From assembly GCA_944323745.1 (NCBI GenBank), contig CALUTQ010000001.1:734863-798862 (forward strand): a stretch of DNA of 64,000 nucleotides, in the 5' to 3' direction. The stretch is from Candidatus Avelusimicrobium pullarium (GTDB lineage: Bacteria > Elusimicrobiota > Elusimicrobia > Elusimicrobiales > Elusimicrobiaceae). The translations under genes and the position numbers were made by a program. This document shows, piece by piece, positions 1-64,000 of this stretch (position 1 is the stretch's first letter; every line of letters begins with the position of its first letter). Below the pieces are notes generated by a model that saw only the letters and a list, made by a program, of their open reading frames with translations, was not told the DNA's origin and searched no databases.

Positions 1-1
1 C

Positions 2-184
2 AGCGATTTGGTCAAAGCCATTCAAACCGGGGAATATTACGGTATGATTTCCTTTGACCAGTCTTTGGCCAATTTGTACAAGAGCAATAAAGTGGATATG
101 GAACAGGTGATGGGTGCTGCTTCCAGCCCTGACGCTTTGATGATGGCCATCCGCGGCGTAACGGGCGGGGTGGAAAACGCATGA
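2..184 (+). CDS. PilT-like twitching motility ATPase, C-terminal end only
   Basis: The window opens inside a gene whose last 60 codons are visible, ending at TGA 182-184. The visible part contains GMISFDQSLANLYKSNKVD followed by a short tail. This matches the C-terminal end of the PilT/GspE-type secretion ATPases, where a GM.TFDQSL..LY segment closes the hexameric motor domain. PilT drives retraction of type IV pili from the cytoplasmic face of the inner membrane. The Walker motifs lie outside the window, so assignment to PilT rather than a PilB-type paralogue rests on this segment only. The stop overlaps the start of the CMP kinase gene (ATGA), so the two are probably co-transcribed. Confidence 0.75.
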   Translation, partial: SDLVKAIQTGEYYGMISFDQSLANLYKSNKVDMEQVMGAASSPDALMMAIRGVTGGVENA

Positions 185-864
185 AACGCCCCAACGGACC
201 TGTAGTGGCCATAGACGGCACGGCCGGAACGGGGAAATCTTCCGTCGGTCGTGCGGCCGCCCAACAACTGGGATACGGTTTTTTGAGCACCGGCGGGCTG
301 TACCGTGCTTTGGCGTATAAAGTGTTTGCCGGCAAAGTGGACCCGTCTGACGAAGAAGCCGTACTGGCCGTGGCCAAAAGCATTCGTTTTTCTTTTCAGC
401 GCCAGCCGGACGCTACGCTTAAAATGTTTGTGGACGGACAATATTTGGGCGACAAACTGACCTTGGACGAAGTGGCCCAAACTGCAAGCAAAGTGTCCAC
501 CCACGCGCGTTCCCGCGCGGTACTGACCGAAAAAATGCGCCAAGCCGGCCAAGACGGCGGCATTATTTTGGAAGGGCGCGACATTGGCACGGTGGTGTTT
601 CCGGATGCGGAAGTTAAAATTTTTCTGACGGCCGCGCCGGAAGTGCGTGCCGAGCGCCGCGTAAAACAGCTGCAGGAGTTAGGCGTTAAGGCCGATTTTG
701 ACAAAATTTTGGCCTCTATCAAAGAACGCGACTTGCGCGACAGCACCCGCGCCGCTTCCCCGCTTAAACCGGCGGCGGACGCCGTGCAGATAGATACGTC
801 CCGTATGAACATACAGCAGGTTATAGACGCCGTCGTGAAGGAAATAAACAAGTATGCTGCTTAA
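181..864 (+). CDS. cmk: Cytidylate (CMP/dCMP) kinase
   Basis: This 227-residue protein phosphorylates CMP and dCMP to the diphosphates with ATP, in the cytoplasm. The Walker A loop is at residues 13-20 (GTAGTGKS), followed by STGGLYR at about 36-42, which corresponds to the substrate-binding STGxxYR segment. EGRDIGTVVFPDA at 131-143 is the conserved core of the family. Length is normal for a type I bacterial Cmk. The start overlaps the pilT stop (ATGA) and the end overlaps plsC by 11 bases. The order cmk-plsC-rpsA is a common bacterial arrangement and supports the call. Confidence 0.96.
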   Translation: MKRPNGPVVAIDGTAGTGKSSVGRAAAQQLGYGFLSTGGLYRALAYKVFAGKVDPSDEEAVLAVAKSIRFSFQRQPDATLKMFVDGQYLGDKLTLDEVAQTASKVSTHARSRAVLTEKMRQAGQDGGIILEGRDIGTVVFPDAEVKIFLTAAPEVRAERRVKQLQELGVKADFDKILASIKERDLRDSTRAASPLKPAADAVQIDTSRMNIQQVIDAVVKEINKYAA

Positions 865-1447
865 TTTGGTAAAATTTATTGCAAGGGTGTTCTTTAAAAC
901 GTTTTATGATTTTAAGGCTGAAGGGTTGGAAAACATTCCCAAAACCGGCGCCTTAATTATTGCAGGCAACCATTTGTCCAATGCCGATCCTCCGGCTATC
1001 GGTGCTTTTGCCGGGCTGGTGCGCGATTCGCGCTTTATGGCTAAAAAAGAACTTTTTGCTATACCGGTGCTGGGCTGGTTTTTCCGTCATTGCGGCTATA
1101 TTTCGGTGGACAGAAAAAGAGCCATCGGCGATTTTGGCGCGCTGGAAGAAGCCATCGCCGCGCTGAAGCGCGGGGAAAGCGTCATTATGTTTCCGGAAGG
1201 AACGCGCTCCAAAACCGGCAAGCCGCAAAAACCCAAAAGCGGTATCGGCCTGCTGGTGTATAAGACGGACAGCCCCGTCTTGCCGGTAAAGGTGCAAGGC
1301 ACTTTTGGTTGGCCGTGGGTGCGGCGTATCCGCGTGAAATTCGGCACGCCGTTTACGTTGCAAAAAGACCCTGCTTTGGAACCCAAAGCGCAGTATAAAC
1401 AATTTGCTAATGAAATAATGGAAAAAATAAATTCAATTACTATCTAA
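854..1447 (+). CDS. plsC: 1-acyl-sn-glycerol-3-phosphate acyltransferase
   Basis: This 197-residue membrane-associated enzyme transfers an acyl chain to position 2 of lysophosphatidic acid, giving phosphatidic acid. The catalytic HX4D motif is visible as H40-LSNA-D45, and the phosphate-binding FPEGTRS motif is at 113-119. The N-terminus is hydrophobic and basic, fitting attachment to the inner membrane. It overlaps the cmk end by 11 bases and is followed 49 bases later by rpsA. Together with gpsA and plsY at about 18-19.6 kb it covers the first steps of phospholipid synthesis. Confidence 0.94.
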   Translation: MLLNLVKFIARVFFKTFYDFKAEGLENIPKTGALIIAGNHLSNADPPAIGAFAGLVRDSRFMAKKELFAIPVLGWFFRHCGYISVDRKRAIGDFGALEEAIAALKRGESVIMFPEGTRSKTGKPQKPKSGIGLLVYKTDSPVLPVKVQGTFGWPWVRRIRVKFGTPFTLQKDPALEPKAQYKQFANEIMEKINSITI

Positions 1448-1496
1448 ACGGAGGGAACGCGCCAAGCCCGCAAGAGCAAGGCGTAAATAAGGACTT

Positions 1497-2690
1497 ATGA
1501 CAACGACTAACGAAGAAATTAAACAGACTGAAGATACAACCAATGAGCCCGAAATGACGATGGACGAGTTGATTGCACAACAAGAGTCTTTATCGGAACA
1601 TCTAAATAAACGCGAAATTGTAGAAGTAACCGTCGTACAAATTACAGGGGATTATATTTTGGTGGACACCGGTGCCAAAAAAGAAGGCGCCATTGCCGTT
1701 TCCGAATTTGCGGGCAAGAACCTGCCGGCCGTCGGGGACAAAGTGTCTGCCGTGCTCGTCAAACGCGGAAATGACGAAAGACATTCCATTTTATCTCATA
1801 AAAAAGCCTTGGAGATGCAGGGCTGGGATATTTGCAAACAAGCCTATGAAAACAAAGAACGCGTCAAAGGCGTCATTTTGCAGACCGTCAAGGGCGGTTA
1901 CATTGTGGACGTTTTCGGCGTGAGCGGGTTTATGCCGCTGTCTTTGTCCGAACTGCATACCGCCTATAAACACTATCTGCCCGTGGGTGCCAAAATTAAA
2001 GCGGTCATTGTGGAATTTTCTAAAGAAAAACAGAAACTGATCGTTTCGCGCAAACAAGTGCTGGAAGAAGACGAAGCCGTCCGCCGCACCGAAGTGCTGG
2101 GCCAAATTAAAGAAGGCGACGTTCTGCGCGTAGTGGTGGCAAAAGTAGACAAGGACCGCTTGTTCCTGCGCTTCCACGGCATTGAAGGCGTGGTAAATTT
2201 GGAAAACATCGCTTGGAAGGAACCCGAAGCCGCTTTGGCCAACTATCGCCGCGGCCAGCGCTTGAAAGCCAAATTGCTTAAATTGGATAAAGAAACCCCG
2301 AAATTGGAATTCGGCCTCAAGCAGCTTTTCCTCAACCCGGCCGATGCGTTAAAACGCCGCTATCCGTATAAGAGCTCGGTCAAAGCGACGGTGACCAAAG
2401 TGGATGCCGAAAACGGCGTGGAATGCACGATTGGCAAAAACAACACCAAAGGCCACATCAGCCCCTTTGAAATGGGCCGTGACTTTAACGCCAAAGAAGG
2501 GGATGTGATTACCGCTTTGGTAGTGGGTGTGGATCCGGAAACATTTACGGTGAACCTCTCCGTCAAGAAATACGACCAGGTGCAAAACCGCAAAGTGGTG
2601 GCACAGTATTTAAAACAAGCTCCGCGCCCGACGTTGGGCCAGCTCTTGGAAGATTCTTTTAAGACGGAAGAAGAATCGGACGAAAAATAG
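1497..2690 (+). CDS. rpsA: Ribosomal protein S1-like protein with four S1 domains
   Basis: The 397-residue product consists of four consecutive S1 (OB-fold) RNA-binding domains. They begin near residues 40, 120, 200 and 290, each recognisable by GDxV...G..G.VP/LS.L-type strands. The first ~30 residues are acidic and probably flexible. S1 helps the 30S subunit capture mRNA. The E. coli protein has six domains, so this is a short form as in many non-proteobacteria. AAGGA lies at 1489-1493, very close to the ATG at 1497. The location after cmk and plsC fits rpsA, and a strong terminator follows at 2706-2740. The role on ribosomes is inferred from family and context. Confidence 0.88.
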   Translation: MTTTNEEIKQTEDTTNEPEMTMDELIAQQESLSEHLNKREIVEVTVVQITGDYILVDTGAKKEGAIAVSEFAGKNLPAVGDKVSAVLVKRGNDERHSILSHKKALEMQGWDICKQAYENKERVKGVILQTVKGGYIVDVFGVSGFMPLSLSELHTAYKHYLPVGAKIKAVIVEFSKEKQKLIVSRKQVLEEDEAVRRTEVLGQIKEGDVLRVVVAKVDKDRLFLRFHGIEGVVNLENIAWKEPEAALANYRRGQRLKAKLLKLDKETPKLEFGLKQLFLNPADALKRRYPYKSSVKATVTKVDAENGVECTIGKNNTKGHISPFEMGRDFNAKEGDVITALVVGVDPETFTVNLSVKKYDQVQNRKVVAQYLKQAPRPTLGQLLEDSFKTEEESDEK

Positions 2691-2705
2691 TTTAGAGCGT
2701 AATTG

Positions 2706-2740
2706 AAAGCCCCGCCTTAACGGCGGGGCTTTTTTTGTTT
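2706..2740 (+). terminator. Rho-independent terminator after rpsA
   Basis: An 8-bp GC stem (GCCCCGCC at 2709-2716 with GGCGGGGC at 2722-2729) is followed directly by seven T residues. It ends the cmk-plsC-rpsA unit. Confidence 0.92.
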
Positions 2741-2768
2741 GGACATTTTCGGCCCGTTTTGTAACTGA

Positions 2769-2780
2769 TATAATTTATAT
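2769..2780 (+). promoter_or_regulatory. Leaderless-type promoter of queH
   Basis: TATAAT at 2769-2774 is followed by six bases and then the ATG at 2781. No Shine-Dalgarno sequence fits in between, so transcription probably begins at or next to the start codon. The same spacing recurs at eight other genes in this window. Confidence 0.65.
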
Positions 2781-3338
2781 ATGGAAAAACTGCTTCTTTT
2801 ATCCTGCTGTGCGCCTTGTTCGTGCGGAGTAATACAAAATTTAGCTGAACAAGGGCGTCAATTTACGGTATTATTTTATAACCCCAATATTGACAGCGAA
2901 GCAGAATATCAAAAACGTTTGGCGGAAAATAAGCGTGTCTGTGCGCGCTTTGGGGTGCCCTTTGCTGAGCTGCCCTATGAGCCGCAGGTATGGCACGAAG
3001 CCGTAAAAGGGTTGGAAAAGGAGCTGGAACGCGGAAAGCGTTGCTCGGCTTGTTTTTATTTGCGTTTGCGCAGGGCGGCCCGATATGCCAAAGAAAACGG
3101 GTTTACGGCGTTTTCTTCCGTGTTGGGCATTTCCCGCCATAAAGATTTGCAGCAGGTCAATGCCGCGGCACTGGCCGCTGCGCAGCAGGAGCATATTCCG
3201 TACGATTTAACCAATTGGCGCAAAGGCGGCACACAGCAGTTAAAAACCGCCTTAATGCGGGAAATGCAGATTTATAATCAAAATTATTGCGGCTGCATCT
3301 ATAGCCGCAGGGCGAATAAAAATGAACAAAGCGCTTAA
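2781..3338 (+). CDS. queH: Epoxyqueuosine reductase QueH
   Basis: The 185-residue protein belongs to the QueH (former DUF208) family. It reduces epoxyqueuosine to queuosine at tRNA position 34 in organisms without QueG. Characteristic cysteines are visible: C9-C10-x2-C13 near the N-terminus (SCCAPCSCG), RCSACFYLR in the middle and YCGCIYSRR at the C-terminus. These bind the Fe-S cluster and metal site. TTNWRKGG-like and SSVLGISRHKD segments are typical of the family. A TATAAT lies six bases before the ATG, implying a leaderless mRNA. The end overlaps the following AsmA-like gene by 17 bases. Another queuosine enzyme, queF, is at 16.5 kb. Confidence 0.93.
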   Translation: MEKLLLLSCCAPCSCGVIQNLAEQGRQFTVLFYNPNIDSEAEYQKRLAENKRVCARFGVPFAELPYEPQVWHEAVKGLEKELERGKRCSACFYLRLRRAARYAKENGFTAFSSVLGISRHKDLQQVNAAALAAAQQEHIPYDLTNWRKGGTQQLKTALMREMQIYNQNYCGCIYSRRANKNEQSA

Positions 3339-6300
3339 TGTTTTATATGTCGTTTTAGTGTTTATCGGGTGGCTGTGGTTTACCGTTCAGTTTATCTTGC
3401 TGATATTGCTGCCCTGGCAGCCGGTGCAAGATTTTTTGCAAAAAGAAATTTCCCGCGCGGCCGGCCGTCCCGTGCAGGCACAGCGTATTTCGGCGCGCAT
3501 TTCGGGCTTTGTGCTGCAAGACGTTAAGGTGGCATCTTCGGCCGAAAACGCCGCCCAGGGGGAATTGTTTCAGGCGCGGCGCGTACAACTGCGCTGGAGC
3601 CCGTGGGCTTTGCTGCGCGGACGGCTGAAAATAAAAACGGTTTTACTGGACGGGCTTGATTTGCATATCATCCGCTATGCCGACGGAACATTTAATTTTG
3701 ACGGCTTTTTCGGGGCCGGTAAAGCACCCGCCTCCGCTGCCCCGGCGGAAGCAAGCGGCCTGCCTTTAGATTTAAGCATACGCAATTTACATTTAACCAA
3801 CAGTCATATTGTGTTTACGGACGAAATGCTTCATCAAACGCTGCAGGCGAATGATTTATTTTTATCGGTGCAGCATTTTACGTTTGATAAAGCTTTCCCG
3901 CTCAGTTTAAATGCCGCTTTAACTTACACTCCCGACGGGCAGGAAAGCCAAAGTGCCCAATTGGGTTTTACGCTGTGGCCCGATTTGCATAACGGTGATT
4001 GGGCCGCGGCGTCGCTTAGGATAAAACGCTTGGTCTTTAAACGTTCCGGCGGGGTAATGGTGCTGAGCGGCGAGGTAAAAAATTTGCAAGCTCCTTCTTT
4101 GCAGCTGCAAGTGCAGGGGGAAGACCTCAGCCATACAATGCTCCGCTTTCTTTATCCGGCCTTGCCTGTCTGGAGTATACAGAACGTAAAAATTGCGTTG
4201 TCTGCCACGGCGGATGTGCTTAAAAAACAGGCGGTTGTTTCCGCCCTGGATATACAGGCGGAGGATGTGGCGGTGGCTTCTTCGGACACCATTTCGCTGC
4301 CGGCGCTTACTTTGCCGCAAGCGTCTTTTTATCTTTCCGGAACGGCAGACTGGGGGAAAAAGCAGGTAGCCGTGTCTTCTTTTACAGTGCAGGGGCGTAA
4401 CATACAAGCGGCCGCGCCGGACAATTCTTGGCAGGCGGACGTGCCGGCTATGGCGCTGGAATTGGCCGCCGCGGGCAGCGCCGCGCAGCAAACTATTGAT
4501 TTAAATGCTTTGCGTGTTGAAATTTCTTCCGCCACCGTACGTGCGGAACAGGCGCCGTACGGACCGGAAGTGTACTTTCCGTATGGATCTGTGTATGCTT
4601 GCGCCAAAGCCGATCTGGCAAACAAACGGGCGGAAGTATCTTCGTTTACGGCCAGTCTGTGGTCGTCTTTCGTGGCTTCTTCCGGCACGGTTACGTGGGG
4701 GGATAAACCTTCCGTTTCCGGCCAAAGCGAGTTTGAGCTTAATTTGCGTACCATCGGGGAAGGCTTGGCCGTTTTAAAGCCCTATCAGCTGCGCGGCACG
4801 GTGCTGGGCAAGGCTGCCGGCTCGCCGGAAAATTCTTCCGCACAAATAGATTTTCAGGCGGTGGCCGGCATTTGGCCGCAAGGCGGAAAATTGACCGAGT
4901 TTGATACCCGCGCCACCATAACCGATTTGAAAAAAATAGCGTTAAACCATTTTTCCGGCAAGTGGAACGGGGACGTTTTCCGCGGGGCGTTTTCGGCCGT
5001 GCGCGGCAAGGACGCCGTGAATGCCGATTTGACATTTTACGCTAAACGGTTGGCTTTGTCTCCTATGGGGCAGGCGGCCGCAAAGCCTGAAGATGCCAAA
5101 GCGGCGTCATCCCCGTCTGCGGCACCTGCCGCGCAGGACGGTGCGCCGGCAAATGCGTTGCCAGTCAATTTAAAAGCACAAATAGACATAGACTCGCTGG
5201 ATACGTCTTATCTGTGGGGAACGGACATTCATTTTAAGGCGGATATGCAAAATGTAACGTCTTCGCTGGCGCAGGCGCACGGACAGTTGAGCCTGCAGAC
5301 GGGGTCCGGCGAGATTAAAGATTTGGACCATCTCACCCAAGCCAACTTGCTCAGCCGCGTGCTGTTCACTTCTTTAAGTGCCGTCAGCAAAGTGATTAAC
5401 AGCTTAAACGTGTTTGCCGTTTTAAATGGTTTGGGCCAGGGAATGATAGACGTGCTTTCCGACAAAAATAAGGACGAAAAACCGGCCGATATGGTGGTGC
5501 AGGTCGTCAAAGATGAAAACGGCAATGACATTGAAATTATGGTGCCGTATACCGAACAGAAAGTGGACGGACGGCTGGCCTTTGAACTGTTTACGACGGA
5601 TATGACGTTTACCGACGGAACAGCCAATTTGCAAAAAGGTTCCTTTGTGTCCGATTTAATGTCGTTTAATTTGACGGGAGATATGAATTTTCAAAATCAA
5701 CAGCTGAATATGAAAGTAAATGCCGCTCCCGGCCGCCATTACGACGACGGCATTATGCCGCTTACGCTTACCGTGGGCGGCACGATGGATAACCCCACGG
5801 GCAGTATGAATATGACGTCTTCCATTACCTCGTTTGTCACGCAGGGGGTGGCCAATAATTTTGCCAGCCGCACCGTTAAAAAAGGGCTGGGCGGCATTTT
5901 CGGTTTGTTTAAAAAGAAAGATAAGAGTGACGAGGCAAAAGAGGTGTCCGCAGCTAAAAATAGCACCCCCGCCAAAGAAGATGTTTCCGCTGCGCGCGCA
6001 GACGATGCAGCCAAGACGGCTGAGGCTTTTGCCGAAAAGGCGGCGCCTTCTGAAGGGCAAGCGCCCGCTGACGGGCAAGAAACGCAGGCGCCTGCGTCTG
6101 AGCAAGCCCTGCAACCGGCCGAAACAAATGACTCCGGCATTTCCGCCGAGCCGAAACCAACGCATACCACGCAAAACATAGGCTGGCCCGATATGCCTGC
6201 CAAACCGACGGAAACCACCCAGAACATAGGCCTGCCCGATTTGCCCGCCAAACCGACCGAAACCACGCAAAACATAGGTCTGCCTGACTTGCCGGACAAG

Positions 6301-6441
6301 CCTTTGCACACCACGCAAAACACCGCTTTGCCAAACCCGTTTGCCCAGCCGGAGCCGGCTTCTGAAGATACTTCTTTGCCTTTGCCTCCGGCCACGCCGG
6401 AAGGGTTTGTGGGCGGCAAAGGCTTTGCCCCTGCCGATTAG
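3322..6441 (+). CDS. Large AsmA-family protein with C-terminal 16-residue repeats
   Basis: The product has 1039 residues, with one transmembrane anchor at about 7-28 and a long, beta-rich periplasmic region. The N-terminal block resembles the start of AsmA/TamB-like proteins. The segment around residues 740-850 resembles the AsmA C-terminal domain (features such as GSFVSDLMSFNLTGDMNF and LTLTVGGTMDNP). AsmA-like proteins are bridge-like lipid carriers between inner and outer membranes, so a role in phospholipid or outer-membrane homeostasis is likely but inferred. After about residue 870 come a lysine-rich stretch, an Ala/Glu-rich stretch, and five 16-residue units at 945-1024. The gene overlaps queH by 17 bases. 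Confidence 0.8.
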   Translation: MNKALNVLYVVLVFIGWLWFTVQFILLILLPWQPVQDFLQKEISRAAGRPVQAQRISARISGFVLQDVKVASSAENAAQGELFQARRVQLRWSPWALLRGRLKIKTVLLDGLDLHIIRYADGTFNFDGFFGAGKAPASAAPAEASGLPLDLSIRNLHLTNSHIVFTDEMLHQTLQANDLFLSVQHFTFDKAFPLSLNAALTYTPDGQESQSAQLGFTLWPDLHNGDWAAASLRIKRLVFKRSGGVMVLSGEVKNLQAPSLQLQVQGEDLSHTMLRFLYPALPVWSIQNVKIALSATADVLKKQAVVSALDIQAEDVAVASSDTISLPALTLPQASFYLSGTADWGKKQVAVSSFTVQGRNIQAAAPDNSWQADVPAMALELAAAGSAAQQTIDLNALRVEISSATVRAEQAPYGPEVYFPYGSVYACAKADLANKRAEVSSFTASLWSSFVASSGTVTWGDKPSVSGQSEFELNLRTIGEGLAVLKPYQLRGTVLGKAAGSPENSSAQIDFQAVAGIWPQGGKLTEFDTRATITDLKKIALNHFSGKWNGDVFRGAFSAVRGKDAVNADLTFYAKRLALSPMGQAAAKPEDAKAASSPSAAPAAQDGAPANALPVNLKAQIDIDSLDTSYLWGTDIHFKADMQNVTSSLAQAHGQLSLQTGSGEIKDLDHLTQANLLSRVLFTSLSAVSKVINSLNVFAVLNGLGQGMIDVLSDKNKDEKPADMVVQVVKDENGNDIEIMVPYTEQKVDGRLAFELFTTDMTFTDGTANLQKGSFVSDLMSFNLTGDMNFQNQQLNMKVNAAPGRHYDDGIMPLTLTVGGTMDNPTGSMNMTSSITSFVTQGVANNFASRTVKKGLGGIFGLFKKKDKSDEAKEVSAAKNSTPAKEDVSAARADDAAKTAEAFAEKAAPSEGQAPADGQETQAPASEQALQPAETNDSGISAEPKPTHTTQNIGWPDMPAKPTETTQNIGLPDLPAKPTETTQNIGLPDLPDKPLHTTQNTALPNPFAQPEPASEDTSLPLPPATPEGFVGGKGFAPAD
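6154..6393 (+). repeat. Five 48-bp coding repeats at the end of the AsmA-like gene
   Basis: Five consecutive 48-bp units encode 16-residue repeats of the form KPTETTQNIGLPDLPA. Units 2 and 3 are almost identical, units 1 and 4 diverge at several positions, and unit 5 keeps only the proline spacing. The repeats are Pro/Thr-rich and likely disordered. Confidence 0.9.
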
Positions 6442-6451
6442 TTTTAAAAAT

Positions 6452-6487
6452 AAAAACCCCGCGTTTTAAAACGCGGGGTTTTGTTTT
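6452..6487. terminator. Bidirectional terminator between convergent genes
   Basis: AAAACCCCGCG and CGCGGGGTTTT form a long stem with A-rich and T-rich flanks, so it can stop transcription from both the AsmA-like gene and the POT transporter gene. Confidence 0.9.
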
Positions 6488-6494
6488 TAGATTT

Positions 6495-7943
6495 TTAATG
6501 CACGCCGTGCATCCATTTTTTAATGCCTTTCATACTAAAAATCAGTATGCCAGACACCACCAGCGGCACCACTACCAGCCACAGGAAAAACTGCACATTG
6601 CTGATTTTTTGGAAATAGCCCGAATAAACGCCTGCCAGTTTGTTGGCCGCCGCATTGGACAAAAACCATACGCCCATCAGCAGCGACACAAACCGCGCCG
6701 GCGCCAGTTTGGTTACCATAGACTTGCCCACGGGGGAAATGCACAGCTCGCCAAACGTGTGGAACAAATAGGTAAACGCCAAATAGAACAGGCTGATTTT
6801 GGCATTGCCGATAAGCGCAAACGCGCCCAAAAGCATCACGGCAAAGCCCGCCGCCAAAAGCCATAAAGACACCACAAACTTGGCCGGGGTGGAAGGCTCT
6901 TTGCCTTTTTTGGCCAGGTTGATCCACAGTTTGGAAAACAGCGGCGCAAAAATGACGATGTAGAGCGGGTTTAAAGACTGAAACCAGTTGGCCGGTATTT
7001 CCCAGCTCCACGAGCCCAACGTAATGACGCGGTTGGTGTATTCATAAGCAAATAAGTTCAGCGCCGCGCCGGCTTGCTCAAAAGCCGCCCAGAAGAAAAT
7101 GGTAAAAAATGCCATAATGGCAATAACGGCCATTTTGTGTTTTTCTTCGGTGGTCAGCGGGGGGTGTTTGCTTTCTTCTTTTTTATGAGTTTTGGCGTAG
7201 CCTATGTAAGCCAGCACCAACGCGGCCGCACACACCCAGGCGGCGGTATGCCAGCCTTTCATATAGATACCGATAATACAGGCGCCAATCAGCACGGCCC
7301 ACAAAACCGCGTCTTTATAGAACACGGGTTTGTCGGCAGGCGGAAGGCCTTTGCCGCTAAGGTATTTCGTTTGGCCGAACAAAAAGGTAAGCAAGCCCAC
7401 AATCATTCCGGCACCGGCAATCCAGAAGGCCGCTTTGTAGTTTCCCCGTGCGGCAAAATAACCTACGGCCAACGGGCCGAAAAAAGCGCCTATGTTTACG
7501 CTCATATAAAAGATGGTAAAACCGCCGTCCCGCCGCGGATCATTCTGCCCGTACAGCTGGCCCACGATGGCGGTTACGTTGGGTTTAAAAAAACCGTTGC
7601 CCAAAATAAGCAGGCCCATAGCCAAATACAGCATTCCCATAGTGGGGATGCTCATTACAAACATACCCCCGATAATGAGTAAAGAACCTAAAATAATGGA
7701 CCAACGCTGCCCCAAATAACGGTCGGCCAAAAAGCCGCCCAGCAGCGTGGACAAATAGACCAGACTGGTAAACGTGCCGTAGACATTGGCTGCGCCGCTT
7801 TTGTCCATTTGCAGCAGGTAAACCATATACAAAATGAGGATACTGCGCATAGCGTAGTAGCTGAAGCGTTCCCACATTTCCGTCAGGAACACCAGCCACA
7901 AGGCCGCGGGTTGTTTTTCGGTGATGACTGGGTCTTGTGTCAT
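6495..7943 (-). CDS. POT/PTR-family proton-coupled oligopeptide transporter
   Basis: This 482-residue inner-membrane protein has about 12-14 hydrophobic helices. The family signature ExxER is present in helix 1 (E22-M-W-E25-R26), and the PTR2 signature regions GGFLADRYLGQRW and FYMSVNIGAFFGPL follow. The family imports di- and tripeptides with protons. The gene stands alone, with an AGGAGG Shine-Dalgarno sequence just upstream of its ATG and terminators on both sides. Substrate range cannot be read from sequence. Confidence 0.93.
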   Translation of the reverse strand: MTQDPVITEKQPAALWLVFLTEMWERFSYYAMRSILILYMVYLLQMDKSGAANVYGTFTSLVYLSTLLGGFLADRYLGQRWSIILGSLLIIGGMFVMSIPTMGMLYLAMGLLILGNGFFKPNVTAIVGQLYGQNDPRRDGGFTIFYMSVNIGAFFGPLAVGYFAARGNYKAAFWIAGAGMIVGLLTFLFGQTKYLSGKGLPPADKPVFYKDAVLWAVLIGACIIGIYMKGWHTAAWVCAAALVLAYIGYAKTHKKEESKHPPLTTEEKHKMAVIAIMAFFTIFFWAAFEQAGAALNLFAYEYTNRVITLGSWSWEIPANWFQSLNPLYIVIFAPLFSKLWINLAKKGKEPSTPAKFVVSLWLLAAGFAVMLLGAFALIGNAKISLFYLAFTYLFHTFGELCISPVGKSMVTKLAPARFVSLLMGVWFLSNAAANKLAGVYSGYFQKISNVQFFLWLVVVPLVVSGILIFSMKGIKKWMHGVH

Positions 7944-8015
7944 ATTTCCTCCTGAAATAAAAGATAGTACACTTTACTAAATTTTTTTATCATCTGCGGA
8001 ATTTTTTTAGACGAT

Positions 8016-8046
8016 AAAAAAGGCCCCCTTTGCAGAGGGCCTTTAA
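8016..8046 (-). terminator. Terminator after the deoA-lipoprotein unit
   Basis: On the minus strand AAAGGCCCTCT and AGGGGGCCTTT pair around a short loop and are followed by six T residues. Confidence 0.9.
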
Positions 8047-8048
8047 AA

Positions 8049-8762
8049 CTATTTGACTACGGTATCGGGGCCGATGGCCGATTGCAGCTTTATTTTGTCC
8101 ACCGTTTCGTAGTGGTACGGATAAAGCACTTTGGGTTTAAGCCGTTTGGCCGCGTCCACAAACATTTCGTCGGTCATCGTGTAAGGCAGGTTCTTGGGCA
8201 TAAACGCCACGTCCACGCCGGCAATGTTTGCCATTTCCGGTATGTTTTCGGTATCGCCTGCCAGATAGAGGCGAAAGTCTCCAAAGTGCAGCACATAGCC
8301 GTTGCCCCAGCCTTTGGGATGCCAAAATTTGCCGTTGGGCTGTTTATGCACCAGGTTATAGGCGGGCACGGCGTCAATGGCAATGCCTTGCCACTGGGTG
8401 CTTTCCCCGTTAGCCAGCGCGGTCGTCCCTTGCGGTAACTCTTTGGCCGAAGAAGGCGAAGCGATAAACGCGGTGCCTTCTTTTTGGGTGGCAGACCAGG
8501 CTTTTTTGTCCAAGTGATCGTAATGATCGTGGGTGATAAGCACCAGGTCCGCTTTGGGCAATGTTTCATATTCCGCTACGGCAGAATATGGATCTACCTG
8601 AATGGTTTTGCCTTCCCAGCGTATTTGTACGGAGCCGTGCCCCAATGGCTGGATGTACACGTCCCCTACGGAAGTTTTATATAGGTCCCCTTGTTCTTGC
8701 TGCATACTGCATCCTCCAAACAATAAAAGTCCGAACAGTCCCAAAAGAATAGTTTTCTTCAT
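8049..8762 (-). CDS. Lipoprotein with metallo-beta-lactamase fold (UlaG-like)
   Basis: The 237-residue protein begins with a lipoprotein signal peptide ending in LLFGGC, with the modified cysteine at residue 18. The zinc-binding HxHxDH motif is intact (H78-D-H80-Y-D82-H83), and further candidate ligands are AGDTE and the late PYHYET. Such small MBL-fold hydrolases (UlaG/YtnP-like) cleave phosphodiester, lactone or similar bonds, and no specific substrate can be assigned. The lipid anchor places it in the envelope, which is less common for this group. It lies 6 bases downstream of the pyrimidine-nucleoside phosphorylase gene and is probably co-transcribed with it. Confidence 0.82.
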   Translation of the reverse strand: MKKTILLGLFGLLLFGGCSMQQEQGDLYKTSVGDVYIQPLGHGSVQIRWEGKTIQVDPYSAVAEYETLPKADLVLITHDHYDHLDKKAWSATQKEGTAFIASPSSAKELPQGTTALANGESTQWQGIAIDAVPAYNLVHKQPNGKFWHPKGWGNGYVLHFGDFRLYLAGDTENIPEMANIAGVDVAFMPKNLPYTMTDEMFVDAAKRLKPKVLYPYHYETVDKIKLQSAIGPDTVVK

Positions 8763-8768
8763 AAGCCC

Positions 8769-10082
8769 CTATTTAATAATGCTGTGCACCAGTTTATACG
8801 GCTTGGGTTTTGCCGCCGTCAGACGCACCGCTTTTTTGAACAGTTCCGTTCCGGCTTCCAAACGCTTGGCGTCGGAAGCGTAGAGCGTGGCAATCACGTC
8901 GCCTTTCTTGACGGCATCGCCCGCTTTTTTGTGCAGCCAAATGCCGGCGCCAAAGTCAATATTGTCTTCCATACGGTCGCGTCCGGCCCCCAAAAACACC
9001 CCGGCCTGACCGGTCAGTTTGGCGTCAATAAAGCCGACATATCCTTTTTTGTCTGCTTTAAAATCGTAGGAAAGTTTGGCGTTTTTAAGGTGTTTTTCCG
9101 GCTCGTCCACCACTTTGGGGTTGCCGCCTTGCCATTTGACCATTTCGCGGAATTTTTGCAGGGCGGTGCCGTCGGCAATATATCCTTCCAGCAGTTTGCG
9201 CGCTTTGGCGAGATCTTTTTCCCGTCCGCTGATAACCAGCATATGGGCGCCTGTTTCAATGACGGCCTCATAAAAGTCCGGCGCCAGTTCTTTGTGCCCT
9301 TTTAAAATTTGAATGCTTTGATACATTTCGTTGGCGTTGCCTATGGCGCGGCCCAGCGGTTGGTCCATATACGTGATTAAAGCGCGGCAGTTAAGGCCCA
9401 ACAGCTTGGCGGTACTGACCAGCATTTTGGCCAGTTTTTTGCTGTCTTGCAGTTTTTGCATAAACGCGCCCGAACCGTATTTAACATCCATCAGCAGGCT
9501 GTCCACCCCTTCGGCGTATTTTTTGGAAAGAATGCTGGCCACAATCAGCGGGCGGCTTTCCACGGTGCCGGTGGCGTCGCGCAGCGAATAAAGTTTGCGG
9601 TCGGCCGGTGCCAAATCTTTGGTTTGGCCGAACATACAAACGCCCAGCTTTTGAATTTGCCGGTGAATGAGTTTGGCCGGAATGCGAATTTCAAAGTTTT
9701 TAATAGACTCCAATTTGTCCAACGTGCCGCCGGTGTGCCCCAGCCCGCGGCCCGACATCATCGGCACGGCCACCCCGGCGCAAGCCACCAGCGGGGCCAG
9801 CGGCAAAGAAACCCCGTCTCCCACGCCGCCGGTGGAATGTTTGTCCACTTTGGGCATTTTAATGTCGGAAAAATCCAACCGTGCGCCCGAATGGGCCATC
9901 GCTTTGGTCAGCAGGGCGGTTTCCTGATCGGAAAGAGGATTTAAAAAACAAGCCATTAAAAAAGCCGACAGTTGGTAGTCCGGTACGGTTCCCTTGGCTG
10001 CGGCTTTGGCGACAAAATCAAATTCTTCGGCATTTAGTTTTTTACCGTTGCGTTTTTTAATAATGACGTCAATCATTCTCAT
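8769..10082 (-). CDS. Pyrimidine-nucleoside (thymidine) phosphorylase
   Basis: This 437-residue cytoplasmic enzyme splits thymidine or uridine with phosphate into base and (deoxy)ribose 1-phosphate. The family signature KHSTGGVGDGVSLPLAP and the glycine-rich GRGLGHTGGTLDKLE are both present. The start was set at the ATG at 10082-10080 because GGAGGAGG lies eight bases before it; an in-frame upstream start would add 13 residues outside the conserved region. The length matches Pdp/DeoA (about 430-440 residues). Pdp and DeoA cannot be separated safely by eye. The MBL-fold lipoprotein gene follows in the same transcript. Confidence 0.92.
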   Translation of the reverse strand: MRMIDVIIKKRNGKKLNAEEFDFVAKAAAKGTVPDYQLSAFLMACFLNPLSDQETALLTKAMAHSGARLDFSDIKMPKVDKHSTGGVGDGVSLPLAPLVACAGVAVPMMSGRGLGHTGGTLDKLESIKNFEIRIPAKLIHRQIQKLGVCMFGQTKDLAPADRKLYSLRDATGTVESRPLIVASILSKKYAEGVDSLLMDVKYGSGAFMQKLQDSKKLAKMLVSTAKLLGLNCRALITYMDQPLGRAIGNANEMYQSIQILKGHKELAPDFYEAVIETGAHMLVISGREKDLAKARKLLEGYIADGTALQKFREMVKWQGGNPKVVDEPEKHLKNAKLSYDFKADKKGYVGFIDAKLTGQAGVFLGAGRDRMEDNIDFGAGIWLHKKAGDAVKKGDVIATLYASDAKRLEAGTELFKKAVRLTAAKPKPYKLVHSIIK

Positions 10083-10200
10083 AGGTGCTTCCTCCTCCAC
10101 CGAGGGGTGGACTTTCAGCATAGCATATTAAACCTGCTTTGAGAAGCCCCGCCTTTCCGCCGCTGCGGGCAAGCGGCTGTAAGGGCGGCCCCATATTTCG

Positions 10201-10206
10201 TATAAT
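10201..10206 (+). promoter_or_regulatory. Putative -10 element upstream of ileS
   Basis: TATAAT occurs about 31 bases before the ileS ATG. Unlike the leaderless-type genes, it leaves room for a short leader containing AGAGAG. Confidence 0.45.
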
Positions 10207-10237
10207 AAACTATATCCTTAATATAAGAGAGTAAACT

Positions 10238-13057
10238 ATGGCTAAAAATAAATATTCCGCAACCGTTTTATTGCCTAAAACGGATTTCCCGATGCGTGCC
10301 GGTCTTGCGCAAAAAGAACCTAAAATCTTGGACTTTTGGAAAGAAATTAACCTCTACCAAGCCATTTTAAAGAAGAACGAACAAGGCAAACATTTTGTTT
10401 TGCACGACGGGCCGCCGTATGCCAACGGCAAAATTCACATCGGTCACGCGTTGGACAAAACCATTAAGGATATTATTTTAAAAAGCCGCGCCCTGATGGG
10501 CTTTTACACGCCTTATGTGCCGGGGTGGGACTGCCATGGCCTGCCCATTGAACAGGCGTTGATGAAGGAACTGAAAATAGACAAAAAGCACGTTACCGAC
10601 GTGCCTGCCTTCCGCAAAAAAGCCCGCGCCTTTGCCGCCAAATTTATTGACTTGCAGCGCCAAGGCTTTAAACGCCTGGGTGTGCAGGGCGAATGGGATA
10701 ACCCGTACCTGACGATGTCGGAACGTTACGAAGGCATTACCATCGGCGTATTTTTAGATTTGATTGAAAAAGGCTACGTCTATAAAGGCCAAAAAACCAT
10801 TACGTGGTGTTCCCACTGCGAAACGGCCCTGGCCGACGCTGAAACGGAATATAAAGACATTGCTTCTTCTTCCATTTACCTGCGTTTCAAACTGGTAAAC
10901 CCGACGGAAGAAGTTTTTGGCAAGCTGGACTTTTCCAAACCCGTTTCGTTGGGCGTGTGGACGACCACCCCGTGGACCATTCCCTCCAATATGGCCGCGG
11001 CCGTAAATAAAGACGAAGACTACGCCGTCTTGCAGGATGAAAACACGCAGGAATACTACGTGGTGGCCGACAAACTGGCAGACGAATTTTTGAAAAACAC
11101 CGGCCTCAAAGCCAAAAAAGTTTCCGCCGTGCGCGGGGCCAATTTGGTGGGGCTGAAATATTATCACCCGCTTACGCAAAAACAAAACCCCGTCATATGG
11201 ACGGACTTTGTGACGATGGACGCCGGTGTGGGTATTGTGCACATCGCCCCGGGCCACGGTGAGGACGACTTTCGCGCCGGCAAACAATGGGGGCTGGAGA
11301 CATTCTGCCCCGTGGACGAAAAAGGCTGCTATACCAAAGATGCGGGCGTGTTTGAAGGTATGCACGTATTTAAGGCCAACCCGCTGATGGTCAAAAAATT
11401 GGACGAATTGGGCGCCTTGATCAAAGAGCAGGAAATTACGCACAGTTATCCGCATTGCTGGCGCTGCCATAACCCGATTATTTTCCGCGCGACGGAACAG
11501 TGGTTTATGAGCGTGGACAAAGACGGTCTGCGCGAAAAACTGATGAAAAATTTGGACAATGTGCAGTTTTATCCCGCCGCCGGCCGCGAACGGATGCGCT
11601 CTATGATCGGCCTGCGCCCGGACTGGTGTCTTTCCCGCCAGCGCTTTTGGGGCACGCCCGTGACTATTTTGTACTGCAAAAAATGCGGCAAACCTCAAAT
11701 TGACTATAATCTGTTTGAGTTTATCAAAGCGCGCGCTATGAAAGAAGGCTCCGACTTTTGGTTTACCGATCCGGTGGAAAAACTGATGCCGCAAGGCTAT
11801 CACTGCTCCTGCGGCTGCAACGAGTTTAGAAAAGAAACCGATATTTTGGACGTGTGGCTGGACAGCGGCGTGTCCTGGGCGGCGGTGCTTAAAGACCGCG
11901 GACTGGACTTTCCGGCCGACGTATATTCCGAAGGCTCCGACCAGCACAGAGGCTGGTTTCAAAGCTCTTACATTCCTTCTTACACGCTGGAAGGCACCGC
12001 CCCGTTTAAGACCATTTTGACGCACGGTATGGTGCTGGACCAGCAAGGCCGCCCGATGCACAAATCGCTGGGTAACAGCGTGGACCCGCAGGACGTCATC
12101 AATAAATACGGTGCAGATATCCTGCGCCTGTGGGTGGCGTTTTCGGACTATCAGGGCGACGTGCGGATTTCCGACGAAATTTTGGGCGGGCCAATTGATA
12201 CTTACCGCAAATTGCGCAACACCATCCGTTACGCATTGGGCAACCTGTCGGACTTTGAACCGGAAAAGCACGCCGTTGCGGCCGATAAACTGGCCGAAAT
12301 GGACCGCTATATGCTGGGCCGTTTGGACAAATTGATTGCCGAAGTGCGCGCCGGTTACGAAGAATTTAATTTCCGCCGTGCTATGCGCGCCATTACGGAC
12401 TTTTGTATTTTAGATTTGTCCTCTTTCCTGCTGGATGCTTCCAAAGACCGCCTCTACACGCTGGGTGCCACGTCGGCTTCCCGCCGCAGTGCCCAAACCG
12501 TGCTGGCCGAAATTGTGCACACCCTGCTGCAGCTGACGGCGCCGGTGCTGTGCTTTACGTGCGAAGAAGCTTGGCAGGAACTGTTAAAGATTCCGGCCGG
12601 CAAAGGCTTACCCAAGAGTATTTTTCTTTCCGATATGCCGCAGCACGCTTCGCTTTCGGCCGACAAAGCGCTGGAAGATAAGTGGAACAAAATACGCCAT
12701 ATCCGCGAAAACGTGCAAAAAGCCTTGGAAGAAACCCGCCAGAAAGGCGTCATCGGTTCTTCGCTGGAAGCCAAAGTTATCTTGCAGACCAATGATGAAA
12801 AGACCAAAAAATTCCTGCAGGACAATATGGCCCTGTGGCCGGAAATTTTCATCGTGTCTGCCGTGGAAGTAGCCGACGGGCAAAGCGCGTTGGATGTGCA
12901 CGTGGAACACGCCGAAGGGCAAAAATGCGCCCGCTGCTGGCAGTGGAAAAAAGAAGTAGGCCAAAGCGGCCGTGCCCACAGCGACCTGTGCGACCGCTGC
13001 GCCGAAGTGCTGCAGCGCGAGGGCATCTCTATCCCCGAGGAGCAGCCCGTTGCGTAA
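10238..13057 (+). CDS. ileS: Isoleucyl-tRNA synthetase
   Basis: The 939-residue class I synthetase charges tRNA-Ile. The HIGH motif is at 67-70 within PYANGKIHIGHALDK. The KMSKS loop appears as the variant PMHKS within GRPMHKSLGN. The CP1 editing domain is recognisable by VWTTTPWTIPSN and GIVHIAPGHGEDD. At the C-terminus a zinc finger with paired cysteines (CARCWQW...CDRC) marks the bacterial-type enzyme. The gene overlaps lspA by 8 bases, and ileS-lspA adjacency is common in bacteria. Confidence 0.97.
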   Translation: MAKNKYSATVLLPKTDFPMRAGLAQKEPKILDFWKEINLYQAILKKNEQGKHFVLHDGPPYANGKIHIGHALDKTIKDIILKSRALMGFYTPYVPGWDCHGLPIEQALMKELKIDKKHVTDVPAFRKKARAFAAKFIDLQRQGFKRLGVQGEWDNPYLTMSERYEGITIGVFLDLIEKGYVYKGQKTITWCSHCETALADAETEYKDIASSSIYLRFKLVNPTEEVFGKLDFSKPVSLGVWTTTPWTIPSNMAAAVNKDEDYAVLQDENTQEYYVVADKLADEFLKNTGLKAKKVSAVRGANLVGLKYYHPLTQKQNPVIWTDFVTMDAGVGIVHIAPGHGEDDFRAGKQWGLETFCPVDEKGCYTKDAGVFEGMHVFKANPLMVKKLDELGALIKEQEITHSYPHCWRCHNPIIFRATEQWFMSVDKDGLREKLMKNLDNVQFYPAAGRERMRSMIGLRPDWCLSRQRFWGTPVTILYCKKCGKPQIDYNLFEFIKARAMKEGSDFWFTDPVEKLMPQGYHCSCGCNEFRKETDILDVWLDSGVSWAAVLKDRGLDFPADVYSEGSDQHRGWFQSSYIPSYTLEGTAPFKTILTHGMVLDQQGRPMHKSLGNSVDPQDVINKYGADILRLWVAFSDYQGDVRISDEILGGPIDTYRKLRNTIRYALGNLSDFEPEKHAVAADKLAEMDRYMLGRLDKLIAEVRAGYEEFNFRRAMRAITDFCILDLSSFLLDASKDRLYTLGATSASRRSAQTVLAEIVHTLLQLTAPVLCFTCEEAWQELLKIPAGKGLPKSIFLSDMPQHASLSADKALEDKWNKIRHIRENVQKALEETRQKGVIGSSLEAKVILQTNDEKTKKFLQDNMALWPEIFIVSAVEVADGQSALDVHVEHAEGQKCARCWQWKKEVGQSGRAHSDLCDRCAEVLQREGISIPEEQPVA

Positions 13058-13544
13058 CGCGTTCAATGCCGTTTTAACTTGGTCCCGCGCCAACAAAGCC
13101 GTGCTTATAGTACTGGTGCTTTTGCTGGCGCTGGACCGTTTGACCAAACGGCTGACGCTGGAATTTTTGACAGATAAAGACGTCATCGTGGCGCCTTTTT
13201 TTCATTTGCGCTACGTGCAAAATACCGGCGCGGCCTTTGGCATTATGCAGGGCGGCAACTTGATTTTAATTTTGCTTACGCTGCTTATTATTGCCTATTT
13301 AATTAAAAGCTGGAAGGAACTTTGCGCCTATGGTGCGTTGGTTAAGTGGGGTTTGGTATTGATTTTGGGCGGTGCATTAGGTAATCTTTATGATAGAATA
13401 GCATTAGGGTTTGTGGTAGATTTTTTAGATTTCAGGGTTTGGCCCGTATTTAATGCGGCCGATTCTTTTATTACGGTAGGCGGCGTGATGTTGGCTTTGG
13501 CTCTTTTGTTCCACAGGGAAACACACCCGCGGGAGGGAAAATGA
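13050..13544 (+). CDS. lspA: Lipoprotein signal peptidase (signal peptidase II)
   Basis: The 164-residue inner-membrane aspartyl protease cleaves the signal peptide of diacylated prolipoproteins. Four hydrophobic segments are visible. The two catalytic aspartates lie in GNLYDR...VVDFLDF and FNAADS, and the NTGAAFG motif is conserved. I chose the TTG at 13050 because GAGGAG lies seven bases upstream and the length then fits the family. An in-frame ATG at 12972 would add an implausible cysteine-rich leader lying inside ileS. It overlaps the ileS stop by 8 bases and its own stop overlaps the next ATG (ATGA). Confidence 0.94.
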   Translation: MRNAFNAVLTWSRANKAVLIVLVLLLALDRLTKRLTLEFLTDKDVIVAPFFHLRYVQNTGAAFGIMQGGNLILILLTLLIIAYLIKSWKELCAYGALVKWGLVLILGGALGNLYDRIALGFVVDFLDFRVWPVFNAADSFITVGGVMLALALLFHRETHPREGK

Positions 13545-14539
13545 AAAAAGTTTTTATGCTTTGTTTGTCCGTTCTTTTGTTAAGTGCCTGCAGCGGCAGC
13601 GAAAATGCCTTGTTTCGCAAAGCCCAGTTAGCCGCCGAAAAAGGCCAGTTCACCAGAGCCATACAGCTTTATTCCACCATTCTCAAAAATAACCCCGACA
13701 ATTACGCGGCCTATGCCAGCCGCGCCTTGGCCTACGAACGGCTGCCTTACAAAGACGCGGCCGAGCGCAACAAAAACCGCCAACAGGCCGAAAAAGACTA
13801 TCTCAGCGCCATTCGTTTAAATTACCGCCGGCCGGAAATTTTTAATAATTTAGGCGCTTTATACATTGACCAAGGCAAATATAGAGACGCCGTTTTACAG
13901 TTAAACGAGGCATTGCAGCTAAACCCGAATTATTTTATGGCGCTTGTCAACCGCGGCGTGGTGCGCAGCCGCCAAGGTAAAATGAGTGAAGCGTTGGTAG
14001 ATTTTGCCGAAGCGGAAAGATTAAACCCGCAGTCTCCGCTTTTGTATTTAAACCGCGGTTTGGCCCAATTTGCCGCAGGCTACTATCAGGCGGCGGCGGA
14101 AGATTACAGCCAAATGATGGACTTGGACCCTACCAATCCGCGTCCTTACCTGGAACGCGGCCGCGCGTTTATGAAAATGAACTATTATCAAAACGCGATG
14201 GACGATTTTGAACAGGCGGCGGCTTTAAACCCCAACTATGCTTTGCCCTATTTCTATATGGCCGAGCTGGAATTTAGCAGAGGGGAAACGGATAAAGGCA
14301 TTGCCTATGCCGAAAAAGCCAAACTGCTGGCCCCCACGTACGCCCCCGCCTATGAAATGCTGGGCGATATGCTGGCCTTGGAATCGCCGGTGGAAGCCAC
14401 ACAGCATTATCTGGCCGCCCGCCGTTTGAACCCCGCCAATGCCCTGCGCTACCAAGGCAAAATTCGTATGATGACTACGGAAAACGGCCGCAAACGCGTG
14501 GTGGCGGACCGCTTTTGGGATTTGCAGCACCAGAGATAA
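13541..14539 (+). CDS. TPR-repeat lipoprotein
   Basis: The 332-residue protein starts with a lipoprotein signal peptide (LLLSAC, lipidated Cys17). It then carries about eight tetratricopeptide repeats, with spacing of about 34 residues and typical A..Y...L..NP positions. TPR solenoids are protein-interaction scaffolds; NlpI is one envelope example, but no partner is evident here. The start codon overlaps the lspA stop, so the operon supplies both a lipoprotein and the peptidase that matures lipoproteins. The P-type ATPase gene follows after 3 bases. Confidence 0.85.
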   Translation: MKKVFMLCLSVLLLSACSGSENALFRKAQLAAEKGQFTRAIQLYSTILKNNPDNYAAYASRALAYERLPYKDAAERNKNRQQAEKDYLSAIRLNYRRPEIFNNLGALYIDQGKYRDAVLQLNEALQLNPNYFMALVNRGVVRSRQGKMSEALVDFAEAERLNPQSPLLYLNRGLAQFAAGYYQAAAEDYSQMMDLDPTNPRPYLERGRAFMKMNYYQNAMDDFEQAAALNPNYALPYFYMAELEFSRGETDKGIAYAEKAKLLAPTYAPAYEMLGDMLALESPVEATQHYLAARRLNPANALRYQGKIRMMTTENGRKRVVADRFWDLQHQR

Positions 14540-14542
14540 TTT

Positions 14543-16495
14543 ATGGCAGTCAGAGATTCTTTCGCCGCGGAAGCGGCGGCTTTGTCGGTGCCCGTAAAAT
14601 CATATTCATACCGGTTTTTTCTGTCGGTGTGTTTTTGGGTAATGGTGTTCTATCTTACCGCGTTGCACAGTTCTTCTTCCAGCGTATTTGTTTTAGTCCT
14701 TTTAAACCTGCTTTTTTGTGCCGATGTAATGTTTAAAAATGCGTGGCACGATTTGGAAAATTTCCGCTTCACGCTTTCGGTATTGGCGGCGGTGAGCGTG
14801 CTGTCCGCATTTTGTTACGGCTTGTCAAAAACTTTTTTTCTAAGCCCGCTGGCCGGTGCCGTGCCGGATTTGAATATTGCTTTGTCGTGTGTGATTGTGC
14901 TGTATTTGTGGCTTTGCGTGCGTGCGGCCAAAAGCAAAGAACGCACCAAAGTTTTTATTAAAAAATTAGACGACTTTTTACCCAAATCCGGCCGTCTGCT
15001 GCAAGGACAGCGTGAAATGATGGTCTTTGCGCGCGAGCTGAAAGAGGGGGATCTGATTCGCATTAAACCGGGCGAGCGCGTACCGTGCGAAGGGGAAATC
15101 GTCAAGGGCAGTACTGCGGTGGACGAAAGCCTGATTACCGGCAATATGCTGCCGGCTTCTAAGGCCGAAGGCAGCCGCGTGTATGCCGGCACGCTGAATA
15201 AACGGGCCGATATTTGGGTGCACGTAACGAAAAATTTATCCCAGTCCGTTATTGCCGGCATCATTTCCGCCATTAAAAACAGCGAACGCCGCCGCTGTGT
15301 GCGCAAAGACCCGTTGGACGGGCTTGCCGTCTATATGCTGGCAACGGCTGTGTTATTGGCATTGGCGGGCTATATTTATTTTTACTGGCAGGGGGACTAT
15401 CGGCGTCCGTTGCATACGGTGGGTATTTTCCTGCTGATTATGGGGCTTGCCGCGCCGCTGTCTTTTTTCTTTAGTGCAGTGTTTCCTGCGTGGTTTGTGC
15501 GTTTGGGGGCCCGCCGGCGCAAAATTTCTTTGCAGGAGTTGGGCGCGCTGGAAGCGCTTGCCCAAGCCGATGCCGTATTTTTTGACAAAACCGGTACGTT
15601 GACGTACGGGGAACTGCGGGTGGCGTCTGTCTGCGCGCCCGATGCAAAAACCAAAAGAGAACTGCTGGAGTGTTTGGCGACGGCCGAACAGTTGGTGGAC
15701 GGCCCTTTTGCCGCGGCGGTCAATATTTACGCGCAGGAACATAAAGTGGCCGTGCGCAAATTGCTGTGCTTTGACGTATTGCCCGGGTTGGGGGTAAAAG
15801 CGCAATATGGGCGAAGCAATGTGCTCTTGGCCGGCCGGCCGGAATGGCTGATAAGCCAAGGGGTGGAAATTAAAGACCGCCCCGCAGGCGAGCAGGCCGT
15901 TATTTGCGGGGCCAAAAACGGGCGTTATTTGGGCTATGTGCTGTTGGACGATAAACTGCGCCCGGGCGCGGCCGAAATGGTGCGAGCGCTGAAAAATACG
16001 GGCAAAGAAGTCATTTTAATGTCCGGCGACAATGAAGCCTCCGTTTCCGCCATAGCCAAAGAAGCGGGCATTGATAAATTCAACTACGGCGTTCTGCCGC
16101 AAACCAAGGCGGAAATTCTGGGCAACTTTAGTGCCTTGGGCAAAAAAGCCGTTATGGTAGGGGACGGTTTTAACGACATCACGGCTTTGCTGCGCGCCGA
16201 TGCCAGCGTAGTTTTTTCTTCCGGTAAAAATGTTTATAATAATTGGGTGGACGTAATTATCAAACGGGCCGATTTGGGCAGCATTACCGATTTGTTTTCT
16301 ATTAACCAAAAACTCTCTGCCCGCATATACGGCAATATTTTGCTTAGTCTATTGTGCAATATGTTGCTGATAGGCTATTTGCTTTTTGCACCGCTGCCTT
16401 CGGAGTACAGCCTGTGGCTGTGCGTGCCGGTGGGGCTGTTGGCGGGCATATTGGTGATATTTTTTAATTCAGCGAGGTTACTTAACGTAAAATGA
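14543..16495 (+). CDS. Degenerate P1B-type (heavy-metal-like) P-type ATPase
   Basis: The 650-residue membrane protein has the P1B layout: four N-terminal helices, an actuator domain, two helices, P/N domains and two final helices. It has no N-terminal metal-binding domain. The phosphorylation site DKTGTLT (348-354), MSGDN (493-497) and GDGFND (540-545) are intact. Three diagnostic motifs are changed. The CPC metal site is APL (304-306), 44 residues before Asp348 as in CopA. The actuator TGE is TGN (199-201). The HP dipeptide is GP (387-388). Copper, zinc or cadmium transport therefore cannot be assumed. It may be an atypical pump or a regulatory pseudo-pump. Its stop overlaps queF (ATGA). Confidence 0.85.
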   Translation: MAVRDSFAAEAAALSVPVKSYSYRFFLSVCFWVMVFYLTALHSSSSSVFVLVLLNLLFCADVMFKNAWHDLENFRFTLSVLAAVSVLSAFCYGLSKTFFLSPLAGAVPDLNIALSCVIVLYLWLCVRAAKSKERTKVFIKKLDDFLPKSGRLLQGQREMMVFARELKEGDLIRIKPGERVPCEGEIVKGSTAVDESLITGNMLPASKAEGSRVYAGTLNKRADIWVHVTKNLSQSVIAGIISAIKNSERRRCVRKDPLDGLAVYMLATAVLLALAGYIYFYWQGDYRRPLHTVGIFLLIMGLAAPLSFFFSAVFPAWFVRLGARRRKISLQELGALEALAQADAVFFDKTGTLTYGELRVASVCAPDAKTKRELLECLATAEQLVDGPFAAAVNIYAQEHKVAVRKLLCFDVLPGLGVKAQYGRSNVLLAGRPEWLISQGVEIKDRPAGEQAVICGAKNGRYLGYVLLDDKLRPGAAEMVRALKNTGKEVILMSGDNEASVSAIAKEAGIDKFNYGVLPQTKAEILGNFSALGKKAVMVGDGFNDITALLRADASVVFSSGKNVYNNWVDVIIKRADLGSITDLFSINQKLSARIYGNILLSLLCNMLLIGYLLFAPLPSEYSLWLCVPVGLLAGILVIFFNSARLLNVK

Positions 16496-16914
16496 CGACA
16501 CACGACATTGATTTCGGTTATACTTCCGATCACGCGCGCAAAAATGCAGATGCGGTTTTGCCGCAAATTCAATGCTGGCCCAACCAGTATAAACGCGATT
16601 ACAATATTAAAATTGAATTGCCGGAATTTACTTCCGTCTGCCCCAAAACCGGCCTGCCGGACTTTGGCGTTATTACCATTGAATATATTCCCAACGATTT
16701 GTGTTTGGAACTGAAAAGTTTAAAATATTATTTGCTGGAATATCGCGATATGGGTATTTTTATGGAAAACATCGCCAATAAAATTTTGGACGATGTCGTA
16801 AAAGCCTGTAAACCCAAATGCGCTACCGTAACGGGTGTGTTTACGCCGCGCGGCGGGCTGCGCTCTGTCATTACCGCATCGTATGACGAAAAGGAAGGCT
16901 ATGGCAAAAAATAA
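16492..16914 (+). CDS. queF: NADPH-dependent 7-cyano-7-deazaguanine reductase (type I)
   Basis: The 140-residue enzyme of the tunnelling (T-) fold family reduces preQ0 to preQ1 in queuosine synthesis. The catalytic cysteine C50 and aspartate D57 lie in TSVCPKTGLPDFG. The QueF motif is ELKSLKYYLLEYRDMGIFME. Its length fits the short, homo-oligomeric type I enzyme. It starts within the ATPase stop codon (ATGA) and overlaps the next gene by 14 bases. Together with queH at 2.8 kb it indicates queuosine-modified tRNAs. Confidence 0.96.
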   Translation: MTTHDIDFGYTSDHARKNADAVLPQIQCWPNQYKRDYNIKIELPEFTSVCPKTGLPDFGVITIEYIPNDLCLELKSLKYYLLEYRDMGIFMENIANKILDDVVKACKPKCATVTGVFTPRGGLRSVITASYDEKEGYGKK

Positions 16915-17671
16915 AGTGAGAGTAATTGCCGTCATCTTGGCGGCGCTTGTGTTGTTTTTGGCGGGGGGATGGTTTTTTACGTCTTTGCCGCGCTGGCGCG
17001 CCCCGCAGGGCGAAGTGGAAGAAATGTATACTTCCGACGGGGAAAGCCTGGGTATTTTTGACAATATCCCTGCCGAAGATTTGGCCGCCGCCGAAGCCGT
17101 GGCCGCCTATGGCCTAAATCAGGATGTTACCCTGCCGGAAGACCAGCCCTCGGCTAACCGTGCCGACGGCTCTGCGTTGCCCAGCCAAATTGTGCTGACG
17201 GAGTGGAATGAAATTCAAGGGGTTGCCCCGGTGCCCGAAAAAGAAGAAGACCGCTTTGAAAAAAAACCTTCCCAGCCGGTTAATTTGAACTTGAGCGGCA
17301 ACGAAAAGACGGCCGGCACAGGGGGGGAGGCTGTCAATACGGACGAGGAAGAAGAAAGCCGCATCTCTCTAATCAAGGCCCCCGTCAAACAAAGGCTGAT
17401 TAGAGATACGAACGAATATAAACGCTTTAAAACGGTGGCGCGGGGCAGCTATCCGGAGGTAAATTTTAAAAAGCAGATGATTATTGTGCTGGAGTCGGAA
17501 AGCAATCTGCCCGATAAAGTGTTTGAAATTCAGTCTGCCACGCCCCAAGACGGCAAACTGGTGGTTAAATATCGCGTAAACGTGTTTGATTTGGATAAAA
17601 AAATAAACACCCACGCGGTGTTTGTGGTAGACAAAACCGACTTGCCGCTGAAACTGGAACAAATCTTGTAA
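16901..17671 (+). CDS. Membrane-anchored protein with a PrcB-like C-terminal domain
   Basis: The start was set at the ATG at 16901 because AAGGAAGG precedes it and a transmembrane segment follows at once (about residues 7-28). The 256-residue product then has a low-complexity acidic/proline-rich linker of about 120 residues. It ends in a compact domain of about 100 residues with KKQMIIVLESESNLPDKV, VVKYRVNV and HAVFVVDKTDLP. This pattern resembles the PrcB C-terminal (protease-complex inhibitor-like) domain, but the match is by eye only. The protein would face the periplasm. It is the last gene of the ileS-lspA run. Confidence 0.6.
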   Translation: MAKNKVRVIAVILAALVLFLAGGWFFTSLPRWRAPQGEVEEMYTSDGESLGIFDNIPAEDLAAAEAVAAYGLNQDVTLPEDQPSANRADGSALPSQIVLTEWNEIQGVAPVPEKEEDRFEKKPSQPVNLNLSGNEKTAGTGGEAVNTDEEEESRISLIKAPVKQRLIRDTNEYKRFKTVARGSYPEVNFKKQMIIVLESESNLPDKVFEIQSATPQDGKLVVKYRVNVFDLDKKINTHAVFVVDKTDLPLKLEQIL

Positions 17672-17680
17672 CGACGTCCG

Positions 17681-17699
17681 CGTGTGCGGTGCACACGCT
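17681..17699 (+). other. Perfect 8-bp hairpin before the terminator
   Basis: GCGTGTGC and GCACACGC pair around a 3-base loop. No T-run follows, so it is not itself a terminator. It may protect the mRNA 3' end or be a protein-binding site. Confidence 0.4.
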
Positions 17700-17722
17700 A
17701 AAAGTATAAGTTTTGCCCAAAA

Positions 17723-17752
17723 TAAAACCCCGCCGAAGCGGGGTTTTTTATT
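17723..17752. terminator. Bidirectional terminator between convergent genes
   Basis: ACCCCGC and GCGGGGT form the stem, with four A residues before and six T residues after. It serves the plus-strand operon and the minus-strand HU gene. Confidence 0.9.
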
Positions 17753-18011
17753 TGCTTAGCAAATTGGCCGAAGGTTTAAAACGCACCTTCTTTTTAGCCG
17801 GCACTTGCACTTTTTCGCCCGTTTTGGGGTTGCGGCGGGTAACGGGCAAGGCGGTTTTTAAATGAAAAGAGCCAAAATTGCTGATGACCACTTTTCCGTC
17901 GCGCTTAAGGCCGTGTTTGATAATTTCAAACACTTTATCAACGGAAATTTTAGCCTGTTTTTTGTCCAGTACGTGGCGGCTTAAATGGCGGATAACGTCG
18001 TCCTTATTCAT
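17748..18011 (-). CDS. HU/IHF-family DNA-binding protein
   Basis: The 87-residue protein has the full HU fold: an N-terminal helical pair, GKVVISNFGSF in the beta region, and the DNA-binding arm with TRRNPKTGEKVQVPAK. It ends with VRFKPS. HU homodimers bend and compact DNA. The segment is typical for HU rather than IHF subunits, but the two cannot be separated firmly by eye. It lies 18 bases downstream of gpsA with an AAGGA ribosome site. Confidence 0.95.
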   Translation of the reverse strand: MNKDDVIRHLSRHVLDKKQAKISVDKVFEIIKHGLKRDGKVVISNFGSFHLKTALPVTRRNPKTGEKVQVPAKKKVRFKPSANLLSK

Positions 18012-18029
18012 AATGTTTCCTTATGTGTG

Positions 18030-19034
18030 TTATTTGTTGCCCCGGTTTACAAAGCCCATAGCGTGCAGCAGCACGTGCGGCTTTTTGCCTTGGCAGACAA
18101 TTTGCCAAATGGCGTCAATAATGGGGGTGTTTAGGTTGTTTTTGCGGGCAATGTCGTACACGCTTTGCACGGAGTTTACGCCTTCGGCAATGGTGCCCAC
18201 TTCTTTTTTGGCTTCTTCCAAAGAAAGACCGGAGCCCAATTTTTCGCCCAACCGGCGATTGCGCGAAATGGCCGACATACCCGTTAAAATAGCGTCGCCA
18301 AAGCCGGCTAAACTATATACTGTGTTGGGCTGGCCGCCTTGGCTGACGATTAAATCGTTCATTTCCTGCAGGGCTTGTGTAATTAAGGCGGCTTTGGCGT
18401 TGGCGCCGTCCCCGATGCCGTCAATCACGCCGGCCCCGATGGCTACGACATTTTTAATGCCGCCGCCGTATTCCACGCCGCGCCGGTCGGAAGAAGGCAC
18501 CACGATAATCGGGTCCCCGTCAAAAACGCGGCGGATGTCTTCCACCAGTACGGGGTCTTTGCCGGCCAGCATAATTTTGGTCGGCACGTCTTGGGCTACT
18601 TCCAAGGCAAAGCTCGGCCCGCTGAAGGCCAGCACTTTATCCTGCAGCTGGGGCAGTTCTTCTTCAATAATTTCACAAATGGTTTTAAAAGATTTGTCTT
18701 CTATCCCTTTAGAGGCGCTAACCACCGGCAGCACTTTGCCGTTTAAAAGCGGTTTTAACTGTTCGCGGCAAAAGTTGCGTATGGCTTTGGAAGATATGAC
18801 AAACACCAACATATCCGCGTCCTGCACGGCTTCGGCCACATTGCCGGTAAGTTTGATGTTGTCGTGTATTTTGAAATTAGGGATATTGGGGTGCGTACCG
18901 CTGGTTTTAAGCACGTTAAGCAACGGTTCGGAATATTCCCACAGGCGCACGCGGTAGCCGCGCTTGGCCAAATGCTGGGCAATAACGCTGCCCCAAATAC
19001 CGGCACCGAAAACGGCAATATTATTTATGTTCAT
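18030..19034 (-). CDS. gpsA: Glycerol-3-phosphate dehydrogenase [NAD(P)+]
   Basis: The 334-residue cytoplasmic enzyme makes sn-glycerol 3-phosphate from dihydroxyacetone phosphate. The nucleotide-binding loop GAGIWG is at residues 10-15. The catalytic region contains GIEDKS, LSGPSFALEVA-like and GGGIKNVVAIGAGV, which is the signature of the family. The start was set at the ATG at 19034, just before MNINNIAVFGAG; an upstream in-frame start would add unconserved sequence inside plsY. It overlaps plsY by 14 bases. plsY uses its product. Confidence 0.96.
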   Translation of the reverse strand: MNINNIAVFGAGIWGSVIAQHLAKRGYRVRLWEYSEPLLNVLKTSGTHPNIPNFKIHDNIKLTGNVAEAVQDADMLVFVISSKAIRNFCREQLKPLLNGKVLPVVSASKGIEDKSFKTICEIIEEELPQLQDKVLAFSGPSFALEVAQDVPTKIMLAGKDPVLVEDIRRVFDGDPIIVVPSSDRRGVEYGGGIKNVVAIGAGVIDGIGDGANAKAALITQALQEMNDLIVSQGGQPNTVYSLAGFGDAILTGMSAISRNRRLGEKLGSGLSLEEAKKEVGTIAEGVNSVQSVYDIARKNNLNTPIIDAIWQIVCQGKKPHVLLHAMGFVNRGNK

Positions 19035-19647
19035 TTTGTCTTTTTTTGGCGCCGTCTTCAAAGGCCAGTTCTTTTTTGGCCAGCAGGCGCTTAATATTAG
19101 GGATGTGTTTATAGATGACCAGCAAGGCAATCGCCGTGGCCATAATGTCTACAGCCAGCGGATGGGTGCCGATGGTAAAGCTGGCTATGGGCAGCACCAA
19201 ACACGCCACTATAGAGCCGATGGAAATGCGGCCCCACAAAGCCACACATACCACAAAGGCTGCAAAGGCCAACCCCGTCGGAATAGGCAGCAGGGCGGCA
19301 AACACGCCGGCGGAGGTGGCCACGCCTTTTCCGCCGCGGAATTTAAGATAAATCGTCCACATATGACCCAAAATGGCAATGGTGCCGCACAGGATGGCCG
19401 GCCAGTAATAGCCCTTAAAAAAGTGCAAGGCCAAACACGTGGGGATAAACCCTTTCAACCCGTCAATTAAAAAAGTGGTAATGCCGGCCCATTTGCCTAC
19501 GGTGCGGTATACATTGGCCGCGCCGGGGTTGCCGGAACCATACTGGCGGATATCAATGCCCATTGCTTTGCGGGCAATCAGGTAACCGGTAGGCACGGCC
19601 CCGAGCAAGTAACTAAACAAAACGAGAAGGAGTACTTTTATTGTCAT
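19021..19647 (-). CDS. plsY: Glycerol-3-phosphate acyltransferase PlsY
   Basis: The 208-residue integral membrane enzyme acylates glycerol 3-phosphate from acyl-phosphate, the first membrane lipid step in most bacteria. The three PlsY motifs are visible: YLLGAVPTGYLIARK, GSGNPGAANVYRT and KFRGGKGVATSAG. The next gene, gpsA, supplies the substrate. TATAAT lies exactly six bases before the ATG with no Shine-Dalgarno sequence. A lysine-rich tail closes the protein. Confidence 0.96.
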   Translation of the reverse strand: MTIKVLLLVLFSYLLGAVPTGYLIARKAMGIDIRQYGSGNPGAANVYRTVGKWAGITTFLIDGLKGFIPTCLALHFFKGYYWPAILCGTIAILGHMWTIYLKFRGGKGVATSAGVFAALLPIPTGLAFAAFVVCVALWGRISIGSIVACLVLPIASFTIGTHPLAVDIMATAIALLVIYKHIPNIKRLLAKKELAFEDGAKKRQNEHK

Positions 19648-19659
19648 ATATTTATTATA
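19648..19659 (-). promoter_or_regulatory. Leaderless-type promoter of plsY-gpsA-HU
   Basis: On the minus strand TATAAT (complement of 19654-19659) is followed by six bases and the ATG at 19647. Confidence 0.65.
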
Positions 19660-19788
19660 TAAAGTTTGGCAAAACAGGCAACGTCAAAATCGCAAAAAGG
19701 CGTATCCGTGTGGCCGAAAATACTTTTTTTATATATACTAAAAAGTAGAGCAAATTTTGTGTTACTTTATGTTGAGGGTCTGCCGAAT

Positions 19789-20802
19789 ATGAAAAAACGC
19801 ATCTGTCTGTTGATAGTGGCGGCCGTATGCGCGCCGCTGCTGGCTTTGGCGCAGGACGCGCCGCGGTTTTTTGCCGAAGATTTTTTAAACCAAACCGTTA
19901 TTTTGAGCAGCGACGGTTCCCACGCCAAACAATGCCAGGCCGTGCGTATTTTGCCCAAATGGTATTTAACGGCAGCCCACTGCGTGCGCCCGTATTGCGA
20001 TAAAGAGTGCCGCATTACCTTTAGTTTGATTCAAGGCAATTTACAGGCCTCGGCAGACGTATATCACTCGTCTTCCGAAGCGTCCGTCTTTGTGCCGCGC
20101 CAGTATCGCCCCGGCACGGCGGAAAATATCCGCTATGACATTGCCTTGGTGCGTTTTGATCCGCGGCCGGAAGATTACTTTTTTTATGAAGCTTCTTCCA
20201 AAGAGGTATTGGACGAAAAAACTTTCTTAAAAAAATTAAAAGGTTCGGCTTATCGCGATCAGTATGAGCAGTGGGAAGCGTTAAAAAAGGCCCGTCCCAA
20301 ACTGTTGGTTATTTCCGACACGTTTGACCGTCTGGTACAGCAGCCGCTGGCCGTGCCGGATCTGCGCCAGAGCGGCATTTTTTTTAAAGACAGCAAAGAC
20401 AAACCGTTTTATTATTTTTCCAAATTGCGCCATTATCTGGGGCTTAACTTCGGCGTGGAAAAGGGGATGAGCGGCTCGGGCGTGGTATTGCCGGGTGGGC
20501 ATATTATCGGGGTGGTGTCGGCCAGTTTGACCAAGGGGGCTGTTATGCCGGTGTATGATGATAATGACCGTCAAATTGCCGAGGTGCCTTATTCGGCCCA
20601 ATACTTTTTGTTTACGCCTATCAGCCGGCAAAATGCCAGTTTCATCAACGCTACCGTTTCTTCTTTTCACGAAGCGGGCCGCAAGCCCGATTTTGCCACC
20701 ATAGACAGCCGCTACGCCGAAAAAACCGATACCACGCTGGAAACGGCTTTCGGCGGGGCGCTGACCGTGCGGGAAGTGTTGAACTCTAAAGAGAAGAAGT
20801 GA
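19789..20802 (+). CDS. Secreted trypsin-like serine protease (S1 family)
   Basis: The 337-residue protein has a signal peptide (about residues 1-21) and a chymotrypsin-fold domain with all three catalytic residues visible: H64 in LTAAHC, D117 in RYDIALVRF and S228 in GMSGSG. The start at 19789 was chosen because the signal peptide begins there and GAGG lies eleven bases upstream. An insertion of about 80 residues, charged and partly helical, separates the Asp and Ser segments. No PDZ domain is present, so it is not a standard DegP. Substrate is unknown. The 3' end overlaps the convergent hflX gene by 17 bases, with no terminator between them. Confidence 0.85.
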   Translation: MKKRICLLIVAAVCAPLLALAQDAPRFFAEDFLNQTVILSSDGSHAKQCQAVRILPKWYLTAAHCVRPYCDKECRITFSLIQGNLQASADVYHSSSEASVFVPRQYRPGTAENIRYDIALVRFDPRPEDYFFYEASSKEVLDEKTFLKKLKGSAYRDQYEQWEALKKARPKLLVISDTFDRLVQQPLAVPDLRQSGIFFKDSKDKPFYYFSKLRHYLGLNFGVEKGMSGSGVVLPGGHIIGVVSASLTKGAVMPVYDDNDRQIAEVPYSAQYFLFTPISRQNASFINATVSSFHEAGRKPDFATIDSRYAEKTDTTLETAFGGALTVREVLNSKEKK

Positions 20803-22033
20803 GCTTGTGCTTCAGCTCCTGCCAGTTGCCCTCGGTTGCCATAATTTTCAGGAGCATCTCTCCTTGCTCATCCGTTTGGCAGCTTAGTACCAGACAGCGG
20901 CTGTAAATGCTGCCCAGCAGAGCGGCTTGGGCCGCTTTTAAACGCAGCGCGTGCACCTTCCATTTGGTTTTTAAGGCTTGTTCTACCGCTTTAAGCAGCG
21001 GGGAAAGGCCTTTTTTGTTTTGCGCACTGATAAACAATGCCTGCGGATATTGTGTTTTAAGCGCGCGCAGGCGCGGGGCGGAAAGCAAGTCGGCTTTGTT
21101 CATTACGTCTATTACGGGCAGGCGTGCTGTTTTTAAATCGGTCAAAATTTGCCTTACGGTGCGGCTTTGCAATTCCAGTTGGTCGCTGGAAGCGTCGTGC
21201 ACGTGCAGCAGTACATCGGCAAATTTGGTTTCTTCCAGCGTGGCGCGGAAGGCCGACACCAGCCAATGGGGCAGTTTCTGAATAAAACCTACCGTGTCGG
21301 TAAAGAGCATTTGTCCGCCGCCTTTCATCGGCACGCGGCGGGTGGTGGGGTCCAAGGTGGCAAACAGTTTATCGTCGGCATAAACGGCATTCCCGCCGGC
21401 CAGCGCATTGAGCAGCGTGCTTTTGCCGGCATTGGTATAGCCGATAAGCGCAATTTGCGGCAAGGGGACGGAGGAGCGTCTTTCGCGACGCAGGGCGCGT
21501 TCTTTTTTTACCTGTTCAATTTCTTTTTCCAAACGTGCAATGCGGGCACGCAGACGGCGGCGGTCGTACTCCAGCTTGCGCTCCCCGGGGCCGCGCATAC
21601 CGATACCGCCCTTTTGCTGCATCATAGCTGCGCCTTTGCCGCTTAAGCGAGGCAGTAAATAGTTCAGCTGCGCCAGTTCCACCTGCAGTTTGCCTTCCTG
21701 CGTACGGGCACGCTGGGCGAAAATATCCAAAATCAGGCGGGTACGGTCCAACACTTTAGCGGGCAAAATTTCTTCCAAATTTTTCTGCTGGGCGGGGGTA
21801 ATTTCGTCGTCAAAAATAACGGCGTCGGCCTTAAGGGCTTGGCAGTTTTGGGCAATTTCCTGCAATTTGCCCGAGCCGATAAAGGTGGCGGGGTTGTAGG
21901 CTTCCAGCCGCACCTGATAAACGGCCGCCGTTTCGGCTCCGGCGGTTTGGGCCAGTCTTTGCAGTTCCTGTAAAGATTGCCCGTCGGCAAATTGGGTCTT
22001 GAGCGTTGCGCCCACCAAAATGACTTTTTCCAT
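20786..22033 (-). CDS. hflX: GTPase HflX
   Basis: The 415-residue GTPase binds the 50S subunit and can split or rescue stalled ribosomes. The N-terminal HflX domain contains NPATFIGSGK and DDEITPAQQKNLE. A coiled linker with GPGERKLEYDRRR leads to the G domain, whose P-loop GYTNAGKST is at 198-206. DTVGF and NKAD motifs follow. The gene begins 3 bases after miaA, an order (miaA then hflX) also known from proteobacteria, though without hfq here. Confidence 0.96.
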   Translation of the reverse strand: MEKVILVGATLKTQFADGQSLQELQRLAQTAGAETAAVYQVRLEAYNPATFIGSGKLQEIAQNCQALKADAVIFDDEITPAQQKNLEEILPAKVLDRTRLILDIFAQRARTQEGKLQVELAQLNYLLPRLSGKGAAMMQQKGGIGMRGPGERKLEYDRRRLRARIARLEKEIEQVKKERALRRERRSSVPLPQIALIGYTNAGKSTLLNALAGGNAVYADDKLFATLDPTTRRVPMKGGGQMLFTDTVGFIQKLPHWLVSAFRATLEETKFADVLLHVHDASSDQLELQSRTVRQILTDLKTARLPVIDVMNKADLLSAPRLRALKTQYPQALFISAQNKKGLSPLLKAVEQALKTKWKVHALRLKAAQAALLGSIYSRCLVLSCQTDEQGEMLLKIMATEGNWQELKHKLTSSL

Positions 22034-22036
22034 AAT

Positions 22037-22978
22037 TTACTTTTTGCCGTATGCCGTGATGATTTGCTCGGTTAACATAGCTACGTCAAAATCGGCCGGT
22101 GCCGTAAGGTTTATTTTCAGGGCATTTTGATAACGGTTAAACCAGGTGCGCTGGCGTTTGGCGTATTGGCGGGTGAGAATGACGATTTTTTCAAAGGCGT
22201 CTTCTTGGGAAATTTGCCCGTTTATATATTGCAATATTTGCGGGTAGCCCAAGCTTTTAAGGGCGGGGCAGTCCGCCGCCGCACCCGCCGCCAGCAGGGC
22301 GCGCGTTTCCTGTGCCATAGGCTGCAGCATTGTGCGGGTGCGCCGTTCAATGCGTTTGTTTAAAAGCTCTTTATCCCAATTTAAATACACCAGCAGTGCT
22401 TTGTCATTTGGAAATTGCCCGAAGAAAGCACCGCTTTTTAAGGCCGAGGCCGGCTGCCCTGCCAGCAGGCATATTTCCAAGGCGCGCATTACGCGCTGAA
22501 TGTTGCCTGCGGGTATTTGCGCGGCGGAAACAGGGTCTTTTTGCGCCAAACGCGCGTGCAGTGCCTGCTTGCCTTGCGCGGCGGCAAAAGCCGTCAATTC
22601 GGCCCGCAAAGCAGGGTTGGCGGGGGGCAAATGGTCCATCCCCACAAAATACGCGTGTAAATACATTCCGGTTCCGCCGGCAAAAATGCAGGGCTTTTGC
22701 GGGTTGTTTTGTACAATGCTTTGGGCGCGGGTGCAAAAAGCGGCGGCGTCAAAACGGGCTTGGGGGGATAAGAAATCTACCAAATAATAAGGCACGCCTT
22801 CCACCAGATAGCGCCCGTCTTGCCAAGTGCCCCGGGGTTTGGCCGTACCGACGGTCAAGCCCTGATATACCTGACGGGAATCTGCCGAAATAATGACGGT
22901 ATGTAGTTGTTTGGCCAAGGCCAGCGCCAGTTCGGTTTTGCCGCTGGCGGTGGGGCCTGCAATGACAATTTGCCTCAT
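22037..22978 (-). CDS. miaA: tRNA dimethylallyltransferase
   Basis: The 313-residue enzyme adds the dimethylallyl group to A37 of tRNAs reading UNN codons. The P-loop AGPTASGKTELA lies at the N-terminus, followed by SADSRQVYQGLTVGTAKP and a C-terminal RQYAKRQRTWFNR segment, all typical. I chose the ATG at 22978. A TAAAAT box lies exactly six bases upstream, and the alternative ATG two codons earlier would fall inside that spacer. miaB, the next enzyme on the same base, is nearby at 23.5 kb. Confidence 0.96.
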   Translation of the reverse strand: MRQIVIAGPTASGKTELALALAKQLHTVIISADSRQVYQGLTVGTAKPRGTWQDGRYLVEGVPYYLVDFLSPQARFDAAAFCTRAQSIVQNNPQKPCIFAGGTGMYLHAYFVGMDHLPPANPALRAELTAFAAAQGKQALHARLAQKDPVSAAQIPAGNIQRVMRALEICLLAGQPASALKSGAFFGQFPNDKALLVYLNWDKELLNKRIERRTRTMLQPMAQETRALLAAGAAADCPALKSLGYPQILQYINGQISQEDAFEKIVILTRQYAKRQRTWFNRYQNALKINLTAPADFDVAMLTEQIITAYGKK

Positions 22979-22990
22979 AAACATATTTTA
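22979..22990 (-). promoter_or_regulatory. Leaderless-type promoter of miaA-hflX
   Basis: On the minus strand TACTAAAAT ends with the box TAAAAT (complement of 22985-22990), followed by six bases and the ATG at 22978. Confidence 0.55.
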
Positions 22991-23027
22991 GTAAATTGAA
23001 CGCGGTGAAAAAATCGGTTTGCCCCAT

Positions 23028-23053
23028 AAAAAAAGCCCGCCGGAGCGGGCTTG
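23028..23053 (-). terminator. Terminator after the miaB-PilZ unit
   Basis: On the minus strand AGCCCGC and GCGGGCT pair and are followed by seven T residues. Confidence 0.9.
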
Positions 23054-23072
23054 AAAGAGGGACTGTTTGGGG

Positions 23073-23540
23073 TTAGTCGTCAAACAGAGTTTCGTCTTTT
23101 TGAATTTTATTGCAAATGCGGTGCGCTTTGCAGGTGGCCACACACGCTTCGGGCAGGCGCAGCAGAATGCGCGTGTCGCAGTCGTTAAAATCGTCGGCCA
23201 TTGCGCTGATGAGCGCGGCGTATTGCGGTTTCATATCCAAAAATTCAATGCCTACGGTATATACGTTTTCTTTTTGTTTTACCCAAGCCATACGCGCGGC
23301 AATTTCCATACGTTCCGTACCGGGCAGCTGCAGGCTGATGGAAAAGCGTTCCGCCATCGGCGCTCCCAAAAAACTAATCATACGCATACCGGAAGCGGAA
23401 AGATCGGCCAAAATGGCCACCAGAGAGGTTTCTTTGCCGTCTTGGGTTTTGTAAAAAAGGTTGACCGGTTCAATTAAATTGCTGATTACCGGCATACGGC
23501 GGTGTTTGCGTTTTTCCGAAAAATTCTTTTTGTTTTCCAT
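23073..23540 (-). CDS. PilZ-domain protein
   Basis: The 155-residue protein contains a PilZ domain. The arginine-rich RKHRR is at about 11-15 and the downstream DLSASG motif at 46-51, at the expected spacing. These two motifs form the cyclic-di-GMP site in PilZ receptors. A beta-barrel pattern follows up to about residue 105. The C-terminal part has three cysteines (CDTR, ACVATC, RICN) and is not part of the standard domain. A role in type IV pilus or surface control is plausible, given pilT at the left edge, but is inferred. It lies directly behind miaB. Confidence 0.82.
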   Translation of the reverse strand: MENKKNFSEKRKHRRMPVISNLIEPVNLFYKTQDGKETSLVAILADLSASGMRMISFLGAPMAERFSISLQLPGTERMEIAARMAWVKQKENVYTVGIEFLDMKPQYAALISAMADDFNDCDTRILLRLPEACVATCKAHRICNKIQKDETLFDD

Positions 23541-23541
23541 A

Positions 23542-24771
23542 TCAGTCCCTCGTAAAAAGTAATGTTCCGTCCGAAGCTTCGGCTATGGTTTTCACTACTG
23601 TTCCTATTGTATAACTTTTTTGGGTTTGTGCCCAGAAATTGTCCGAACTGCGGCCCTTGCGGGGGCTTTCCATCAATACTTCTATTTCTTTGCCGACGTG
23701 CGCCGCGTAAGCGCCGTCTGCCAAACCCCTTACTTTATTTAACAAAATATCTAATCGTTCTTCCAGTACTTTTTCGCTTAACAGCGGCATTTGCGCCGCC
23801 GGCGTGCCCAGACGGGGGGAATATTTAAAGCAATACGCTGCAGAAAAGCCCGCTTCTTCCACTAGCGTAAGGGTTTGTTCAAAATCTTCCTGCGTTTCGG
23901 TGGGGAAGCCGACGATTAAATCGGTACTGATGGCAAAGCCGCGCGCTTTGAGGGCGTGTATTTTGTCTAACAATATTTCGCGCGTGTAGCCGCGTTTCAT
24001 TTCTTTTAACACTTTGCTGGAACCGCTTTGCGCGGGCAAATGTATATGACGGGCAATTTTGGGGTTATGTTCCACCGCCTGCAAAAACTGCGGCGTAATA
24101 AAGGCCGGATGCGGGCTGACAAAACGCACGCGCTCCACCCCGGGCAAAGCAGACACTTCGTTAAGCAAATCGGCAAACGTTTTGCCGTCTTCTTTCCAAG
24201 CGTTTACCGTTTGGCCCAAAAGCATAATTTCGGGGAAGCCTTCTTTAGCTTTTTGTGCGGCCCGCGCGCAAATGTCTTTGGAAGGCAGGCAATGCACCGG
24301 CCCGCGTACGGCAGGCACAATGCAGTACGTGCAGGCAAAGTCGCACCCGCGCATAATGGTTACATAGCCGGTGACGCCTTTGGCGGGCAAGCCGCCGCCG
24401 TGCTGCAGGGTGAACAGACCGCTTTTATCAAGCAAATCGGCAAAATGGTCTATATCGCGTGCGCCGGATACCAGGTCCAAATACGGGAAAGTCTTTTTCA
24501 GCTTTTCACCCAAACGCTGGGCCGCGCAGCCGGCAAAAATAATATGGCGTCCTGTTTTTTCCCGCTTCCATTGGCGCAGACGGCCCAAAAAAGACAGCGC
24601 GCGGTGTTCGGCGTGGTCGCGCACGGTGCAGGTATTGACTAAGGCCAAATCGGCTTCGTCTAAATTTTCGGTCAGAGTGTAGCCGCGGGAAAGCAAATGA
24701 GAGGCCATTTCTTCCGAATCGGCCAAATTCATTTGGCAGCCGTAGGTTTGAATGAAGAGTTTTTTTGTCAT
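23542..24771 (-). CDS. miaB: tRNA-2-methylthio-N6-dimethylallyladenosine synthase
   Basis: The 409-residue radical SAM methylthiotransferase acts on i6A37 made by MiaA. The N-terminal Fe-S cluster binding begins with YGCQMNLADSE. The radical SAM cysteines are in GCDFACTYC, and a C-terminal TRAM-like segment follows. The ATG at 24771 was preferred over a TTG two codons upstream. The terminator of pgi ends only a few bases before this ATG, so there is no room for an ordinary leader. Expression probably depends on read-through of that hairpin. Confidence 0.95.
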   Translation of the reverse strand: MTKKLFIQTYGCQMNLADSEEMASHLLSRGYTLTENLDEADLALVNTCTVRDHAEHRALSFLGRLRQWKREKTGRHIIFAGCAAQRLGEKLKKTFPYLDLVSGARDIDHFADLLDKSGLFTLQHGGGLPAKGVTGYVTIMRGCDFACTYCIVPAVRGPVHCLPSKDICARAAQKAKEGFPEIMLLGQTVNAWKEDGKTFADLLNEVSALPGVERVRFVSPHPAFITPQFLQAVEHNPKIARHIHLPAQSGSSKVLKEMKRGYTREILLDKIHALKARGFAISTDLIVGFPTETQEDFEQTLTLVEEAGFSAAYCFKYSPRLGTPAAQMPLLSEKVLEERLDILLNKVRGLADGAYAAHVGKEIEVLMESPRKGRSSDNFWAQTQKSYTIGTVVKTIAEASDGTLLFTRD

Positions 24772-24775
24772 ACAC

Positions 24776-24805
24776 AAAAAAGGCGGCGTTTAAACGCCGC
24801 CTTTT
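24776..24805 (-). terminator. Terminator hairpin between pgi and miaB
   Basis: On the minus strand GGCGGCGTTT and AAACGCCGCC form a perfect 10-bp inverted repeat followed by six T residues. It sits immediately before the miaB start codon. Confidence 0.88.
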
Positions 24806-24817
24806 GCTAAGGCAAAG

Positions 24818-26482
24818 TTAGAACAAGTCGCTCAGTTTTTTAATAGCTTGGGCGACTGGCTGCTGCAGGTGCAGTTTCACCACGCGGCGGCCTTTGTTTT
24901 CCAGCGCCTGAAAATCACCCAGGGCTTGTGCATTGCACAATTGGCCGAAGGTGTAATGCTGGCCGGGAATTTGAATGTCTTTGGCCGGTTCGGCAGACAA
25001 AATCAAAAACACGCCGTTGTTACCGTCGCCTTTGTGCAGCTGGCCGCTGGAGTGCAGATAGCGCGGACCGTAGCCGAACAATACGGCACGTTTGGTGCGG
25101 CACAAAATTTTGTCGCGCAGCTGGGAAAGGGCTTCGTCATTCTCTTTGGAAGGCCACACATAGGGCAAAATGGCCACATAGTCGTTACTTTCCAGCAGGG
25201 AGTAGAAGTCCTGCGGCAGGCTGCTGAGTTTTACCTCATCTTTTAAATCTTTGCTTACCAACAGCGGGGCCGTTACTTCGGCCGGAATGTCGCCCGCTTC
25301 CAGTTTGGCCAATACGTTTTTGGTCAGCGTTTTGGCTTCCTGCACGTTGGGTTGGTCAAAGGGGTCAATGGCCAAAATGGCGCCCGCGGCGGCGGTGGCA
25401 ATTTCCCACAGCAGGTACATAGCGCCCAGCTGGTATTTGTCTTCCATTTCAATGGTAAACATCGGGAAGCCGCGTTCGGCCAGGTCGTCGGCAATTTCTT
25501 CCACGCGTTTATTGTCGTCGGTATCGGCGGCAATATAGACAAAATAGCGGTCTTCGCGGTAGTCAAAATTACGGTGCAGCGTTTCGCCCACGACCGGCAC
25601 AATGCCTTTGCCTTCTTTGCCGGTAGATTCGGCCACCAGCTGTTCGGCCCACAGGCCAAACGTGGCTACTTCTTTGGGGGCCAAAATGGTCAGTTTGTCT
25701 TTACTGTGGTTGGCATAGCAGGCGCCCATATAGGCACCGAGTTTGACGGCTACATTGTCTTTTACGTCGGCTTCGGGGCCGAAAGACAAAGCGGCTTCTT
25801 TGGCGCCGTTTAAAATTTTAACCACGTCCACCCCCATAATGGCGGCCGGCACAATGCCAAAGAAAGACAAGGCGGAAAAGCGCCCGCCGATGTCGGAAGG
25901 GTTGGTAAACACGTGGCGGAATTTGTGTTTTTTAGCCAAAGTTTGCAAGCCGGTGCCTTCGTCGGTAATGGCAATAAAGTTTTTGCCCGGTTCTTTTACG
26001 CCGGCTTTTTTGACTTCTTCATAAAAATACGCAAATTGCGAAGACGGTTCCACCGTGCCGCCGGATTTGCTGGCGAAAATGAACAGCGTTTCGGCCGGGT
26101 TGATTTGCCCGCGCACGGCGCCCACCCAATCGGGGTTGGTGGTATCCAGCACAAAAAGTTCGGGGCAGCCCGACTGTTTGCCGAATAAAGAGCGGAACAC
26201 TTCGGGGGCCAGACTGCTGCCGCCCATACCCATTACCACGCAGTATTTAAATTCTTTTTGGGCTTCTTGAGCCAATTTTAGCACTTCGTCAATGTGTTCC
26301 AGCGTCCAATCGTACACCGTTTGCCAGCCCAAAAACTTTTTAATCAGTTCCTGATGTTCGGCGTCCTGCTTCCATAGGGAGGGATCTTTGGCCCAAAATT
26401 TCTTTTTAAAATTCAGGCCTTCCAGTTTGATAATGCCTTCGCGGACGATTCCTTCCGCCATAGGGTTTACGTTCATTTTCAT
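24818..26482 (-). CDS. pgi: Glucose-6-phosphate isomerase
   Basis: The 554-residue enzyme interconverts glucose 6-phosphate and fructose 6-phosphate. The SIS-type core has VVMGMGGSSLAPEV, FASKSGGTVEPSSQ and ITDEGTGL. The conserved HRNFDYRED-like segment and the late lysine region agree with the large bacterial form. AAGGAAG precedes the ATG by about eleven bases. It lies 44 bases downstream of rpiB, and the run moxR-batE-gmhA-rpiB-pgi could form one long transcript. Confidence 0.95.
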   Translation of the reverse strand: MKMNVNPMAEGIVREGIIKLEGLNFKKKFWAKDPSLWKQDAEHQELIKKFLGWQTVYDWTLEHIDEVLKLAQEAQKEFKYCVVMGMGGSSLAPEVFRSLFGKQSGCPELFVLDTTNPDWVGAVRGQINPAETLFIFASKSGGTVEPSSQFAYFYEEVKKAGVKEPGKNFIAITDEGTGLQTLAKKHKFRHVFTNPSDIGGRFSALSFFGIVPAAIMGVDVVKILNGAKEAALSFGPEADVKDNVAVKLGAYMGACYANHSKDKLTILAPKEVATFGLWAEQLVAESTGKEGKGIVPVVGETLHRNFDYREDRYFVYIAADTDDNKRVEEIADDLAERGFPMFTIEMEDKYQLGAMYLLWEIATAAAGAILAIDPFDQPNVQEAKTLTKNVLAKLEAGDIPAEVTAPLLVSKDLKDEVKLSSLPQDFYSLLESNDYVAILPYVWPSKENDEALSQLRDKILCRTKRAVLFGYGPRYLHSSGQLHKGDGNNGVFLILSAEPAKDIQIPGQHYTFGQLCNAQALGDFQALENKGRRVVKLHLQQPVAQAIKKLSDLF

Positions 26483-26526
26483 ATAGATAATTACTTCCTT
26501 TTTACAAGTTTAAAATTTAGCTTGGC

Positions 26527-26973
26527 TTACATCTTTTCTTCTAAGGCCAGCACTTTGTCCACACGTTTTTTGTAGTTGCCTTCATTAAAATACGAAGCGG
26601 CCAAAAAACGCTGCACGGCTTCTTCGGCCACGTGTTTACCGATAACCAGCGCCCCCAGACACAAGGCGTTCATATTGTCGTGTTCCACGCCTTGGTGGGC
26701 CGAGTATGCGTCGTGGCAGACGCAGGCATACACCCCGCGCATTTTATTGGCGGCTATGCACATACCGATGCCGCTGCCGCAGATGAGGACGGCCCTGTCA
26801 GCCTTCTTTTCTTGCAGCAAAGTGCCCGCTTTGGCCGCATAGTCGGGGAAATCTACCCGCTGCGTGCCGTCACAGCCGCAGTCCAATACGTCGTGACCCA
26901 ATTCTTTTATTTTGTTTACGACGGTTTCTTTCAGTTCAAAGCCTGCGTGGTCGCAGGCAACGGCTACTTTCAT
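26527..26973 (-). CDS. rpiB: Ribose-5-phosphate isomerase B
   Basis: The 148-residue enzyme interconverts ribose 5-phosphate and ribulose 5-phosphate. The family motifs ACDHAGFELKE, CGCDGTQRVDFPDYA and LICGSGIGMCIAANK are present, with Cys in the active-site loop. The start at 26973 is preceded by AGGAG; upstream in-frame residues are not conserved. It begins 8 bases after gmhA. Allose- or galactose-phosphate isomerases (LacA/B, AlsB) share the fold, but there is no sugar cluster here. Confidence 0.93.
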   Translation of the reverse strand: MKVAVACDHAGFELKETVVNKIKELGHDVLDCGCDGTQRVDFPDYAAKAGTLLQEKKADRAVLICGSGIGMCIAANKMRGVYACVCHDAYSAHQGVEHDNMNALCLGALVIGKHVAEEAVQRFLAASYFNEGNYKKRVDKVLALEEKM

Positions 26974-26981
26974 AAAATCTC

Positions 26982-27539
26982 CTAAAAGGCCTGGTCCACC
27001 AGGTCGCACACGCTATGGCCGATAAAAATATGGCATTCCTGCACGCGCGGGGTATTGGGCCATTTAACCACAATAGGCAAATCGGCCACATCTTTGATGG
27101 TACCGCCGTCTTTGCCCAGCAGGGCCGCGGTATAGCAGCCGCGCTGTTTGGCCAGCTCCAGCGCCAGCTGTACGTTTTTGCTGTTGCCGGAGGTGGAAAT
27201 GCCTATCACCACGTCTCCTTTGCGGGCAAAACCGTCTATTTGGCGGGAAAACACCACGTCATAGCCGTAATCGTTGCCCACGGCCGTAACGGTAGAGGTG
27301 TTCGTGTTAAGTGCCAAAGCCGGAAAAGATTTGCGTTCTTTTTTAAAGCGGCCTACAAATTCCGCCGCTATGTGCTGTGCGTCCCCTGCGCTGCCGCCGT
27401 TGCCCATCAAAATGACCTGATTTCCGTTTTTAAAGGCTTTAATAATCTGGTCGGCCAGTTGCTGCACTTGGGCACCCAAATTTTCTTTTACATACGTTAC
27501 TGCGGCAATTAATTCATCGGCTTCTTTTTCAATAAACAT
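26982..27539 (-). CDS. gmhA: Sedoheptulose 7-phosphate isomerase (phosphoheptose isomerase)
   Basis: The 185-residue SIS-domain protein matches GmhA, which makes D-glycero-D-manno-heptose 7-phosphate for the LPS inner core. GNGGSAGDAQHIAAEFVGRF, TAVGNDYGYD-type and GISTSGNSKNV motifs are visible. The ATG at 27539 was chosen because GGAG lies a few bases upstream. A TTG at 27557 overlapping the batE stop is the alternative. Other heptose genes are not in this window. The heptose product implies an outer membrane with LPS. Confidence 0.9.
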   Translation of the reverse strand: MFIEKEADELIAAVTYVKENLGAQVQQLADQIIKAFKNGNQVILMGNGGSAGDAQHIAAEFVGRFKKERKSFPALALNTNTSTVTAVGNDYGYDVVFSRQIDGFARKGDVVIGISTSGNSKNVQLALELAKQRGCYTAALLGKDGGTIKDVADLPIVVKWPNTPRVQECHIFIGHSVCDLVDQAF

Positions 27540-27553
27540 ACAGGCTCCGTTCT

Positions 27554-28273
27554 TCAAATTTTTTCCAAAGCGTCGGCTTCTATCCAGCCTTGCAAGCCCT
27601 GCGATTTAACGACAACATCGTACCAATTGTCTTTTGTGTCCTGCACCAGCAACAAATGACCCTGCCCGATATTGGCACTGGCCGGAAAGTTGGTGCCCGG
27701 CCCGCTGCGCAGCTCGGCAATAGGGGCGGCTACGACGGCAAGGGGGGCCTTTTCCAGCTTGGAGCGCCAGGTGTACCAAGCGGCAAGCAACACAAAAACG
27801 ACCAATACGCTTAAGGCCATTTTGCCAAAGCGGCGTTTAAGCAGCCATACACAGGCCAAAGAACAAAACAACCATAAGCCTAAGAGCATTAAGCCTTTCA
27901 GTTCGTTAAGGCGCAGGCTGAAAAACATACGGTGCATTATTTCCGGCATACCGGCCGGCACCAGACGTTCCCCGCTGTTTTGCAGAGCCATAGACAAATT
28001 ATGGCGTATGTCTTTGTCTCTGGGGGACAGCCGAAAGGCACGGTAATAATTGGCCACGGCCAAACCCAGACTGCCCATTTTAAAATAGCAGTTTCCTATA
28101 TTGTAATAAAGATGAGGGTCGTTTGGATAGTTCTGCAATAAATCTTCGTACTCGCCCAAAGCGGCGGCAAATTTGCCGCTGCGGTACATTTCTTCGGCAT
28201 TTTGCATATCTGCCGCGGCCGCCGGCAGCAGCCACAAGGCGCACAGGCTTAGCGCAAGAAACAGTTTTTTCAT
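27554..28273 (-). CDS. batE: BatE-like protein with TPR and SH3b domains
   Basis: The 239-residue protein has a signal peptide, two to three TPR units (about 22-105), two transmembrane segments near 125-175 and a bacterial SH3 domain at about 180-239 (AELRSGPGTNFP...GWIEADAL). This domain order is that of BatE, the last gene of Bacteroides-type aerotolerance operons. The start overlaps batD (ATGA). Its molecular role is unproven. The SH3b part may bind peptidoglycan or peptides in the periplasm. Confidence 0.82.
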   Translation of the reverse strand: MKKLFLALSLCALWLLPAAAADMQNAEEMYRSGKFAAALGEYEDLLQNYPNDPHLYYNIGNCYFKMGSLGLAVANYYRAFRLSPRDKDIRHNLSMALQNSGERLVPAGMPEIMHRMFFSLRLNELKGLMLLGLWLFCSLACVWLLKRRFGKMALSVLVVFVLLAAWYTWRSKLEKAPLAVVAAPIAELRSGPGTNFPASANIGQGHLLLVQDTKDNWYDVVVKSQGLQGWIEADALEKI

Positions 28274-30090
28274 AGGCGGCCTCCTTTATCCATATCCTTC
28301 ATCAGTTCGGCGGCCTGACGCGAAAGTTCCGCCGTGCCTTCGCCTTGCAAATCCACCGGTGCAAAGCGGGCGGCATCCACGCGCTGCCATAATGTTTCAA
28401 AACGTTTTACCAGCGGTTCGGGGCAGCCGCGTTTTTTAAGAGCGGCCGAAATATTGCGCAGCGGCAGGCTGGCCGTATGCACCCCGTAACGAATAGCCAA
28501 ATAAACAGACAGGGCATCTGCCACGGCTTCTTCGCTTTCGGCATTTTTAAGCTGCGCCCGTGCCTTGGCCAGGGCCCGTTTGCCGGCCAAAGTCTTTTTG
28601 TCCAGCAGGGCAAAAACGGCGCAAACGGCCAAGAGTGCCACAAAAATATAGGTTAAAAAGTTCCAGCGGGCCAATGTGGATAGCAAGGAGTCTTGCTCCG
28701 GTGCGATATCGGCTTTTAAATAGCGTATATCCTGTCCTAATTGTCTAAAGCCGCCGCCTAAATCGGAATGGGCGCCGAAATCAAAACCGGTGTCTGCCTT
28801 GGTGGAGGGGGACACTTCTATAGAAATGGGTTTGGTGCGTATGGTGCGGTAGGCCCCGGCCTGCGGGTCAAAATAAGACCAGTCCAGCGCCGGAATGGTG
28901 TACGTGCCCGAAGAAACAGGTACCAGTACCGTCTTGAAAATTTTATAGCTTTTTAAAGCGCCGTTAGCGGGCACGGTGCCGGAGTTGGAGACAACGTCAT
29001 ACACTTTAAACCCCGTCATATTGGAAAGTTTTAAGTCGGAGGTGGGTTTTAAGTTGCCCGGCCCGTTTACGTTTACCGTCAGGTTGACGGCCTCGCCCGC
29101 TTCCACGCTGGTTCTGTCTGCCGAAGCGGAAATCGTGTAGCCTTTGCCCACGGCTCCGTAAAAGCTTTTGGGTTTACCCGCTTCCGGCACGGCGCGTATC
29201 GTGAGCGGGACCACATTGGAAGAAACGGTTTCTTCTTCTTGTCCCACCGCGGCGAACATACGGTCAAACATAGACAGACGCAAATTGGTGGCCGGAATAT
29301 AGCGCACGGAGGCTGCACCCGCTTGCGCCTTGCCGGGGGTTACACCGGATACGGCATAGCGCTTTTCCATATACAAATATGCTTTGCCGCCGATGGTTTG
29401 CCGCCCTTCGGAGGTGGATATTTCTTCCATAAACAGGTTGGAAATGGAAGGCGGCGTATAAGGGGCATTATCCAAAAAAGGCCGCGTATAGTAAAAGCGC
29501 ACACCCAAAGTGGCCGTTTGGTTTACGTAAGGGGAATTATTATCAACGGCGGCCACCATAAAAAAGTCTTTATCTCCGTTGCGTGCGGCGGCATTATACA
29601 AATCCCGTTCCAGCGGCGGCATATCAGCCGGGGCCTGCTCTATGGGAGCGGCGGTTTTGGGGGAGGCGGACGGAGTGGCATTTTTGGCGCTGCGGGCAGG
29701 CTGTTTGGCCGCCGTATTGGTGCGGAAAACCGTTATGTCTATCGGGTCCGTCTTGTAAATTTTATTGCCGTAGCTTAACGTGACGGGGCCGATAGTGGTT
29801 TTGCCGGGGAAGCGCGGCAGCATTACATATTCAAACGTCGTAACCGCGTGAAAATTGTTGATTTGTTTGGAAGACGAACGGGCGTATACGTTAAAAGCCG
29901 GCATACTGGGCAGCTGGGGGGAAATATTGGACGCGGTCCCGTCCACCGTTACGGTCAAAATAAGTTCATCCTCCATTGTAAGGGTGGTTTTATTGACCGA
30001 TGCCGTCATCGTTATGCCGTTTAGATCCAGCGCGGCGTGCAAGGCCATCGGACACAACAGACACAAAATAAGCAAAATACGTTTCCACAT
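28270..30090 (-). CDS. batD: BatD-like oxygen-tolerance protein
   Basis: The 606-residue protein has a signal peptide and a long periplasmic region of repeated immunoglobulin-like beta domains (TMEDELILTVTVDG, VEAGEAVNLTVNVNGPGNLK). A single transmembrane segment near 490-510 and a cytoplasmic helical tail follow. This is the BatD layout. BatD is thought to act with the von Willebrand A proteins BatA and BatB in the inner membrane, with MoxR as the ATPase. It is separated from batC by one base and overlaps batE. Confidence 0.87.
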   Translation of the reverse strand: MWKRILLILCLLCPMALHAALDLNGITMTASVNKTTLTMEDELILTVTVDGTASNISPQLPSMPAFNVYARSSSKQINNFHAVTTFEYVMLPRFPGKTTIGPVTLSYGNKIYKTDPIDITVFRTNTAAKQPARSAKNATPSASPKTAAPIEQAPADMPPLERDLYNAAARNGDKDFFMVAAVDNNSPYVNQTATLGVRFYYTRPFLDNAPYTPPSISNLFMEEISTSEGRQTIGGKAYLYMEKRYAVSGVTPGKAQAGAASVRYIPATNLRLSMFDRMFAAVGQEEETVSSNVVPLTIRAVPEAGKPKSFYGAVGKGYTISASADRTSVEAGEAVNLTVNVNGPGNLKPTSDLKLSNMTGFKVYDVVSNSGTVPANGALKSYKIFKTVLVPVSSGTYTIPALDWSYFDPQAGAYRTIRTKPISIEVSPSTKADTGFDFGAHSDLGGGFRQLGQDIRYLKADIAPEQDSLLSTLARWNFLTYIFVALLAVCAVFALLDKKTLAGKRALAKARAQLKNAESEEAVADALSVYLAIRYGVHTASLPLRNISAALKKRGCPEPLVKRFETLWQRVDAARFAPVDLQGEGTAELSRQAAELMKDMDKGGRL

Positions 30091-30091
30091 A

Positions 30092-30745
30092 TTACCAATC
30101 CTTCTCTACGTTGCTCTCTTGCGCGCGGTTTGAAGACGCACTGGGGCGATATTCATTTTCTTTGGCCATAGACATTACCCTGTCTGCGGCGCTTTTGTCC
30201 AGCTGGTTTTGCTGATCCTGCTGGGGTTGGCGCTGCTGGGAAGACTGGCCTTTGTCGTCTTGGTTTTGTTGGCTTTGATTGCCGGAATTTTGGTCTTGGT
30301 TATCGCTGTTGTTTTGATTTTCGTTGTTTTGCTGTTCCTGCTGCAAGATTAACTGTAAATTGTGTATGGCTTCTTTGTCCTGCGGGTCTTTTAAAATGGC
30401 TTCTTTGTATGCGGCAATGGCTTGTTCTTTATTGCCGGCCCGATAGTAGGCATTGCCCAAATTATACAAGGCGCTTTGGGCATAATCTCCTTGCAGCTGG
30501 GCGGCTTTTTTATAGGCGTCCTGCGCTTGTGTATATTCGTTTAAACGGTAATAGGCATTGCCGGCGTTAAACAGCGCGCGTTGGTTATTGGGGTCTGTTT
30601 TTAAAATTTCGTTGTAACTGTTGAGCGCAGAGCCGTATTTTTGGTCTTTGTAAAACTCGCCCCCTTGGCGCAGCTGCCCGCGCACGCCGGCCTGCAGGGC
30701 CGCGCAAGAAAACAGCACCAAAAGAAATAAGCAAATTTTACGCAT
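30092..30745 (-). CDS. batC: BatC-like TPR protein with glutamine/asparagine-rich tail
   Basis: The 217-residue protein has a signal peptide and three TPR units (about 35-130), then about 55 residues dominated by Gln, Asn and Asp. A short conserved end follows (DRVMSMAKENEYRP). BatC proteins of Bacteroides and Leptospira have the same TPR core. The Q/N-rich stretch is low complexity and probably disordered. It lies between batB and batD in the operon. Confidence 0.82.
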   Translation of the reverse strand: MRKICLFLLVLFSCAALQAGVRGQLRQGGEFYKDQKYGSALNSYNEILKTDPNNQRALFNAGNAYYRLNEYTQAQDAYKKAAQLQGDYAQSALYNLGNAYYRAGNKEQAIAAYKEAILKDPQDKEAIHNLQLILQQEQQNNENQNNSDNQDQNSGNQSQQNQDDKGQSSQQRQPQQDQQNQLDKSAADRVMSMAKENEYRPSASSNRAQESNVEKDW

Positions 30746-30753
30746 ACTTTATT

Positions 30754-31791
30754 TTACCTTTTTTCCTCGTTGTTAGCCTCAGGGCTTTTGCGTGCCCTGT
30801 AGGGCAAAGCCAGCCATACCAGCAAACACAAAACCGCCGCAAAAAGCGGTATTTGATAGCGGTTTTTGTAGCGTGCGCGGGAAGAAGCCGCACTGCGGCT
30901 GCGGTCTAAATCTTTTACGCTTTCTTCCACTTTAACCGCCACTTGTGCCGGCGTGGTGTATTTAATATACACCCCCTGCGTGGCCGCCGCTAAAGCGGCC
31001 AGGCTTTGCTCGTCCAATTTGCTGACGACCGTTTTGCCTTCCCGGTCTTTTTTATATTCCAGCACTTTGCCCGATACGTCGGTGCGCTGCGGAATCAGTT
31101 CCCCTTGCGTCGTGCCAATGCCGATGGCAATGATGCGTATACCTTCCTGCTGGGCAATGTCCTGCGCTTCTTTCAGTTCTTCGGGAGAATGGTCTTCCCC
31201 GTCGGTTAAAATAATCAGGGCTTTTTTGCCCGGATACTTGGCCAGCATATGGGCGGCCAGTTTGACGGGGGCCGCCAACGACGTGCCCGGTACGGGCAGC
31301 ATATCGGCCTGCAAAGAAGAAATAAAATATTTTAAAGCGTCCTCATCGGTGGTAATGGGGCATTGAATATAGGCTTTGGAGGTAAAGGCAATTAGCCCGA
31401 TGCGCTCGTCCTGCAGGTGCGAAATAAGCATACGCAGCATATTTTTGGCGCTGTCAAGCCGGTCGGGGTGTACGTCGCGTGCACGCATAGAGGCGGAAAC
31501 GTCCACTGCAATGACGGCTTGGGCAAAATCGCCTTCTGCACGCACAATTTCCAACCCCCACTGGGGGCGGGCCAACGCGGCAAAAGCCAGCAAAATGCCG
31601 CAGAAAAGCAGAATGTTTTTTGCCGTGTGCAGTTTGTCTCCGCCGCCGGTCAGGCGGGCAAAGGCGGCCGGCGCAAACAGCGCGTCTGTGATGTGCCGTT
31701 TTATTTTTCCGCCCAGCCAAAACACCAACCCCAGCAGGGCCAAAACTGCCAATGCATACAAAAAATAAACGGGTTGTTCAAATAATTGCAT
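30754..31791 (-). CDS. batB: BatB-like von Willebrand factor A membrane protein
   Basis: The 345-residue protein has two N-terminal transmembrane helices (about 8-28 and 58-75), a VWA domain and a C-terminal helix near 315-335. The metal-ion-dependent adhesion site is intact: D97-V-S99-A-S101, with a later TDGEDHS. VWA domains bind a partner through a divalent ion, and in Bat operons BatA and BatB form a membrane complex. One base separates it from batA. Confidence 0.88.
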   Translation of the reverse strand: MQLFEQPVYFLYALAVLALLGLVFWLGGKIKRHITDALFAPAAFARLTGGGDKLHTAKNILLFCGILLAFAALARPQWGLEIVRAEGDFAQAVIAVDVSASMRARDVHPDRLDSAKNMLRMLISHLQDERIGLIAFTSKAYIQCPITTDEDALKYFISSLQADMLPVPGTSLAAPVKLAAHMLAKYPGKKALIILTDGEDHSPEELKEAQDIAQQEGIRIIAIGIGTTQGELIPQRTDVSGKVLEYKKDREGKTVVSKLDEQSLAALAAATQGVYIKYTTPAQVAVKVEESVKDLDRSRSAASSRARYKNRYQIPLFAAVLCLLVWLALPYRARKSPEANNEEKR

Positions 31792-31792
31792 A

Positions 31793-32923
31793 TCAGGGCA
31801 CCTTAATAAAAATCAATTTTCCAAGCACCAGCCCCAGCACCACCAGCAACAGCCCCGCCAGCAGGAAGGGGCGGTAAGCGTCGTTTTGACTGACGCGTGC
31901 GGCTTGGGTAAAATCTGTTTTTTCCAAATTATTGATTTCATCGTAAATATTTTGCAGCTCCAGCTCGTTTTTGGCACGGTAGAATTTGCCGCCGGTGGCT
32001 TTGGCAATTTCCATCAGCAGGCCTTCGTCAATTTCGTCTTCCTGGCTGGAAAATATGGTCGTCCCAGGTGGGCTGGCAGTGGCGATGGTGTATACTTTTA
32101 TGCCATACGCCGCGGCGGCTTTGGCCGCCAGCAGGGGGGCTAAGGCGCCTGCATTGTTGGAGCCGTCCGTAAGCAGCAAAATGATTTTGCTTTTGGCGGC
32201 GCTGTCTTTTAAATGGCTGGAGGCTACGCCCAGCGCGTCGCCGATGGCGGTTAAATTAGGGTCCACAATACCCATAAACAAAGAGGCTACCAGTTCCTGC
32301 ACGGCGTCGTGATCCAGCGTAAGCGGGGCGGAAAGGGCCGCATTTTTGGCAAAGACCACCAAACCGATACGGTCGTTAAAACGTTTGCTGATGAAATTGA
32401 TAGCCGTTTTTTGGGCCGCCACAAAACGCGACGGATAAAAATCGCGGTTAGCCATACTGGCCGAAGCGTCAATAATCAGCATAATGTCTATCCCCTGTGT
32501 GGGCGGCAGTTTGGCGGTGCTGATGCTGACCGGCCGCGCCAAAGCAATAATAAACAGACACAGCCCGCCTAAAATAAGCCCCAAAGGCAGCCAACGCGTA
32601 AATAAGGCGCGCAGCGAAAAAGTCTGCGGCAGAAAGCCGGCCAGCGGGTAATCTATGGCCGGGCTGAAACAGCGCGCCCAAAACATTCGGCCGGCCAGCA
32701 GTATGGCCGGTAAAATAAGCAGCAGCAAGAACCAAGGGTTTAAAAAGGTAAAACGTCCGCCGCCGGCTTTTTCGGCCAACATACCGGCCGCCAGCAGCAG
32801 GGTGGTCAGGGCAAAAACCAGCACGGCGCTTCCCGTCAGACGGGGCAGTTTGTTCAAAACGGAGTTGGCAATAAGCGCCGCCACCAAAAGCCCTAAAGAA
32901 ATTAAAAAGAATGTGCCGAACAT
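31793..32923 (-). CDS. batA: BatA-like von Willebrand factor A membrane protein with N-terminal extension
   Basis: The 376-residue protein carries a VWA domain with an intact MIDAS motif (D152-A-S154-A-S156; later LLTDGSNNAG). Before the usual BatA start (FLNPWFLLLLILP at about 60) there are some 58 extra residues forming two additional membrane helices. A final helix lies near 350-370. BatA usually begins at the FxxP segment, so this extension is unusual; an alternative start within the sequence cannot be excluded. It directly follows the DUF4381-like gene. Confidence 0.86.
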   Translation of the reverse strand: MFGTFFLISLGLLVAALIANSVLNKLPRLTGSAVLVFALTTLLLAAGMLAEKAGGGRFTFLNPWFLLLLILPAILLAGRMFWARCFSPAIDYPLAGFLPQTFSLRALFTRWLPLGLILGGLCLFIIALARPVSISTAKLPPTQGIDIMLIIDASASMANRDFYPSRFVAAQKTAINFISKRFNDRIGLVVFAKNAALSAPLTLDHDAVQELVASLFMGIVDPNLTAIGDALGVASSHLKDSAAKSKIILLLTDGSNNAGALAPLLAAKAAAAYGIKVYTIATASPPGTTIFSSQEDEIDEGLLMEIAKATGGKFYRAKNELELQNIYDEINNLEKTDFTQAARVSQNDAYRPFLLAGLLLVVLGLVLGKLIFIKVP

Positions 32924-33853
32924 TTATTTTTCCTCCTTTAACTCTACAGGTTGGGGGGAGGTTTTTTTCACGAGCGTTTGCACGGCATTTACGTCTTGGT
33001 GCATCGTGTCCTGCGTCGGGGTTACTTTGGCAAATTTAACCAGATCGGACGAGTTCAAATATTCCCGCAATACTTGCAATAGCGGGGCCAGCTGCGGCGT
33101 TTTGCGTGCGCGGCGCAGTAATTCGGCAGAGGTGTCGGACGATACATCCTGCTGAAAACGCCGCCAAAAATATTCGCGCAAAATAGAGCCCAGCTCAATA
33201 TAAAACACTTTATATTGGCCCTTTTCCCACAAGCCGCTTTGCAGCAGGGTTTCTATTTTGGACAAAGCAATAATGTCTGCCGGACGGGTGTCTTGGGTTT
33301 CTTTGGCCAAAATATGCTTGGCTTTTACGTCTTTCCAAAACCACCGCGTGAAATAAACAATGCAGGCCGCCGCAAGCAGTGCCAGCAGCCAGAAAAGCAG
33401 ACTGGTCGGAATGTAAGGCGGGCGGATATCGCGCAGGGTTTTTTCTTTAAAATAAGATACCGGTTTAACGTCAATGTGTTTTTCGTCTCCCCGTACGGAA
33501 GCCGTTGTTTTGCCGCCGGCTTGTTCTTTTAAGTCAAACTGCACCGCCGTAAAGGTGGAAACGCCCAACGTAAAAGGCATAAACGTCAAATCATACGCCA
33601 CGGTGCCGGGGGAAAGGGGCGTGCTTTTTTCTGCCGTCAGTTCAAACTGGGGCGGCAGGCTTTCTTTGTTTAATTCTACCACGCGGCCAGGGGTATGGGC
33701 CAGCTCAAAGTGTACGTCAAAAGGGGTGGAAAAGACCGCTTCGGCCGGTACATCCTGCGCAATAACAGCCAACGGCTCCTGCGGCGTGTTTTGTGCGCCG
33801 GCCAGCGGTGCCAGAAAGGCTAAAAACAAAACGGACATCAATGTTTTTTTCAT
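32924..33853 (-). CDS. BatD-/DUF4381-like membrane protein of the Bat operon
   Basis: The 309-residue protein has a signal peptide, a periplasmic beta-rich domain of about 140 residues and one transmembrane helix near 160-180. A cytoplasmic helical region follows, with KVFYIELGSILREYFWRRF and a late LREYLNSSDLVKFAK. The cytoplasmic part resembles proteins found beside moxR-DUF58 genes in Bacteroidetes. It probably links the DUF58 protein and the VWA proteins, but this is inferred from position. Its start overlaps the DUF58 gene (ATGA). Confidence 0.68.
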   Translation of the reverse strand: MKKTLMSVLFLAFLAPLAGAQNTPQEPLAVIAQDVPAEAVFSTPFDVHFELAHTPGRVVELNKESLPPQFELTAEKSTPLSPGTVAYDLTFMPFTLGVSTFTAVQFDLKEQAGGKTTASVRGDEKHIDVKPVSYFKEKTLRDIRPPYIPTSLLFWLLALLAAACIVYFTRWFWKDVKAKHILAKETQDTRPADIIALSKIETLLQSGLWEKGQYKVFYIELGSILREYFWRRFQQDVSSDTSAELLRRARKTPQLAPLLQVLREYLNSSDLVKFAKVTPTQDTMHQDVNAVQTLVKKTSPQPVELKEEK

Positions 33854-34746
33854 CTTTTTATTTTCCTTGCGCGGCGTTTGAAAAATTCAATCACGGGGTC
33901 TGCCGGCGGCAGGGCCGTATCAACCAAAATACCTTCTATTTTAAGCGGGTTAAAAATTTCCGCAAGTTGTTTTTCCCATACGTCTCTGCGCAGGGCAAGC
34001 AGTTGGTTAAACTCGGCCGAGGCCAAAGACAGGAAGCGTTCTTCCCCTGTTTCGGGGTCGCGTACGGTCAAGCAGGCGTGCACGGCGGGAAGGGCCTTTT
34101 CCAGCCGGTCTTCTATAATAACGGGAATTAAATCAAATTTTTTAGCAGCCAGACGCAACGGTTGGGCAAAAGACTGCGGCTCGGCCAGAAAATCGGATAT
34201 AAAAATAAGAATGCCCTGTCTTTTAATGACCTTGGAAAGCATTGTCAACGCCAGGGCAATGTCCGTGCCGGTGCCTTGCGGTTCAAAGGCAATCAGTTCG
34301 CGTATTAGGCGCAGAATGTGCTTTTTGCCTTTTTTGGGGGGAACAAACAATTCCACTTTGTCCGAAAATAAAAGCAGCCCCACTTTGTCGCCATTTTTTA
34401 AGGCGGAAAAGGCAAACAGCGCGGCCAGTTCGGCGGCGGCCTCTTGTTTGAATTTGTCAAAAGAACCAAACCGTTGGGAAGCCGACACGTCACAGGCAAT
34501 CATCAGCGTCAGTTCGCGTTCTTCGTTAAATTTTTTGACGTACGGCGTTGCGCTGCGTGCCGTAACGTTCCAGTCTATGGAGCGCACGTCGTCGCCCGGG
34601 GTATATTCGCGCACTTCGGCAAATTCAATGCCTTGGCCTTTAAAGGCGCTAAGATACTCCCCGGCAAACGTTTCTTCCACCAGTTTGCCGGTTTGTATTT
34701 CAATTTGCCGTACCTTTTTTAAAATGTCGGCCGTATCCATACGCAT
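33850..34746 (-). CDS. DUF58-domain protein (VWA-like) of the MoxR/Bat system
   Basis: The 298-residue protein contains the DUF58 signature: EYTPGDDVRSIDWNVTAR near residue 50, followed by a VWA-like fold (MIACDVSASQRFG). DUF58 proteins are regular neighbours of MoxR ATPases and are thought to be cytoplasmic partners. No membrane helix is visible. It starts 23 bases after moxR. Confidence 0.88.
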   Translation of the reverse strand: MRMDTADILKKVRQIEIQTGKLVEETFAGEYLSAFKGQGIEFAEVREYTPGDDVRSIDWNVTARSATPYVKKFNEERELTLMIACDVSASQRFGSFDKFKQEAAAELAALFAFSALKNGDKVGLLLFSDKVELFVPPKKGKKHILRLIRELIAFEPQGTGTDIALALTMLSKVIKRQGILIFISDFLAEPQSFAQPLRLAAKKFDLIPVIIEDRLEKALPAVHACLTVRDPETGEERFLSLASAEFNQLLALRRDVWEKQLAEIFNPLKIEGILVDTALPPADPVIEFFKRRARKIKR

Positions 34747-34769
34747 AGCAACGTTCCTCTGCTGTGCAA

Positions 34770-35753
34770 TTAAGGTACGTCCACGGCTTCAAAGATTTCT
34801 TTGACGATTTGGTCGGAGGTAATGTTTTCGGCTTCGGCCTCATAAGTAAGCAACACGCGGTGGCGCAATACGTCCAGCCCGACGGCTTTGATGTCTTCGG
34901 GTGTTACGTAGCCGCGCCCGTTTAAAAAGGCGTACGCTTTGGCCGCCTGCGTCAGGAAAATGGTGGCACGCGGGCTGGCGCCGTAAGCAATAAAAGAGGC
35001 CAGTTTATCCAGCTTATAGTCTTTGGGGCTGCGGGTGGCAAACACCAGTTCTACAATATAATTTTTTATTTTTTCGTCTACATAAATACCGTCCACCACG
35101 TTGCGGGCTTTTAAAATCATTTCCGGCGTGACGGAAGTATTGAGTGCAATAGGCTGGTGGGAAGCCATCCGTTCCAAAATCAGTTTTTCTTCTTCTTTGG
35201 TGGGGTAGGTGATGAGCACTTTAAGCATAAAGCGGTCCACCTGTGCTTCGGGCAGGGGGTAGGTACCTTCCTGCTCCACGGGGTTTTGGGTAGCCAACAC
35301 CATAAACGGAGCGGGCAGTTTATAAGTCTGTTCGCCGATGGTTACCTGTCTTTCCTGCATAGCTTCCAAGAGGGCGCTTTGCACTTTGGCGGGGGAACGG
35401 TTAATTTCGTCTGCCAGCACAAAGTTGGAAAACACAGGCCCGCGTTTGGGGTAAAACAACCCGTCTTTGGGGTTAAAAATCAACGTACCGGTAATATCGG
35501 CGGGCAGCAAATCGGGCGTAAACTGAATGCGCTGAAATTGCGCGTGAATGGCCGAAGCCAACGTTTTGACGGCCAAGGTTTTGGCCAAGCCGGGCACGCC
35601 TTCAATCAAAATGTGTCCGTCGGCCAGCAGGGCGACGAGCATTTTTTCAATGAGGTCTTCCTGCCCGACGATGACTTTGCTGACTTCTCTTTTTAAATCT
35701 TGCAAAAACAAACTTTCGGCTTGAACTTGTTTATTTAGCGTCGTAATGTCCAT
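34770..35753 (-). CDS. MoxR-family AAA+ ATPase
   Basis: The 327-residue ATPase has the MoxR core: P-loop GVPGLAKT at 52-59, Walker B VLADEINRSP, ALLEAMQERQVT and sensor ATQNPVEQEGTYPLPEAQVDRF. A C-terminal lid with YGASPRATI follows. MoxR proteins act as chaperone-like motors for VWA-protein complexes, and here the partners are the seven genes downstream. A GGGAGGGG ribosome site precedes the ATG, and a candidate promoter lies near 35.82 kb. Confidence 0.95.
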   Translation of the reverse strand: MDITTLNKQVQAESLFLQDLKREVSKVIVGQEDLIEKMLVALLADGHILIEGVPGLAKTLAVKTLASAIHAQFQRIQFTPDLLPADITGTLIFNPKDGLFYPKRGPVFSNFVLADEINRSPAKVQSALLEAMQERQVTIGEQTYKLPAPFMVLATQNPVEQEGTYPLPEAQVDRFMLKVLITYPTKEEEKLILERMASHQPIALNTSVTPEMILKARNVVDGIYVDEKIKNYIVELVFATRSPKDYKLDKLASFIAYGASPRATIFLTQAAKAYAFLNGRGYVTPEDIKAVGLDVLRHRVLLTYEAEAENITSDQIVKEIFEAVDVP

Positions 35754-36117
35754 AAACCCCTCCCTCTTATGCCGTTTGCGGGCCGTGCCGCCGAGGCACG
35801 GAACTGCTTTTCTTTATTATAACTAAAATTTTTGCCGGCGTAAAAGATATAAAAGATTATTTTTTGCAGAGATTTGAAAAAACGGTTTTTTGTCTCTTTG
35901 CAAACATCCGTTCCGTCTTTTAAAGCGTCTCTGTAAAACAAAGAGTTTAAGAAGGCAAAAAAATTACGCGCCGCTGTAATGCGGCGCGATAGGGTGGGTT
36001 GATAAACGGCGGGGTATTTATTTTTAACAGGTGCGAAATAACCCAAAATAAAGCAAAAAAAACCGCGCCCTGAAAGGACGCGGTTTGTTGGAGGAAATAA
36101 TTCGGCCCGAAGCCTTG
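35754..36117. other. Intergenic stretch between moxR and rplS with two hairpins
   Basis: No convincing gene is seen in these 364 bases. On the minus strand a TATAAT-like box is near 35816-35823 and could drive moxR. A hairpin GCGCCGC/GCGGCGC at 35969-35988 is followed on the minus strand by TAATTTTTTT, like a terminator, although the rplS terminator already lies at 36055-36087. The ~70 bases between them could encode a small RNA. Further left are A/T-rich sequence and repeated GTCTCT. Confidence 0.4.
36055..36087 (-). terminator. Terminator after rplS
   Basis: On the minus strand AACCGCGTCCT and the opposing GCGCGGTT arm pair with one imperfect position and are followed by a run of T residues. 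Confidence 0.85.
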
Positions 36118-36519
36118 TTATTTGGCCTCGGCGGCAGGTTGCGCAGCAGCCGGCTGAGCCGCTTCTGCGGTTTCGGCGGTCTGCTTTTTCACTTCCTGCA
36201 AGCGGGCGGCTTTGCCGGAGAGTTTCTTCAAGTAATTGAGTTTGGCTCTGCGCACTTTGCCGCTCTTTAAAACTTCAATGCTTTCCACACGGGGGGAATG
36301 CAACGGGAAAATTCTTTCCACACCCACGCCGAAGGAAATTTTGCGTACGGTGAAAGTTTCGCTGATGCCGCTGCCTTTGCGGGCAATAACGACGCCGTCA
36401 AAAGCCTGCAAGCGTTCGTTGTCGCCTTCTACGACTTTGACTTTCACGCGCACCGTGTCGCCGGATTTAAAAGACGGCACGTTGGTTTTGAGATTGTGTT
36501 TAATTTGATTGATGTTCAT
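36118..36519 (-). CDS. rplS: 50S ribosomal protein L19
   Basis: The 133-residue protein contains the L19 core, with [19 protein letters not shown] near the N-terminus and [19 protein letters not shown] in the middle. L19 sits at the 30S-50S interface. The last ~25 residues form an Ala/Glu/Gln-rich tail beyond the usual length of about 115. It is the last gene of the rpsP-khpA-trmD-rplS cluster, followed by a terminator. Confidence 0.97.
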
Positions 36520-36541
36520 AACTCTTACTTCCTCCGAAAAA

Positions 36542-37300
36542 TCATTTCGTTGTTTTTTTCTTGGGGGCCTTGGCGGTTTTTTTTACCGCTTTTGCGGCGC
36601 CCTTTTTGGTTGCGGCCTTTTTTGCCTGAGAGGTTTTTAGCAAATCGGGTCTGTATTTTTTTGTCAATTTCAGGGCTTGCTCGTGTTTCCATTCTTCCAT
36701 TTGTTTATGGTGACCGCTTAAAAGAATTTCGGGCACTTTTTTACCCCGCCATACTTCGGGCCTTGTGTATTGGGGGGCTTCCAAAAGCCCTTCTTCAAAC
36801 GATTCGGAAACCGTCACGTCCTGCTTTTTAAACGTCCCCGGCAAAAGCCGCGTGATTGCATCTATCATCACGGCCGAGGCCAGTTCGCCGCCGGTAAGGA
36901 TAAAATCCCCCAGCGATATTTCCATATCCATTTCGGGATATACTCTTTCGTCTATCCCTTCATAGTGTCCGCAAACAAAAATCAGATGTTTCTTTTTCGC
37001 CAGTTTTTTGGCTAAGCCCTGCGTAAACGTCACGCCGCGGGGACTGGTCAAAATAACCACCGAATTTTTTTTGCGCAGCTTTTTAATCGCCCGGTAGAGC
37101 GGCTCTGCCTTCATCAGCATTCCGGGGCCGCCCCCGTAGGGCCTGTCGTCAAGCGTATGGTGCTTATCGTCGGTAAAATCCCGCGGGTTGGTAAACCCCA
37201 GCTTAAGCACTCCGCTTTTTTGCGCTCTGCCCACGATGCTTTGCCCCAACGGGCCCGAAAGCATATCGGGAAAAGCGGTAACGACGTCCACTTTCAGCAT
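36542..37300 (-). CDS. trmD: tRNA (guanine-37-N1)-methyltransferase with Lys/Ala-rich tail
   Basis: The 252-residue SPOUT-class enzyme methylates G37 of tRNAs reading CNN codons. The family motifs [25 protein letters not shown] and the trefoil-knot segment [20 protein letters not shown] are visible. The last ~35 residues ([15 protein letters not shown] and similar) are histone H1-like Lys/Ala repeats that are not part of TrmD. Its ATG shares a base with the khpA stop. rimM, which usually lies just upstream, is absent. Confidence 0.96.
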
Positions 37301-37539
37301 TAATCTTCCAGCTTTAACGTAACTTTTACGTTCTGTTTGGCCGCCGCCGCGCTGAGCACGGTGCGCACGGCCTTAATAATGCAGCCGTCTTTTCCGATTA
37401 CCTTGCCTTTGTCCTCGGGGGACACTTTGGTCGTAAGGTAAACTTTGTTATTCTCAACTTTTTCTTCTACCACCACATTGTCCGGGTTAGCGGAGAGGGA
37501 TTTGAGAAGGATAGTGGCTAACTCTTTCATATACGGCAA
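37300..37539 (-). CDS. khpA: KH-domain RNA-binding protein KhpA
   Basis: The 79-residue protein is a single KH domain with the loop GKDGCIIKA (GxxG type). Its location between rpsP and trmD is the conserved position of KhpA (YlqC). KhpA binds RNA, often as a dimer with KhpB, and affects cell division genes in Firmicutes; the target here is unknown. It starts 6 bases after rpsP. Confidence 0.93.
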   Translation of the reverse strand: MPYMKELATILLKSLSANPDNVVVEEKVENNKVYLTTKVSPEDKGKVIGKDGCIIKAVRTVLSAAAAKQNVKVTLKLED

Positions 37540-37545
37540 CTCTTA

Positions 37546-37800
37546 TTATTTAGCGGCCGCTTCGGCTTTTTTAATCAGGCTGGCCACCGTTTCGGACGGT
37601 TTGGCGCCGTTTTTGATCCAATGCTGCACGCGGGGCAGATTGAGCGTAATTTGTTTGGCCGTTTCTTTATTGCACGGATCATACTGACCGAGCACTTCTT
37701 TGGCTTCAGAACCGACGGCGGTTTTCTTTTCAATCGCGACGACTCTGTACTGCGCGTGGGCTTTTTTACCCACTCTTTGTAATCTAATGACGACTGCCAT
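37546..37800 (-). CDS. rpsP: 30S ribosomal protein S16
   Basis: The 84-residue protein has the S16 pattern: VVIRLQRVGKKAHAQYRVV at the N-terminus, LGQYDPC and HWIKNGAKPSETV. S16 stabilises the 30S body. GGAGAAG precedes the ATG. It is the first gene of the cluster, lying 42 bases downstream of rpe. Confidence 0.97.
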   Translation of the reverse strand: MAVVIRLQRVGKKAHAQYRVVAIEKKTAVGSEAKEVLGQYDPCNKETAKQITLNLPRVQHWIKNGAKPSETVASLIKKAEAAAK

Positions 37801-37820
37801 GTGTAACTTCTCCTTATGTT

Positions 37821-37836
37821 CGCCCGCTAGCGGGCG
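37821..37836. other. Perfect 16-bp palindrome between rpe and rpsP
   Basis: CGCCCGCTAGCGGGCG is a perfect palindrome with no T-run behind it on the minus strand. It lies 21-36 bases upstream of the rpsP start. It could be a weak rpe terminator, a leader hairpin or a protein-binding site. Confidence 0.4.
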
Positions 37837-37842
37837 GTGTAA

Positions 37843-38529
37843 TTAAATGGTGGCCGCTTGGCGCAAACTTTGCAAGGCGCCTTTTATATCCTGCGCGGCA
37901 AAAATGGCGTTTCCCGCCACAAAAACATTGGCTCCGGCTAAGGCCGCTTGGCGTGCGGTCTGGGCGTTAATGCCGCCGTCCACTTCCAGCCAGATGGGAC
38001 GGCCGCAAGCGTCTATAAGCTTGCGCACGCTTTCAATTTGCTGCGGGCTTTGCGGCAGAAAACTTTGCCCGCCGAAACCCGGCTGCACGGTCATCACCAA
38101 GACCAAGTCCAATAACTCTAAAAACGGTTGCAGGCGTTTGGGGTCGGTGTCTGGTTTAATGGACAGGCCCGCTTGAACGCCTAATTTTTTAATTTGTAAA
38201 AGAACGTCTTTTATATCGTCCTGCGCTTCTATATGCACGGTCAGCAAATCGGCCCCTGCTTTGGCAAAGGCTTCTATAAACCGCGCCGGCTGACGCACCA
38301 TCAAATGTACGTCCAGCGGCAGTTGCGCGCGCCCGTTTAAACTTTTTACGGTGGCGGGCCCGAAACTTAAATTGGGTACAAAGTGCCCGTCCATTACGTC
38401 CACGTGCAGCCAGTCGGCCCCGGCTTCACGCACGGTTTGCACCTGCTGCCCCAAACACCACAAATCGGCCGACAAAATGGAAGGCGCAATAATTATTTTA
38501 CCATTTGCGGGGCCGATTTTGAAAGTCAT
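37843..38529 (-). CDS. rpe: Ribulose-phosphate 3-epimerase
   Basis: The 228-residue TIM-barrel enzyme interconverts ribulose 5-phosphate and xylulose 5-phosphate. The signatures IAPSILSAD, HVDVMDGHFVPNLSFGP, MTVQPGFGGQSF and EVDGGI are all present, including the metal-binding His and Asp residues. Its start overlaps the stop of the PASTA protein (ATGA), so it belongs to the fmt-PASTA-rpe transcript. Confidence 0.96.
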   Translation of the reverse strand: MTFKIGPANGKIIIAPSILSADLWCLGQQVQTVREAGADWLHVDVMDGHFVPNLSFGPATVKSLNGRAQLPLDVHLMVRQPARFIEAFAKAGADLLTVHIEAQDDIKDVLLQIKKLGVQAGLSIKPDTDPKRLQPFLELLDLVLVMTVQPGFGGQSFLPQSPQQIESVRKLIDACGRPIWLEVDGGINAQTARQAALAGANVFVAGNAIFAAQDIKGALQSLRQAATI

Positions 38530-39527
38530 TGTATTTCGCGCTCCCTTACCAGAATGCCGTCCGACAAAATGCGGAATGTGGCAGAGCCGCTGTAAGGAAT
38601 TTCCAAATCTATCTTACTGCCGGGCTGTCTGGTTTCGTTAATCACTTCCCGTTCGCCGTTGTCGTCTTTCATCATTACGCGTATGCGCATTGCTTTTTTG
38701 CCTTGCGGCAATTCGTAATGCAGGTGATACATCTTTTCGTCTTCGGACGCTTCGCGGCGGCTGACGATAACTTCCACCGAAGAACCGGGGGCCACTTCAC
38801 TGTCGGCCGCGGGGGTTTGTTCGGCAATCGTACCATACGGGAACGGAGAGGAAGCATCTTCTTTTACAATCAAATTCATATTTTGCTGGCTGGCCCACAG
38901 GGTGGCTTCGGCCAGTTTTTTATTGCGGAAATCGGGCAGCAAAATAACGCTGGCCGGGGGCTGCCCGTTAGACAGCGTCAACGTTACTTTATCGCCGCGG
39001 GTAAGCATACTGTCCGCTTCCGGCTGTTGGGAAATAATCAGGCCCTTTTCCACGGTAAGCGAATAGGCGTTTTCCACTTTTTCCACTTGCAGGCCGGCTT
39101 GGCGTACCGCCAGCTGTGCCGCACGCAAATCAAGCCCTTCCACGGGGGGAACAAATACCATTTCGTCGCCTTGGGATATCCACACGCGTATTACGCGGCC
39201 CTCGCGCACGGTGCTGCCGGCCGAAGGCAGCTGGCGCAGCACGGAACCGGGGGGGACGTCTTCGGCAAATTCCAGCCCGGCCTGTTTCATAGCCAAATTG
39301 ACGGCCGCCAGCGAATTAAGGGCCGAGGTAACCGGTTTTTTGGTAATATCGGGCACCTGTACTTCTTTGCGCGTATGCACCAAAGCGCCCATAACCCAAT
39401 CTATGGACACGAAAATAAGCAAAACAAAAAAGACGAAAATAACCCCCGCCGCTATCCATTTTGTGCGGGAAGATTTTTTCGTCTTTCCGATGAAATCTTC
39501 AAAATTGGTTTCTTTATTGTTATCCAT
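38526..39527 (-). CDS. Membrane-anchored PASTA-domain protein without kinase domain
   Basis: The 333-residue protein has a short basic cytoplasmic N-terminus, one membrane helix (about 23-45) and three PASTA domains: VQVPDITKKPVTSAL..., FVPPVEGLDLRAAQL... and ILLPDFRNKKLAEAT.... A beta-rich C-terminal piece of about 75 residues follows. PASTA domains bind peptidoglycan and usually sit on Ser/Thr kinases or penicillin-binding proteins; here neither catalytic domain is present. The ATG at 39527 overlaps fmt by 8 bases; a GTG six codons earlier is the alternative. In some phyla PASTA proteins lie beside fmt and rpe, so the context is not random. Confidence 0.85.
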   Translation of the reverse strand: MDNNKETNFEDFIGKTKKSSRTKWIAAGVIFVFFVLLIFVSIDWVMGALVHTRKEVQVPDITKKPVTSALNSLAAVNLAMKQAGLEFAEDVPPGSVLRQLPSAGSTVREGRVIRVWISQGDEMVFVPPVEGLDLRAAQLAVRQAGLQVEKVENAYSLTVEKGLIISQQPEADSMLTRGDKVTLTLSNGQPPASVILLPDFRNKKLAEATLWASQQNMNLIVKEDASSPFPYGTIAEQTPAADSEVAPGSSVEVIVSRREASEDEKMYHLHYELPQGKKAMRIRVMMKDDNGEREVINETRQPGSKIDLEIPYSGSATFRILSDGILVREREIQ

Positions 39528-40482
39528 AACAAAAAAATACGTCACCGGAAGGTTTCAAGCCTCGTCCGTTGGCAAAGTCTGCAGCGGACATCGGTTTTTT
39601 GCCTGCGGGGTGTACCCGGGTAATCCAAATACTGCCCTGTTTACATTTTACTAAAATTCCTTTGTCGCTTTCAACGGCGAGCACGCTGCCGGCCGGGGCG
39701 GCAGACTCGTCCGGCTGAGCCGGCAAACGGGTTTGCAGAATTTGCAGCATTTCGCTTTTGCCGTGTTGGTTTACAAAGGTGCGCGCTTTGGGGCCGCAAG
39801 CCAGCCCGCGTACTTTGTGGTGAATCTGTTGTGCCGTCATTTGCTGAAAGTTTATCAGGGCGTCTTCTTTTTTTATCATAGGCGCCAAGGTAGGCTCGCC
39901 CGTTTGGGGAATTTTAACCATATGCCCCGCTTCAATTTCTTTTACGGTTTCTTCCAGCGCGTTTAAGCCTAGCGGAATCAGTTTTTCAAACAGGGTTTGG
40001 GCATTGTCTTCTTCGGCCACGGCGGTTTCTTTTTGCAGAAACAGCGGGCCGTCGTCCATTCCGGGGTTGATCCAAAACACGCTGACGCCCGTTTTTTTAA
40101 AGTTTTGAAACAGACTATGCTGCACCGGCGCCGCCCCGCGCAAAAGCGGCAGCAGCGAAAAATGCACATTAATAATGCCCAGTTTGGGCAACGCCAGAAA
40201 ATCGGGGCGGAAAATTTTGCCAAAGGCCACCGCTACGCCCAAATCAAAGGGAATGTTTTTTACTTCTTCATAAATGTCTTTCAGTTTTTCCGGCGAGCGC
40301 ACCGGCAGGCCCAGCTGCAATGCGCGGGCTTTGACGGGGCAAGGGCTGATAATCATCCCGCGGCCGCGGGGTTTGTCGGCCTGGGTAACCACCAGCTGCA
40401 CATCCGTCAGGCGGTGCAATAATTCTAAATAAGGGACAGAAATGTCCGGCGTACCGAAGAAAATAGTTTTTAATTTCGTCAT
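39520..40482 (-). CDS. fmt: Methionyl-tRNA formyltransferase
   Basis: The 320-residue enzyme formylates Met-tRNAi for translation initiation. The formyl-transfer core is recognisable by FFGTPDISVP, NVHFSLLPLLRGAAPVQ and NPGMDDGPLFLQ. The C-terminal OB-fold domain ends with ADFANGRGL. TAAAAT lies nine bases before the ATG, so a very short leader is likely. It is the first gene of fmt-PASTA-rpe. No def gene adjoins. Confidence 0.95.
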   Translation of the reverse strand: MTKLKTIFFGTPDISVPYLELLHRLTDVQLVVTQADKPRGRGMIISPCPVKARALQLGLPVRSPEKLKDIYEEVKNIPFDLGVAVAFGKIFRPDFLALPKLGIINVHFSLLPLLRGAAPVQHSLFQNFKKTGVSVFWINPGMDDGPLFLQKETAVAEEDNAQTLFEKLIPLGLNALEETVKEIEAGHMVKIPQTGEPTLAPMIKKEDALINFQQMTAQQIHHKVRGLACGPKARTFVNQHGKSEMLQILQTRLPAQPDESAAPAGSVLAVESDKGILVKCKQGSIWITRVHPAGKKPMSAADFANGRGLKPSGDVFFCYG

Positions 40483-40513
40483 ATTATTTTTATTTTATCA
40501 AATTGAAGAAAGC

Positions 40514-40543
40514 AAAAAAATGCGCCGCAGTATACGGCGCATC
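40514..40543 (-). terminator. Terminator after LemA-TPM unit
   Basis: On the minus strand GATGCGCCGT and ACTGCGGCGCAT pair and are followed by seven T residues. Confidence 0.88.
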
Positions 40544-40552
40544 AAAAGGATA

Positions 40553-41401
40553 TTACCATTTTTCGCCGGCACCGCCGCCGCCGAAACTGCCCCCGTCTTG
40601 GCGGGGAGGATCTTCGCGTTTGATTATTCTAAGGAAAAAGCGCCGTCTGCAGAGGCGTCTTTCCTGCAGGATAGAGGGCTTTTCGCTGATGAACGGGGGG
40701 GCTTGGCCGGTTTTCTTTACAGAGGCAAGCCATTGTTTATAATAATCCGTTTTTTCTTTGGGATGGCGCGCCTGTTCTTCTTGCAGTTCTTTGGTGTAGG
40801 TTTTGCCTTGTTTAACCAAAAACCACATTAAAAATAATAAAAACACTAAGCCGCCCGCCAAAAGCAGTATAAGCAGCAAAGGTGGCAATGCTTTTTGCAT
40901 TGGCAGTTGGTTCCCTATACGCTGAACGGGGGCCGCTTGTTGCAGCAAAGCGGCCAATTTTTCCGCTCCGTTAAGAATACCGGCGGGGATGTCTCCCTGT
41001 TGAAAGAAAGGGATGACTTCTTGCTGCAGCAGCCGGGAAGCTTGTGCGTCGGTAAGGGCTTGTTCTGCCCCGTAGCCCGTTTCCAAGCGCACTTGGCGCT
41101 GGGAAGGAATAATGATAAAAAGGATGCCGTTGTCTGTTGCGGCTTCCCCCACTGCCCAATGGCGGCCCAGCTGGTAACCGTAATCGGCTGGGTCTAGCCC
41201 TCTGGAAGAAGAAAGCGTGACGACCTCTACCTTAAAATGGGGAATTTCGCTTAGTAACGCTTCCAATTTTTTTTGGTCTCGGAAATGTAAGACTCCTGCC
41301 TCATCCGTTACCGGCGGTGTGTGCGCCGGAAAAGACAGGGAAGAACAAAACCCTGTTAAAGGAAGAAGCCCTAAGCCAAGACAAAGCAGGAGTTTACGCA
41401 T
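40553..41401 (-). CDS. TPM-domain membrane protein (YgcG-like)
   Basis: The 282-residue protein has a signal peptide, a TPM domain of about 130 residues (VTDEAGVLHF, VEVVTLSSSRGLD, GILFIIIPSQRQVRLETGYG, QASRLLQQEVIP) and a transmembrane helix near 180-200. It ends with a Gly-rich GGGGAGEKW tail typical of the family. TPM proteins are envelope proteins found beside LemA, and phosphatase activity is reported for plant members only. The start at 41401 was chosen at the signal peptide. It lies 8 bases after lemA. Confidence 0.88.
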   Translation of the reverse strand: MRKLLLCLGLGLLPLTGFCSSLSFPAHTPPVTDEAGVLHFRDQKKLEALLSEIPHFKVEVVTLSSSRGLDPADYGYQLGRHWAVGEAATDNGILFIIIPSQRQVRLETGYGAEQALTDAQASRLLQQEVIPFFQQGDIPAGILNGAEKLAALLQQAAPVQRIGNQLPMQKALPPLLLILLLAGGLVFLLFLMWFLVKQGKTYTKELQEEQARHPKEKTDYYKQWLASVKKTGQAPPFISEKPSILQERRLCRRRFFLRIIKREDPPRQDGGSFGGGGAGEKW

Positions 41402-41409
41402 AGGCTTGC

Positions 41410-42033
41410 TTAAAACTGCACGGTCGGCACTTGGACTGCTTCTTGCGAGGCGGCAAAGGAGGCTTTTGTCTGTATGCCGCCGAATTGACGGGCTATCCAA
41501 CCGGCAGGAAATTGGCGCAAGCCGGAGTTAAGTGCAAATACCGCCTGAATATAATCTGCTCTGGCTACGGCAATGCGGTTTTCCGTGCCTTCCAATTGGC
41601 TTTGCAGAGACAGAAAGTTTTGGTTGGCTTTTAAATCGGGGTATTGTTCTACGACCAAAAGCATACGGCTCAGCGCGCCCGTGAGCGATTGCTGTGCCTG
41701 TTCAAAATTTTTCAGCGCTTCGGGATTGCTTAAATCTTGCGCGTTAAGGTTGTATTGAGCCGCCTGCTGGCGTGCTTTGGTTACGTCTTCTAAGGTTTCT
41801 TTTTCGTGCGAAGCATATCCTTTGACGGTATTGACTAAATTGTTAATTAAATCGGCGCGGCGCTGGTATTGGTTGTCCACCTGGGCCCAAGCGGCGGTAA
41901 CATTTTCGTCCAGCACGACAAAGTGATTAATGCAGCGTACACTATAATAAAGCAAACTGGCTGCACAAACAATCACAATGACAAACACGGCTGTGCCTGT
42001 CCAAAACAACGGGCTGTGAAACCATTTTTTCAT
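41410..42033 (-). CDS. LemA-family membrane protein
   Basis: The 207-residue protein has one N-terminal membrane helix (about 12-30). A long helical LemA domain follows, with VTAAWAQVDNQYQRRADLINNLV near residue 45 and VVEQYPDLKANQNFLSLQ near 125. The rest is predicted to be periplasmic. LemA and TPM genes are commonly paired. The biochemical role is unknown. AGGAGAT precedes the ATG. Confidence 0.93.
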   Translation of the reverse strand: MKKWFHSPLFWTGTAVFVIVIVCAASLLYYSVRCINHFVVLDENVTAAWAQVDNQYQRRADLINNLVNTVKGYASHEKETLEDVTKARQQAAQYNLNAQDLSNPEALKNFEQAQQSLTGALSRMLLVVEQYPDLKANQNFLSLQSQLEGTENRIAVARADYIQAVFALNSGLRQFPAGWIARQFGGIQTKASFAASQEAVQVPTVQF

Positions 42034-42325
42034 AGGTTATCTCCTGTGTTTCAAGTTATTTTAAAAATAATATTTTTATCATAACATTTTTATAAAAAGA
42101 TGAAAATGTTTTTTATCGGCCGAGTCAAAAAGTTTTTTACTCAATGTTTTTTCTATATCAGAAATAAGCTTTTTTAAACCGTTGGCCGGGCTTGCCGCCC
42201 TTTTCTGCTTGCTTACCCAAAAGACCCGTATAGGCAATAGGTCCAAAAACAGCTGTTATTTTTTGGCGTTGTTTATTATCCTTTTAGTATAGGATGATAT
42301 TGCCATAGAACAAAAAGGGCCTCGT

Positions 42326-43372
42326 ATGAAAAACCGCTTTTGCCGCCATATAATGTTGGGTGTTTTGTCAGTTTGTATGCTGGCCGGCGCCGTTGTGCCC
42401 GTACAGGGGCAAAGCCCGCTTGAATATGCCCAAAATGAATTAATGCTGGTGGACCGGGACGGTGACCGATTTTTGGCACGGTTGTTTTGGGCCACTTGTG
42501 AAACGGGCATAAAAAAATGTTTGTTGTTTAAAAATGTACCTCCGCAGCAAACCCAGTTAAGGCTGCCGCGTTTTTTGCAGGAAAACCCGATTGTTGCCAT
42601 TGCCGAAGAACCTTTTACCGACAACAGTCAGGTGAGGCCGGCGTTTGAGGCGGAAAAAGTCTTTTTGAATTTGCGCAAAATTATTCTGGCAGAAGAAAGA
42701 AAAGGCCTCATCGCTTCCGTGGGGGAAAAACACGTGTGGGCGGAAAATCGCAAGAGCGGTCTGTCCAAAATTTTAGTGGCGTTGGCAACGGCTTCTTCTT
42801 CCCGTTTTTTGTATGTCGGCCAAGAAGAAAACTTAATTGAATGGATAAAAAACCGGCCGGACCGTTCCGTGACCATAGAAGAACTGTTCCGCCAAAGTTA
42901 TATTTTAAATCAGGGAAATGTATACCTTACCATTTTAACGATAGAAAATGTCCTTTCCGATGCCACGTTTGAAGCCGACCGGGAAAATACGCTGGTGAAC
43001 CAAAAACTGGCGGATTTGTATGTAGCCAGCCCCAATAAATTTGGGGACTGGTATCACTTTTTTGGCACAATGCTTGCCGGATACGTGGGCGAGCCTGCCC
43101 ATTTGATTGTAAGACTTTACAGTATTTACAGAAAAGTAACCCGCGGCAAATCGGCCGAAAAAGCAACGTTGGCGGCCGACAAAGCCGGTGCGGACATTGG
43201 CGCTAAACTGCGTACGTTTATGAACCAAGGGCCCGGCTTGGCCCGAGCAAGACTGATAGCCGATTTACAAGAACGCAATTGGGACAGCTATACGTATGTA
43301 TCCCGTCCTGCGCCGCTTAGTAAGGTGGACAGACTGTATGTGGCGCCGGCGCATAAAATTCCGCTTGATTAA
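42326..43372 (+). CDS. Uncharacterised secreted protein
   Basis: I do not recognise this 348-residue protein. It has a signal peptide (about 1-28, ending near VQGQ). The mature part is largely helical, with two early cysteines in CETGIKKC, which may form a disulfide. Near residues 235-265 there is a distinct block, GDWYHFFGTMLAGYVGEPAHL, followed by a basic stretch and Ala/Lys-rich sequence. It stands alone between an A/T-rich upstream region and a bidirectional terminator. A TAGTAT box is at 42287-42292. Confidence 0.7.
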   Translation: MKNRFCRHIMLGVLSVCMLAGAVVPVQGQSPLEYAQNELMLVDRDGDRFLARLFWATCETGIKKCLLFKNVPPQQTQLRLPRFLQENPIVAIAEEPFTDNSQVRPAFEAEKVFLNLRKIILAEERKGLIASVGEKHVWAENRKSGLSKILVALATASSSRFLYVGQEENLIEWIKNRPDRSVTIEELFRQSYILNQGNVYLTILTIENVLSDATFEADRENTLVNQKLADLYVASPNKFGDWYHFFGTMLAGYVGEPAHLIVRLYSIYRKVTRGKSAEKATLAADKAGADIGAKLRTFMNQGPGLARARLIADLQERNWDSYTYVSRPAPLSKVDRLYVAPAHKIPLD

Positions 43373-43388
43373 ATCAGCCCGCATATGC

Positions 43389-43419
43389 AAAACGGAGAGG
43401 AAGCCCCCTCTCCGTTTTT
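43389..43419. terminator. Bidirectional terminator between convergent genes
   Basis: AAAACGGAGAGG and CCTCTCCGTTTT form a long perfect stem with A and T flanks. It separates the secreted protein gene from the MATE pump gene. Confidence 0.92.
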
Positions 43420-43422
43420 GTT

Positions 43423-44883
43423 TTATGTATAGGGTTCCGTCCAATGGTTTAATTTGCGCGCCAATTTAAGGTAAATCAGCCGTAAACGGCGTTTGGTGCC
43501 CAGCGGCCGGCGCGTAGTTTGATACTTGCGGAAGAAATGCATCAGAAAAGGAATGGAGGCAAAAAACGTCAGCATATCGGCGGCGGGCTGGGTGGCTTCC
43601 ACCCCGTAAAGGCCGAAATAATGCGGCAGAATAAAAATCAGCGGCAGGAACATAATGCCTTGGCGGCAGCTGGCCAAAAAGGCGGCGCTTTTGGCCTGTC
43701 CTAAAATTTGCAAGAGCTGGTTGACGTAGGTTGAGTAGGCCAAAAAGGGCAAAGCCGCGCAGAAAAAATATAACGTCTGCACGCCGATGACGACAACGTC
43801 TTCGTTTCCGGTGCGGAAGGCCGCAATTACGGGCCGCGCCCATACGGCCAAAGCTACGGCGGCTACGGTGCAAATAATTGTGCCGGCGCGGGCGGACACC
43901 CAAAACGCCTCTCTCACGCGGTCATAAAGCTTGGCCCCGTGATTATAACCGGCCACCGGCTGCATCGCCTGGCCGATGCCCAGCACAATGCCGCGCATAG
44001 CCAAATAGATTTTGGTGGCAATGCTTACCGCCGCAACGGCGGCGTCGCCAAAAGGGGCGGCCTTGATGTTAAGCAAAGCCATCGCCAGTGAGGCAAAACC
44101 TTGGCGCAGGGTGGTGGGGGAGCCTAAACGCACCAAATTCCAATAGTCGCGCCAGTCGCGGCTGATAAGGAGGGGGGATAAAGTCGTTACGCTTTTGTGG
44201 CGTATAAAAAAAGAAAGCAAAATGCACAGGCTGATGCTTTGGCATATAAGCACCGCCAGCGCCGCCCCGGCAATGCCCATCTTCAATACGTATATAAAAA
44301 GGGGAGCGATGGCAATATTTAAAACGGCTCCGGTGGTCAGCCCTATCATAGAAAATACGGCCTTCCCTTCCGCGCGCAGCGTGGTGTTAAGCACAAATGC
44401 TGCGCACATAAGCGGGGCGGCAATCAAAATGTAATGACCATAGGCGCAGGCATAGGGCAAAATAGTGTCGGTGCTTCCCAGCCAGCGCATCAGGCGGTTT
44501 ACGTTTAATTCGCCCAGCACCAAAATACACAGCCCGATAAAAGCCCCGAAAAAGAAAGCAGACGATACGTATTTGGAAGCCGTTTGCTGGTCGCGCCTGC
44601 CCAAACAACGGCTGACCATACTGGAAGCGCCCATCCCCACGCCCATACCCAGCGCCTGTATTAAAGACATCAGCGAAAACACCACCCCCACGGCTCCGGC
44701 GGCGCTTTCGCCCAAGTGGGCCACGTAAAAAGTGTCGGTAATATTGTAGATGGCAGACACCAGCATACTGATAACCGTCGGCACCGCAAGCCGCGCCACC
44801 AGTTTGCCTATGGGGGTTTGCGTCATAATGATAAATTGTTTTTCTTCCCGCGAGGGGGAAGACAGGGCCGGTGTTTGCGTCAT
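43423..44883 (-). CDS. MATE-family multidrug/sodium antiporter
   Basis: The 486-residue inner-membrane protein has twelve hydrophobic helices in two related halves. Typical MATE features include PTVISMLVSAIYNITDTFYV in helix 1 and QPVAGYNHGAK in the middle. The family exports cationic drugs or toxins in exchange for Na+ or H+, and the substrate cannot be deduced. A TATCAT box lies exactly six bases before the ATG. The ECF sigma gene is divergent, about 95 bases away. Confidence 0.92.
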   Translation of the reverse strand: MTQTPALSSPSREEKQFIIMTQTPIGKLVARLAVPTVISMLVSAIYNITDTFYVAHLGESAAGAVGVVFSLMSLIQALGMGVGMGASSMVSRCLGRRDQQTASKYVSSAFFFGAFIGLCILVLGELNVNRLMRWLGSTDTILPYACAYGHYILIAAPLMCAAFVLNTTLRAEGKAVFSMIGLTTGAVLNIAIAPLFIYVLKMGIAGAALAVLICQSISLCILLSFFIRHKSVTTLSPLLISRDWRDYWNLVRLGSPTTLRQGFASLAMALLNIKAAPFGDAAVAAVSIATKIYLAMRGIVLGIGQAMQPVAGYNHGAKLYDRVREAFWVSARAGTIICTVAAVALAVWARPVIAAFRTGNEDVVVIGVQTLYFFCAALPFLAYSTYVNQLLQILGQAKSAAFLASCRQGIMFLPLIFILPHYFGLYGVEATQPAADMLTFFASIPFLMHFFRKYQTTRRPLGTKRRLRLIYLKLARKLNHWTEPYT

Positions 44884-44895
44884 AAATATATGATA
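44884..44895 (-). promoter_or_regulatory. Leaderless-type promoter of the MATE gene
   Basis: On the minus strand TATCAT (complement of 44890-44895) is preceded by TTGC and followed by six bases and the ATG at 44883. Confidence 0.55.
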
Positions 44896-44956
44896 GCAAA
44901 ACTGCCTGCAGACGTTGGCACTGTAAAATTAATAAGATATGTGTGATACTTTTGAT

Positions 44957-44977
44957 GCGGGAGCATAGTATAAACGT
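44957..44977 (+). promoter_or_regulatory. Leaderless-type promoter of the ECF sigma operon, with shared GGAGCATAGTAT motif
   Basis: TAGTAT (44966-44971) is followed by six bases and the ATG at 44978. It is part of GCGGGAGCATAGTAT, which recurs almost exactly upstream of the predicted porin-like gene at 58377-58391. This may be a target of the sigma factor itself. Confidence 0.5.
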
Positions 44978-45475
44978 ATGGCGCCTTTTGAAGATTTTTA
45001 TGAATTGTATTTTAAACGGGTGTATGCTTATGTGATGATGAGCGTCAAAGATCCGGCCTTGGCAGAGGACCTGTGCGCGCAGGCTTGGCGCAAAGCCTAC
45101 GAGCACATCGGTTCGTTTGACCAGGCAAAAGGCAATTTTGCCCAATGGATTTTTACCATTGCCCGCAACGAAATTAATATGTACCGGCGTTTGTATTGGG
45201 TAAAACATTTCTTTTCCATTACCCAGGCGGAAGAATATTTGCCGGCGGCGGACAAAGGCCCCCTGCAGGCGGTGCAGCAGGCGGAACTGAAAGAACGCGT
45301 GCTGGCGGCCGCGGCAAAATTATCGGCGCGGGAAAGAGACGTTATTTCTTTAAAGTTTTATTCCGGCCTGAACAACCGCCAAATTGCGGCGGTAACGGGA
45401 CTGAGCGAAAGCAATGTGGGCACGATTGCCCTGCGCGCGGTGCAAAAAATGCGGCGCGATATGGAGAATTTATGA
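44978..45475 (+). CDS. ECF-type RNA polymerase sigma factor
   Basis: The 165-residue protein has a sigma region 2 (FEDFYELYFKRVYAYVM through AQWIFTIARNEI) and a region 4 helix-turn-helix (LSARERDVISLKF, NRQIAAVTGLSESNVGTIALRA) with a short linker. It lacks regions 1 and 3, so it is an ECF sigma factor. Its stop overlaps the ATG of the next gene, a one-pass protein in the usual anti-sigma position. No proven target promoter is known, but its own upstream motif is found again at 58.38 kb. Confidence 0.93.
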   Translation: MAPFEDFYELYFKRVYAYVMMSVKDPALAEDLCAQAWRKAYEHIGSFDQAKGNFAQWIFTIARNEINMYRRLYWVKHFFSITQAEEYLPAADKGPLQAVQQAELKERVLAAAAKLSARERDVISLKFYSGLNNRQIAAVTGLSESNVGTIALRAVQKMRRDMENL

Positions 45476-45951
45476 AAGAAAAACAAGATTGGGTAGAAAA
45501 AGCTTCTTTATTGGACTTTGACCCGCAGGATGACGCCAAAAAACGGGTGTGGGCGCGGGTCACGCAGCCGCTTGCGGCACGCAAACCGTGGCGGCCCGTG
45601 CTGGCAATGGCGGCCGGTGTGGTATTTGTGCTGGCGGCCGGTTTGTTTGTGATGCAGCATTTGCCGGCAGGACAGGTGGGCGTGCAGGAGCAGGAACTGA
45701 GTGAAGAAGACTGCGCCAAATTAAACGGCCGCTATTTACTGGCGCGTGCCTTGGCGCAAAGCGAAGAAGACTGCACCTGCAAAGACAATTTGACGGACTA
45801 CGACAAGCAAACGCTTTTGCAGCTGCGCCAAGAGCTGGCTACCGTGGCTTGCACGGTGTGCACGGCCAAAGAACAGCAGCAGCTGCACCAATGCCGGCAG
45901 AAGTATCCTTCCCAATTAAAAGAATTTAAATTGTGCGATACTATGTGTTAG
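45472..45951 (+). CDS. Putative anti-sigma factor with eight extracytoplasmic cysteines
   Basis: The 159-residue protein has a cytoplasmic N-terminus of about 42 residues, one membrane helix (about 43-62) and a C-terminal domain with cysteines at 81, 101, 103, 127, 130, 141, 155 and 159. All eight lie after the helix, that is, on the predicted periplasmic side. No zinc-binding HxxxCxxC anti-sigma motif is seen in the N-terminus. The start ATG lies within the sigma factor stop (ATGA), so translation is coupled. The anti-sigma role is inferred from position and topology. The even number of cysteines and the thioredoxin-CcdA gene 8 bases downstream suggest redox sensing. Confidence 0.72.
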   Translation: MKEKQDWVEKASLLDFDPQDDAKKRVWARVTQPLAARKPWRPVLAMAAGVVFVLAAGLFVMQHLPAGQVGVQEQELSEEDCAKLNGRYLLARALAQSEEDCTCKDNLTDYDKQTLLQLRQELATVACTVCTAKEQQQLHQCRQKYPSQLKEFKLCDTMC

Positions 45952-45959
45952 GAGCAATT

Positions 45960-47351
45960 ATGAAAAATAAGTTCGTATTTAAACTATTTTCCGCCTTGCT
46001 TATGGCGCTGTGCCTGTGGGCCGTGCCTGCTTGGGCGGCCGAACCGGTGGAAGTGATGGTGTTTACCTCGCCTTATTGCCCGCATTGCCGGCATATGGAG
46101 CAAGACGGCTTTGTGGACGCTTTTGCCGCCAAACACAAAGGGGAAATTACCATTTTGCGCTATGACGTAACGCAAAACGGAGGCAACATTATCTTTTTGC
46201 AAATTTTAAAAGAAAAAGGGGTTAACTCCGCCGGAATACCGGCTATGGTTATTGGCGATGAAGTGCTGCAGGGCTATCCCCGCTCTATCGGTACCCGCAG
46301 CGAAGAAGTGCTGAAAAATTGGCTCAAAATCCGCCGCGCTAAAGAAGCCGCGCAACAGGCCGCTTCTGAAAAAACCGTGCAAAAAGCAGCCGAAGAAAAC
46401 AAATTGGCCGCGCCTGCTCAAAAAAAGCCAGCGCAGCCTGCCGTCAAAAAACAAGAAACAAAGCCTGTCCTTGCGCAAGAAGCCAAGGCAGCAGAGCCTG
46501 CCCAAACAAAGCAGTCCGCTCCGTCCGCCGCAGCGGAAACAAAGGCGCAGTCTGCCGTGCAAGAACCCGAAGGGGCCGCGCAAGATGCGGCTTTGGCCCA
46601 ACACGAGGCCTTTTTTAACCAAATTACGGTTTGGGCCATTATCGGGGCCGGTTTGGCAGACGGCATTAACCCGTGTGCGTTTGCCGTAATCGTATTTTTC
46701 ATTTCTTTCCTGGCTGTCTATAAATACAACCGCAAAGAAATTATTTTGGTAGGGTCGGCTTATTGTGCCTCCGTCTTTGTGGCCTATATGCTGCTGGGGC
46801 TTGGCTTTTTCCGCTTTTTGTACGCGATGAAAGGGCTTACCTATATTACGCTGGCTATTCAATGGGCGACGATTGCTTTGTGTGCGCTGTTCTTTGTGCT
46901 CAGCCTGTACGACTTTTGGATCTACCGCAAAACCAAACAGTCCGACAAAATGCTCTTGCAGTTGCCGCGCAGTTATAAAGAATATATTCACAAAGTGATG
47001 CGCTTTTTCTTAAAAGACAAACACAGTTCTTCCTGGCGTTTGGTGCTGGCGGCTTGCTGCGTGGGGTTTGTGGTGTCTTTGGTGGAAGCGGTTTGCACGG
47101 GCCAGGTGTATTTGCCCACCATTATGGTCATCTTAAAAGAAGCCGACAAGCATTTCTTTAAAGCGGCCGAATATTTGGTGCTTTATAACCTAATGTTTAT
47201 CGTACCGCTGGTGCTGGTATTTGTGCTGGCGTTGTGCGGCAAAGAATCGGCCACGTTTAACAACTGGCTCAAAAAACATTTGGGGCTTACCAAACTGCTT
47301 TTGTGCTGTGTCTTTTTAGGCCTGTTATTGTTACTGTTATTTAACATGTAA
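45960..47351 (+). CDS. Thioredoxin-like/CcdA-like fusion, transmembrane thiol-redox protein
   Basis: The 463-residue protein has a signal peptide (1-27) and a thioredoxin/glutaredoxin-like domain with the active site C40-P-H-C43 and cis-proline segment GIPAM at 92-96. A linker of about 90 residues rich in Ala, Lys, Gln and Pro (128-215) leads to a six-helix CcdA/DsbD-type domain. Its two membrane cysteines are visible as GINPC239AF and EAVC379TGQVY. CcdA-type domains carry electrons from cytoplasmic thioredoxin to periplasmic thiols, and the fused thioredoxin domain is the likely acceptor. The start at 45960 follows GGAG. It is the third gene of the ECF sigma operon, followed by a terminator. 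Confidence 0.88.
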   Translation: MKNKFVFKLFSALLMALCLWAVPAWAAEPVEVMVFTSPYCPHCRHMEQDGFVDAFAAKHKGEITILRYDVTQNGGNIIFLQILKEKGVNSAGIPAMVIGDEVLQGYPRSIGTRSEEVLKNWLKIRRAKEAAQQAASEKTVQKAAEENKLAAPAQKKPAQPAVKKQETKPVLAQEAKAAEPAQTKQSAPSAAAETKAQSAVQEPEGAAQDAALAQHEAFFNQITVWAIIGAGLADGINPCAFAVIVFFISFLAVYKYNRKEIILVGSAYCASVFVAYMLLGLGFFRFLYAMKGLTYITLAIQWATIALCALFFVLSLYDFWIYRKTKQSDKMLLQLPRSYKEYIHKVMRFFLKDKHSSSWRLVLAACCVGFVVSLVEAVCTGQVYLPTIMVILKEADKHFFKAAEYLVLYNLMFIVPLVLVFVLALCGKESATFNNWLKKHLGLTKLLLCCVFLGLLLLLLFNM

Positions 47352-47376
47352 CAACCTCACAAACATACAAACAGGA

Positions 47377-47406
47377 CCCCCGCCCGCAAGCGGGGGTTTT
47401 GTTTTG
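47377..47406 (+). terminator. Terminator after the ECF sigma operon
   Basis: ACCCCCG and CGGGGGT pair closely around a short loop and are followed by TTTGTTTT. Confidence 0.88.
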
Positions 47407-47443
47407 GCCCCTTTTTTGCTACAACAAAAGCAGGAGGTGAATA

Positions 47444-47728
47444 ATGAACTGGCAAAGCATATTGGTAGGGCTTGGCAGTTTTGTGATTATCGGCGTGTTT
47501 CATCCGATAGTCATTAAGGGGGAATATTATTTCTCCAAAAAAATCTGGCCCGTGTTTTTAGCGACGGGCTTGGGGTGTTTGGTATGGGCCTTGTTTATAA
47601 CGCATATGGCCTGGGCTTGTTTAATCAGTGTACTGGGGTTTACGTGTTTGTGGTGCATAAAAGAGCTCTTTGAACAGGAGGAACGCGTTAAAAAAGGCTG
47701 GGCCCCCAAAAACCCAAACAGAAAGTAA
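47444..47728 (+). CDS. DUF4491-family small membrane protein
   Basis: The 94-residue protein has three hydrophobic helices. It shows the DUF4491 pattern: IIGVFHPIVIKGEYYFSKK near the N-terminus and LGFTCLWCIKELFEQEERV with a KGWAPKNP end. The family is uncharacterised. A very strong AGGAGGTGA ribosome site precedes the ATG. It stands alone between two terminators. Confidence 0.85.
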   Translation: MNWQSILVGLGSFVIIGVFHPIVIKGEYYFSKKIWPVFLATGLGCLVWALFITHMAWACLISVLGFTCLWCIKELFEQEERVKKGWAPKNPNRK

Positions 47729-47745
47729 ACAAATTGCTTCTATGT

Positions 47746-47780
47746 AAAAACCCCGCTTTCCAAAAGGAAGACGGGGTTTT
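47746..47780. terminator. Terminator between DUF4491 gene and tRNA-Ser
   Basis: ACCCCG...TTTCC and GGAAG..CGGGGT form an interrupted stem with A-rich and T-rich flanks. It can end the DUF4491 transcript and the minus-strand tRNA transcript. Confidence 0.8.
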
Positions 47781-47787
47781 AAATCTA

Positions 47788-47872
47788 CGGAGAGGGAGGG
47801 ATTCGAACCCTCGAAGCCTTGCGGCTTACAGGTTTTCGAGACCTGCTGTTTCGACCACTCACACACCTCTCC
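47788..47872 (-). tRNA. tRNA-Ser(CGA)
   Basis: The minus strand folds into a complete 85-nt tRNA with the acceptor pair GGAGAGG/CCTCTCC. The anticodon loop CTCGAAA holds anticodon CGA, reading UCG. A long variable arm is typical for tRNA-Ser, and the T-loop is TTCGAAT. CCA is not encoded. Confidence 0.96.
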
Positions 47873-47999
47873 AAATCTCTTTATATTATAACAAACTGTG
47901 GCGTTCTCTTGCCGAGGCCCGACGGCAACTTGGTACGGTTACGAAAAAGGGCCCAGCCACAGCGTTGCTTTTTACGCGCTTTGAACCGGCGGCTTGGCG

Positions 48000-48821
48000 T
48001 CAGCGGCAGGAAGCCAAAAAATCCAGCGCGCGTTTTTCCAGCCAGCCAAACTCCCCGTGGGAGCCGACGGGCGAAGCATAAGCCTGCGTGCCGTGCGGGG
48101 CCAGGCGCGCCAGCGCCGCGCTCATCTGCCAGGGGACGGTTTCGTCCGCTTTGCTGTAGGCTACCAGCAACGGGGGGACAATACGGCCGATTTTGCGGGT
48201 ATTGTCGCAGCTTCTGGCGCATAAAATCAGGTGCAGAAAAGGCAGCGCAAGACGCTGTTTAAAAGACCAGGGCTTATAGTGTTTTTCCAAACGGAAAGCG
48301 CCCATTTCCACGCTGGAGGTAAACGGACTTTGCGCTATGACGGCTTTAAAAGGCAAAGACGCATTGTTTAACGCGGTTTGCAAACAGACGGCGTTACCTA
48401 ACGAAAAACCCCACAAAATAATTTTCTGCGGCGGAATTTTTTTGCCATACAGCAAATAGTTCAGCGCCGCTTGCCCGTCCTGATAGGCGTTTTTTTCGCT
48501 GGCGCGGCCGGTGCTGTGGCCAAAGCCGCGGTAGTCAAAAAGCAAAACCCCCAGGCCCTGTGCGGCGTAGCGCTGTGCAAACGGGGCAAAGTGCGAAAGG
48601 TTCCCGCCGTTGCCGTGAAAGAACAAAATGGTGTCCTTGTCTTTTTGTGCCGGAATATAAAGGGCCTGTATTTTGCCTTTTGCACTGGGCAGAAAAAACG
48701 GTTCTGCCGGCAGTTTTTCGGGCAAGAAGCCGCGCACCGGATGAAAAATAAACTCATCGGCTTTGCGCCCCAAGGCCACATAAACGGCAACGAAAAGCAA
48801 AAGAACAATCAGATAAATCAT
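48000..48821 (-). CDS. Alpha/beta hydrolase, membrane anchored
   Basis: The 273-residue protein has an N-terminal hydrophobic helix (about 3-17) and an alpha/beta-hydrolase fold. The oxyanion loop HGNGGN is at 69-74 and FDYRGFGHS near 95-103. The nucleophile elbow is GFSLG, with Ser140. Later Asp (SKADETVP) and His (SHGEFG) residues are good candidates for the rest of the triad. It resembles the ABHD13/BEM46-like group. Substrate unknown. Its start overlaps the stop of the nucleotidyltransferase gene (ATGA). Confidence 0.88.
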   Translation of the reverse strand: MIYLIVLLLFVAVYVALGRKADEFIFHPVRGFLPEKLPAEPFFLPSAKGKIQALYIPAQKDKDTILFFHGNGGNLSHFAPFAQRYAAQGLGVLLFDYRGFGHSTGRASEKNAYQDGQAALNYLLYGKKIPPQKIILWGFSLGNAVCLQTALNNASLPFKAVIAQSPFTSSVEMGAFRLEKHYKPWSFKQRLALPFLHLILCARSCDNTRKIGRIVPPLLVAYSKADETVPWQMSAALARLAPHGTQAYASPVGSHGEFGWLEKRALDFLASCR

Positions 48822-49411
48822 TTTTTAAGCGGCCAGCACAGTATTTGGTTTTTGTCCTGCTTGGCGTACCATTCGTTAAATTGCTCTGCGGTGCGCACCC
48901 CGTCGCGCAAAACGGCGGTGTATATCCAAATGCCGCCGATGTGCGGCGTTTTGGGCAGGGCTTGTTTAATTTGCAGAATGGCGGTGCGGGTGTCGTCGGT
49001 CAGCATTTCTTTAATGGCGGCGGCCTGTTTTTCAAAATAGCCGTCGTAACGGCTGCCGCGCAGAATATGAATGATGTCCAAATTCCATTCCTGCCCTTTT
49101 TCGTCTTCAAAGAACACGTGCCATTCCACGCAGGCTTCGGGCGTGTCCAGCAGGTTTTGGCAGGTAAGGCGCTTAAAGCCTTTTTGCCGGGCAATGATAG
49201 CCATAGCGGCAAAAGCGTCTTCCAGGTCAAACGGGTCGGTATAGACGTGCAGGTCAATGTCGCGGCTGTCAAAATACAGTCCGCAAGCCAAAGAGCCGAC
49301 AATATGCACCTCCGCCCCTTGCAAGTCCCACGCGGTAACGGCACGGCTTTGGCGCAGCATAGCAAAAGCTTGCTGGGCGTTTTGTTGAGCCAGCTGTAAA
49401 ATGTTTTCCAT
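48818..49411 (-). CDS. Nucleotidyltransferase-fold protein
   Basis: The 197-residue protein carries a polymerase-beta-type nucleotidyltransferase motif: VGSLACG at about 38-44 and the metal-binding D51-I-D53-L. A third acidic residue is likely in EWNLDIIHI. Substrate is unknown; related small proteins act on antibiotics, tRNA or other proteins. The start at 49411 was chosen because TATAAT lies six bases upstream. A longer in-frame reading would run into the divergent gene. It is co-transcribed with the hydrolase. Confidence 0.72.
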   Translation of the reverse strand: MENILQLAQQNAQQAFAMLRQSRAVTAWDLQGAEVHIVGSLACGLYFDSRDIDLHVYTDPFDLEDAFAAMAIIARQKGFKRLTCQNLLDTPEACVEWHVFFEDEKGQEWNLDIIHILRGSRYDGYFEKQAAAIKEMLTDDTRTAILQIKQALPKTPHIGGIWIYTAVLRDGVRTAEQFNEWYAKQDKNQILCWPLKK

Positions 49412-49423
49412 ATATCTATTATA
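49412..49423 (-). promoter_or_regulatory. Leaderless-type promoter of the nucleotidyltransferase gene
   Basis: On the minus strand TATAAT (complement of 49418-49423) is followed by six bases and the ATG at 49411. Confidence 0.65.
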
Positions 49424-49450
49424 GTAATTACGCAAGGGGCCGTTTAATAG

Positions 49451-49462
49451 TACAATAAACAT
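49451..49462 (+). promoter_or_regulatory. Leaderless-type promoter of the DUF2157 operon
   Basis: TACAAT (49451-49456) is followed by six bases and the ATG at 49463. It is divergent from the nucleotidyltransferase promoter about 30 bases away. Confidence 0.6.
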
Positions 49463-50299
49463 ATGAAAGAATTTTTCGCTTCGTTTAAATCTTCTCTGCC
49501 CGCCTGGTCGGCGCCGCTGTGCGGCCTGACGGGCGCGGCGCTGTTTTTGGCCGGCACAGTGTGCTTTGTGGCTTATAATTGGGCCGCTTTGGGCACGCTG
49601 TACAAATTTGCTCTGCCGCTTTTGGGTTTGCTGGTCTGCGCTTGTGGCGCCTATATAAAAGGACTGGACAGCGGCACCGGCAAAGTGTTTTCTTTTGCCT
49701 GCGGTTTGTTTGTGGGCCTGTTTTGGGTGGTGTACGGGCAGGTGTATCAAAGCGGGGCTTTTGTGTACGAGTTTTGCCTGGCCTGGGCGCTTAGCCTTTT
49801 GCCGCTTGCCTTGCTGGCGGGCAACCGCTGGCTGTGGCTGTTGTGGGCGGCGGTAAGCAACCTGTATATTATTTCTTATTATTGGGTCCCGATGGCCGAT
49901 GCCAGTGACTTCGACCGCTTTTTTTGGTGTTTGTTTGCACTGAATATTTTGTGTTTTGCCGTCAGCGAATGGGTTGTGCGGCGCAGCGGCAAAGGCGGTT
50001 GGTTTTCGCTCTTCTTTTTGGCGTGGGCTTTGCTGGCCGGGGTCGGGTTTGGGAACGGTGACTTTTGGACGGCGGTTTGTTTGATGCTTTTGTTGGGCGT
50101 TTACGCGTGGCGGTTTAAACGCGGGGTGACGCAGCTTGCTTTTTGTGCGCTGGCCTTGGATGTTTTGCTGGCAGAGCGCTTTATTTCCGGCCTGCGCTAC
50201 GGCGGGGATATTGTTACGGTGCTGGCCGTGCTGGCGGTGTTTGTGCTCAGCGCGGGCGGCGTTTATGTGTTAAGCAGACAGGGGGGAGAAAATGAATAA
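49463..50299 (+). CDS. DUF2157-family membrane protein
   Basis: The 278-residue protein consists of about nine hydrophobic helices. The GLFVGLFWVVYGQVYQSGA segment is typical of DUF2157 proteins. Function is unknown. It is the first of three genes (DUF2157, DUF4401, GDYXXLXY) that commonly occur together. It overlaps the next gene by 8 bases. A TACAAT box lies six bases before its ATG. Confidence 0.85.
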   Translation: MKEFFASFKSSLPAWSAPLCGLTGAALFLAGTVCFVAYNWAALGTLYKFALPLLGLLVCACGAYIKGLDSGTGKVFSFACGLFVGLFWVVYGQVYQSGAFVYEFCLAWALSLLPLALLAGNRWLWLLWAAVSNLYIISYYWVPMADASDFDRFFWCLFALNILCFAVSEWVVRRSGKGGWFSLFFLAWALLAGVGFGNGDFWTAVCLMLLLGVYAWRFKRGVTQLAFCALALDVLLAERFISGLRYGGDIVTVLAVLAVFVLSAGGVYVLSRQGGENE

Positions 50300-51200
50300 T
50301 ACGGAAAATAAACTGCCGTTTATGGTTTCTGCCCTGCTGGCGGTGGGGGCGTGGTTGGCGTGTTTGGCAGCCCTGTTTTTAATCGGTTTGCAAAACCTGC
50401 TTTGGACAGGGGCCGCATTTGTGGTGGCGGCGGCCGTGCTGGTATATGCGGCGGGGCGCAAAAGTGGTCTGGCCGGGGTCTTTATGGAACAGGTGTCGCT
50501 GGCGTTTTCGCTCTGCGGCAAAGGGTTGCTTATTTGGAGTATGGTTTTCTTGTGGAATTTAACCCCGGGGCAAACTTGTCTTTTAGTGTGGGCGGTGACG
50601 GCGGCCGGTTATTTTGTTTTTACGCAGAAAATGGACCGCGCCGTGATGGTGTTTGCCAGTATGCTGGCCCTGCAATATTGGCTGTTTGAGTATCAAACGG
50701 AAATATGGCCCTATATGGAAACGCTCAGCATACTGCTTTTTGTGCTGGCGTATGTGCTTTTCTTTGTACCCGGTGAAAAGCTGCGCCCGCTGGCGTGGGG
50801 GATATTGCCTTCCTGCGCGGCGGCGTTTGTGTTTGGGCTGTTTGGCGCGGCTCCGTTTGGTTTGGCGCTGAACACTTTGTTGTTGGGCGCTTGTCTGTGC
50901 GGGGTGTACGCCTGGCTCACGCGGGAGAAATTTAATATGGCCGTGGCGGCGCTTATTTTGCTGCTTTGCTATTTGACAAACAGCGGCACGGTGATGGGCG
51001 TTGCCCTGCTGGCGCTGGCCTTTGGGCAAAACCGCCTGAGCCTTAAAATTGCCGGGTTTGCGGTATTTGCGGTGTCTTTAATTTGGCTGTACTATCATAT
51101 GCAAACCACGCTTTTGGTAAAAGCGTATTATCTGTGGGCGGCAGGGCTTGTGTTGCTTGGGATGTACGTCTGGCAGAAAAGGGGGCATTATGCGTGCTAA
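50292..51200 (+). CDS. DUF4401-like membrane protein
   Basis: The 302-residue protein has about ten hydrophobic helices and little else. Position between DUF2157 and GDYXXLXY genes, and helices such as MVSALLAVGAWLACLAALFL, fit DUF4401. Function is unknown. It overlaps the preceding gene by 8 bases and the following one by 11. Confidence 0.75.
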   Translation: MNNTENKLPFMVSALLAVGAWLACLAALFLIGLQNLLWTGAAFVVAAAVLVYAAGRKSGLAGVFMEQVSLAFSLCGKGLLIWSMVFLWNLTPGQTCLLVWAVTAAGYFVFTQKMDRAVMVFASMLALQYWLFEYQTEIWPYMETLSILLFVLAYVLFFVPGEKLRPLAWGILPSCAAAFVFGLFGAAPFGLALNTLLLGACLCGVYAWLTREKFNMAVAALILLLCYLTNSGTVMGVALLALAFGQNRLSLKIAGFAVFAVSLIWLYYHMQTTLLVKAYYLWAAGLVLLGMYVWQKRGHYAC

Positions 51201-51666
51201 ATGGTTTTTTCTTTTATCTTGTGTACTGGCCGGTTTTTTGGGCGGCTACGCCCTAAACACCCAGCGGGCTTTGCAAACGGCCCGCACGGTGTATTTAAAA
51301 ATAGAGCCGTTTGACCCGCGCGCCCTGTTAAGCGGCGATTATATGCAGGTAAATTATGATTTTGAAAGGCCGTATCTGGCAAAACAAGGCCAGCCGCTGG
51401 TGCTGCAGGTGGGGGAAAATGATGTGCTTTCTTTGCCCGCCTCCGAAGGAAAAGAAGCCCTTGCCGCGCAAGCCAACCCCCCGCAGCAGCCGCAAACGGT
51501 AAGCATAAAAACCCTGGGCCCCAGTTACCGCGTGCCGCATCAGTTTTATTTTCAGGAAGGCACCGGCAAAAAATATGAAAATGCCGCCTATGCAAAAGCG
51601 GCTCTGCTGGATAACGGCTCCCTGTTGCTGGTGGGACTGACAGACGAAAATTTTAATTTGTTATAA
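51190..51666 (+). CDS. GDYXXLXY-domain membrane-anchored protein
   Basis: The 158-residue protein has an N-terminal membrane helix (about 4-20). The family motif then reads LSGDYMQVNYDF (GDYxxVxY), and a periplasmic beta-rich domain follows. The start at 51190 was chosen because the signal anchor begins there. The family is uncharacterised and is regularly encoded with DUF2157 and DUF4401 proteins, so the three may form one inner-membrane complex. Confidence 0.85.
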   Translation: MRAKWFFLLSCVLAGFLGGYALNTQRALQTARTVYLKIEPFDPRALLSGDYMQVNYDFERPYLAKQGQPLVLQVGENDVLSLPASEGKEALAAQANPPQQPQTVSIKTLGPSYRVPHQFYFQEGTGKKYENAAYAKAALLDNGSLLLVGLTDENFNLL

Positions 51667-51699
51667 AGACGCGGCCTGCCCGCGCCTGAGGAGATTTAA

Positions 51700-52530
51700 A
51701 TGAGCGAGTGTAATCACGACTGCGCGTCCTGCAGTCAAAACTGCGGCGAGCGCCAAGAGCCGCAAAGCCTGCTGGCAAAACCAAACCCGCACGCGCGTAT
51801 CCAAAAAGTAATTGCCGTATGCAGCGGCAAGGGGGGCGTGGGCAAATCGTTAGTGACGGCCCTGCTGGCCAGTGCCGCGCAAAAACAAGGCCTGCGCGCC
51901 GGCGTGCTGGACGCGGATATCACGGGCCCGTCTATCCCTAAAATGTTTGGCATACACGAACGCGCCAAAGGCGACCAAAGCGGCGTTTATCCGGTGCTCA
52001 GCAAAGGCGGCGTGCAGCTGATGTCTTTAAATTTGCTTTTGGATAATGAAACCGACCCCGTCATCTGGCGCGGTCCGCTGATTACGGGCACGGTCAAACA
52101 GTTTTGGACGGAAGTAATTTGGGACGATGTGGACATCCTTTTTGTGGATATGCCGCCGGGCACGGGGGACGTGACCTTAACGGTGTTTCAAAGCCTGCCG
52201 GTGGACGGCATCGTATTTGTAACCAGCCCGCAGGAATTGGTGGGAATGATTGTGGAAAAGGCCGTTAAAATGGCCAAAATGATGAGCCTGCCGCTGGCGG
52301 CATTGGTGGAAAATATGAGCTATTTTGTCTGCCCCGACTGCGGCAAAAAGCACGAAATTTTCGGCAAGAGCCGCGTGGAAGAAACCGCCAAAGCCTTTGG
52401 CATACCCGCCACGGCGCGGCTGCCTTTAAGCCCCGATATTGCCGCCGCGGCGGACAGAGGCGGCATAGAGGGACTGACTTTAGAACAGCTGGCCCCGGTG
52501 CTTAAAACATTGGAAGACATTCAAAAGTAA
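51700..52530 (+). CDS. Mrp/NBP35-family Fe-S carrier ATPase
   Basis: The 276-residue P-loop ATPase has the deviant Walker A GKGGVGKS at 43-50, WRGPLITGTVKQFW and MPPGTGDVTLT. These are the marks of Mrp/ApbC/NBP35 proteins that assemble and transfer Fe-S clusters. The N-terminus has cysteines at 4, 8, 11 and 15, a likely extra cluster site. A CPDCG pair lies near residue 210, the conserved bridging site. It begins 33 bases after the GDYXXLXY gene. Confidence 0.94.
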   Translation: MSECNHDCASCSQNCGERQEPQSLLAKPNPHARIQKVIAVCSGKGGVGKSLVTALLASAAQKQGLRAGVLDADITGPSIPKMFGIHERAKGDQSGVYPVLSKGGVQLMSLNLLLDNETDPVIWRGPLITGTVKQFWTEVIWDDVDILFVDMPPGTGDVTLTVFQSLPVDGIVFVTSPQELVGMIVEKAVKMAKMMSLPLAALVENMSYFVCPDCGKKHEIFGKSRVEETAKAFGIPATARLPLSPDIAAAADRGGIEGLTLEQLAPVLKTLEDIQK

Positions 52531-52656
52531 ACTTTTGCGGTGCGTTTGGCCCCGCACCGCAAAAGACGTTTTTTCGGCCCCAAAAGAAAAAAACAGAAAA
52601 GGCTATCCCTTTTGGCCTTATTAAATGTTACAATGAGGGTAAGGAGTTTTTACCGT

Positions 52657-53841
52657 ATGTCCGATTTAACCTTAAGCAAGCGTGCGCAGACCATTGGCGA
52701 CTCTCCTACGCTGAAAATCAATGCCTTGGCGCGCGCGCTGAAAAAAGCAGGCAAGCCCATTGTGCATTTGGGCGGCGGTGAACCCGTTTTTCCCGCGCCG
52801 CTTTCGGCCGTGGACGCTATTGTGGCCAAGGCCCAAAGCCGCAAAATAAAATATTCTCCCTCATCGGGCACGCCGGAACTGAAAGAGGCGGTTGCTAAAT
52901 ATACCTTAGAAAATTACGACTGGCAGGTATCTGCGGAAAACATTATCATTTCCGCCGGAGCCAAGCAGGCTTTGTTTAACTTTTTGCTCGCGGCCGTAAA
53001 CGAAGGCGACGAAGTGGTCTTTCCTGCGCCGTATTGGGTAAGCTATCCGGAAATGGTCAAAATGGCCGGCGGCACGCCCGTTATCGTGCGCCCCGACCAA
53101 GGGCAGCTGTGTGTGCGCTTTGAACAATTGGCCGCCGCAGTAACGGACAAGACCAAAGCCATTTTGCTTAACAGCCCCAACAATCCTTCGGGCCAGATTT
53201 TTGACGAAGATTTTATCAAACAAACCGTACAACTGGCCGAAAAGAAAAACATTTTTTTAGTTATGGACGATATTTATCATAAACTCGTCTTTGACAAAAA
53301 AGTATGCCCCAACCCGCATAAATACAGTACCCAAGGCCAAAATTTGGTCGTCGTCAACGGCGTATCCAAAGTATACGGCCTGACGGGGCTGCGCATCGGG
53401 TGGGCGGTGTCGGAAAATAAAACTTTAATCAGCGCGATGGGCCGTATGCAGGCCCAGAGCACTTCGTGCAACAGCGATTTGTCGGAAACGGCTGCCGCCG
53501 CTGCTTTGAACGGAGACCAAAGCTGCATTAAAGAACTTTGCTCTTTGTTGGAACAGAATAGAAACGTACTGCTGGCAGAGCTGGCGCAGATTGCGCATTT
53601 GCGCGTGCAGAAGCCGCAGGGAACGTTCTATTCATTTGCCGATTTTAGCTATTATAATCCGGATTCGCAGGCGCTGGCTCAGTACCTGCTGGAGACGGCT
53701 TTGGTAGCTGTGGTGCCCGGCAAGGCCTTCGGGATGGACGGTCATTTGCGCATTAGTTTTTGCGCCTCCCAAGACAGTATTGTCGAAGGGGTAAGAAGGA
53801 TAAAACGGGCCCTTGAAAATCTCCCTATAAAGGAAGGATAG
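52657..53841 (+). CDS. Class I pyridoxal-phosphate aminotransferase (aspartate aminotransferase-like)
   Basis: The 394-residue enzyme has the fold type I pattern: LGGGEPVFPAP near the N-terminus, SSGTPELKEAVA, SPNNPSGQIFD, and the PLP lysine in GVSKVYGLTGLRIGW. The C-terminal RISFCAS contains the carboxylate-binding arginine. Closest by eye to the AspC-type 1b aminotransferases; exact amino-acid preference is uncertain. The start at 52657 was chosen because AAGGAG lies upstream; an upstream reading frame adds a basic unconserved leader. pckA follows after 7 bases, linking oxaloacetate/aspartate metabolism. Confidence 0.9.
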   Translation: MSDLTLSKRAQTIGDSPTLKINALARALKKAGKPIVHLGGGEPVFPAPLSAVDAIVAKAQSRKIKYSPSSGTPELKEAVAKYTLENYDWQVSAENIIISAGAKQALFNFLLAAVNEGDEVVFPAPYWVSYPEMVKMAGGTPVIVRPDQGQLCVRFEQLAAAVTDKTKAILLNSPNNPSGQIFDEDFIKQTVQLAEKKNIFLVMDDIYHKLVFDKKVCPNPHKYSTQGQNLVVVNGVSKVYGLTGLRIGWAVSENKTLISAMGRMQAQSTSCNSDLSETAAAAALNGDQSCIKELCSLLEQNRNVLLAELAQIAHLRVQKPQGTFYSFADFSYYNPDSQALAQYLLETALVAVVPGKAFGMDGHLRISFCASQDSIVEGVRRIKRALENLPIKEG

Positions 53842-53848
53842 GTAAATT

Positions 53849-55486
53849 ATGAACACAAAACACGCAAAACCGGATTTTTTTAAACCGGACTATGGGCTGG
53901 AAAATTCCGGCCTAAAAACCACCAAGACCGTGCACTGGAACTATTCCACCCCGGCCTTGTATGAAGAAGCCGTCAAACGCGAAGAAGGCGACATCGTTTA
54001 CGGCGGCCCGCTGTGCGTCAGCACCGGCAAACACACCGGCCGCAGCCCCAACGACCGCTTCTTTGTGAAAACCAAAGACGTGGAAGGCAAGCTTTGGTTC
54101 AGCAAAGGCAACGTGGGCATTGAGCCGAAATATTGGGACATCTTATTTGCCAAAGCCCAAAAATATGTGGAAGACAAAGAACTCTTTGTGCGTGATGCTT
54201 ATGTAGGCTCCAGCGAGGCTTCCCGCCTTAAAGTGCGCGCCATTACCGAATGCGCCTGGACGAACCTGTTTGTTAAAAATATGTTCATTGAGCCTAAAAA
54301 AGAAGAGCTCAAAGGTTTTGTGCCGGAATTTACGCTCATCTGCCTGCCGCGTATGAAAGCCGACCCGAAAACCGACGGCACCAACTCCGAAACGGCCATT
54401 TTGATTAACTTTGAAAAGAAGATGGTCTTGGTTATCGGTTCCGAATACGGCGGCGAAAACAAAAAAGCCCTGTTCACGGTAATGAACTACCTCTTGCCGC
54501 AGAAAGGCATTATGACGATGCACTGCTCTGCCAACGTGGGCCCCAAAGGCGACAGCGCCATTTTCTTCGGTTTGTCCGGTACGGGCAAAACCACCCTGTC
54601 TGCTGATGTATCCCGCGGGCTCATCGGCGACGATGAACACGGCTGGGACGAAAGCGGCGTTTTCAACTTTGAAGGCGGCTGCTACGCTAAAGTCATTAAA
54701 CTCAACCCCGAAGCCGAACCGCAAATCTATTCCACCACGCACCGCTTTGGCACCGTGTTGGAAAACGTGGTCTTTGACCCCGAAACCGGCAAACTGGATC
54801 TGGACGACGGCTCTTTGACCGAAAATACCCGCGCCTGCTATCCGCTTAACTTCATCAGCAACGCGGTGGAAAGCGAACGCGCCGATCACCCGAAGAACAT
54901 CATCTTCCTTACCTGCGATGCTTTCGGTGTGATGCCTCCGATCTCTAAACTCAGCCCGGACCAGGCCCTGTACCACTTCATCAGCGGCTACACCGCCAAA
55001 GTGGCCGGCACGGAAAAAGGCGTAAAAGAACCCCAGAGCACGTTCAGCACCTGCTTCGGCGGCCCGTTTATGCCCTTGCATCCGGATGTGTATGCCCAGT
55101 TGCTCAAAAAGAAAATTAAAGAACACAATGTGGACTGCTGGCTGGTCAACACCGGCTGGATCGGCGGCCCGTACGGCGTGGGCAACCGCATCAGCATCAA
55201 ATACACCCGCACGCTGCTCAACGCGGCCTTGGACGGCAAATTGGCTAAAGTACACTTCATTACGGACCCCGTGTTCGGTTTCCAGATTCCGACCGAATGC
55301 GAAGGCGTACCTTCTGAAATCTTGAACCCGATGAACTTGTGGAAAGATAAAGAAGCCTATATGAAGAAGTACGAAGAATTGGCCAAGGCCTTTGTGGAAA
55401 ACTTTAAGAAATACGCCGACGGCGTATCTCAGGAAGTGCTTTCCGCCGCGCCGAAAGTGAAAGAAAGCTGCTGCTGCGGCAAATAA
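53849..55486 (+). CDS. pckA: Phosphoenolpyruvate carboxykinase (ATP)
   Basis: The 545-residue enzyme interconverts oxaloacetate and phosphoenolpyruvate with ATP/ADP. The P-loop GLSGTGKTTLSAD and GDDEHGWDE follow MTMHCSANVG. The N-terminal GRSPNDRFFV and the late CFGGPFMPLHP segments are conserved. In gut anaerobes this enzyme often fixes CO2 toward succinate. The last residues (ESCCCGK) contain three adjacent cysteines, an odd tail not expected for the family. AAGGAAGG precedes the ATG. Confidence 0.97.
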   Translation: MNTKHAKPDFFKPDYGLENSGLKTTKTVHWNYSTPALYEEAVKREEGDIVYGGPLCVSTGKHTGRSPNDRFFVKTKDVEGKLWFSKGNVGIEPKYWDILFAKAQKYVEDKELFVRDAYVGSSEASRLKVRAITECAWTNLFVKNMFIEPKKEELKGFVPEFTLICLPRMKADPKTDGTNSETAILINFEKKMVLVIGSEYGGENKKALFTVMNYLLPQKGIMTMHCSANVGPKGDSAIFFGLSGTGKTTLSADVSRGLIGDDEHGWDESGVFNFEGGCYAKVIKLNPEAEPQIYSTTHRFGTVLENVVFDPETGKLDLDDGSLTENTRACYPLNFISNAVESERADHPKNIIFLTCDAFGVMPPISKLSPDQALYHFISGYTAKVAGTEKGVKEPQSTFSTCFGGPFMPLHPDVYAQLLKKKIKEHNVDCWLVNTGWIGGPYGVGNRISIKYTRTLLNAALDGKLAKVHFITDPVFGFQIPTECEGVPSEILNPMNLWKDKEAYMKKYEELAKAFVENFKKYADGVSQEVLSAAPKVKESCCCGK

Positions 55487-55503
55487 GCCTTGTACAGTAT
55501 TGC

Positions 55504-55534
55504 ATTGTAAGGGGGAGCGTATCCCCCTTACAAT
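55504..55534. other. Perfect 12-bp inverted repeat between pckA and SWIB gene
   Basis: ATTGTAAGGGGG (55504-55515) and CCCCCTTACAAT (55523-55534) are exact complements around a 7-base loop. A proper T-run is missing. It may be an unusual pckA terminator or an operator for the SWIB gene. Confidence 0.55.
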
Positions 55535-55610
55535 TTGTAACCTAATTTACTAAAATAGAGGAAATACCCCTTAGGTGGTATCTGAAACCCTAAAACACAG
55601 GAGAATTTTT

Positions 55611-55865
55611 ATGGCAAAAGCTAATGCTAAATTTATGGCCCCGTTAACCCCCAGCGCCGCTTTGGCCGCCGTGGTGGGCGCCAACCCGCTTCCGAGAACC
55701 GAAATCGTTAAAAAGATGTGGGACTACATCAAGAAAAACGGTTTGCAGGACAGCACCAACAAACGTATGATCAACGCTGATGAAAAATTGGCCGCTATTT
55801 TTGAAGGCAAAAAACAAATCAGTATGTTTGATATGAGCAAATACATTTCTAAGAACGTCAAATAA
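55611..55865 (+). CDS. SWIB/MDM2-domain protein
   Basis: The 84-residue protein is a single SWIB domain: FMAPLTPSAALAAVVG, LPRTEIVKKMWDYIKKNGLQD and INADEKLAAIF. In eukaryotes SWIB belongs to chromatin remodellers; in bacteria small SWIB proteins are best known in chlamydiae, where a nucleoid role has been proposed. No second domain is present. AGGAG precedes the ATG at 55611. A terminator follows. Confidence 0.94.
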   Translation: MAKANAKFMAPLTPSAALAAVVGANPLPRTEIVKKMWDYIKKNGLQDSTNKRMINADEKLAAIFEGKKQISMFDMSKYISKNVK

Positions 55866-55882
55866 TTTGGCTTTGCGGAAAT

Positions 55883-55914
55883 AAAACCCGCCCTGCAAAG
55901 GGCGGGTTTTTTAT
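55883..55914 (+). terminator. Terminator after the SWIB gene
   Basis: AACCCGCCCT and AGGGCGGGTT form a perfect stem followed by TTTTTAT. Confidence 0.92.
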
Positions 55915-56056
55915 ATGCCGCGGCGAAGCAAAATGTAAGGCAATAGGGGTTCTGTTTACAGTGTTTGCGGGAGCATACGGGCAAACGGATAGGAAATATG
56001 TGTCGTGCTCCGACAGATGGCTTGCTGGCGCGAATAGGCATCCCGGAACAGGCAAA

Positions 56057-56121
56057 ACGGGCATCCGGCGGAAATAAACAGGTTATAGCCGCCATTCAAA
56101 CGTACGGGCATCCGGCGGAAA
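56057..56121. repeat. Exact 18-bp direct repeat pair
   Basis: ACGGGCATCCGGCGGAAA occurs at 56057-56074 and again at 56104-56121, 47 bases apart, in the intergenic region. Confidence 0.85.
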
Positions 56122-56266
56122 CGAATAAACTACGAAGAAGCCTCAAAAGCGGCCGTAAACAGACAACCGGCGCCAGCAAACGGCTCTAAAGGCAAATTGA
56201 AATCTTTTTGTGCGTAAACGTAAGTGCTTTTTGCAATAAAATATTTCTTTTTCTTGGTAAATAAAC

Positions 56267-56278
56267 TATACTTAGTTT
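56267..56278 (+). promoter_or_regulatory. Leaderless-type promoter of the Sel1-like gene
   Basis: TATACT (56267-56272) is followed by six bases and the ATG at 56279, with no Shine-Dalgarno sequence. Confidence 0.62.
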
Positions 56279-56752
56279 ATGAACGCATTTATACTTATTT
56301 TTCTTTCTTGCATTGTCGTGGGCTGTGTGGGTTACGGTTTGTGGCTGCGCCGGCCGCCTTCCCCTGCCATAAAAAAGCAAATGTATAAAGAATTGGAACA
56401 ACGCGCCAAAGAAGGCGATAAAGAAGCAATGTATCGCTTTGCGGAATTGTTTTATGAAGAAAAAGAAGAAAAATATTACCCGATGATTTTTAAATGGGTC
56501 AGCATTTTGGCCGCGCAGGAAAAAGACCCCGCCGTGTGGCTTTTGCTGGGGGATCTGTATGCTTCCGGCTGCGGTACCCTGCGGGACCCGAAGCGTTCGC
56601 TGAGCTGTTATGAACAGGCGCTCTCGGCCGATATCGTTTCCGGCAAAAATACCGATTTAAGCAAAGAAGCACACGATTATTTGGAACAGTGCATTATTCG
56701 CCTGCGCAAAGAAATTTTCGGAGCAAAACCTTCAGACAAAAACCCCGCTTAA
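56279..56752 (+). CDS. Membrane-anchored Sel1-like repeat protein
   Basis: The 157-residue protein has an N-terminal membrane helix (about 3-22). Two to three Sel1/TPR-like helical pairs follow (RAKEGDKEAMYRFAELFYEE; VWLLLGDLYASGCGTLRDPKRSLSCYEQAL). Sel1 repeats mediate protein contacts, and the partner is unknown. The stop codon lies inside the terminator hairpin at 56738-56765. TATACT sits six bases before the ATG. Confidence 0.75.
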   Translation: MNAFILIFLSCIVVGCVGYGLWLRRPPSPAIKKQMYKELEQRAKEGDKEAMYRFAELFYEEKEEKYYPMIFKWVSILAAQEKDPAVWLLLGDLYASGCGTLRDPKRSLSCYEQALSADIVSGKNTDLSKEAHDYLEQCIIRLRKEIFGAKPSDKNPA

Positions 56753-56765
56753 CGGCGGGGTTTTA
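56738..56765. terminator. Terminator overlapping the Sel1-like stop codon
   Basis: AACCCCGC and GCGGGGTT form the stem with A and T flanks. It also serves the convergent NhaC-family gene, which ends 3 bases further on. Confidence 0.88.
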
Positions 56766-56767
56766 AA

Positions 56768-58102
56768 TTAAACGGCGGCTTTCTTTTCAGACGAGCGCGG
56801 CCCTTTGCGCGGGTAGCCCAGCCAAATGGCCGTCAGCGCCCCGATACCCAAAAGATACGGATAATACAAATATTGCATAATCGCCACCGGAGAAAGCCCC
56901 GAAAGTCCCGCCGCCATCAGCAGTTGGGCACCGTAGGGAATGGCCCCCTGTACAAAACAGGAAAAAATGTCCAAAATACTGGCCGAACGGTTGGCCGGAA
57001 TTTTAAACCGCGTGGCGATTTCTTTGGCGATAGGGCCGGCCATAATCAGCGCAATAGTGTTATTGGCCGTACATAAATTGGCAAACCCCACCAGACCGGC
57101 AATGGAAAGCTCCGCCTTGCGGACGGAATTGGCCTTAGCGGTCATTTTTTGAATGATCCAGGCAAACCCGCCGTTTAAGCGGATCATTTCCAGCATACCG
57201 CCGGCTAAAATGGTGACTACAATCAGCTCGCCCATTCCGTTAATGCCTTTGCCCATTGCTCCCGTCCAGCCCCAGGCATCAAAAGCCCCCGTTAAAAGGC
57301 CTATAAGGCCCGCCAGCAGCGTGCCGCCCAAAAGCACCGTCATTACGTGCACGCCGGCCAAAGCCGCCGCCAAAACCGCCAGATAGGGCAATACGTGCAG
57401 CCAGTTGACTGCCCCTGCCTGATAAGGCTCGGCCGCGTTTTTACCCATTAAAAAATAGGCCAGCACCGTCAGCGCCGCAAAGGGCAGCACAATGCGCAGA
57501 TTGGTGCGGAATTTGTCTTTCATACGGCAGCCTTGGGTGCGGGTGGCCACGATGGTAGTGTCCGAAATAAAAGAAAGATTGTCGCCAAACATTGCTCCGC
57601 TGACTACGGCTGCGGTAATAAGCGCCGGCGAAACGCCCGTTTTTTGTGCAATACCGGCCGCCACGGGCGTTAACGCCACAATAGTGCCGACGGAGGTGCC
57701 CACCGAAACAGACACAAAACAGGCGGCCAAAAACAAACCGGGAACCAGCAGATTATGCGGCAGCAGCCAAAGGGTCAGGTTGACGGTGCTGTCCACCGCG
57801 CCCATCGTCTGGGTCGTTTGGGCAAAGGCGCCGGCTAAAATAAAAATCAGCACCATAAGCATAATGTTGCCGTCGGCGGCTCCTTTGCAGAAATATTCTA
57901 TTTTTTGGGAGATGTTGCCCCCTTTAGAGGCCACCACCGCCACTACGGAAGCAAGCACAAAAGCTACCGTAATGGGCATTTTGTAAAAATCACCTGCCAG
58001 TAAAGACACGGCCAGATAGGCAATTAAAAAAACCCATAAAGGCAGCAAAGCCCAGGCATTGGGTTTTGCGGGGGGAACGGGCAAAGAAGTAAGCGGATCC
58101 AT
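56768..58102 (-). CDS. NhaC-family Na+/H+ antiporter-like transporter
   Basis: The 444-residue protein has about eleven membrane helices. Features such as FVSVSVGTSVGTIVALTPVAAGIA, SGAMFGDNLSFISDTTIVATRTQGC and IPYGAQLLMAA are typical of the NhaC/ArsB-type ion transporter superfamily. Na+/H+ exchange is likely, but related members move malate/lactate or other organic ions. It is a single gene; the tRNA-Arg(CCG) and its terminator lie upstream on the same strand. Confidence 0.87.
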   Translation of the reverse strand: MDPLTSLPVPPAKPNAWALLPLWVFLIAYLAVSLLAGDFYKMPITVAFVLASVVAVVASKGGNISQKIEYFCKGAADGNIMLMVLIFILAGAFAQTTQTMGAVDSTVNLTLWLLPHNLLVPGLFLAACFVSVSVGTSVGTIVALTPVAAGIAQKTGVSPALITAAVVSGAMFGDNLSFISDTTIVATRTQGCRMKDKFRTNLRIVLPFAALTVLAYFLMGKNAAEPYQAGAVNWLHVLPYLAVLAAALAGVHVMTVLLGGTLLAGLIGLLTGAFDAWGWTGAMGKGINGMGELIVVTILAGGMLEMIRLNGGFAWIIQKMTAKANSVRKAELSIAGLVGFANLCTANNTIALIMAGPIAKEIATRFKIPANRSASILDIFSCFVQGAIPYGAQLLMAAGLSGLSPVAIMQYLYYPYLLGIGALTAIWLGYPRKGPRSSEKKAAV

Positions 58103-58126
58103 AATTTATGTTCTCTTTTAACCTAA

Positions 58127-58147
58127 AAAAACCCCTTAACGGGGAAC
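58127..58147 (-). terminator. Putative terminator after tRNA-Arg(CCG)
   Basis: On the minus strand CCCC and GGGG pair across GTTAA and are followed by seven T residues. The stem is short. Confidence 0.6.
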
Positions 58148-58243
58148 AAACACAGAGGGTTTCATTTAGGCGGTGAACGTAACGAAAAGCGGAAATAAGA
58201 AGAAAAACTGACGTCTGTCCTTTACTAAATGAACAATCTGATA

Positions 58244-58315
58244 TGCGCCCGGCGGGAGTCGAACCCACATCTCCAGCTTCGGAGGCTGACGCTCTATCCA
58301 TTGAACTACGGGCGC
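58244..58315 (-). tRNA. tRNA-Arg(CCG)
   Basis: The minus strand folds as a complete 72-nt tRNA: acceptor GCGCCCG/CGGGCGC, anticodon loop CTCCGAA with anticodon CCG (reads CGG), T-loop TTCGACT and a four-base variable loop AGAT. CCA is not encoded. Confidence 0.96.
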
Positions 58316-58376
58316 AAATAACCGGCGGCTATCTGCCGCCGAATATATTTTATCATATTAGACGGAAGCTTTGTTT

Positions 58377-58391
58377 GCCGGAGCATAGTAT
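58377..58391 (+). promoter_or_regulatory. GGAGCATAGTAT motif upstream of the porin-like gene
   Basis: GCCGGAGCATAGTAT matches the site in front of the ECF sigma gene in 14 of 15 bases. It lies 75 bases before the ATG of the predicted outer-membrane protein. A second TATACT box, preceded by TTGC, is near 58422. Confidence 0.4.
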
Positions 58392-58466
58392 CTTTATCCG
58401 CTGGCGAAAAAATAAAATAGTTGCTATACTGAAAACAGCGGCAAATTCTTTTTAGACGGAGAATAT

Positions 58467-59219
58467 ATGTTAAAACATCTAGGGGTTGTGCTGGGTTTGT
58501 GTGTGTTTGGAGCTCTTTCTGCTTCGGCGCAAATTCAGAAGTTTTGCATCCCCGGGGTGGCGCCCTCGCGTAACGTAACGTCGCTGGAGCTGTCTCCTTC
58601 TACCAGCATTATTGATGACAAGGGGGGCATTTCTTCCAGCGCGCTGACGACCAAAATGTATTATGCCTTTACGCCCGATTACAATATCGGCATAGAAGTG
58701 CCGCTTTCCCGCTATGAAGTGCCCGGTGATTCCGTCAACGGGCTTGGGGATATTTTGCTGGCGGCGGAGGCGATTCATTCCGTGCACCATATTGACTGGG
58801 GCCTAAAGCTGGAAACAACGCTGCCTACCGCTACAGACCAAGCCTTGGGCACGGGCAAGTGGGTGCTTATGCCTTCGGTATTTGCTTTGGTGCCGGTAAA
58901 CGAAAATTTCTTTCTTTCCTTCGGGTATAAGCAATATTCTTCCATTGCCGGCGACGGGGGGAGAAAATCGGTTAATTATGCCCGTGTGCGTGCGTTGATT
59001 TCTTATATGGCCGATGCCCAGTGGTGGGTTACGTTTGACCCGCAGTATTATATGGACTATGACCGTTCCGGCCAGGCGGAGCTGGTGTGGGAAAGCGAAA
59101 TAGGCGTTATGGTCAACCCGGGAACGGCAATGTATATTAAACCCGGCGCGCATTTGGGCGGCAACTGGAAAACGCGCGACTGGACGTTGAGTATGGGCTT
59201 TAAGATATTGTACCTGTGA
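58467..59219 (+). CDS. Predicted outer-membrane beta-barrel (porin-like) protein
   Basis: The 250-residue protein has a signal peptide (about 1-21, ending SASAQ). The rest is a succession of amphipathic strands with alternating aromatic residues (LTTKMYYAFTPDYNIGIEVPL, FFLSFGYKQYSS, AQWWVTFDPQYYMDY). It ends in an aromatic-hydrophobic strand (GFKILYL), as outer-membrane barrels often do. It resembles the MetA-pathway/transporter-like barrel group, but the exact family is uncertain. GGAG precedes the ATG. A motif shared with the ECF sigma promoter lies upstream. Confidence 0.7.
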   Translation: MLKHLGVVLGLCVFGALSASAQIQKFCIPGVAPSRNVTSLELSPSTSIIDDKGGISSSALTTKMYYAFTPDYNIGIEVPLSRYEVPGDSVNGLGDILLAAEAIHSVHHIDWGLKLETTLPTATDQALGTGKWVLMPSVFALVPVNENFFLSFGYKQYSSIAGDGGRKSVNYARVRALISYMADAQWWVTFDPQYYMDYDRSGQAELVWESEIGVMVNPGTAMYIKPGAHLGGNWKTRDWTLSMGFKILYL

Positions 59220-59328
59220 CCGTTTGAAAAATGCTTGCGACGGTATGAAGAAAAATTTTGTAAATATTTTTCAAAAATGTTAAAATAAATGTGTAGTAAA
59301 AAACAGGTTGTAAAAAATATCCTTTTAA

Positions 59329-59403
59329 GCGCCCATAGCTCAATGGATAGAGTGTCAGCCTGCGGAGCTGAAGATACAAGTTCGATTCCTGTTGGGCGCA
59401 CCA
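59329..59403 (+). tRNA. tRNA-Arg(GCG), border of the acquired region
   Basis: A 72-nt tRNA plus encoded CCA: acceptor GCGCCCA/TGGGCGC, anticodon stem TCAGC/GCTGA and anticodon loop CTGCGGA with anticodon GCG (reads CGC/CGU). A20 and C35 are arginine identity features. The T-stem ACAAG/CCTGT has one A-C mismatch (pair 52-62). GCG is rare among bacterial tRNA-Arg, which normally use ACG. This is the only one of the three tRNAs here with encoded CCA. The sequence behind it is A/T-rich and carries defence-type genes. Confidence 0.9.
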
Positions 59404-59733
59404 TTTAAAATGGTTCTAAACGGAGTTTAACAAAGTTTAATTCTCCGACGATAAAAGAGCCAAAAAGATATAAAAAGACCTCCTAAAACCAGGAGGTCTT
59501 TTTTTAATGCAGTTTAATGGATTTTAACGCATTTTGACCAAAAATGGACACTTTTTGGACACCTCTTTCCCCTCTATAAATCGCTATAATACAACAAAAT
59601 ATTATTTTAAGATTACAGAATGGAAGACATTACAAATATCTAACGTGAAATCGTTCTGTATTCTGCAAGAACAAGGAAGATAGCAGCCCAATAGGGCCGG
59701 TACAAGATATAAAAATGATATTTTTAAATCATC
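59404..59733. other. Intergenic border of the island: terminator, short direct repeats, no gene
   Basis: No coding sequence is seen. A strong terminator lies at 59473-59506. TGGACAC occurs at 59545-59551 and 59556-59562, eleven bases apart, a helical-phase repeat such as found at integrase or repressor sites. TATAAT-like sequence is near 59586. The stretch is A/T-rich compared with the region before the tRNA. Confidence 0.5.
59473..59506 (+). terminator. Terminator after tRNA-Arg(GCG)
   Basis: AAAGACCTCCT and AGGAGGTCTTT form an 11-bp perfect stem followed by T residues. Confidence 0.9.
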
Positions 59734-62295
59734 TCAGTGCAGATTTCTAAGCATATTGATAATTTTTTCTTTTTCATTGCTATCATTAGTTTTAAAACGT
59801 AAAAATGGAAAAGAGTATTTTGTAAGAATCCTATCTTTTATAGAATCTCTTTTTTGCTGCCGAAAGTTAAAGAAATGATATCTAAAACCATCTACTTCAA
59901 TAATGGCCCGTGGTTTTTTATTGAGCTTATTAAAAATAAGGAAATCCACATGAGTCCAAGAGCGTGTTGCATATTGGGCTTCTTCTGGCGTAAGGATTGA
60001 AAAGTCTTTAATGATATTGCGCAAGGGAACATGCATTCTAAATTGATACTTTTGAAATTCTTTTTGCTGCAATATTTGAGCAAGCAGTTGGTACATTAAA
60101 TTCTCGCTGTCGTATGGAGAAACTCTATTCCCATGTAATAGCCGCTCACGTTCTTCTTGGTATTGTTGATAGAGCAAGTCAAATACAGAGTGCACCTTGC
60201 TATTGGTAGCTCCGGCACTATGATATTCTATATAGTCCATTAAATCCTGAACATAACCAGCTTTATTGTTTTGATTGCCATTTGTTACAACAATTAATTG
60301 CTTTTTGGCTCTGGAAACGGCCACATTTAAACGATTTGGCTGATCTGTAAAATCAGAAATTTGATTATCAACTGTCGAGATAATAATAATATCTTTTTCC
60401 CGGCCCTGGAATTTATCAACCGTATCGGCTTGTACAGAGGTATGGGCGAAAGCCTGTTGGAGGGCTTTTGTTTGTTCTCGATAAGGTGTTACAATACCGA
60501 TGGTTTCGGATGTTGATTCCAACTTTTCCTTTGGAAATACTTCGCTTTTAATTACCTCCATCTGCCGTAAATTGAGATGCCCCCGGGCGTGGTTTCCTGG
60601 AACTGTTTTATAGAGCACGAGTGGAGGCCGGGTGTATGTATCTTTGGAAAATATAAGCAATTGGTTATCATAAAATTTTTCATTGCAAAAGCCGATAATT
60701 TTGGGATGGCAACGATAGTGTTCTTTGAGCATAGTTTGTGGAATTTCAGGGAATAAGTTCAGTATAGATTGCAAGAAACTGTGTGTACTGTACCGATAGG
60801 CTTCCGGAAGAGGATATTTAGCAAAAATAGCGTCCGTTTTTTGCTTGGTGCTGAAATCTACCACATTGGGGAGTTGCTTGGAATCACCTACAACCACCGC
60901 TTTTTGGGCACAGGAAAGAGCCAAAGCCCCTGTAGCAATATCCACCTGGGAGGCTTCATCAATAATTACATAGTCATAGATAATCCGACTGGATAGACTG
61001 CTGCGCAAGGAATAGGTCGTACTTAAAATAACGGGATAATCTTTTAGAAAACTGGCAGATTTTTGCCATAATGTTTCCAATTGATAGACAGGCCTGGATT
61101 GTGCTGAATATTTAGCAGCGAGTTTGCCTTTTAATAAGCGTAGTGAAAGCGCCGAATATTCGTTCATCTTCTCTTCAAAATTGTAATTCCCCAGAATATT
61201 TTCTATTTCCTGGATGTCCGTTTTTAAGTTATTGCTTTTTTTTACATAGTGCTGCTTTTGTACGGTGTCTAAAATTGTATCAGAGTAAGATTGGCGACTA
61301 TTTCCCCATTTTAAGCCAAATTTAATTCGATAGTAAATTCTAAAAAAGAACCAAAGAAAGCTCGGTAAGGAACATGAATGTTCATAACTGATTAGGAAAT
61401 CCAATAAATCACTTGTAGATAACTTTTCTGAGAGTCCTGTAAATAGTATATTCTCTGGATGCCGTTCGTGAAAATACTGACAAAAATGTTGGTATTCCGT
61501 CTCCAAATCGCGTTTTTGTTGTTGAAGTTCTGCAAGTCTATTTTTGTATTTTAGCATCCCTGACAAATCTGTACCAAGCGTGTTTAGATGGGTTTTAAGC
61601 ATTGTTTCGTCAGTATCCGATAATTTCCAGTTAGCTAAGTCGGACGGAATATGTTTTTGTGCTTGTGCATTAATGAAATTTTGCTTATTTTGGGTATTTC
61701 CTAAGTAGGCTGAGATAAAGGATATGCCATATTTTCCCAGTTTTTCTTGAATATTCGCAGTTGCCGTGTTGTTGTTCGATACCACAGCAACTGTTTTTCC
61801 GAGCACAATTGCATTTGCAATGATATTTAAAATGGTTTGCGTCTTGCCCGTCCCGGGAGGGCCTTGAATAACGCTTTGAGAATAAGTTAATGCTTTTTCA
61901 ACAGCCGCTTTTTGAGATGTATTAAACCCAAAAGGAAATATAGCAAGGGGAACAGCATCGGGTACAGGGTTGAATGTTGACGTTAAATACGAAGAAAGGA
62001 TAGAGTCCTCACGAATGAAATCAATGCGGGAATAATGTTGAGAAAGGATATTGTCCCCTTCTGGGGTTAATAAGCCTATAGCTTTTGCAATATCTTTTAA
62101 ATAATTAAAACAGTTTTTTGCGTCCAGATTGGATAGCGTGGAATGAATTATTTTGACATTCTTTTTATTGTAAAAGTATGTTTTGGGATCGTTGTGAAAA
62201 ACAATTTTAATTTTACTTCCTATATCGTTTAAGGTTTTAATTTGTTGGGTTTTATCTTCTCCTTTTATCAGGATTATTCGTTCTTGTTTAGGCAT
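59734..62295 (-). CDS. Superfamily 1 (Upf1-like) helicase with C-terminal DUF2726 nuclease-like domain
   Basis: The 853-residue protein has an AAA_11/AAA_12 helicase core: Walker A GPPGTGKT at 145-152, Walker B VIIDEASQVD, VDKFQGREKDIIIIST and the final helicase motif RLNVAVSRAKKQL. The last ~120 residues form a DUF2726-like domain with HVDFLIFN and AIIEVDGFRYH, a plausible PD-(D/E)xK nuclease core. Such helicase-nuclease fusions occur in mobile defence islands; a defence role is inferred. Codons are clearly more A/T-rich than in the rest of the window, a sign of transfer. A TAGTAT box lies six bases before the ATG. Confidence 0.87.
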   Translation of the reverse strand: MPKQERIILIKGEDKTQQIKTLNDIGSKIKIVFHNDPKTYFYNKKNVKIIHSTLSNLDAKNCFNYLKDIAKAIGLLTPEGDNILSQHYSRIDFIREDSILSSYLTSTFNPVPDAVPLAIFPFGFNTSQKAAVEKALTYSQSVIQGPPGTGKTQTILNIIANAIVLGKTVAVVSNNNTATANIQEKLGKYGISFISAYLGNTQNKQNFINAQAQKHIPSDLANWKLSDTDETMLKTHLNTLGTDLSGMLKYKNRLAELQQQKRDLETEYQHFCQYFHERHPENILFTGLSEKLSTSDLLDFLISYEHSCSLPSFLWFFFRIYYRIKFGLKWGNSRQSYSDTILDTVQKQHYVKKSNNLKTDIQEIENILGNYNFEEKMNEYSALSLRLLKGKLAAKYSAQSRPVYQLETLWQKSASFLKDYPVILSTTYSLRSSLSSRIIYDYVIIDEASQVDIATGALALSCAQKAVVVGDSKQLPNVVDFSTKQKTDAIFAKYPLPEAYRYSTHSFLQSILNLFPEIPQTMLKEHYRCHPKIIGFCNEKFYDNQLLIFSKDTYTRPPLVLYKTVPGNHARGHLNLRQMEVIKSEVFPKEKLESTSETIGIVTPYREQTKALQQAFAHTSVQADTVDKFQGREKDIIIISTVDNQISDFTDQPNRLNVAVSRAKKQLIVVTNGNQNNKAGYVQDLMDYIEYHSAGATNSKVHSVFDLLYQQYQEERERLLHGNRVSPYDSENLMYQLLAQILQQKEFQKYQFRMHVPLRNIIKDFSILTPEEAQYATRSWTHVDFLIFNKLNKKPRAIIEVDGFRYHFFNFRQQKRDSIKDRILTKYSFPFLRFKTNDSNEKEKIINMLRNLH

Positions 62296-62307
62296 ATTAA
62301 TATACTA
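62296..62307 (-). promoter_or_regulatory. Leaderless-type promoter of the helicase gene
   Basis: On the minus strand TAGTAT (complement of 62302-62307) is followed by six bases and the ATG at 62295. Confidence 0.55.
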
Positions 62308-62402
62308 CTATATTCAGATTAGATTCTTTTAGTTTTAATACGCCAGACTTGGGTTAAAAATAAATTTTTCAGGAACAATATAGATCATATCAATAGAAAA
62401 AC

Positions 62403-62429
62403 AAAAACCCCGCATTAGGCGGGGTTAAT
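62403..62429 (-). terminator. Terminator after the restriction gene
   Basis: On the minus strand AACCCCGCC and the complementary GCGGGGTT pair and are followed by TTTGTTTTT. Confidence 0.85.
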
Positions 62430-62435
62430 TGCCCT

Positions 62436-64000
62436 TTATTTTGAAAAGGTTTCAAAACACGCTAGATCCCTATTCAAAAGAACCTCACTGTGGGGAATAA
62501 GCAAATACTTCCACTTTTTAGCCCCCGTTTCAGCAGCTGACTCATTCACCCGTTTTACCCAAGTGGTGGCCGCGTTGGCTTTTTCTTCTACTTCTGAGAG
62601 TTCTAAATCCCGGGCGCTCTTGATTTCTATTAAAAAGAGATTTTCAGCCGTTTCTACCACAAAATCCGGCTGATATTTATGGCTCCCATTGCGCCAGTAA
62701 ATATCAAACTGCCTGTCACTGGGTCGAAGCCATTTTAAGACTTTTGGATCTTGCTCTAAAATGCTGGCAAAATCCTTTTCCGCCTTAGAATCAAACTTAT
62801 ACAGATTATGACAGGCTTTTTGAAACCCTGTAAAAACCTTGCTGGGGATTTGGCTAGTAGGTTCGATAGTAGCGGTATAGTGGTACACCTTATCAGCCGT
62901 AATTTTATCGTAATTATGCGGGTAAATCCTTTCAAACGGATACACTTTTGCGGCTGTGTAGTCCGGCGGAACATAAACGGCATGTTGCTTCATTTGGGCA
63001 AAAATTAACTCCGCTATAGGTTTGCGGAAACTTACCAGCACATTTTTTACATCTTCTTCTTTCAAATAGCTTTTTAATTTAGTAATTACGGCCTGCACAA
63101 AACTATGCAGTAAATCGGCATAATCCTCGTATGGAATTTCCGGTATATCATACAGGGCCGACAACAAAATGTTTTCCGCACTCTCTTGGTTAATATCCCC
63201 TGATACTTTCCCCTGTAAAAAAGCAAATTTTCCATCGGTTAAGGATTTAATAAAAATCTCCTGGGAAGCAGGTTGATACGTAATGTTAGTCGTATCCAGT
63301 TCAAACGGCTGGAACTTCAAATATCCATCTTTCCCCGGCTGTACAATTAACCGCGGGATGGGAATAATGCTAGAAACAAACTGCTGCACCAGTTGGGGCA
63401 GATGTTTTTTAATATCTGCTATTTGATCCTTAGCAAACAAACTGCTCCCGGTTAATTCTTCTTCCAACCGGTTTATGGCTATCTCCTGTGTTGCGGGAGA
63501 AGACAAATCCCCAATAGTTTTTACATCAGAACCCATTTTAGGCAAAATTTTATCTTGCAAAATAGCCACCGCCTCTTTGGCTTCTGGGGTTTGAGGAACC
63601 CAAAAAGACGTTTCTGGCGCTTTTGCCGCTTCTTCCCGCTGGGCCACCAGTATGGGTTTAGAAACAATTACCTCTTTGGCGGGAGTATTGTCAAAATCGT
63701 CGTCCAGTTCAATAATGTTTTCTTTGCGCAGCAGGCTTCCTTCCCGGTTGGCTTCATCAATAATAGCCTGGAATCTGTCGTGCGCCACAATAGTCAGCCT
63801 GTCGGCAGTATCATCGTTAGTAATCCGCCCATACGGCAAGCGCAAACCACGCCCGATAGTCTGTTCCGTAAGGGTATCCGAAGCGGACGCCCTCAAGGGG
63901 ACGATAGTATACAGGTTTGTAACGTCCCACCCTTCTTTAAGCATATTTACGTGAATAACAATTTCTGTTTTATTTAGCGGATTTTCCACAGAGAGTAACT
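62436..64000 (-). CDS. Type III restriction enzyme Res-like subunit, C-terminal two-thirds (cut by window edge)
   Basis: About 521 residues are visible, and the reading frame stays open to the right edge. The visible start of the domain has VIHVNMLKEGWDV and LTEQTIGRGLRLPYGR, the late helicase motifs V and VI of Res/SSL2-type enzymes. A PD-(D/E)xK nuclease core follows near the end: YQPDFVVET then FLIEIKSA. This is the layout of type III restriction endonuclease subunits, whose partner Mod methyltransferase would be expected beyond the window edge. No methyltransferase is visible here, so a stand-alone DEAD/DEAH helicase-nuclease is the alternative. Confidence 0.85.
   Translation of the reverse strand, partial: LLSVENPLNKTEIVIHVNMLKEGWDVTNLYTIVPLRASASDTLTEQTIGRGLRLPYGRITNDDTADRLTIVAHDRFQAIIDEANREGSLLRKENIIELDDDFDNTPAKEVIVSKPILVAQREEAAKAPETSFWVPQTPEAKEAVAILQDKILPKMGSDVKTIGDLSSPATQEIAINRLEEELTGSSLFAKDQIADIKKHLPQLVQQFVSSIIPIPRLIVQPGKDGYLKFQPFELDTTNITYQPASQEIFIKSLTDGKFAFLQGKVSGDINQESAENILLSALYDIPEIPYEDYADLLHSFVQAVITKLKSYLKEEDVKNVLVSFRKPIAELIFAQMKQHAVYVPPDYTAAKVYPFERIYPHNYDKITADKVYHYTATIEPTSQIPSKVFTGFQKACHNLYKFDSKAEKDFASILEQDPKVLKWLRPSDRQFDIYWRNGSHKYQPDFVVETAENLFLIEIKSARDLELSEVEEKANAATTWVKRVNESAAETGAKKWKYLLIPHSEVLLNRDLACFETFSK

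Follow-up and report, generated by a model that had tools for sequence, protein, structure and literature searches.

How bacteria measure the thiol state of their envelope is, in our view, poorly known, and a short group of genes in Candidatus Avelusimicrobium pullarium, whose genome is 1.6 Mb long in two contigs, raises the question of whether a single operon may hold both a thiol sensor and the enzyme that resets it. The stretch of DNA analysed here, called the window in what follows, covers 64,000 nucleotides and carries on the plus strand the genes of an ECF sigma factor, of a membrane protein with a cysteine-rich tail (protein 2) and of a fusion between a thioredoxin-like and a CcdA-like domain (Table 1). 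The tight packing reported in a preliminary description, made from the letters alone, is evident from the ATGA overlap of the first two genes and the 8-base gap before the third, and sensor, switch and output, with a very small regulon, would thereby be contained in one 2.4 kb stretch. The same description let the operon start at 44957, which has to be corrected: this is 21 bases too early, an in-frame TAG follows at 44966-44968, and the position falls within the promoter. In its immediate neighbourhood the operon has genes for a MATE efflux protein and a DUF4491 protein, and one gene of no recognised function.

Table 1. Features of the three-gene operon, in positions of the window
Feature	Position	Strand	Basis and remarks
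Conserved ECF-type promoter, GTGATACTTTT-N9-GCATAGTA	44943-44970	+	Exact match; 7 bases lie between its end and the sigma ATG
ECF sigma factor, 165 aa	44978-45475	+	ATG 44978, TGA 45473-45475; Pfam Sigma70_r2 1.6e-13, Sigma70_r4_2 2.6e-10
Protein 2, 159 aa	45472-45951	+	ATG 45472 overlaps the sigma stop (ATGA); own stop ends at 45951
Putative cytoplasmic anti-sigma domain, residues 1-42 of protein 2	45472-45597	+	Two predicted helices around the invariant DFD motif
Single membrane helix, residues ~43-62 of protein 2	45598-45657	+	Hydropathy; helix 41-62 in a low-confidence model
Extracytoplasmic cysteine-rich domain of protein 2, eight Cys	45658-45951	+	C101 and C159 invariant in 25/25, C81 in 24/25; akin to RYW repeats
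Fusion, 463 aa: thioredoxin/glutaredoxin-like domain (predicted periplasmic), Ala/Lys/Pro-rich linker, CcdA/DsbD-like membrane domain	45960-47351	+	ATG 45960, 8 bases past the protein 2 stop
CPHC active-site codons, residues 40-43 of the fusion	46077-46088	+	Sequence, alignment
Possible terminator, GC-rich hairpins with T-runs 3' of the operon	47376-47412		10 terminator-like sites in the scanned stretch against a mean of 5.1 in shuffles; weak on its own

Recurrence of the operon and its promoter

The preliminary description had proposed a search for the same gene order in related genomes, and sigma, protein 2 and fusion do follow each other in 24 of the 30 loci that a scan of named genomes recovered. 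Candidatus Avelusimicrobium is itself represented among these loci, and the closest relatives bearing a name are uncultured Elusimicrobiales. As for the remaining six loci, in one (L071) the contig ends before the sigma would be reached, one (L082) matches only distantly and comes from a record named Nomurabacteria, and four (L072, L073, L075 and L081) contain a closely related fusion but neither sigma nor anti-sigma, so that the enzyme appears to be independent of the switch. The order recurring in many genomes, together with low dN/dS values in the comparison with L053, the nearest relative (sigma 0.10, protein 2 0.18, the tail of protein 2 0.13), ruled out a chance gene cluster.

When the host genome and 60 relatives were searched (61 genomes), the fusion was matched in 40 of them (E ≤ 0.001, including the paralogue and partial matches) and protein 2 in 17. 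When 340 genomes from across the phylum were searched, protein 2 was matched by its profile in 58, sigma in 114 (E ≤ 1e-20) and the fusion in 91 (E ≤ 1e-30, paralogues included), and from these counts the fusion appears to be more widespread than the switch. A midpoint-rooted tree of the fusion, in which 50 rows were left from 77 once duplicates had been taken out, placed the sigma-linked proteins together in a group of 38 (32 linked, 5 unlinked and 1 at a contig end); the remaining 12 rows formed a separate group of unlinked paralogues, including the second copy of the host genome, located on contig 2.

The promoter upstream of the sigma gene has the consensus GTGATACTTTT-N9-GCATARTA, for which 0.02 matches with up to three mismatches would be expected by chance in the window. 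At the 26 sigma loci compared, 16 of the best upstream sites were free of mismatches, 5 had one, 2 had two, 2 had four and 1 had seven; the promoter is therefore kept with 0-2 mismatches in 23 of the 26, and the three strongly altered sites (4, 4 and 7 mismatches) all belong to the rumen group, which has four loci. Since a conserved ECF-type promoter precedes this operon and such sigmas, the comparison supports the earlier proposal that the redox enzyme lies inside the regulon of its own sigma. With 7 bases left between the -10 element and the ATG, the sigma mRNA may have no leader or hardly any.

Within the host genome, up to three mismatches gave two sites only, one before this operon and one before a sister sigma operon, and none in the reversed control; a looser pattern returned the same two sites, yet its reversed control also gave 2. 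No wider regulon was found in this genome with the two patterns at up to three mismatches, a search that weaker promoters could escape. The promoter being common to both sigma operons, the two sigmas may read each other's promoter. Moreover, 90 genomes of the family gave 42 sites with no mismatch or a single one. Of these, 41 are followed on the same strand, after 7-42 bp, by a match to one of these sigmas, the start of the match being possibly a few codons downstream of the true start codon; the only one with no sigma behind it, in genome G115, stands before a gene for a cysteine-containing, lipoprotein-like product of 202 aa. Ten further sites had two mismatches, seven before a sigma and three not. 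With up to three mismatches allowed, the count rose to 131 sites, as compared with 73 in the reversed control, and the sites with three mismatches are therefore mostly due to chance.

A candidate anti-sigma factor with exchangeable outer modules

The first gene product is short and contains regions 2 and 4, as ECF sigma factors do. Its best NCBIfam profile is TIGR02952 (BldN family), with 112.9 bits under a cut-off of 206, and its closest solved sequence is 6dxo, which we take to be BldN of the RsbN-BldN complex.

Protein 2 is encoded beside this sigma and has one membrane helix, two features of anti-sigma factors. The single helix and the eight cysteines, all located beyond it (residues 81, 99, 101, 126, 129, 140, 155 and 159), are as first described, and the cytoplasmic part likewise lacks the HxxxCxxC motif; in fact, there is neither Cys nor His in residues 1-42, which excluded a zinc anti-sigma factor (class I, ZAS). 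Membership of the NrsF/OsrA (DUF1109) family was also ruled out, the protein having one helix instead of six and no DUF1109 Pfam match at E ≤ 1. Known profiles recognise it weakly: no Pfam family exceeded its cut-off, whereas at E ≤ 1 the NCBIfam model NF052375 ('anti-sigma factor') matched 11 of 25 family members (best E 0.0083) and PRK13920 ('putative anti-sigmaE protein') matched 8 of 25. The profile of protein 2, when run against the PDB, returned a single match at E 7.8, and no useful match of CnrY or RsbN type. The structural model had a mean pLDDT of 65, with helices at residues 3-12 and 21-31 in the N-terminal part, and its best PDB fold match, at E 2.5, amounts to none; a second model, headed by a four-cysteine homologue, reached a mean pLDDT of 59, and these low-confidence models were not used for pairing disulfides. 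Across 25 aligned homologues solely M1, D15, F16, D17, C101 and C159 are invariant.

N-terminal domains like that of protein 2 adjoin related sigmas and carry three kinds of outer module. In type I, to which the operon belongs, a cysteine-rich tail is followed by the fusion gene downstream. In type II, present in this genome at C1:555 kb, the tail has ~40-60 residues and a separate secreted protein with RYW repeats is encoded. In type III the outer part is a VWA domain with a YfbK-type C-terminus, as recognised by Pfam in the two proteins on which it was run. Because related N-termini stand beside related sigmas with different outer modules, this comparison makes it very likely that protein 2 is an anti-sigma factor, as had been suggested at first. 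It could also be imagined that protein 2 is a membrane-bound thiol protein, acting as substrate or electron partner of the fusion while the sigma is controlled in some other way, and the missing Pfam match above cut-off would agree with this; however, the related domain occurs with VWA or short-tail outer parts where no fusion gene is present, and the protein 2 gene overlaps translationally with that of sigma, so that we give this explanation very little credit. More distant sigmas, from other families of the order and class, are paired with still other secreted partners.

The fusion protein and the cysteines of the tail

The fusion begins with a sequence that, by eye, resembles a signal peptide. 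In its alignment C40, H42, C43, the cis-proline P94, C239 and C379 are invariant (16/16), as are three further membrane cysteines, C269, C308 and C449. The first half thus has, in all 16 members, the CxHC motif and cis-proline typical of the thioredoxin superfamily, and Pfam Thioredoxin matched the 16 at E ≤ 1 (best 8.8e-8); for the protein of the window, all thioredoxin matches in Pfam were below cut-off, the best being 0.00027. The membrane half contains an NPC motif (C239) and a VCTG motif (C379), that is, two membrane cysteines conserved in 16/16 as in CcdA and DsbD proteins, presumably at CcdA-like positions. DsbD_TM was weakly matched in 4 of 16 members at E ≤ 1 (best E 0.0032), and the fusion of the window had no match to it at that threshold; the ArsG-type model NF040495 matched 16 of 16 at E ≤ 1 (best 3.7e-6). 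Since a DsbD_TM search of the whole host genome also gave nothing at E ≤ 1, the CcdA label rests on topology and cysteines. Of the CPHC thioredoxin joined to a CcdA-type carrier that had been read at first, the CPHC site and both membrane cysteines therefore stand, while the assignment of the membrane half to DsbD/CcdA is a weak one. With the electron carriers CcdA, DsbD and ScsB the fusion has in common a thioredoxin-like domain and a membrane domain with two conserved cysteines; it differs in that its thioredoxin domain is N-terminal and its membrane domain stays below the Pfam thresholds. No protein of the DsbA or VKOR family was found in the host genome.

The presence of the fusion gene goes together with the composition of the neighbouring tail. 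Comparing 66 non-identical, classifiable anti-sigmas, with identical proteins counted once and omitting two rows too near a contig end and the loci with no readable sigma (among them L047 and L071), we observed 4-9 tail cysteines (3.7-9.2% of the tail) in all 30 proteins that adjoin a fusion gene and 0-4 (0-2.7%) in all 36 that do not, the latter being selected loci and not every existing one. The pooled densities are 7.7% with the fusion against 0.22% without it; the sole protein that reaches 4 cysteines in the absence of a fusion gene has 847 residues in its tail, and no cysteine-rich tail lacked a neighbouring fusion gene (0/36). This shows a coupling between tail cysteines and fusion which, the proteins being related, may reflect one ancestral gain rather than many independent events.

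According to the preliminary description, its idea would be refuted by homologues that keep the gene order and lack conserved cysteines; instead, these are conserved alongside the order (Table 1). Between four sequence groups of type I, tail cysteines were conserved in 60% of comparisons, against 40% for leucine and at most 21% for any other residue. Groups A, B and D have in common a CxC and a C-terminal pair of cysteines, although comparisons between them find the other tail residues identical in only 5-15% of cases, and the rumen group (C) has neither of them and carries four well-spaced cysteines.

Not all eight cysteines need be sensors. The tail domain resembles, as judged by eye, the RYW repeats secreted in type II systems, and among 39 scored repeats cysteines at the places of C81 and C140 were both present in 9, both missing in 29 and present singly in 1, a pairing whose significance is overstated by the mutual relatedness of the sequences. 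Three of 42 repeats were omitted for want of a readable tail, including L217, which by eye has a cysteine at both places, and the discordant row is the second repeat of the host genome, captured at a shifted position. Because the two cysteines come both or neither in secreted repeats with no adjacent fusion gene, C81/C140 look like an inherited structural disulfide, and sensor cysteines, if any, are thus more likely among C99, C101, C126, C129, C155 and C159.

These results bear on two other explanations. In the first, all the cysteines would form stabilising disulfides only, the domain sensing misfolded envelope proteins or the state of wall or lipids, and the fusion would be a refolding effector. 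This would suit the cysteine-free RYW repeats of sister systems, with the both-or-neither pattern just described, and the sister systems that have a related sigma and the same promoter with no fusion adjacent. On the other hand, type I tails have at least one further cysteine pair, are richer in cysteine than tails with no fusion, and keep their cysteines while the rest of the tail diverges; we therefore hold this explanation to be improbable, although not negligibly so. In the second, the tail would bind metal (Cu, Zn, Cd or similar), the operon would answer thiol-reactive metals, and the fusion would keep thiols reduced or repair the damage. The CxC, CxxC and CxxxC spacings of the tail speak for it, as does NrsF of Caulobacter, an anti-sigma with two conserved periplasmic cysteines through which Cr/Cd are answered independently of disulfide stress (PMC3511200). 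It fits poorly with the rumen group, which has just four well-spaced cysteines and no CxC, with the immediate neighbour genes, among which no metal transporter or chaperone is recognisable, and with the constant company of the fusion (0/36 exceptions), and we consider it unlikely, to about the same degree as the structural explanation. CxC and CxxC spacings are as such compatible with metal binding as well.

A possible envelope thiol circuit and its relation to known systems

Starting from the gene order, the conserved cysteines, the coupling of the modules and the conserved promoter, which comparison between genomes establishes, we infer an autoregulated homeostat of envelope thiols. The N-terminal DFD domain of protein 2 would bind the ECF sigma and hold it inactive, and the cysteine-rich outer domain would report the thiol-disulfide state of the envelope; on oxidation or mispairing of its key cysteines, this domain would change shape and set the sigma free. 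The free sigma would then transcribe its own operon, so that all three proteins become more abundant, and probably the sister sigma operon too. The fusion, in turn, would move electrons from cytoplasmic thioredoxin across the membrane to the CPHC domain and reduce envelope disulfides, those of the sensor included, which would close a negative feedback loop. The oxidised form was chosen as the ON state because, with the opposite sign, the reductase would reinforce its own induction. Points against this reading are the four loci with a fusion but no switch, the negative search for DsbA and VKOR proteins, the probably structural C81/C140 pair, the weak assignment of the membrane half and the altered promoters of the rumen group. 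Taken as a whole, it is nevertheless the one towards which we lean, if only slightly.

More tentatively, and with somewhat less than even confidence in all its parts jointly, we suggest that the operon is one version of a large, modular ECF family of the Elusimicrobiota, in which a common core of sigma and DFD anti-sigma would be combined with interchangeable envelope sensors, each with an effector gene tied to it. In the redox form of this design, the disulfide sensor of the anti-sigma would be read and reset by a transmembrane thiol reductase under the same promoter, this promoter would be common to the sister operon, and the regulon would comprise two operons genome-wide. Three genes and one promoter that recur in many genomes offer a testable case of thiol sensing by an anti-sigma factor, and the wider family hints at an anti-sigma core able to work with outer sensor modules that are unrelated to each other, a natural form of sensor swapping.

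No description of this three-gene operon was found in the literature, as covered by titles and the openings of abstracts, mostly outside subscription papers. The idea itself has precedents. In Bradyrhizobium, OsrA is a six-helix anti-sigma whose periplasm-exposed C179 is needed for the release of EcfF on H2O2, and the genes co-regulated with EcfF/OsrA include those of a periplasmic thioredoxin and a DsbD-beta-like protein (PMC3420878). That system (ECF16, with an NrsF-type anti-sigma) resembles the present one in its ECF sigma, membrane anti-sigma and autoregulated promoter; however, OsrA has six predicted helices and two cysteines, whereas protein 2 has one helix and a short DFD domain, with 4-9 tail cysteines in its family, and thioredoxin and membrane carrier are here a single protein within the sigma operon (PMC3420878). 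A membrane anti-sigma with two conserved cysteines is likewise found in SigF/NrsF of Caulobacter and BcrS/AbcS of Brucella (PMC3511200, PMC8315932). The former also has a small regulon (PMC3511200), and next to the latter lies a target operon for a Met-rich peptide and a putative Met-sulfoxide reductase system (PMC8315932). Both differ from our operon in having six-helix anti-sigmas of the NrsF/DUF1109 family and other effectors (PMC3511200, PMC8315932), and the Caulobacter pair answers Cr/Cd and not disulfide stress (PMC3511200).

Thus, the earlier statement that no system with this exact set had been described holds, within the titles and abstract openings covered, for the anti-sigma, the sensor domain and the wiring in one operon, and has to be narrowed for the idea, which OsrA/EcfF and NrsF/SigF anticipate; by analogy with them, the function of the operon would be close to a known kind, with these three elements as what appears new. 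CnrY works with a separate metal sensor, CnrX. Although no sequence match of CnrY or RsbN to protein 2 was found, CnrY (class II) and RsbN (class III) are alike to it in their short helical sigma-binding segments (PMC7406223).

Further ECF operons and their promoters

Besides the operon in the window, two further ECF sigma operons were located in the same genome, on contigs C1 and C2 (loci L083 and L085). The sigma factor of the first, a sister operon, is 43% identical to that of the window, and is followed by an anti-sigma factor of 106 aa with a single membrane helix and by a secreted protein with two RYW repeats; upstream lies the promoter pattern of the window operon with one mismatch. In the other, the anti-sigma factor is of the zinc type, with HxxxCxxC recognised by eye, and the operon also encodes a charged protein that is secreted. 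At locus L206, a single genome has the promoter twice in divergent orientation, once upstream of a sigma gene and once upstream of a further RYW protein.

Coordinates of the features (local to the locus or window)
Feature	Locus	Position	Strand	Own genome	Promoter mismatches
Sister sigma operon	L083	4628-6172		C1:555627 onward	
Third ECF operon	L085	4482-6115		C2:18.5 kb	
Divergent promoters	L206	about 2060-2135			two each
Edge genes	window	59734-62295; 62436-63989	minus		

Regulators and thiol proteins in this genome and its relatives

In the relative represented by L075, sigma and anti-sigma are absent (at about 3880-3938) between the fusion gene and an upstream ligase-like gene. In L076-L079 this same ligase-like gene stands ahead of sigma, which gives the impression that L075 has lost the regulatory pair. 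In eight other loci (L154-L156, L158-L161, L164), an anti-sigma-like N-terminus adjoining sigma is fused to a long extracytoplasmic part (616-910 aa full length). VWA/YfbK was found by Pfam in L154 and L156, the two tested, which the others resemble by eye. A search of the own genome found no protein of the DsbA or VKOR family, although cysteines occur in pairs in proteins that related genomes secrete.

The window edge

The region 58000-64000 of the window, of low GC (0.38-0.43), is likely a defence island; it encodes a helicase resembling MkoA/GajB-type models and a protein resembling type III restriction enzymes.
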